From: a virus
Length of the DNA: 20,975 nucleotides
Virus record (IMG/VR): IMGVR_UViG_3300032182_000311
Location: 1-20,975 of that record
Reading direction: 5' to 3' (one strand)
Shown: piece by piece, positions 1 through 20,975 of the stretch
Numbering within the stretch: the first letter of the stretch is position 1
Layout of the letters: every line of letters starts with the position of its first letter
Position numbers and translations under genes: made by a program
Notes under the pieces: model-generated
Told to the model about the DNA's origin: nothing
The model's database searches: none
Seen by the model: the letters and a program-made list of their open reading frames with translations, nothing else

Positions 1-2472
1 GCTACGTTGTTGAACGCTCAGCTTGCTTTTGAGGCGCGTCCTGGGCCGGATTTTGTGTTGTGTACGATTTCTGGTGGTAACCTTGTGGCGGAAGATGATT
101 TGGGTAGCATTATTGATCCTCGTTCGCCTACGGCGTTTGTTACTATTGACCGTACGTCTTCGTCTTCTGCTACGTTGCAGGATTTGGAGAGTTTGCAGGC
201 TGCTTCGTTTGATGGGGCCGTGGCGTTGGACGTTAATTCGTCGTTTTCGGGAACATTGTTCCCTGTGGGTACTCGCCAAAATCCTGTTAATAATTTGGCT
301 GATGCAAGGTCTATTTGTATTGAGCGCGGTTTACGTACAATCGTTATTCTTTCCGACACCACGACGCTGACGGTGGGCGACTTCTCTGACGGTTACACCT
401 TCATCGGTGAGTCACCAATTATTACGACTGTCACGATTGACGCTGCGACGAACGTCACGAACTGTCGCTTCCAGAACATGTTTGTGCAGGGGACGCTCGA
501 CAACAACAATGAATTCCGCGAGTGCATCGTCGGAGACATATCGTTCTTCAACGGGGGATTGTTGCAGTGTGCACTGGTGGGAACGATTACGCTGGCGGGC
601 GGTGTTCAGGCACAGATCTATGACTCGTGGAGTGGTATCGCTGATCATTCTGCAAATAATTATGCAGAGATAAACTTGGGCGGCACCGGCCAGGATCTCG
701 TGCTCCGCAACTACACGGGCGGCGTAAGGTTGACCAACTCGACGGGTCCGGCGAACGTGTCTATGGACATCACGAGCGGCAGGGTGTTCTTAGAGCCTTC
801 GATTACTGATGGCGACATTGAGATTAGGGGTAATGCTCGTGTGCAGAACAACAGCACCGGCACCACCATCGTCCGAAACGAGACACTGAATCAGGCGCAG
901 GAGCTAGCGGCGTTTGAGGGTAAGGTGACGGTGGACCCGATCGGCGGGACGACCGGCGAGTACGAATATCCTTATGGCACGCCGGGTTCCCCGGTGCTCA
1001 CGCTTGCCGACGCAAACACGATCGCTTCAAGACGTGGTATTACAGAGATTGCTTTTTTGTCTTCGTATACGTTCCTGTCGGGCGACGACGTGAGCGACAA
1101 ATTGCTGTCCGGTCGTGGACCCGGCACCGTGTTGACGTTCCAGTCCGGCTCGGTCACGACCCGTACGAACTTCCAAGCCTGCACGGTTGAGGGCACGATC
1201 TCGGCGTTCGGCAACTTCAACTTCTGCCACTTCCGAGATGTGCTCGACACGACGACCGGCGCCCACGCCCTCGTCCAGTTCCAGCAGTGCTCGTTTGATT
1301 CGACGTGGACGTTCGGCAGCGCGCACATTGCGAGCATGGAGCTGCTGTATTGCGTGACGGGCGCTACGGCGAAGTCGTTGAACGCCGGGCGAGCGTCGTT
1401 CGATTTTAACGGGGCCGATGTCGACGTAGCATTCCGCAATTACAGCGGCTCTATGGAAATCTCGGGGATCAGTAACGCCCTCGCTGATGTGTCGGTAGAC
1501 TTCTTTTCTGGCTCTGTTCTTGTTGACGCAACGAACACGGACGGTCAGTTGATCCTGCGTGGAGATGCGATTATTACTGATTTTTCAACCGGTACGGCGG
1601 TGACCAATGCGACGATTCATGAGGCGGTCGAGGCGTCGGCGTTTGGTGGTTACGTTACTGTTGATGAGACCAACTTGACGGGCGCTGCTGTAGCAGGAAC
1701 GATTTTTCCTGCGGGGACCGATGAAAGTCCAAGTAACAATATTGAGGACACGATGACGATCGCCAGGGAGCGAGGGCTGGTCGAGATGCGGGTGATCGGC
1801 CCGCTCGTCGTTGATGGGTCGAACAATATTGAGGGCATGACCTTGTTCTGCCGGTTGGTCGGTTCGTCGGTGCAGATTTCCGACAGTGCTGAAGTCAACC
1901 GGGTTGCTTTCTTGAACCTTGCTATCTTTAACAGCACTTTGGAAGAGCGATCTAGCTTTGCTGATTGCTTTGTCTTTAACTGCACATCTCTGCGGGCACG
2001 TCTTCGTAAGTGTGGCCTTTCGCAGACGATTACCTTGTCAGGCGGCGGCACGACTGTTCTAGAAGATTGCTACTCTGGCTATCCTCTAGGTCAGAACAAC
2101 GCCGTTCCTGCGGTGTCTACAATTGATCTTGGAGGGTCTGGCCAGTCTTTGCGTGTTGTGGGTTGGCGAGGCAATCTGGTGATTAGTAATTTGACCGATG
2201 CTGCCGAGTACGCTGAGATTGATGCAGAGTTGGGAAATATCACTATTGATTCTTCTGTGACGGCAGGGTCTATTGTTATCCGTGGGGGCGCTACGGTGAC
2301 TGATAATTCTACGGGCACTGCGGTGGTTACGGTTGATGCAAGTAGTTTGACAGCGGCAGATGTTGCGGAGGCTGTGTGGGCTGAGGATTTGGCTGCGGCG
2401 TCTGCGGGTGCTGGCAAGTATTTGAAGGATACTCGTAATAATTCGTCGGCCACGTTGGGCTTAGTGGGTTAG
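1..2472 (+). CDS. Large three-repeat phage structural protein (5' partial)
   Basis: The reading frame is open from the first base, so the gene very likely begins upstream; the TTG at 7 has no ribosome site. The visible 823 codons hold three diverged modules of about 240 residues. Counting from the TTG, they start at residues 68, 303 and 546. Each opens with an F-x-G-x-V-x-(L/V)-D strand, then a P-x-G-T turn and a conserved E/R-RG-(L/I) segment. Each closes with a strand pair ending in (I/L)-x-(I/L)-RG and then STGT. Short hydrophobic strands with regular Gly/Asn/Cys turns suggest a beta-helix or stacked beta-sandwich, as in fibres, spikes or capsid decorations. The C-terminus has an ADVAEAVWAEDLA helix followed by a GKYLKD segment, a tail seen on many phage virion proteins. 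It lies just before the capsid gene. A virion surface role is inferred; I do not recognise an exact family. Confidence 0.7.
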   Translation, partial: ATLLNAQLAFEARPGPDFVLCTISGGNLVAEDDLGSIIDPRSPTAFVTIDRTSSSSATLQDLESLQAASFDGAVALDVNSSFSGTLFPVGTRQNPVNNLADARSICIERGLRTIVILSDTTTLTVGDFSDGYTFIGESPIITTVTIDAATNVTNCRFQNMFVQGTLDNNNEFRECIVGDISFFNGGLLQCALVGTITLAGGVQAQIYDSWSGIADHSANNYAEINLGGTGQDLVLRNYTGGVRLTNSTGPANVSMDITSGRVFLEPSITDGDIEIRGNARVQNNSTGTTIVRNETLNQAQELAAFEGKVTVDPIGGTTGEYEYPYGTPGSPVLTLADANTIASRRGITEIAFLSSYTFLSGDDVSDKLLSGRGPGTVLTFQSGSVTTRTNFQACTVEGTISAFGNFNFCHFRDVLDTTTGAHALVQFQQCSFDSTWTFGSAHIASMELLYCVTGATAKSLNAGRASFDFNGADVDVAFRNYSGSMEISGISNALADVSVDFFSGSVLVDATNTDGQLILRGDAIITDFSTGTAVTNATIHEAVEASAFGGYVTVDETNLTGAAVAGTIFPAGTDESPSNNIEDTMTIARERGLVEMRVIGPLVVDGSNNIEGMTLFCRLVGSSVQISDSAEVNRVAFLNLAIFNSTLEERSSFADCFVFNCTSLRARLRKCGLSQTITLSGGGTTVLEDCYSGYPLGQNNAVPAVSTIDLGGSGQSLRVVGWRGNLVISNLTDAAEYAEIDAELGNITIDSSVTAGSIVIRGGATVTDNSTGTAVVTVDASSLTAADVAEAVWAEDLAAASAGAGKYLKDTRNNSSATLGLVG
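208..2337 (+). repeat. Three tandem coding repeats of about 0.7 kb
   Basis: Diverged in-frame repeats within the large structural gene start at 208, 913 and 1642 (periods 705 and 729 bases). They are recognised at protein level: matching openings (FDGAVALDV, FEGKVTVD, FGGYVTVD) and matching endings (GDIEIRGNARV, GQLILRGDAII, GSIVIRGGATV, each followed by a STGT motif). DNA identity is low, so they are old duplications or were assembled from different sources. Confidence 0.75.
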
Positions 2473-2489
2473 CGCAGTTTTTGTACTGG

Positions 2490-2519
2490 TTGATTGCGTC
2501 GAGCGATATACATTAAACT
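2490..2519 (+). promoter_or_regulatory. Candidate promoter upstream of capsid gene (distal)
   Basis: TTGATT (2490-2495), 18-nt spacer, TAAACT (2514-2519). The -10 sequence and spacer length match the better promoter at 7527-7556. It lies just after the stop of the upstream gene and about 150 nt before the capsid start. Confidence 0.4.
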
Positions 2520-2540
2520 ATTGTTTGTAAAGAAGACCTA

Positions 2541-2558
2541 GAAACTTGCAAAAGTTTC
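2541..2558 (+). other. Perfect 7-bp hairpin with GCAA loop
   Basis: GAAACTT (2541-2547), loop GCAA, AAGTTTC (2552-2558). The stem is perfect and the loop is of GNRA type. No T-run follows, so a simple terminator is unlikely. It sits between the two promoter candidates for the capsid gene and may be an RNA structure or a protein-binding site. Confidence 0.5.
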
Positions 2559-2563
2559 CGTGA

Positions 2564-2592
2564 TTTACTTTACGTTGATGATAGCATAATAT
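2564..2592 (+). promoter_or_regulatory. Candidate promoter of capsid gene (proximal)
   Basis: TTTACT (2564-2569), 17-nt spacer, TAATAT (2587-2592). Transcription would start near 2599, giving a leader of about 70 nt with two small hairpins before the ribosome site. Confidence 0.45.
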
Positions 2593-2606
2593 TTGACCGG
2601 TGTCAC

Positions 2607-2640
2607 CACATTATGTGTTGGGTCGCCTGTCATTAGACAG
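2607..2640 (+). other. Two small hairpins in capsid mRNA leader
   Basis: CACA-TTA-TGTG (2607-2617) and CTGTC-ATTA-GACAG (2627-2640) lie in tandem just upstream of the Shine-Dalgarno AAGGAG (2657-2662). They may stabilise the capsid transcript or keep the ribosome site clear; this is inference from the inverted repeats. Confidence 0.4.
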
Positions 2641-2668
2641 TAGACATGTTAACCTTAAGGAGAAAAAC

Positions 2669-4006
2669 ATGAGTTTTGATGAGAGTCGGCTCAACGAGGT
2701 AAAGGCTGCGCTTAACGCTAAGATGGCTGAGCAGCAAGAAATCGTTGATTCGATGCAAGTGGAGGGCACCACTGTTATCGCTGATGGCGAGAAGAAGGCT
2801 GCTTTCCGTGCAAACATGGCTGAGATTGATGAGATGAAGAGCCTTATTGATGGCATGTCTTCGCTTCGTGATATTTCGGCTTGGTCGTCTGAGGCTGAGT
2901 ACAAGTCGGTTGCGGCTGAGGTTGCTGCCGGTGTTGAGCGTGAGGTGGCGGCGCATCACCGTACGATTGGTGATGCTTTCCTAGCTTCTGAGGAGTTTAA
3001 GTCGCTTCAGGGCGGTCGTGCGGGTGTGAACATGCACGCTCCGTTTGAGGCGAAGTCGCTTGCTCAGAAGGATCTGTATCCGGAGCTTCCGGGTGGGGCG
3101 CATACTGCTCCTGGCGCTTTTGGTACGGTTCAGCGTGATGGTATTGTTCCGATTGCTCAGCGTCGTAGCCGGGTTCGTGATTTGTTCCCGACCCGTACGA
3201 CGAACGCTGCGGTGATTGAGTACTTCCGTCAGACTGGTTTTGTCACGGCTACTGGTTGGAGTGGTAACAACGCTTCGGTGGTTCCTGATTACGCTGACAG
3301 TCAGTTCTCTGGTGCGACCTATAACGGCGGTACTGGCGGTAAGCCACAGTCGAGCATGACGTTCACTGGCGAGCAGGCTCCGGTTCGGACCATCGCTCAC
3401 TGGGAAGCTGCTCACCGCAACGTGCTTGCCGATGAGCCGCAGCTTCGCAGCATCATCGACAACGAGCTTCTGTATGGTCTTCGTATTCACGAAGATGACC
3501 AGATTCTGCAGGGCACGGGCACTGGTGAGGATCTTCAGGGTATCCGTAACGCCGGTATTCAGACCTATGCTTGGAACTCTGGTACCGTTGGCGACCAGAA
3601 GGTGGATGCTATCCGCCGTGCTGCTACGCTGGCGTACCTTGCGTACTACGAGCCTACTGGTGTGATTGTTCACCCCAGTGATTGGGAAGATATGGAGCTT
3701 ACCAAGAACGACCAGGGTACTTACCTTATGGCGATGTCGGTTGCTTCTGGTGCGGATTCTCGGATCTGGCGAATTCCGGTTATCGACACTCCGGCGATTG
3801 ATGAGGGCTACGCTCTTGTTGGTGCGTTCGGTACGGGCGCTCAGCTTTACGACCGTGAGGCTGCTTCGATCCGTATTTCGGAGAACCACGCCGACTTCTT
3901 CATTCGTAACGCTATCGTGGTGCTGGCTGAGGAGCGTCTCGCTCTTGCGGTCAAGCGTCCCGAGGCTTTCGTTGAAGTCGACTTCACTACCGGTGCTCCC
4001 ACCTGA
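2669..4006 (+). CDS. Major capsid protein (HK97 fold)
   Basis: A 445-aa protein that would form the icosahedral shell. The start is the ATG at 2669, six bases after AAGGAG (2657-2662); an earlier in-frame start at 2600 has no ribosome site. The N-terminal 100 or so residues are charged and helical, with an E/K/M-rich coiled coil, like the delta/scaffold region of HK97 gp5-type proteins. The body follows that family: a segment around RVRDLFPTRTTNAAVIEYFR, an E-loop-like stretch, PVRTIAHWEAAHRNVLADEP (spine helix), a GTGTGEDLQGI turn, VIVHPSDWEDMEL, and the final strands before VKRPEAFVEVDF. It has its own promoter candidates and leader hairpins, and a very strong hairpin just downstream, which suits a highly expressed single-gene unit. 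Codons shift toward C-ending forms in the second half, also in keeping with high expression. Confidence 0.93.
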   Translation: MSFDESRLNEVKAALNAKMAEQQEIVDSMQVEGTTVIADGEKKAAFRANMAEIDEMKSLIDGMSSLRDISAWSSEAEYKSVAAEVAAGVEREVAAHHRTIGDAFLASEEFKSLQGGRAGVNMHAPFEAKSLAQKDLYPELPGGAHTAPGAFGTVQRDGIVPIAQRRSRVRDLFPTRTTNAAVIEYFRQTGFVTATGWSGNNASVVPDYADSQFSGATYNGGTGGKPQSSMTFTGEQAPVRTIAHWEAAHRNVLADEPQLRSIIDNELLYGLRIHEDDQILQGTGTGEDLQGIRNAGIQTYAWNSGTVGDQKVDAIRRAATLAYLAYYEPTGVIVHPSDWEDMELTKNDQGTYLMAMSVASGADSRIWRIPVIDTPAIDEGYALVGAFGTGAQLYDREAASIRISENHADFFIRNAIVVLAEERLALAVKRPEAFVEVDFTTGAPT

Positions 4007-4041
4007 TCCTGAAGGATTAGGATAGGGCCTCGGTCCTGATT

Positions 4042-4073
4042 GAAAGCCCCCGGTCTTCGGACCGGGGGCTTTC
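4042..4073 (+). terminator. Strong hairpin terminator after capsid gene
   Basis: A perfect 14-bp stem, GAAAGCCCCCGGTC (4042-4055) with GACCGGGGGCTTTC (4060-4073), closed by a TTCG tetraloop. There is no long T-run beyond the TTTC inside the stem, so it may act partly as a 3' mRNA stabiliser. The -10 box for the next gene starts six bases later. Confidence 0.75.
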
Positions 4074-4090
4074 GCATATATACTATAAGT
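4056..4090 (+). promoter_or_regulatory. Leaderless promoter overlapping the capsid terminator
   Basis: The -10 box TATACT (4079-4084) lies six bases before the ATG at 4091, so the transcript would start at or next to the start codon. A 17-nt spacer places the -35 at TTCGGA (4056-4061), which is the terminator loop and only a weak match. No Shine-Dalgarno precedes the ATG. Confidence 0.5.
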
Positions 4091-4828
4091 ATGCCCGTTT
4101 TTGATAGTTCCGACGATCTACCGTTTCCAGTTTGGACGAAGCACGACGTTGACTTGTTAGAAGCGATTGACCCCGATTACTGTTGGGGACTTACCAACAT
4201 TGTTGAGTATTTGACTCGACACAACGGGATTCTAGACAGCCACAATTTTGATTTGATTCTACTCATGCACGCTGTTGTGAATTCAGGGGTGCGGGAAGAT
4301 ATTTATTCAATGCAAGGGACTGAGGCAATCGTTAGTGTGGCGAGCGAATTTTGTCTTATTGATTGTTTGTACGATAAGCAGTCTTTAGAGGCGTTGGAGC
4401 TACAAGACAACGGGGTGCTGTATATGGCTGTCCACGAGTCTAGTTCTTCAGCGTTAGATGCTGCTATTTGTTTGTCTGATAGAGAGTCGTCGGTGTTTAG
4501 GAATCGTGTGGTGCGACCGTGTTTGGCGTTGTTTGGGGCGTGGGAGGATTTTGCGGGGACAATCCTTGAAACATTATTGACTTTGGGTGAGTTGTCTACT
4601 AAGATAGGCTTCCTGATCGAATATTTGAAGGCTGCCGAGTTGATACCTTCAGATGATATGATGGCTATGGGTATGTTGTTGAAATTGTCGGATGTAGGTT
4701 TGTTTGATGTTCATTTGGACGACGATCTAGACGGGGTGATTTCTACTAATGTGCAGGCGGCTGGCATATTTTTGTTGTTTTCAGATCGGGAAGATTTGGC
4801 TCGACGGCTAGCTGCCATGACTGAGTAA
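4091..4828 (+). CDS. Unknown 245-aa acidic protein
   Basis: I do not recognise this family. The start ATG at 4091 is chosen because a -10 box (TATACT) lies six bases upstream, fitting a leaderless mRNA; an upstream in-frame ATG at 4040 falls inside the capsid terminator. The protein is acidic and mostly helical by composition, with many Leu, Asp and Glu and several Cys. It has no signal peptide or clear membrane span; hydrophobic stretches such as the one around residues 150-180 look like buried helices. It sits alone between the capsid gene and the reductase, an unusual place for a structural gene, so it is probably an accessory (moron-like) gene. Function is unknown; expression separate from the capsid is inferred. 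Confidence 0.65.
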   Translation: MPVFDSSDDLPFPVWTKHDVDLLEAIDPDYCWGLTNIVEYLTRHNGILDSHNFDLILLMHAVVNSGVREDIYSMQGTEAIVSVASEFCLIDCLYDKQSLEALELQDNGVLYMAVHESSSSALDAAICLSDRESSVFRNRVVRPCLALFGAWEDFAGTILETLLTLGELSTKIGFLIEYLKAAELIPSDDMMAMGMLLKLSDVGLFDVHLDDDLDGVISTNVQAAGIFLLFSDREDLARRLAAMTE

Positions 4829-4835
4829 AAATGTT

Positions 4836-4872
4836 GTTATCGGATGTTGGTTTTCACGTATCTCGTGATAAC
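4836..4872 (+). promoter_or_regulatory. Nested inverted repeat upstream of reductase gene
   Basis: GTTATC (4836-4841) and GATAAC (4867-4872) are exact inverted half-sites. Inside them is a small hairpin, CACG-TATCT-CGTG (4855-4867). It lies between the upstream gene and the reductase promoter region and could be an operator or a weak terminator. No T-run follows. Confidence 0.3.
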
Positions 4873-4906
4873 TTGACGCCTGTCGGGATTGGTATTGGTT
4901 TACAAT
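4873..4906 (+). promoter_or_regulatory. Candidate promoter of ribonucleotide reductase gene
   Basis: TTGACG (4873-4878) and TACAAT (4901-4906) resemble -35 and -10 boxes, but the spacer is 22 nt, too long for a standard sigma-70 promoter. The -10 may work without this -35 or with an activator. The leader to the GTG at 4961 would be about 50 nt. Confidence 0.3.
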
Positions 4907-4960
4907 ACTAAAACCATCTTTATTTTACGACACCTCATTATACCACAAGGAGAAGATACT

Positions 4961-6910
4961 GTGGACCCCTTTATGATTTCTGATGATTTTGTTGACGCTT
5001 ACGCCGATAAAGAACCCGGCTGGGGTTTCAATGGACTCGGCTATATCGTTTACAAGCGCACTTATGCCCGCCCGGTTGCTGGCGGCGAGCGTACTGAGGA
5101 GTGGCACGAGACCATTCAGCGTGTCGTCAACGGTGCACAAGCCATCGGCGCTGGACTGACCCAGGCCGAGGCAGAAACTCTTTATGACAAGCTCTTCTAT
5201 CTCAAGGGCAGTGTTGCTGGTCGTATGCTGTGGCAGCTAGGCACCGACAACAACACCCGCATTGGTGGAGACAGCTTAGTAAATTGCTGGTTTGTTGACG
5301 TTCAGTGCCCTGAAGATTTCTCGTGGGCGATCGACCGTCTTATGCTTGGCGGTGGCGTCGGCTTCTCCTGCAACCAGCCGGAGCGTCTCGGCACCGTGCG
5401 TCATGCCACGGTCACGCACTCTGACGTGAACGATGCTGACTTCATCGTGCCTGATACCCGTGAGGGTTGGGCTGAGCTTATCGAGCGTGTCGTAAAGACT
5501 TTCGTTGGCGGTCCCGAGGTCAAGGACTCTTTGACCTTCGCCACGCACCTTGTCCGTCCGTACGGCGAACCGATCAACGGCTTTGGCGGCACTGCTTCTG
5601 GTCCGGACATTCTGATTCAGGGTGCCCTTCAGATCGCTGACGTGATGTCTGGTGCTGCTGGCCGTCATCTCAACTCGGTTGAGGTTCTCGATATCCTTAA
5701 CATCATCGGTTCGATCGTGGTTGCAGGTAATGTCCGTCGTTCGGCTGAGATCGCTCTGGGCGACGTTGAGGACGAGTCGTACATGATGGCTAAGCGTTGG
5801 GATCTTGGTAACGTACCGAACTATCGTGCTATGTCTAACAACTCGGTGTTTGTTTCTAACGAGCAGATGGGGCGTCTGGCTCTTGACCCGGAAGCCAACA
5901 TTTGGTCTGGCTATAAGGGTAATGGTGAGCCTTATGGTTTCTTCAATCTTGAGAACTCGCGTGAGTTTGGACGTATGGGTGAGGTTCGTCGTGACGATTC
6001 GATTGTGGGCGTTAACCCGTGCGCAGAGATTCCGTTGGCCCATCGTGAGTCCTGCAACCTCTGCGAGATTTTTCTGCCTCGTATCGACTCTCTGGATGAG
6101 TTGATTGAGATTTCTTCGCTGCTGTTCAAGGTGCAGAAGGCTATCTCCGCTATGCCGTACATCGACCACCAGTCGGATGTCATCACCAGCCAGAACATGC
6201 GTCTGGGTCTTGGCGTGACCGGTGTGGCTCAGGCTCTCGACAAGATTGACTGGCTGGACGAGGCTTACGTGTCGCTCCGCAAGCTGGACGAAGAGTGGTC
6301 TGCTGAACGTGGCTGGCCCGAGTCGGTCCGTCTGACCACCGTCAAGCCTTCCGGCACCCTCAGCCTGCTTCCTGGCGTCACCCCTGGCGTCCACCCGGGT
6401 TTCAGCTCCAAGTTCGTCAAGCGTATGCGTATCGCTGCCGACCACCCGCTGGTCCAGTTCTGCGCCGACCACGGGTACGACACCTACCCGGTGCTCAACT
6501 TCGACGGTACCGAGGACGCACGTACTTCGATCATCGACTTCCCGTGCGAGTTCCCTGAGGGCACCGTCCTGGCTGAAGACATGACCGCTATCGAGCAGAT
6601 GGACCTCGTCCGCAAGCTTCAGCGTGTCTGGGCAGACAACGCCGTTTCGGTCACCGTGTACTACCGCATGGAAGAGCTTCCGGGCATCATGGAGTATCTG
6701 GGTCAGCACTGGAAGGAGATGAAGTCGGTTTCGTTCCTGCTTCACTCGGACCACGGTTTCGCTCAGGCTCCGCTTGGTGAGTTGACCGAGGAAGAGTACG
6801 CCGAGATGGTTGGCGCTCTCACTCCGTTCGGTACGGACCACGTCGAAGAGAACACCGCTATGGAGATTGATGATTCAGATTGTGACGGAAATTCCTGCCC
6901 GATTAGGTAG
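4961..6910 (+). CDS. nrdJ: Class II (adenosylcobalamin-dependent) ribonucleoside-triphosphate reductase
   Basis: A 649-aa monomeric RTPR-type enzyme reducing ribonucleoside triphosphates to dNTPs with a thiyl radical made from coenzyme B12. The start is GTG 4961, eight bases after AAGGAG (4947-4952). The active site is visible: NPCAE at 352-356 gives the radical Cys354 and Glu356; Cys109 (SLVNCWF) and Cys365 (ESCNLCE) form the substrate-reducing pair. The 11-residue spacing from Cys354 to Cys365 equals C408-C419 of the Lactobacillus leichmannii enzyme. The C-terminus has Cys641-x4-Cys646 three residues from the end, matching its C731/C736 swinging pair. PSGTLSLLPGVTPGVHPGF (from 463) is also typical. 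It is about 90 residues shorter than the 739-aa Lactobacillus enzyme. The 3' half is strongly C-ending in codon use, unlike the T-ending genes that follow. Such enzymes are common in phages, usually with replication genes; here it follows the capsid gene. Confidence 0.95.
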   Translation: MDPFMISDDFVDAYADKEPGWGFNGLGYIVYKRTYARPVAGGERTEEWHETIQRVVNGAQAIGAGLTQAEAETLYDKLFYLKGSVAGRMLWQLGTDNNTRIGGDSLVNCWFVDVQCPEDFSWAIDRLMLGGGVGFSCNQPERLGTVRHATVTHSDVNDADFIVPDTREGWAELIERVVKTFVGGPEVKDSLTFATHLVRPYGEPINGFGGTASGPDILIQGALQIADVMSGAAGRHLNSVEVLDILNIIGSIVVAGNVRRSAEIALGDVEDESYMMAKRWDLGNVPNYRAMSNNSVFVSNEQMGRLALDPEANIWSGYKGNGEPYGFFNLENSREFGRMGEVRRDDSIVGVNPCAEIPLAHRESCNLCEIFLPRIDSLDELIEISSLLFKVQKAISAMPYIDHQSDVITSQNMRLGLGVTGVAQALDKIDWLDEAYVSLRKLDEEWSAERGWPESVRLTTVKPSGTLSLLPGVTPGVHPGFSSKFVKRMRIAADHPLVQFCADHGYDTYPVLNFDGTEDARTSIIDFPCEFPEGTVLAEDMTAIEQMDLVRKLQRVWADNAVSVTVYYRMEELPGIMEYLGQHWKEMKSVSFLLHSDHGFAQAPLGELTEEEYAEMVGALTPFGTDHVEENTAMEIDDSDCDGNSCPIR

Positions 6911-6916
6911 CTTTCA

Positions 6917-6931
6917 TGCACCATCGGTGCA
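6917..6931 (+). other. Small hairpin after reductase gene
   Basis: TGCACC-ATC-GGTGCA, a perfect 6-bp stem starting seven bases after the reductase stop. No T-run follows, so termination here is doubtful; 3' end protection is possible. Confidence 0.35.
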
Positions 6932-7012
6932 ATCTGGCGGGCTAAGGCGAATTTAATATTATAGTCTAGAAAGTTGCAGTCACCTGTAGATTCGGTGGTT
7001 AAAGTATTTTTG

Positions 7013-7072
7013 TACCGGCAAAATGACTAACCCCGAAGGAGGAGATTGTGATTATCGGCTAAGGTGCCGGTA
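7013..7072 (+). ncRNA. Predicted structured RNA with internal ribosome site and four-codon minigene
   Basis: Within the 237-nt gap between the reductase and the next gene, TACCGGCA (7013-7020) pairs exactly with TGCCGGTA (7065-7072). Inside, CCGA (7033-7036) can pair with TCGG (7055-7058). The loop presents a very strong Shine-Dalgarno, AAGGAGGAG (7036-7044), followed by GTG ATT ATC GGC TAA (7048-7062), a four-codon reading frame. A terminator lies about 25 nt downstream. It could be a small RNA, a regulatory leader or a phage minigene; I do not recognise a known RNA family. It is too short and wrongly spaced for a tRNA. Confidence 0.4.
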
Positions 7073-7096
7073 GCTGTAAAGCAATCAACATCTGTG

Positions 7097-7136
7097 GCGG
7101 GGTTTGGTCGGTTTGACTGAACCCCGCTTTGTTGTT
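7097..7136 (+). terminator. Rho-independent terminator
   Basis: GCGGGGTT (7097-7104) pairs with AACCCCGC (7120-7127), followed by TTTGTTGTT. It ends transcription from the reductase/structured-RNA region. The -35 box of the next gene lies in its loop. Confidence 0.7.
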
Positions 7137-7141
7137 AGAGT
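7113..7141 (+). promoter_or_regulatory. Leaderless promoter embedded in a terminator
   Basis: TTGACT (7113-7118), 17-nt spacer, TAGAGT (7136-7141), then six bases to the ATG at 7148. The -35 box occupies the loop of the terminator hairpin and the -10 begins at the end of its T-tract. No Shine-Dalgarno precedes the ATG, so a leaderless mRNA is likely. Confidence 0.6.
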
Positions 7142-7147
7142 AGGGGT

Positions 7148-7510
7148 ATGTGGACTTCACTTAAGGATTTTAAAAACAACCGTATTCATTACGAGTTGAT
7201 GCTCGTTGCTGACTGTGTGAAGTTGTATGGGTTGTCTGAGACTGTTCCGGTGGATGTTGACGGCCGTTTTTCGTTGCCTGCTGTTGTTGCAATGGAGGCG
7301 GGGATGGTGCGGGACCGGTTTAAGTTGTCAAATAACTTTGATGAATTGTTACAGAGTGTTCCAGGGTGGCGGGTTCGCTCATTTATTATGTGTTGGGATG
7401 CTATTGAGTTAGAGGTGGAGGAAGATATTGTGGAGTGGTCTGAGCGAGTTGGTCGGGATGAGGTGGTTAGGCGTATTGGGTCTTTGGCGAATGTGATCGC
7501 CCATGCCTAA
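7148..7510 (+). CDS. Unknown 120-aa protein
   Basis: No family recognised. The ATG at 7148 lies six bases after a -10 box, so the mRNA is probably leaderless. The protein has a basic N-terminus (TSLKDFKNNRIHYE), a central helical part with a single CW pair (IMCWDAIELEVEEDIVEW), and an acidic helix followed by DEVVRRIGSLANVIAHA. It has no signal peptide or membrane span. It has a promoter of its own and is followed 52 bases later by another promoter and gene, so it is probably expressed as a single gene. Codon use is T-ending and GTT/TTG-rich, in contrast with the reductase upstream. The position suggests an accessory gene. Confidence 0.65.
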   Translation: MWTSLKDFKNNRIHYELMLVADCVKLYGLSETVPVDVDGRFSLPAVVAMEAGMVRDRFKLSNNFDELLQSVPGWRVRSFIMCWDAIELEVEEDIVEWSERVGRDEVVRRIGSLANVIAHA

Positions 7511-7526
7511 ATTTTGAGTAGTTAGC

Positions 7527-7556
7527 TTGACACACTTACTGGGTTTTTAGTAAACT
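7527..7556 (+). promoter_or_regulatory. Consensus leaderless promoter
   Basis: A perfect TTGACA (7527-7532), 18-nt spacer, TAAACT (7551-7556), then six bases to the ATG at 7563. This is the best sigma-70-type promoter in the window. No Shine-Dalgarno fits between it and the ATG. Confidence 0.7.
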
Positions 7557-7562
7557 AGGTGT

Positions 7563-7949
7563 ATGCGTCACGAGACTAGATGGCAAAGACACTTTGAAGC
7601 TTTATTGGTGTACGAAGATCGGTACGGTGACGCCTTAGTCCCTACCGGGCATGTTGAGTTTGTTGGGCCTAATGAATGCATTAACTTAGGCAATTGGGTC
7701 AGTTACATGCGTACAAGATACAGACAGGGCAAACTGAGCGTTGACCGGATACAACGGTTAGAGGGTGTTGGTACGTGGACGTGGGGGCCGGTTAGGCCAG
7801 GACCAAAGTCTAAGAACTATATCTCTGAGAGAAATAACAGCATTTATAGTGAGCACAAAAGCGGGCAGACGCTCGCAAATATTGGAAACAAGTACAGCCT
7901 GTCTAGGCAGAGAGTGCACCAGATAGTGAAGGAGTATGAGGATGAATAG
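7563..7949 (+). CDS. Small HA-domain protein with sigma-70 region 4-like HTH
   Basis: A 128-aa protein with two recognisable parts. Residues 1-78 match the helicase-associated (HA) domain pattern: W-x3-F-x3-L-x-V-Y, then G-x2-L-V-P, LGNWV-x3-R-x2-Y-x2-GKLS, R-x2-RLE-x2-G-x-W-x-W. HA domains are short helical nucleic-acid-binding modules usually found at helicase C-termini. Residues 103-125 (TLANIGNKYSLSRQRVHQIV) match the helix-turn-helix of sigma-70 region 4, which binds the -35 box in sigma factors. No helicase motor or sigma region 2 is present. The gene has a consensus promoter and apparently a leaderless mRNA, and overlaps the next gene by eight bases. A DNA-binding regulator of late transcription is my inference; a homing or modification accessory role is the alternative. 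Confidence 0.75.
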   Translation: MRHETRWQRHFEALLVYEDRYGDALVPTGHVEFVGPNECINLGNWVSYMRTRYRQGKLSVDRIQRLEGVGTWTWGPVRPGPKSKNYISERNNSIYSEHKSGQTLANIGNKYSLSRQRVHQIVKEYEDE

Positions 7950-8250
7950 GGATAGCGGCGATTGGGATCGCTTTACAAATAAAATTACAGGAAATGAAGA
8001 GTTAGAGGAGATTTCTACTATGCAACAGTCCGCAGTTTTAGCCCTACTTAATGGGTTAATCACGATGGTAGTGCTTTCTGCTATTTCAGCGTTAGGGCTG
8101 ATGGTGGGCAACAGTGTTCTGATTGGAGCGTGGCCGGAGTTTACAGCGATTGCTCCAGGCATCGGGTACTTCGATGCGTTCCATGTGTCTTATATTGGTT
8201 GGTTTCTGTTTGTTATGAAGCAGACTGTTGTTGCGAATGTGATGAAGTGA
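7942..8250 (+). CDS. Small membrane protein, unknown function
   Basis: A 102-aa protein from ATG 7942, which overlaps the stop of the preceding gene and has AAGGAG (7929-7934) seven bases upstream. An internal start at ATG 8020 also has a good ribosome site (AGAGGAG, 8004-8010) and would give 76 aa without the polar N-terminus; both may be used. The first 27 residues are polar and acidic. A long hydrophobic stretch (about residues 30-62) can make one or two membrane spans, followed by a PEFTAIAPGIGYFDAF loop and another span (YIGWFLFVMKQTVVANV). A holin is conceivable from size and topology, but no lysis gene is nearby and the dual start may be chance. It is probably co-transcribed with the HA/sigma4-like gene. 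Confidence 0.65.
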   Translation: MNRDSGDWDRFTNKITGNEELEEISTMQQSAVLALLNGLITMVVLSAISALGLMVGNSVLIGAWPEFTAIAPGIGYFDAFHVSYIGWFLFVMKQTVVANVMK

Positions 8251-8251
8251 T

Positions 8252-8722
8252 ATGGCTGTTACTGAGAGTGTTTCGTCGTGGCAGGACCATGCGTGGGCGC
8301 ATGTGAGTGACGTGTTTGATCGCCGGTCTGGGCGGGTTGTGTCTTTGGATGATATTCGCGCATATGTTGATGATCTGATTGATACTTATTTTTTGGGTAA
8401 TATGCCTTTGGTTGATTTGGAGGTGTGGTCGGAGTTAGCTGTTATGGTTAAGGACGCGGATGTCGAGTTAGATCGTGAGTTTGTGTGGTCCACGCTGTGT
8501 AATAAGCAGCGTGATTATGGTCCTGAGAACATTTTGCGATTTGGGCATAGGGGGCTGATTGTCCGGTTGCATGATAAGGTTGCTAGGCTTGAGAATTTGT
8601 TGAAGTCTGGTAAGACTCCGGAGAATGAGTCGGTGGCTGATACGTATTTGGATATTGTGGGGTATTCTGTGATTGGTTTGATGTTGTTGGATCGTAGCTT
8701 TTTGAAGCAAATGGCGGATTAG
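8252..8722 (+). CDS. DUF1599 / Nmad1 (nucleotide modification associated domain 1) protein
   Basis: A 156-aa protein. The C-terminal two thirds carry the DUF1599 signature: CNKQRDYGPENILRFG (residues 83-98), HDKVARLENL (107-116) and ESVADTYLDIVGYSVIGLMLL (about 127-147). The acidic/Asn residues around KQRDYG and the D-x2-LDI helix resemble the all-alpha NTP pyrophosphohydrolase-like layout. The family has been linked by comparative genomics to phage nucleotide metabolism and modified DNA bases; the reaction is not established. The N-terminal 80 residues are helical and acidic. The start ATG lies one base after the previous stop, so translation is probably coupled. It shares a cassette with a ribonucleotide reductase, which supports a nucleotide role. 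A candidate terminator follows. Confidence 0.8.
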   Translation: MAVTESVSSWQDHAWAHVSDVFDRRSGRVVSLDDIRAYVDDLIDTYFLGNMPLVDLEVWSELAVMVKDADVELDREFVWSTLCNKQRDYGPENILRFGHRGLIVRLHDKVARLENLLKSGKTPENESVADTYLDIVGYSVIGLMLLDRSFLKQMAD

Positions 8723-8737
8723 TCTGGAAGGTGTGTG

Positions 8738-8772
8738 CCGATACGGTATCATATTGTCAGTATTGGTTTTTT
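8738..8772 (+). terminator. Candidate terminator after the Nmad1 gene
   Basis: CCGATAC (8738-8744) pairs with GTATTGG (8760-8766), with one G-U pair and a 15-nt loop, followed by TTTTTT (8767-8772). A competing small hairpin GATAC-G-GTATC lies inside it. Confidence 0.5.
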
Positions 8773-8786
8773 GTTAGGGGCTGTGT

Positions 8787-9179
8787 ATGGCTATTCTTAT
8801 TGAAGGCATTGGGCGTGTTGCCCCTGATGACGATCAGACAGGCAAGTCAGATAGGGATCTTGCCAAGATTGTTAGTACTCTTAATGGAGTAGCAAAGACA
8901 GGCAACCTTACTGAGGGGCAGAGGGCTGTTTTAAATAATGCGAAACAGACTCGGGATCTGCGTAAAGCTGCAAAGAATAACAACGCCACTCTTAAGGGAG
9001 TGGGGCTAGTTGGAATTAGTCGAACAAGGCTGGCACGGGCAAGAAATGGTTCCCTCTCAGATAATGCAATAGCCAAGATTAGAGATGAAGGTAAGCAGAA
9101 TACTGCAAACCTTAACTCCGCTAAGGGGCGTCGAACTAACGCCGCAAAAAGGCGGGCGCGTGAAGCAGGGTCATCGTAA
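8787..9179 (+). CDS. Basic 130-aa protein, unknown
   Basis: No family recognised. The ATG at 8787 follows a candidate terminator, with a weak TAGGGG six bases upstream as a ribosome site. After a hydrophobic start (AILIEGIGRV) the protein is polar, with many Lys, Arg, Asn and Ala. The C-terminus is very basic (NSAKGRRTNAAKRRAREAGSS), suggesting nucleic-acid binding or disorder. A segment VGLVGISRTRLARARNGSL looks like a helix-turn-helix in spacing, but this is weak. It precedes the head-tail connector gene by 31 bases and may be a small virion or DNA-packaging accessory protein; that is a guess from position. Confidence 0.55.
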   Translation: MAILIEGIGRVAPDDDQTGKSDRDLAKIVSTLNGVAKTGNLTEGQRAVLNNAKQTRDLRKAAKNNNATLKGVGLVGISRTRLARARNGSLSDNAIAKIRDEGKQNTANLNSAKGRRTNAAKRRAREAGSS

Positions 9180-9210
9180 TCGTCCAGATTAGTAGAGAGG
9201 CGCTCAGGAT

Positions 9211-9861
9211 ATGGCTTTAATCACAATTGCAGATATCACAACTTACATGGACATTACGTTTACTAACGTGCAGGAAGAAGCTGCTCAGTTTGTTATTGAT
9301 GGGCTGCAATCCGAGTTGGAAATGTATTTACGTCGCCCGGTTGAGCAGACCACGTTTACTGAGTCGTATCGGATTCCGAGTTATGGGCGCGGTTTGTCTA
9401 ATGATCCGTATTTCTATAACTATTCCATGATGCCTATGGAAAATAGTAGTTTGGTGGGTTCTGGAACGATGTATGCTCCGGGTTCGTATACGTTGTATTT
9501 GGATCAGAGTCCGGTGGTGTCTGTGTCGTCGGTGACGATTACTCAGGCGTCTGCGTCGGCTACGGCTAATGTGCAGACGGCGGAGTCGGATTATGTTGTT
9601 CGTGAGTATGGTGTTGATTTGCGGTATGCTTTTGCGAATGATAAGGTGGATATTACGTATGTGGCGGGTTTGGATGGCCCGAATATTCCGGCGTTTAAGT
9701 TGTTGATGTTGCGTGCGGCTACTCGTGAGATGCAGAATATGCATGATGATGTTGTGGGTTTGAAGGATTTGACGACTCGTAATGTGGCTCCGTTGGAGAC
9801 GGGTTTTTCTGATCGTGAGTTGTTTAGTTTGCGTAAGTATCGTCGTGTAAGGGTCGCTTGA
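9211..9861 (+). CDS. Head-tail connector protein (gp6-like)
   Basis: A 216-aa protein expected to form an adaptor ring under the portal. The N-terminus is typical of the family: ITIADITTYMDITF, a helix ending QFVIDGLQSELEMYLRRPVE, then strands leading to TYVAGLDGPNIPAFKLLMLR and a last helix TREMQNMHDDVVGLKDLT. This is the short helical-bundle fold with a middle beta insert seen in HK97 gp6-like connectors. A central Tyr/Ser/Gly-rich insert (about residues 50-95) is longer than usual. AGAGAGG (9194-9200) is the likely ribosome site. The stop overlaps the next start by one base (TGATG). Order connector, gpS-like, terminator-like matches standard neck operons. Confidence 0.82.
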   Translation: MALITIADITTYMDITFTNVQEEAAQFVIDGLQSELEMYLRRPVEQTTFTESYRIPSYGRGLSNDPYFYNYSMMPMENSSLVGSGTMYAPGSYTLYLDQSPVVSVSSVTITQASASATANVQTAESDYVVREYGVDLRYAFANDKVDITYVAGLDGPNIPAFKLLMLRAATREMQNMHDDVVGLKDLTTRNVAPLETGFSDRELFSLRKYRRVRVA

Positions 9862-10469
9862 TGGCTGCGAAAAGGTTTAAGATTGATATAAAAGTTAAGA
9901 AGACTGAGGATGAGGCCACTAAGCACATTAATGCGATGCAACGTCGGGCGCTTAAAGGGTTTAAGTCTCAGTTTAAGTGGGCTGGCCGGGAACTGCAGAA
10001 GGAACTTAAGAAAGATTTTCAGACTGGCGGGGAAGGCAAATGGGCGGATTTGGATAAAGAGACTGTTGCGTGGAAGCAAGAGGAATACGGTAGAAGTGGT
10101 ATTTTGGTGGCGAGTGGAGAGTTGCGTAAGAGTCTGACTGTTGAGAATGCTCGTGGGGCGGTACGCAAGTATGATTCACATCGTATGATGTTTGGTACTA
10201 ACTTGAGGGACATCGAACGTAAGGTTCCTTATCCTGTGTTTATTCAGCAGGGTACACAGAAGATGGAGGCACGTAAGTTCTTGTTTGATTTTGGTGACCC
10301 GGATGGGAAGCGCTTTACTCGCAAGTTAGGGTATGCCATTAACGAGCGCATTATTTATGGCGGTACAGTAGGGAAGTACTACACTTGGCTGAAGAAGACT
10401 GGCTTGCGAGGCGCAGACACCCCTGGCTGGATAAAGACATATAGTGGCAGTAAATTGTTAGGACAGTGA
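9861..10469 (+). CDS. Virion morphogenesis / tail completion protein (gpS-like)
   Basis: A 202-aa protein starting at ATG 9861, which overlaps the stop of the connector gene. The pattern is that of the phage virion morphogenesis family (P2 gpS type, HK97 gp10-like neck proteins). It has an N-terminal basic helix and an F-x-T-G-G-E-G-KWADL segment (around 54-66). Then follow W-K-Q-E and GILVASGELRKSLTVENA (about 81-98), MMFGTN, and YPVFIQQGTQKMEARKFLF (about 125-143), the family's 'HQ-G ... R-FL' motif. The C-terminus is basic and extended. It would act at the neck or tail top to complete head-tail joining. Confidence 0.85.
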   Translation: MAAKRFKIDIKVKKTEDEATKHINAMQRRALKGFKSQFKWAGRELQKELKKDFQTGGEGKWADLDKETVAWKQEEYGRSGILVASGELRKSLTVENARGAVRKYDSHRMMFGTNLRDIERKVPYPVFIQQGTQKMEARKFLFDFGDPDGKRFTRKLGYAINERIIYGGTVGKYYTWLKKTGLRGADTPGWIKTYSGSKLLGQ

Positions 10470-10475
10470 TTTGTT

Positions 10476-11348
10476 ATGATGAGTGGTAGCCGGACGGCAA
10501 AACAGTTTGTCACTAACTATCTGGCGGCAGATTTGCCGTCTCGTTTGGTGAACTATCGGAATTACTGGAACTTGACTGCAGATCAATTGCCTGATCCGGT
10601 AATGTATGCTAACTATGAACCGTTTGCGTTGGACAGGTGGCCCACGATTATTACGTTGGTGATGGGTACTGATTCGATTGAGCGTGTTGGTTACTCTGGG
10701 GTGGGTGAGCCTCAGTTGCATGTTGCTTATGATATGCGGACTTATGTGTGGATTCGTGCGACGGGTACGCAGGTTGTCACAGATCAAAGAGATAATTTGA
10801 CAACTGTGGTTAGAGAAGCGCTAATGGATCATCCCTCTTTGTCAGCGTATGACACTGATGTGCCGTGCTCTCCTAAGATTGATGAGGGCACGATTGTGGA
10901 ACAGTTTTCGGACCTTACGTTGATTAAGGGTGAGCGATTGTTGGCGGGTTCGTTTATCGGCTACACACTGACGTTGGATGAAACTATCACTGCTGACACG
11001 TTAGGTATCGTGCAGAGCACGAACGCTATTGTTCAACGTATTCCGGTTACGCCTAATGCTCCTACGAATGTGGTCGCTGTAGCGGGTGATACGGAGGTGA
11101 CGTTAGCGTGGGTTGAGGCTACGTGGAATGGCGGGGTCTACGAGATTACTGGCTATGTGATTCAACAAAGTACAGATGATGGTACTACGTGGACCACGAT
11201 TGTGGCGGATACCGGCTCGGTTGATGGGTTTTACCGAGTTACGGGTTTGACTAATGGTACGGATTATCAGTTCCGTGTTGCTGCGTTGAATGCTGCTGGG
11301 ACTGGTGCGTATTCTGCGAGTTCGTTAGAGGTCACGCCGTCTGCGTAG
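10476..11348 (+). CDS. Neck/tail-terminator-like protein with C-terminal fibronectin type III domain
   Basis: A 290-aa protein. Residues 1-190 fit a small tail-terminator or neck protein: helix AKQFVTNYLAADLPSRLVNY, strand WPTIITLVMGTD, then YDMRTYVWIRATG, a long helix with DNLTTVVREALMDHP, and GSFIGYTLTLDETIT. Position after the gpS-like gene supports this, but I do not see a diagnostic motif. Residues 194-290 are a clear fibronectin type III domain: PNAPTNVVAVAGDTEVTLAW, ITGYVIQQSTDDGTTWTTI, YRVTGLTNGTDYQFRVAALN, AGTGAYSASSLEVTPSA. FN3 and Ig-like add-ons on phage virion proteins often face outward and may bind host surface sugars. ATG 10476 or the adjacent ATG 10479 could be used; AGGA at 10460 is the only ribosome site. 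Confidence 0.7.
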   Translation: MMSGSRTAKQFVTNYLAADLPSRLVNYRNYWNLTADQLPDPVMYANYEPFALDRWPTIITLVMGTDSIERVGYSGVGEPQLHVAYDMRTYVWIRATGTQVVTDQRDNLTTVVREALMDHPSLSAYDTDVPCSPKIDEGTIVEQFSDLTLIKGERLLAGSFIGYTLTLDETITADTLGIVQSTNAIVQRIPVTPNAPTNVVAVAGDTEVTLAWVEATWNGGVYEITGYVIQQSTDDGTTWTTIVADTGSVDGFYRVTGLTNGTDYQFRVAALNAAGTGAYSASSLEVTPSA

Positions 11349-11360
11349 GTTCGGTTGAGG

Positions 11361-11366
11361 TATAAT
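11361..11366 (+). promoter_or_regulatory. Consensus -10 box for giant gene, leaderless
   Basis: A perfect TATAAT lies seven bases before the ATG at 11374. No recognisable -35 sits at 16-18 nt and no Shine-Dalgarno is present. The spacing to the start codon repeats that of the other leaderless starts in the window. Confidence 0.5.
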
Positions 11367-11373
11367 ACATAGT

Positions 11374-14300
11374 ATGGCCAGGAAACCTCGTGTTGTACCT
11401 TTTGTGCCGTTTCCTCGTGACGGTGACCTTGATGGTCTTGTTCAGGATGGAACGATTTGGGAGCGCCCTAAAGGGGCGTATTTGCGCTTTGTTGATACGG
11501 GCGAGATTTGGAGCGAGCGGGGTCAGGTTGATCGTGGCCGGGTTGAGATTGTTCGTCCGGATGGGTCTGTTTGGGATTTTACGCCTTCGTGGTATGAGGG
11601 CGAGTCCACGTTGGGTTCGATGTTGGGTACTTTGGGTGATGATTTACCGTTGGTGTTTGAGTCGACGGGCATGTTGCCTCGCGGATTTTTGGGTCCGACG
11701 TTGGCGGATGAGTCTCGGTTTGATGGTGAGTTTGATAATGTGGCTCCATTGTCCGACGCAACAGCAATGGGGCGGGAGGGGGTGCTTCTGTTAACTGAGA
11801 ATGACGAGAAGATTAGGAGTTTGTTGTCGCCGGATGCGGTTCGGCGTGGGATAATTAAACAAGAGACTCAGGATAGACTGGCAGCGTTTGTTAGGCTGTC
11901 GGATGCGTCTAGAAGTAGTATTAATGGAAGTGCTTTGTTGATGCGTCAGCGTTTGTTTGATGTCATGCACGAACGTTTGTATGGCACTCCTATGAAGCAG
12001 CGGGGAGCGCTTCCGGAGTATGAGCGGTTACTTCCTTTTGGATTAGAGTTAGTGACTGTTGTGCGTGATGGTAGTAAAGATTCGTTTGAGACGCTTCGCA
12101 GTAGGTTGGCGCAGGCGCGGAAGACGGCGGTGATGAGTAATCGCCCGGTGGAAGAAGTACTTGGTCCGGTGGATGAGGATACTGTACAGTTTGTACGGGC
12201 GTTGACTCAGACTATGCCGGTTACGACATGGCATGAGCACCACATTAAAGAGCTTGTGGAGGCTTACGTTAGTCGTGATTTTGATAAGGCGTATTACCAT
12301 ATTGAGTGGTTAGATAATAATACTGATAGGGAAAAGCAACAGCAGTATGATTGGTTGAATCAGTTGCAGTATATGGCCGATATCGGCAGTAATTCTGATA
12401 AGCGTGAGGAATTGGATCGTATATTTAGGCAGGGGGCACAGTTTAAAGATTACGATTATTACATGGGTTATGCTTTTGAGCGTACGTCGAATGATATTGC
12501 GGAAGAAGCGGTCCGAATCAGGTCGGATATGGCAGCGTTAGATACGGATAGACGTATCGAGTTTGCTGATTCGTCTCATACGATTCCGTCTGATAGTAGG
12601 TTGGTGGATCGTGCGGGAGATCACAGCGGCAAGTATCAGGACTTTGATCTTATTACTCAAGTTTTGCGAGATATTGAAATTGCTGAGCTTGAAATTGATC
12701 GTTTAAATAGGGAAGAGGAGCCTCAGGTAGCCGGAGAGGTTCGTGGACGTTTAGCAGAGCTAAAAGCTGAGTTAAAGCAGGTAACGAAGCCTATAGATAT
12801 AGAGTTAGAGTTTAGCGATGAGGTGCTGAACGAAATGGGCGGAGCCGGGATTTTAGGGTATATTCCGGGCGGTGCAGAGAATCCTGAGTTGTTGCGAAAA
12901 ATCCGGAAGGCTGCTGATTCTTTAAGCCCAGAGTTTCGTCCTAAAAAGATTCTGATCGGCTTTCCTAAAAAGAAAGACGGCAGTATCAGTCCTAATTCTG
13001 CGGGTAGCTATAATGGCAGTAATGGGGTTTTGACGATTGCTCCACGTATGCTGGGCTTGAGTGATCATTTGGTCGTAGATAAGCAACGTCAGACGATTAG
13101 GCGGTTTGGTCCGGATGATGGAGCGGACGGTGTAGAGCTTCCTTTGGGTATGGCCAATACTCCTGAATTGCAGGAGTTGTTTGATATTTCCAAAAAGTAT
13201 GGTCTGGATACTATTTCGTCTAAGTCTTTGGAGACTGTGGCTGTTCACGAGGCGGTTCATAGGATAGATTATTTGCTGACTTCAGATTTCTTTTTTAGAC
13301 GGCAATTGAATAATTCTTATGAGTTAGAAGAGGCTCTACAGCAGTTAATGGCATTAAGGAGAGATCCGAGTCGTACTATTGCACAGGTTCAAGCGATGCA
13401 ACTGCGCGAGGCGGAGCTTAAAAGGGAGCAGGTAAATCTAAGTTCACTAGAAATTACTGGCAGGTATATCACAAACACAAATTCGCCTATTCGTAGACTT
13501 TCTCAAAAATGGATAGATGAAAATCAGGGGTGGTTAGAAGAGTATGCTAGAAACTATGAATATGATCCTCGGGGAGCGGATCAAGGATATCTGCTATCTA
13601 TCTTCGGACAAACTCCGGGCTATGATTACATTAATGAAAAGTTCGGGGTGCCGTTAAAGGATCGTGCGGGACTTGACCTTAGTTCCGAAGTAGGCAGAAA
13701 CGTGATCCGTACTGAGCGTATGGAGGTTTTGGCAGAAGTGCTGTCGTCTCAAATCTTGAAGAACCGCAGAATTCCAGCGGGAACCAGTGAAGCCGGTAGT
13801 AATCTACCTGAAGAGCTAGATAGGTTGGCGACTCAAATTATCCCCGAGGAACTTAAGTTTATTCTGTCCGAGCGTGGCTGGTCTGAGGACGAAATTCCGC
13901 CGCTAACGGCTATGCCTGCTAGGCGAAGTTTGAAGCTTAGTGAGTCTACCCCGTGGGATCGGGAAGATTTACTGAGCACTGAACGGCGCAGTATGGTACC
14001 TAAACTTTCTATTGATCCTGCGACTACTCTTGAGATGTTGAGCGATGCCGAAAGGGATGACCGAGACCACCGAATTCTGGGCGAGTTGGCGCAGGCTCAG
14101 ATAGACGAGCCTAAACTGTTTAGGAACGGTAAGCTCGTAGACAAGCTGTGGGCACCGTTTTCGCCTCCTCCGCATATTGCGGGGTCGGGCCTGCGTGACG
14201 AGTTGGGTGAGGCTCAGTCATGGCGGGAGGTTGCACAGATCCTCAGAGGAAAGCGTGTAGTTGTTTTTGATACTGAGACGGCTGGGCGTATGGACCCTGA

Positions 14301-16212
14301 TGAGGTTGATGATGACCGTATCGTTCAGTTGGGCGGGGTGGTGTACGAGAACGGTATGATTGTGGATCGTTTCTCCATGTATGTGAATGTGGATTTTGAT
14401 GAGTTGTCGGAGTGGTCCCAAACGAATCTAGTTGATGCCGAGGGCAAAGCTATGTCTAGGGAGTTTTTGGATAGGCAGCCCACGATGTCTGAGGTGTTTG
14501 AGGAGTTTATGCAGTTTGCTAATGGGGAAACTGATGGCTCTGATGTGGTGTTTATGGCGCATAATGCTGCGTTTGATTTGAAGCGTATGGAGTTGGAGCG
14601 GCAGCGTCATAATCCCGATGGTGTGCCGTCGTTTGATTTGGATGAGGTCACGTATTTTGACACGATGGGGTTGGGTAATATTGTTAAGCGTTCTGGGGTT
14701 GAGGGCGCGCCGGGTAGTGCGTCGTTGAAGAAGCTGCAGGAGTTTTTCGGGTTGGAGGATTTTTCGTGGCATACGGCTGATGCTGATTCGGAGATGACGG
14801 GTCAGGTGTTGTGGCGTTTGTTGGATTATATGGATGAGAATGATGTGTCGTTGGATGGTCTTGATCCTGTTGCGGGGTTGGAGCGTCAGCGGGAGGAGTT
14901 TGCTGCGTATGAGGCGGAGATTCCTGAGTTTTTGAGGCAGAAGGAGCGTTTGGCTGAGTTGCGGGGTTTGTCTGATCAGTTGCGTTCTGATCGGGATGAT
15001 GCTGTTGATGCGATGATTGGTATTGGTGCTGAGGGTCTTGATGGTGGTGAGGAGTCTACGGATATTCCTGGGGGAGGTGTTGTCGAAACTGATGATGGCG
15101 GTTTTTGGGTTCCTGGGCCTCCTCCTGTCGGCTTTAATGAAGACGGGAAGGAACAATGGGGGCGTGGTGTTGAATTATTGAGAGAGCGTCCTGATTTGTT
15201 TAAGACGCAAGTTATTGCTGATGATGGTTTACCCGTGCCTAAAGATGAGAAACCCGGTCTTGCTGACATTGGATCAGTTTTCGATGTACTACCAGAGGAT
15301 GACGCTGTTGCGGCTATGACAATTAGGAGGGAAATCGAGCAGGCTTGGCAAGCTGAAATCACTCGGGCTATTGCACTAAATAAGATTGACATAGGTAACC
15401 CTGAAGAGGTTTGGGGCAGTGACACTGATGAAAGGTCGGAGGCGAACCAGCGGTATGGTGCTGCCGCTAGGGCTGATCGAGGCATGTGGGAAACCCTTCC
15501 ACAAGGATTGTTACATGTAACTACAGGTTTGAGTGGTTTGCAAGATGGAGGGTTTAAAACTCGTGCACAGTTAAGGGACGAGTCAGGTGAAGCTCCTGCA
15601 GGGTTGGGCGGCGGCACAAGTAAAGCTATTAGCTTTACGACCGACCCGTTGGTTGCGGATTCTATCGTTCGTGGTATTCATGAGATGCATGAGGTTGTCC
15701 GTGACGATACGGGTCCGGCTGCCGTGGAGAGAATGAAGTCAGAGATCGCTGCCTGGGACACGAGTATGCCTGAAGATGTGAGAGAGAAACTTTTATCGGC
15801 TGCTCCAGCCACGATGAAAGAGCGTGGAGAGTTCTATAAAGATTATTCGTATTGGCGACAGTTCAATGTTCCGAACCGTCCCGATCCTCTGTTTTGGAGT
15901 CCTAATTATCAGGCGTACGCTGATCTTGACCCTAATGAGGTTGGTGTCGTTACGGTTAATCCGTCACGAGCGGGTACAAGAGGCTGGCAGGTTGAGGGAA
16001 TGGGCGAGTGGCGTACTATTCCTGAAGCTGTAGAAATTGTTCAAAGCGAAGCTCGTCCCACGATTGTGGATGATATGACTGCCACGCTTGATGAGTTGGA
16101 TACGGTTCGTTCGTCTGCGCCAGATTTTGGGCTTCCGCCAGGGCCTGATTCTCCTAACAAAAAGAATTCTTTACTCAGCGACCCCGCTGCGACCTTAGAT
16201 GAGATAGACTAA
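11374..16212 (+). CDS. Giant virion-region multi-domain protein: metallopeptidase, DEDDh exonuclease, ART-like
   Basis: A 1612-aa protein. Residues 1-60 are beta-rich. A coiled coil is likely at 428-470. HEAVH at 625-629 (VAVHEAVHRIDYLL), preceded by NGVLTIAPRML and followed by RMEVLAEVLSSQI (783-794, Glu784/Glu788), resembles the anthrax lethal factor/ATLF zinc metallopeptidase layout of HExxHxxD plus a downstream E-x3-AE helix. Residues 960-1150 are a DEDDh 3'-5' exonuclease: FDTETAG (Asp966, Glu968), HNAAFDLKRM (Asp1068), WHTADADSEMT (His1133, Asp1138). The last 240 residues begin GLLHVTTGLSGLQDGGFKTR (His1381), with GLGGG (1411) and an end strand GEWRTIPEAVEIV (1544-1556), like ADP-ribosyltransferase folds; this part is tentative. 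No helicase or peptidoglycan hydrolase is evident. It lies between tail completion and sheath genes, so it is probably packaged and injected, like phage polyvalent proteins; that role is inferred. Confidence 0.8.
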   Translation: MARKPRVVPFVPFPRDGDLDGLVQDGTIWERPKGAYLRFVDTGEIWSERGQVDRGRVEIVRPDGSVWDFTPSWYEGESTLGSMLGTLGDDLPLVFESTGMLPRGFLGPTLADESRFDGEFDNVAPLSDATAMGREGVLLLTENDEKIRSLLSPDAVRRGIIKQETQDRLAAFVRLSDASRSSINGSALLMRQRLFDVMHERLYGTPMKQRGALPEYERLLPFGLELVTVVRDGSKDSFETLRSRLAQARKTAVMSNRPVEEVLGPVDEDTVQFVRALTQTMPVTTWHEHHIKELVEAYVSRDFDKAYYHIEWLDNNTDREKQQQYDWLNQLQYMADIGSNSDKREELDRIFRQGAQFKDYDYYMGYAFERTSNDIAEEAVRIRSDMAALDTDRRIEFADSSHTIPSDSRLVDRAGDHSGKYQDFDLITQVLRDIEIAELEIDRLNREEEPQVAGEVRGRLAELKAELKQVTKPIDIELEFSDEVLNEMGGAGILGYIPGGAENPELLRKIRKAADSLSPEFRPKKILIGFPKKKDGSISPNSAGSYNGSNGVLTIAPRMLGLSDHLVVDKQRQTIRRFGPDDGADGVELPLGMANTPELQELFDISKKYGLDTISSKSLETVAVHEAVHRIDYLLTSDFFFRRQLNNSYELEEALQQLMALRRDPSRTIAQVQAMQLREAELKREQVNLSSLEITGRYITNTNSPIRRLSQKWIDENQGWLEEYARNYEYDPRGADQGYLLSIFGQTPGYDYINEKFGVPLKDRAGLDLSSEVGRNVIRTERMEVLAEVLSSQILKNRRIPAGTSEAGSNLPEELDRLATQIIPEELKFILSERGWSEDEIPPLTAMPARRSLKLSESTPWDREDLLSTERRSMVPKLSIDPATTLEMLSDAERDDRDHRILGELAQAQIDEPKLFRNGKLVDKLWAPFSPPPHIAGSGLRDELGEAQSWREVAQILRGKRVVVFDTETAGRMDPDEVDDDRIVQLGGVVYENGMIVDRFSMYVNVDFDELSEWSQTNLVDAEGKAMSREFLDRQPTMSEVFEEFMQFANGETDGSDVVFMAHNAAFDLKRMELERQRHNPDGVPSFDLDEVTYFDTMGLGNIVKRSGVEGAPGSASLKKLQEFFGLEDFSWHTADADSEMTGQVLWRLLDYMDENDVSLDGLDPVAGLERQREEFAAYEAEIPEFLRQKERLAELRGLSDQLRSDRDDAVDAMIGIGAEGLDGGEESTDIPGGGVVETDDGGFWVPGPPPVGFNEDGKEQWGRGVELLRERPDLFKTQVIADDGLPVPKDEKPGLADIGSVFDVLPEDDAVAAMTIRREIEQAWQAEITRAIALNKIDIGNPEEVWGSDTDERSEANQRYGAAARADRGMWETLPQGLLHVTTGLSGLQDGGFKTRAQLRDESGEAPAGLGGGTSKAISFTTDPLVADSIVRGIHEMHEVVRDDTGPAAVERMKSEIAAWDTSMPEDVREKLLSAAPATMKERGEFYKDYSYWRQFNVPNRPDPLFWSPNYQAYADLDPNEVGVVTVNPSRAGTRGWQVEGMGEWRTIPEAVEIVQSEARPTIVDDMTATLDELDTVRSSAPDFGLPPGPDSPNKKNSLLSDPAATLDEID

Positions 16213-16216
16213 CGAT

Positions 16217-16441
16217 ATGAGTTCAGAAGAAAACAAACAACTACCTAACGAAGTCATGAATGTGTCGGCTACCGAGCCGCCATCCAGTCAGGATGTTCGT
16301 GAATATCGAGCGCAGGTGCTTGAGAGATACGCTGAAGTGGTTAAGAGGGCAGGGCTTCCGCTGAATGAGAGCGGCACTGTTGACTGGAAAGCGGTCATTG
16401 AGGAAGAGCGCGCCAAGCTTGAGGCTAAAGACGATTCGTAA
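16217..16441 (+). CDS. Small charged 74-aa protein
   Basis: No family recognised. The protein is hydrophilic and acidic, starts MSSEENKQLPNEV, and has a likely amphipathic helix (QDVREYRAQVLERYAEVVKR) and a second helix EEERAKLEAKDDS. The ATG comes four bases after the stop of the giant gene with no clear Shine-Dalgarno, so it is probably translated by coupling. Small helical proteins between tail genes often act as chaperones or partners of a neighbour; here that could be the giant protein or the sheath, by position only. Confidence 0.6.
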   Translation: MSSEENKQLPNEVMNVSATEPPSSQDVREYRAQVLERYAEVVKRAGLPLNESGTVDWKAVIEEERAKLEAKDDS

Positions 16442-16447
16442 TCCTAC

Positions 16448-16483
16448 CCACGTAGTTACACTAGGTTTTGCTACTGGCGTGGT
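16448..16483 (+). terminator. Weak hairpin terminator candidate
   Basis: CCACGTAG (from 16449) can pair with CTAC and CGTGG (16471-16482) around a TGG bulge, followed by an A/T-rich stretch with no clean T-run. It would separate the giant gene unit from the sheath unit. Confidence 0.3.
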
Positions 16484-16500
16484 AAAATAAATTTTGATAG

Positions 16501-16546
16501 AGCGTACGCTTTGCGTATCCCGCAGGGCATGTTCAATACTAGTATT
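16501..16546 (+). promoter_or_regulatory. Two perfect palindromes upstream of tail sheath gene
   Basis: AGCGTACGCT (16501-16510) and AATACTAGTATT (16535-16546) are exact 10- and 12-base palindromes, 24 bases apart, in the 131-nt gap before the sheath gene. They look like protein-binding sites. A promoter for the sheath-tube pair must lie in this gap if the unit is transcribed separately, but no convincing -35/-10 pair stands out. Confidence 0.4.
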
Positions 16547-16572
16547 TTAACTACAAGAATATGGAGGCAATT

Positions 16573-18117
16573 ATGCCGGGAGTTAATGTCACCACTACAG
16601 TACGTACTGGTCCTGTGGGTACTGGCACTAATGTAGCGGGTCAAGCTTTTTTAGTGGGTACTGCTGAGCGTGGGTCAACGACTGAGCCTACGCTTCTTCG
16701 TAGTTTTAGGGACTACACGACTTTTTATGGTAATTATCAGTCGGGTAATTTGTATTCGCATGTGAAGACGTTTTTTGATGAGGGCGGTTCTCGTTGCTAC
16801 GTTTTCCGGACGACTGATTATGACACGCCGGGTGGTCAGGTAGCTGCGACACTGACTTTGAATCAGGGCGCTTCTGCTACGTTGACGCTGACGGCTGCTA
16901 ATGTGGGCACTTGGGGCAATGGTTTGACCGCCACGATTGAAACTAGTGTCGAGGATGCTAACATTTTGGCCGGATATTTCCGTGTGAAGATCGCTTTGGA
17001 CGGGGTTCAGCTATTGACTTCTCGTGATCTTCTGGACAAGGACGATGCGATTAACTTCATTAATACTTCTAATGTGAAGCAGTTGGTGGTTGCGTCGGAT
17101 GCTGATCCTGCGGTAACGAACCCTGATGCGATTGCGGATGCGTCGTTTACCGGCGGGGCGGAGACTGCTCCGACTGCGGCTCATATTGTAAGCGCTTTGG
17201 ATGGCACGTTTGATCCGGACCCTGACGTGACTAGTTGTTTTAGTCCGACGTTGGGTGTGGGCGCTGTTGCGGCGCCTGGCTATACAGGATCAACTATTTG
17301 GAATGCTTTGAGGGATCATGGTGTAGCTGCGAACCGGGTTGCGTTGTGTGCGTTTACGTTGGGAGATTCTTCGGCTACGGCTAAGTCTGCGGCTGCCGGG
17401 TATTACACCGATAGTAACGCACAGTCGATGGCCTTCTATTGGCCACACATTAAGGTACCTTCTCCGAATACGACGGAGTTGGCGACTGGTCAGTCTTCTG
17501 TAACTACGGCCACGATTAATTTGTCGCCTGAGGCGTATGCTGCTGCGGCACGGTCGAAAGCGGTTGAGGCTGCGGGTGGTCCGTGGCGTCCGGGTGCGGG
17601 CCAGATTTCTGAGGCCGTCAATGTTGCGGATCTGTATCAGGACGTGACTCCGGCTACGGCTCAGACGTTGGATGACGCCCGTATTAACGCTATCCGTAAG
17701 GTAAACGATACGATTCGGGTGTACGGTGCTCGCTCGGTCTCTAGTGACGAAGCGAATTGGCGTTACATTACTCAGCAGGATACAATTAATTACATCAAGG
17801 ATGGTATCGAGGAACGTATGGAGCGTTTCTTGTTTGATGTAATTGACGGTAACGGCGTGTTGTTTGGTCGGATTCGTTCAGCAATTACTGCACTGCTTAA
17901 GCCTATTGCTAAGTCGAATGGCTTGTATGCTGCGTTTGATGCGAACGGTGGTCAGATTGACCCTGGGTTTACCGTTGATGTGTCTACGGACAACAACCCG
18001 ACGACTCAGCTAGCCGGTGGCGAGGTTACTGCTACGGTCGGTGTTCGGGTGTCTGGTGTGGCGGACTTGATCAATGTTGTTATCACCAAGAGCAATCTTG
18101 TTGATCCTCTAGTGTAA
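16573..18117 (+). CDS. Contractile tail sheath protein
   Basis: A 514-aa protein whose subunits form the outer contractile tube. The start ATG 16573 follows GGAGG (16563-16567) by five bases; the in-frame ATG at 16561 overlaps that ribosome site. It has the family pattern: N-terminal PGVNVTTTVRTGPVGTGTNV (extended arm), GQAFLVGTAERGSTTEPTLL, a FRDYTTFYGNYQSGNLYSHV segment, GGSRCYVFR, and the central domain with TLTAANVGTWGNGLTATIE. The conserved C-terminal core includes FYWPHIKV, GPWRPGAGQ, the NAIRKVNDTIRVYGARSVS helix/strand, WRYITQQDTINYIKDGIEERM and a closing strand VGVRVSGVADLINVVITKS. Length is normal for short-sheath myoviruses. It is followed 14 bases later by the tail tube gene, the usual pairing. 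Confidence 0.94.
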   Translation: MPGVNVTTTVRTGPVGTGTNVAGQAFLVGTAERGSTTEPTLLRSFRDYTTFYGNYQSGNLYSHVKTFFDEGGSRCYVFRTTDYDTPGGQVAATLTLNQGASATLTLTAANVGTWGNGLTATIETSVEDANILAGYFRVKIALDGVQLLTSRDLLDKDDAINFINTSNVKQLVVASDADPAVTNPDAIADASFTGGAETAPTAAHIVSALDGTFDPDPDVTSCFSPTLGVGAVAAPGYTGSTIWNALRDHGVAANRVALCAFTLGDSSATAKSAAAGYYTDSNAQSMAFYWPHIKVPSPNTTELATGQSSVTTATINLSPEAYAAAARSKAVEAAGGPWRPGAGQISEAVNVADLYQDVTPATAQTLDDARINAIRKVNDTIRVYGARSVSSDEANWRYITQQDTINYIKDGIEERMERFLFDVIDGNGVLFGRIRSAITALLKPIAKSNGLYAAFDANGGQIDPGFTVDVSTDNNPTTQLAGGEVTATVGVRVSGVADLINVVITKSNLVDPLV

Positions 18118-18131
18118 GGAGATAATAAACT

Positions 18132-18593
18132 ATGCCATTAGCAAAAGCAACTCAAAGGCAAATTGTGGCCGAAATTTTACCGCTGAATAAGGCTGGTGTT
18201 AACCCGCCTGATTTGCAGGGTAGTGATGTTGGTCCGTATTTCACCACGGTTAGTGGCGGTGAGATTAGTGCTGCGGTTGAGAAGGTGTATGATGGAGGGC
18301 AGCCGTTCCCTGTGACTTTGTGTGCTCCGTCCGAGATTGGCGATATTACGCTTAGCCGTTTCGTCACGACGGATGCAGGCGAGTATAGTGACATTAAGGA
18401 TCTTCGTCAGCTAGTGGGTAAGGCCCATTACGACGTTACGGTTTACACTCTTAACTGTGATTTGAAGGAGCCTGGGTCTGAGCGGGTTTATCCGTCGGCT
18501 CTGCTGGTTGGGCTGACTGAGCCTGACGGTGATGCTTCTTCGGGTGCTCCGGCCACGTTCTCGCTTACGTTTGCTATCTCTGACGTAGAGTGA
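18132..18593 (+). CDS. Tail tube protein
   Basis: A 153-aa protein, the expected size for a contractile-tail inner tube subunit. It directly follows the sheath gene, with AAGGAG (18116-18121) ten bases before the ATG. It is beta-rich: GGEISAAVEKVYDGG, PVTLCAPSEIGDITLSRF, a loop GEYSDIKDLRQLVG, HYDVTVYTLNC, then VYPSALLVGLTEPD and a final strand TFSLTFAISDVE. The layout fits the phage tube/Hcp-like beta-barrel, with the final strand closing the barrel. A strong terminator follows, so sheath and tube form one high-expression unit. Confidence 0.88.
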   Translation: MPLAKATQRQIVAEILPLNKAGVNPPDLQGSDVGPYFTTVSGGEISAAVEKVYDGGQPFPVTLCAPSEIGDITLSRFVTTDAGEYSDIKDLRQLVGKAHYDVTVYTLNCDLKEPGSERVYPSALLVGLTEPDGDASSGAPATFSLTFAISDVE

Positions 18594-18630
18594 GTTTTAT
18601 TTAATTCATTAATCTTTACACTAATTTAGA

Positions 18631-18660
18631 GAAAACGTCACCTTCGGGTGGCGTTTTTTC
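18631..18660 (+). terminator. Rho-independent terminator after tail tube gene
   Basis: AAAACGTCACC (18632-18642) pairs with GGTGGCGTTTT (18647-18657), one G-U pair, TTCG loop, with TTTTTT at 18654-18659. It uses the same UUCG loop as the capsid terminator and ends the sheath-tube unit. Confidence 0.85.
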
Positions 18661-18671
18661 TATGTTGTGCC

Positions 18672-18700
18672 TTGACATGCTGTTTGGGTTTTACTAGCCT
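18672..18700 (+). promoter_or_regulatory. Promoter of tail assembly chaperone gene
   Basis: A perfect TTGACA (18672-18677), 17-nt spacer, TAGCCT (18695-18700). It lies 11 bases after the tube terminator. The start would be near 18707, leaving about 30 nt before ATG 18736, so this gene has a leader with AAAGGA (18723-18728). Confidence 0.6.
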
Positions 18701-18735
18701 ATGTTAGAAGCCGTTGTCTATGAAAGGATTGTTTG

Positions 18736-19254
18736 ATGGCCGATGATATTGTGGAGGTTGCTGGTTCAGCTCCTTCTAAGAAGGATGATGCGTTTGGCTC
18801 TACTTCTAAGAGTGTTTCTGTTCTGGACATGTTGAAGGAAGAGATTTCTCGTGAGGTTACGCGTCCTGAGGTGGAGATGAATGTGCCGGAGCGTGTGGGT
18901 GTGACTGTTCGGTTTTCTCCGAATATTACTAACGATCAGTTGAAGGCGTGGCGGCGTAATGCGACGAATCGTAAGACGGATGAGTTGGATTCGATCAAGT
19001 TTTCGTGTTATGTGATTGGTAATACGGTTACTGGTATTTATATGAATGACGAGCTTGTGTTGGATGATAATGGTAATGCGATTACTTTTGCTTCTCCGGT
19101 GATGCTGGAGATGACGGGTACTCAGCGGCCGTTGCCTGATGCTATTCGTGCGTTTTATGGTGTTGATCCGCATCTTGAGAATGTTGCGTTGAAGATTCTG
19201 GATTATGCGGGGTATGGGGATGATGTTGATGCTGAGGACCCTATGCAGGGCTAG
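18736..19254 (+). CDS. Tail assembly chaperone, short form
   Basis: A 172-aa protein equivalent to the first frame of the G/GT-type chaperone pair that coats the tape measure during tail assembly. The start is ATG 18736 after AAAGGA (18723-18728). The N-terminus is acidic and flexible. The core has strand VERVGVTVRFSP-like elements, TNDQLKAWRRNATNR and SIKFSCYVIGNTVTGIYMND. It ends with PLPDAIRAFYGVDPHLENVA and an acidic tail GYGDDVDAEDPMQG. It lies between tube and tape measure genes, the standard place, and an open -1 frame overlaps its end. Promoter and terminator on either side suggest it is set at a lower level than the tube. Confidence 0.85.
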   Translation: MADDIVEVAGSAPSKKDDAFGSTSKSVSVLDMLKEEISREVTRPEVEMNVPERVGVTVRFSPNITNDQLKAWRRNATNRKTDELDSIKFSCYVIGNTVTGIYMNDELVLDDNGNAITFASPVMLEMTGTQRPLPDAIRAFYGVDPHLENVALKILDYAGYGDDVDAEDPMQG

Positions 19255-19445
19255 TTGATGAGCTAGCCCTTGATCCTCGGGTTAAGTCTGTTGCGCGGCT
19301 TGCTGAGGCGTTTCATTGTGATCCGATTCAGTTGTTGGATTGTGATTTGGATGAGTGGTTGATTCGTATGGCTGCGGCTAAGGCGTTGGCGGCGGATCAT
19401 GAGCGTAGAGAAAAAGAGAGAAAGGGTAGTCATGGTGGCTACTGA
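19236..19445 (+). CDS. Tail assembly chaperone -1 frameshift extension
   Basis: The -1 frame is open from 19236 (after a TGA at 19233) to TGA 19443-19445 and has no start codon near its beginning, so it is expected to be reached by a -1 ribosomal frameshift within 19236-19254. The translation, with LALDPRVKSVARLAEAFHCD, then a D-C-D-L-DEWLIRMAAAKALAADHER helix and a Lys/Glu-rich end, is typical of the T part of G/GT chaperones. No classic X-XXY-YYZ heptamer is present. Slip candidates are CCC-T (19239-19242) and GGG-C (19248-19251), the latter directly before the TAG of the short form. The fused product would be about 236 aa. Confidence 0.75.
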   Translation, partial: GPYAGLVDELALDPRVKSVARLAEAFHCDPIQLLDCDLDEWLIRMAAAKALAADHERREKERKGSHGGY

Positions 19446-19448
19446 GTG

Positions 19449-19492
19449 CCGGGAATTTCTATAGAATAATAGAGGTTCCCGGTTTCTCTTTT
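19449..19492 (+). terminator. Hairpin terminator/attenuator before tape measure gene
   Basis: CCGGGAA (19449-19455) pairs exactly with TTCCCGG (19476-19482), with further CTAT/ATAG pairing inside, followed by TTTCTCTTTT (19483-19492). It stands between the chaperone stop and the tape measure ribosome site and would reduce read-through into the low-copy tape measure gene. Confidence 0.6.
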
Positions 19493-19508
19493 GTGGGGAG
19501 GTGTTTTC

Positions 19509-20975
19509 GTGGCTGCGCAAGATAGAGTTACAATTACTGTTAACGTTGATGTTGATGATGCTGCTCTGGATGCATTAAAGGCTAAGCTTAAAACTGTAGA
19601 GAAACAAACGAGGAGTTTTTCTAATAATATAAACAAGCTAAATGATCGGCTTGACAGCTCAAATAAAAACTTTGAGCGTGTCGAAAAAACCATAACTAGA
19701 ACTAACGACCGCTTAGGTGAGACCGCTGATCGGCTAGAAGACGCCACCAAAAACTTCGATGACATGAATAGTACGCTGGACAAGCACGATCGGCGTATGG
19801 GCAATGTTGACAAGCGGCATAACAAGTTTAGGCGTACACTCACAGGAGTGGTGCAGGTTTTCAAGAAGTTTGCGATGACTTTTGCGAAGTTCACTGTGTT
19901 TGCGCTGGTCGGGCAGTTAGCGTTATTTACTGTAGGTTTGCTGTCTGTTAAGCTAGCACTTATTACGGGGCGTGCAGCAATTTCGTTGTATGACATAGCT
20001 TTGAAAGGTTTATCTGTTACAGCAGCAGGTGTGGCGACATCTTTGGCAGTGGCTGCTGCGGCGATGCGGCAGTTCCAAGAAGCAATGCTTATCCCTACTA
20101 TGGGTGGGGCTATGAACCGGCAGGGTGCCCAGAACGCTGCGCTGCTTAGCAGAAGTTTAGGTTCTCGTAATGCTGGCTTGCTGGGAAGCGAAGCGAGTCA
20201 GTCGTTGGTGGCGTCGTTTGCAAGGGCAGGAGTTGGTCCTGGGAGGTCGGCAGCGATGGCTCGACAGATGATTAATTTATCTGGCGGTGATCCTGCGGCG
20301 GTACAGCAGATTGCGAACGCTATTGCATCTGGCGATTTGACTGCAGCGACTGCGGCCGTTTCTGGGTCTCGCGGGTTTCGGGCAGGTTCTTTGAGCGGGG
20401 TTTCTTCGATGTCTCAGCTTATGGATGCTATTGGCTCGGGGAACGTAGTTGCTAACAATTTCAGTGGGGTTTCATCAGGACTGGCGGGAACGTTTGTCGG
20501 TACCGCTAAGACAGAATTTGCTGGACTGAAGAATATCTTTGCGGATATGGGTCAGCCACTGTTGGAACCGTTCCGCAACGCCATGATGGACATTGCACGA
20601 ATTATGCGTCAAAACTTTATTAGTATGGGTGCGTTAATTCAGCGGTTTGGTGCGGAGTCTTTTGCACCCACGTTAGTGACTATGGTCGATAAGACTATGG
20701 ATTTTATTCGTAATAATATTTTTGATCATTTGGAAAATATTACTCAGATGGGTGAGAGCTTTGTCGGGTTTTTCAGGTCAATACGTAATTTCTTTAGGGG
20801 TGTTGGGGATTTTCTGGGGGAGTTTGAGCCTGCAGCGAATGTGTTGATTGACATGTTTGGGGCCATGCGTGGCACTGGCGGCGGGCGTGGCTTGTTTAGG
20901 AATTTTTCTGATTCTATTGTGGCTAATGCTGAGGGGTTTAGAGCTTTTGGTGCTTCGGTAGGTAATGTTATTGGT
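19509..20975 (+). CDS. Tail tape measure protein (3' partial)
   Basis: The frame opens at GTG 19509, seven bases after GGGGAGG (19495-19501), and runs without a stop to the window end (489 codons seen). The N-terminus is a short strand (DRVTITVNVDVDDAALDAL) followed by a long charged coiled coil (about residues 20-115) with repeated D-R-L/N-x-D spacing. From about 118 a basic-hydrophobic region begins (FKKFAMTFAKFTVFALVGQL), with a long hydrophobic stretch to about 195 that may span the host membrane during DNA entry. Ala/Gly/Ser-rich helices follow, ending near NFFRGVGDFLGEFEPAANVL. This is the usual make-up of tape measure proteins, which set tail length. Position after the chaperone confirms the call. 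Confidence 0.9.
   Translation, partial: MAAQDRVTITVNVDVDDAALDALKAKLKTVEKQTRSFSNNINKLNDRLDSSNKNFERVEKTITRTNDRLGETADRLEDATKNFDDMNSTLDKHDRRMGNVDKRHNKFRRTLTGVVQVFKKFAMTFAKFTVFALVGQLALFTVGLLSVKLALITGRAAISLYDIALKGLSVTAAGVATSLAVAAAAMRQFQEAMLIPTMGGAMNRQGAQNAALLSRSLGSRNAGLLGSEASQSLVASFARAGVGPGRSAAMARQMINLSGGDPAAVQQIANAIASGDLTAATAAVSGSRGFRAGSLSGVSSMSQLMDAIGSGNVVANNFSGVSSGLAGTFVGTAKTEFAGLKNIFADMGQPLLEPFRNAMMDIARIMRQNFISMGALIQRFGAESFAPTLVTMVDKTMDFIRNNIFDHLENITQMGESFVGFFRSIRNFFRGVGDFLGEFEPAANVLIDMFGAMRGTGGGRGLFRNFSDSIVANAEGFRAFGASVGNVIG

Follow-up and report, generated by a model that had tools for sequence, protein, structure and literature searches.

A small phage protein joining an HA domain to a helix-turn-helix, encoded with a membrane partner, as a candidate transcription regulator

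HA-HTH is a 128-residue phage protein that combines an HA domain with a C-terminal helix-turn-helix (HTH), and it is on balance probably a DNA-binding transcription regulator whose gene heads a leaderless operon that also specifies a membrane partner. Its gene lies at positions 7563 to 7949 on the forward strand of the window, a 20,975-nucleotide stretch of IMG/VR virus record IMGVR_UViG_3300032182_000311. Computation reveals both domains, a leaderless-type promoter, a coupled membrane gene, and conservation in two branches whose genomic surroundings differ. A phage transcription regulator had been proposed in a sequence-only reading of the window and is still the best reading; that HA-HTH binds DNA, acts on transcription, and works together with the membrane protein is what we infer. 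The pairing of HA-HTH with a membrane protein points to an undescribed two-gene phage regulatory module rather than a piece of a true sigma factor.

HA domains are found mainly as the tails of helicases, and to our knowledge they have no established ligand. In the window protein, HA covers residues 3-70 and matches 63 of the 64 positions of the Pfam profile PF03457 (62.3 bits, E 5e-17; curated cut-off 28.4 bits). It is followed by a WxWGPxxPGP linker (residues 72-81) and the HTH (residues 84-127). The sequence-only reading had described such a fusion with neither helicase nor sigma core, and this holds: HA-HTH is a stand-alone open reading frame that, unlike the usual HA context, lacks a helicase motor. 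HA is present in all 19 relatives scanned with Pfam, and each of 13 viral records checked has a single copy. SF2 helicase tails contain the same domain family (e.g., a 1181-residue helicase with eight HA copies on contig L101, a Bacilli MAG), and the pattern LG-W(V/I)--R---(KL)S--R is common to these repeats and the phage HA. In contrast to the helicase tails, the phage HA is a single copy, without a helicase, fused to an HTH. This ordinary helicase is also the one cellular match, and a search of 295 genomes from the phylum of L101 returned just its own genome. The fusion as a whole matches no library family; no paper on the function of PF03457 or on an HA-HTH fusion was found in the open-licence literature. 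HA is probably a second binding module, for nucleic acid, and the HA-HTH proteins are basic (median net charge +6 across 93 distinct proteins).

The HTH is small and generic. The sequence-only reading had assigned it to sigma-70 region 4 and proposed profile searches of both halves; these place HA well above its cut-off and detect an HTH at residues 84-127 or so, whereas membership in the sigma region 4 family is rejected. The match to Sigma70_r4 (PF04545) spans only the HTH core, about 23 residues, and scores 19.2 bits against a cut-off of 24.1; one relative, L157, exceeds this cut-off at 25.3 bits. Mor (PF08765) is matched at exactly its cut-off (24.9 bits), in the C-terminal part of the profile only; Mor positions 1-57 have no match in the window protein, in which the corresponding half is HA. 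At E<=0.1, HA, Mor, and Sigma70_r4 each match all 19 relatives scanned. HTH_7, HTH_23, and HTH_28 also match other family members, and PHROG 532 and 836 (late transcriptional activators) match the HTH of all 19, weakly. The HTHs of Mor, resolvases, KorA/ArdK, and YlxM fit about as well as sigma region 4. Because the relatives match Mor, Sigma70_r4, and mostly further HTH families, the HTH is real and these matches do not resolve its family. KorA/ArdK, YlxM/UPF0122, and serine resolvases have similarly short HTHs with weak sequence and structure matches, but they lack the HA half and differ in overall architecture.

An AlphaFold model repeated with 47 sequences (mean pLDDT 88) has a pTM of 0.6, so the orientation of the domains is uncertain. 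HA is modelled as helices 3-21, 42-52, and 60-67 plus a small hairpin, and the HTH as three high-confidence helices (84-99, 104-111, and 115-127), the last of which is the recognition helix that the sequence-only reading had called for. Foldseek searches of the PDB returned nothing but generic HTHs, all with E above 0.001; Mu C in an initiation complex ranked first, without being significant. Among viral models, a phage "Helicase associated domain" protein matched best (E 6e-4).

Relatives of HA-HTH are encoded on at least 341 IMG/VR contigs, as counted in a scan whose alignment was more diverse. Two earlier scans had given 41 and 50 viral contigs and a branch-2-centred scan gave 334, the sets overlapping; the best 80 of the 341 and the best 80 of the 334 were read, and most contigs were counted only. 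Branch 1, which includes the window, comprises 50 loci with 55-100% identity, and branch 2 has roughly 40-54% identity. All 93 distinct proteins share, without exception, residues W72, W74, G75, P76, P79, G80, P81, S114, R115, Q116, Q120, and I121, a conservation favoured in part by how the members were selected, because the scans used short linker, HA-core, or recognition-helix patterns. The recognition helix reads approximately LSRQRVHQIV, with S-R-Q---Q-I invariant. Chance is excluded because the relatives are numerous and conserved. Searches with the window protein and two relatives (L160 and L172) gave no match in 50,697 phage records, and ten small open reading frames beside the capsid gene of the nearest cultured phages (GMA6, ChisanaKitsune, and Cantare) contain neither an HA domain nor an HTH.

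The HA-HTH gene is preceded by a sigma70-type promoter (7527-7556, forward strand) composed of TTGACA (7527-7532), an 18-nt spacer, and TAAACT (7551-7556). The strong promoter reported in the sequence-only reading is thus real, and it recurs in branch 1, where relatives with upstream sequence present keep the -10 box and TTGACA (TTGACG in one). Only 6 nt lie between the end of TAAACT and the ATG at 7563, so the HA-HTH mRNA is predicted to be leaderless. The same prediction extends to the family, because a TANNNT -10 box ends 6-8 nt before the ATG in 91 of 93 distinct members, as compared with 7.2% of 921 control genes. Across the genomes of branch-1 phages (eight contigs), -10 boxes most often lie exactly 6 nt from the ATG, a sharp maximum of 62 sites against about 3 per position otherwise, and leaderless genes are therefore a general trait of branch-1 phages. 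Leaderless-type genes in branch-1 contigs (L102-L142) include recA and the tail chaperone. A candidate palindromic operator, TGTC-N5-GACA, noted by visual inspection of branch-1 promoters in only some members, was dropped.

Leaderless genes are common in Actinobacteria; in Mycobacterium avium, for example, they account for one in three mapped starts (PMC3774663). The nearest cultured capsids belong to Gordonia and Brevibacterium phages (about 45% identity); together with WhiB genes and the leaderless genes and promoters, this suggests that the hosts are Actinobacteria.

In one branch-2 subgroup, CGAACATATGTTCG-type palindromes immediately precede the -10 box and fit the Streptomyces LexA consensus tCGAAC-N4-GNNCGa (PMC9380542). 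A LexA-like palindrome directly adjoins the upstream side of the HA-HTH operon's -10 box in L159, L174, L183, L193, L209, L212, L219, L233, L234, L238, L244, L256, L259, L260, and L264; SOS control is possible. Clusters of the LexA-box-like palindrome GAAC-N4-GTTC, often 15-60 bp apart, occur in L161 (~5847-5910), L165 (~5855-5967), G006 (~42.0 kb and 44.7 kb), G011 (16280-16657), and G325 (101555-101637), and may be a LexA sponge, an origin, or an operator cluster. As a general HA-HTH site GAAC-N4-GTTC was rejected; since it is absent from several branch-1 contigs (G001-G003, G008, and G012), it more likely represents host LexA boxes of one subgroup.

Overlapping the HA-HTH stop is the gene of the predicted operon partner (7936-8250, forward strand), a 104-residue membrane protein with two hydrophobic segments, of which one is clear and the other weaker. 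A small transmembrane gene is located 3' of HA-HTH, mostly overlapping it, in 81 of 93 distinct members versus 2.7% of 921 control genes; this and the other neighbourhood counts refer to distinct proteins, not independent events. In 12 of the 93, no such gene was detected within 150 nt, and one subgroup among them has no suitable open reading frame within that distance. The membrane proteins of the two branches are weakly alike (hhalign probability 81%). The third gene of the cluster (8252-8722, forward strand) encodes an NMAD1/DUF1599 nucleotide-modification-associated protein (PF07659, 32.4 bits; cut-off 25), a gene found nearby in 79 of 93 family loci.

Gene order in branch 1 is nearly fixed: major capsid, a 262-residue protein, class II ribonucleotide reductase, a 120-residue protein, HA-HTH, the small membrane protein, NMAD1/DUF1599, and head-tail connector genes, with sheath and tube often coming next. 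The 120-residue protein (7148-7510, forward strand, in the window) belongs to no known family and is present in 50 of 51 branch-1 loci, the window among them; in L087, L091, and L096 only, a 365-374-residue gene, possibly a mobile insertion, separates it from HA-HTH. Most branch-2 loci retain the HA-HTH/membrane pair, and usually an oppositely oriented NMAD1 gene, in other surroundings (a MoxR-type ATPase with its partner gene, and WhiB genes); structural genes are still present in L157 and L164. In branch-2 loci (e.g., L155, 5813-7929, reverse strand), an AAA_5 (MoxR-type) ATPase gene and a gene for a ~460-520-residue protein with a DCSGS motif form a conserved pair beyond HA-HTH on the opposite strand. 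Farther along the window, a structural-gene neighbour (10476-11348) has a C-terminal fibronectin type III domain, and a 1612-residue open reading frame amid tail genes (11374-16212) contains a PF00929 exonuclease domain (42 bits, residues 963-1145) and a HEAVHR motif.

In the proposed mechanism, HA-HTH would head an operon with a strong leaderless host-sigma promoter and would be translationally coupled to the membrane protein. The recognition helix would read DNA, and HA, joined through the invariant linker, would add a second contact, probably to nucleic acid; the membrane protein would probably control or execute the output of HA-HTH (e.g., by trapping the regulator at the membrane). No binding site for HA-HTH was found in the upstream regions, whose promoter elements vary between subgroups although the recognition helix is invariant. 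Simple autoregulation at these elements is therefore unlikely, and the helix probably recognises a single shared target, not the operator of HA-HTH itself. Also weighing against the regulator reading are the small, generic HTH, the 12 members in which no transmembrane gene was detected within 150 nt, and the weak likeness between the membrane proteins of the two branches.

A fixed, host-wide target would also suit a mimic of sigma region 4, whose HTH would bind either host -35 elements or RNA polymerase and whose HA would touch polymerase or DNA, so that HA-HTH rivals host sigma or redirects it at many promoters. LSRQRVHQI aligns with SRERVRQI of sigma (SigB alignment). Arginine and glutamine, invariant in the 93 proteins, occupy the positions of R584 and Q589, presumed to be two of the three residues with which sigma region 4 contacts bases, and L157 passes the Sigma70_r4 cut-off. 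Such mimicry is nonetheless unlikely: the window protein, which has no sigma regions 2 and 3, lies under that cut-off, KorA/ArdK HTHs outscore sigma in the PDB, no RNA-polymerase-binding feature was identified in HA-HTH, and neither TTGAC nor TTGACA is enriched upstream of branch-2 HA-HTH genes. The phages' own consensus promoters, which should work without an activator, also speak against recognition of -35.

It is quite unlikely that HA-HTH is instead no regulator but the DNA-binding half of a membrane-linked pair that anchors DNA at the membrane or excludes superinfection. The near-universal coupling to a small membrane protein is consistent with this, as is a separate r1t-type holin in G006, because of which the partner need not be the holin and its assignment as the only holin was rejected. 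Against it, known exclusion or anchoring families gave no match, and several members have ~40-60 nt between the HA-HTH and membrane-protein genes. Also quite unlikely is an activator of late phage promoters like Mor/C of phage Mu, small phage proteins whose HTH half appears similar in sequence and fold: the Mor, PHROG, and Mu C matches and the position amid structural genes in branch 1 favour it, but HA replaces the N-terminal dimerisation domain of Mor, promoters and gene order differ, most of branch 2 is away from structural genes, and branch-1 late genes, the tail chaperone among them, have consensus -35/-10 promoters that should fire without an activator.

The preferred reading thus remains a DNA-binding regulator with a membrane partner. 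A broader version, in which a widespread two-gene module with a membrane-controlled HA-HTH reads one fixed host-wide element (possibly -35, as a sigma region 4 mimic) and steers host transcription for hundreds of uncultured, probably actinobacterial phages, is likewise unlikely. An HA domain beside an HTH in a protein of 128 residues offers a minimal system for learning what HA binds, and uncultured phages gain a candidate control gene whose predicted membrane partner is directly testable.
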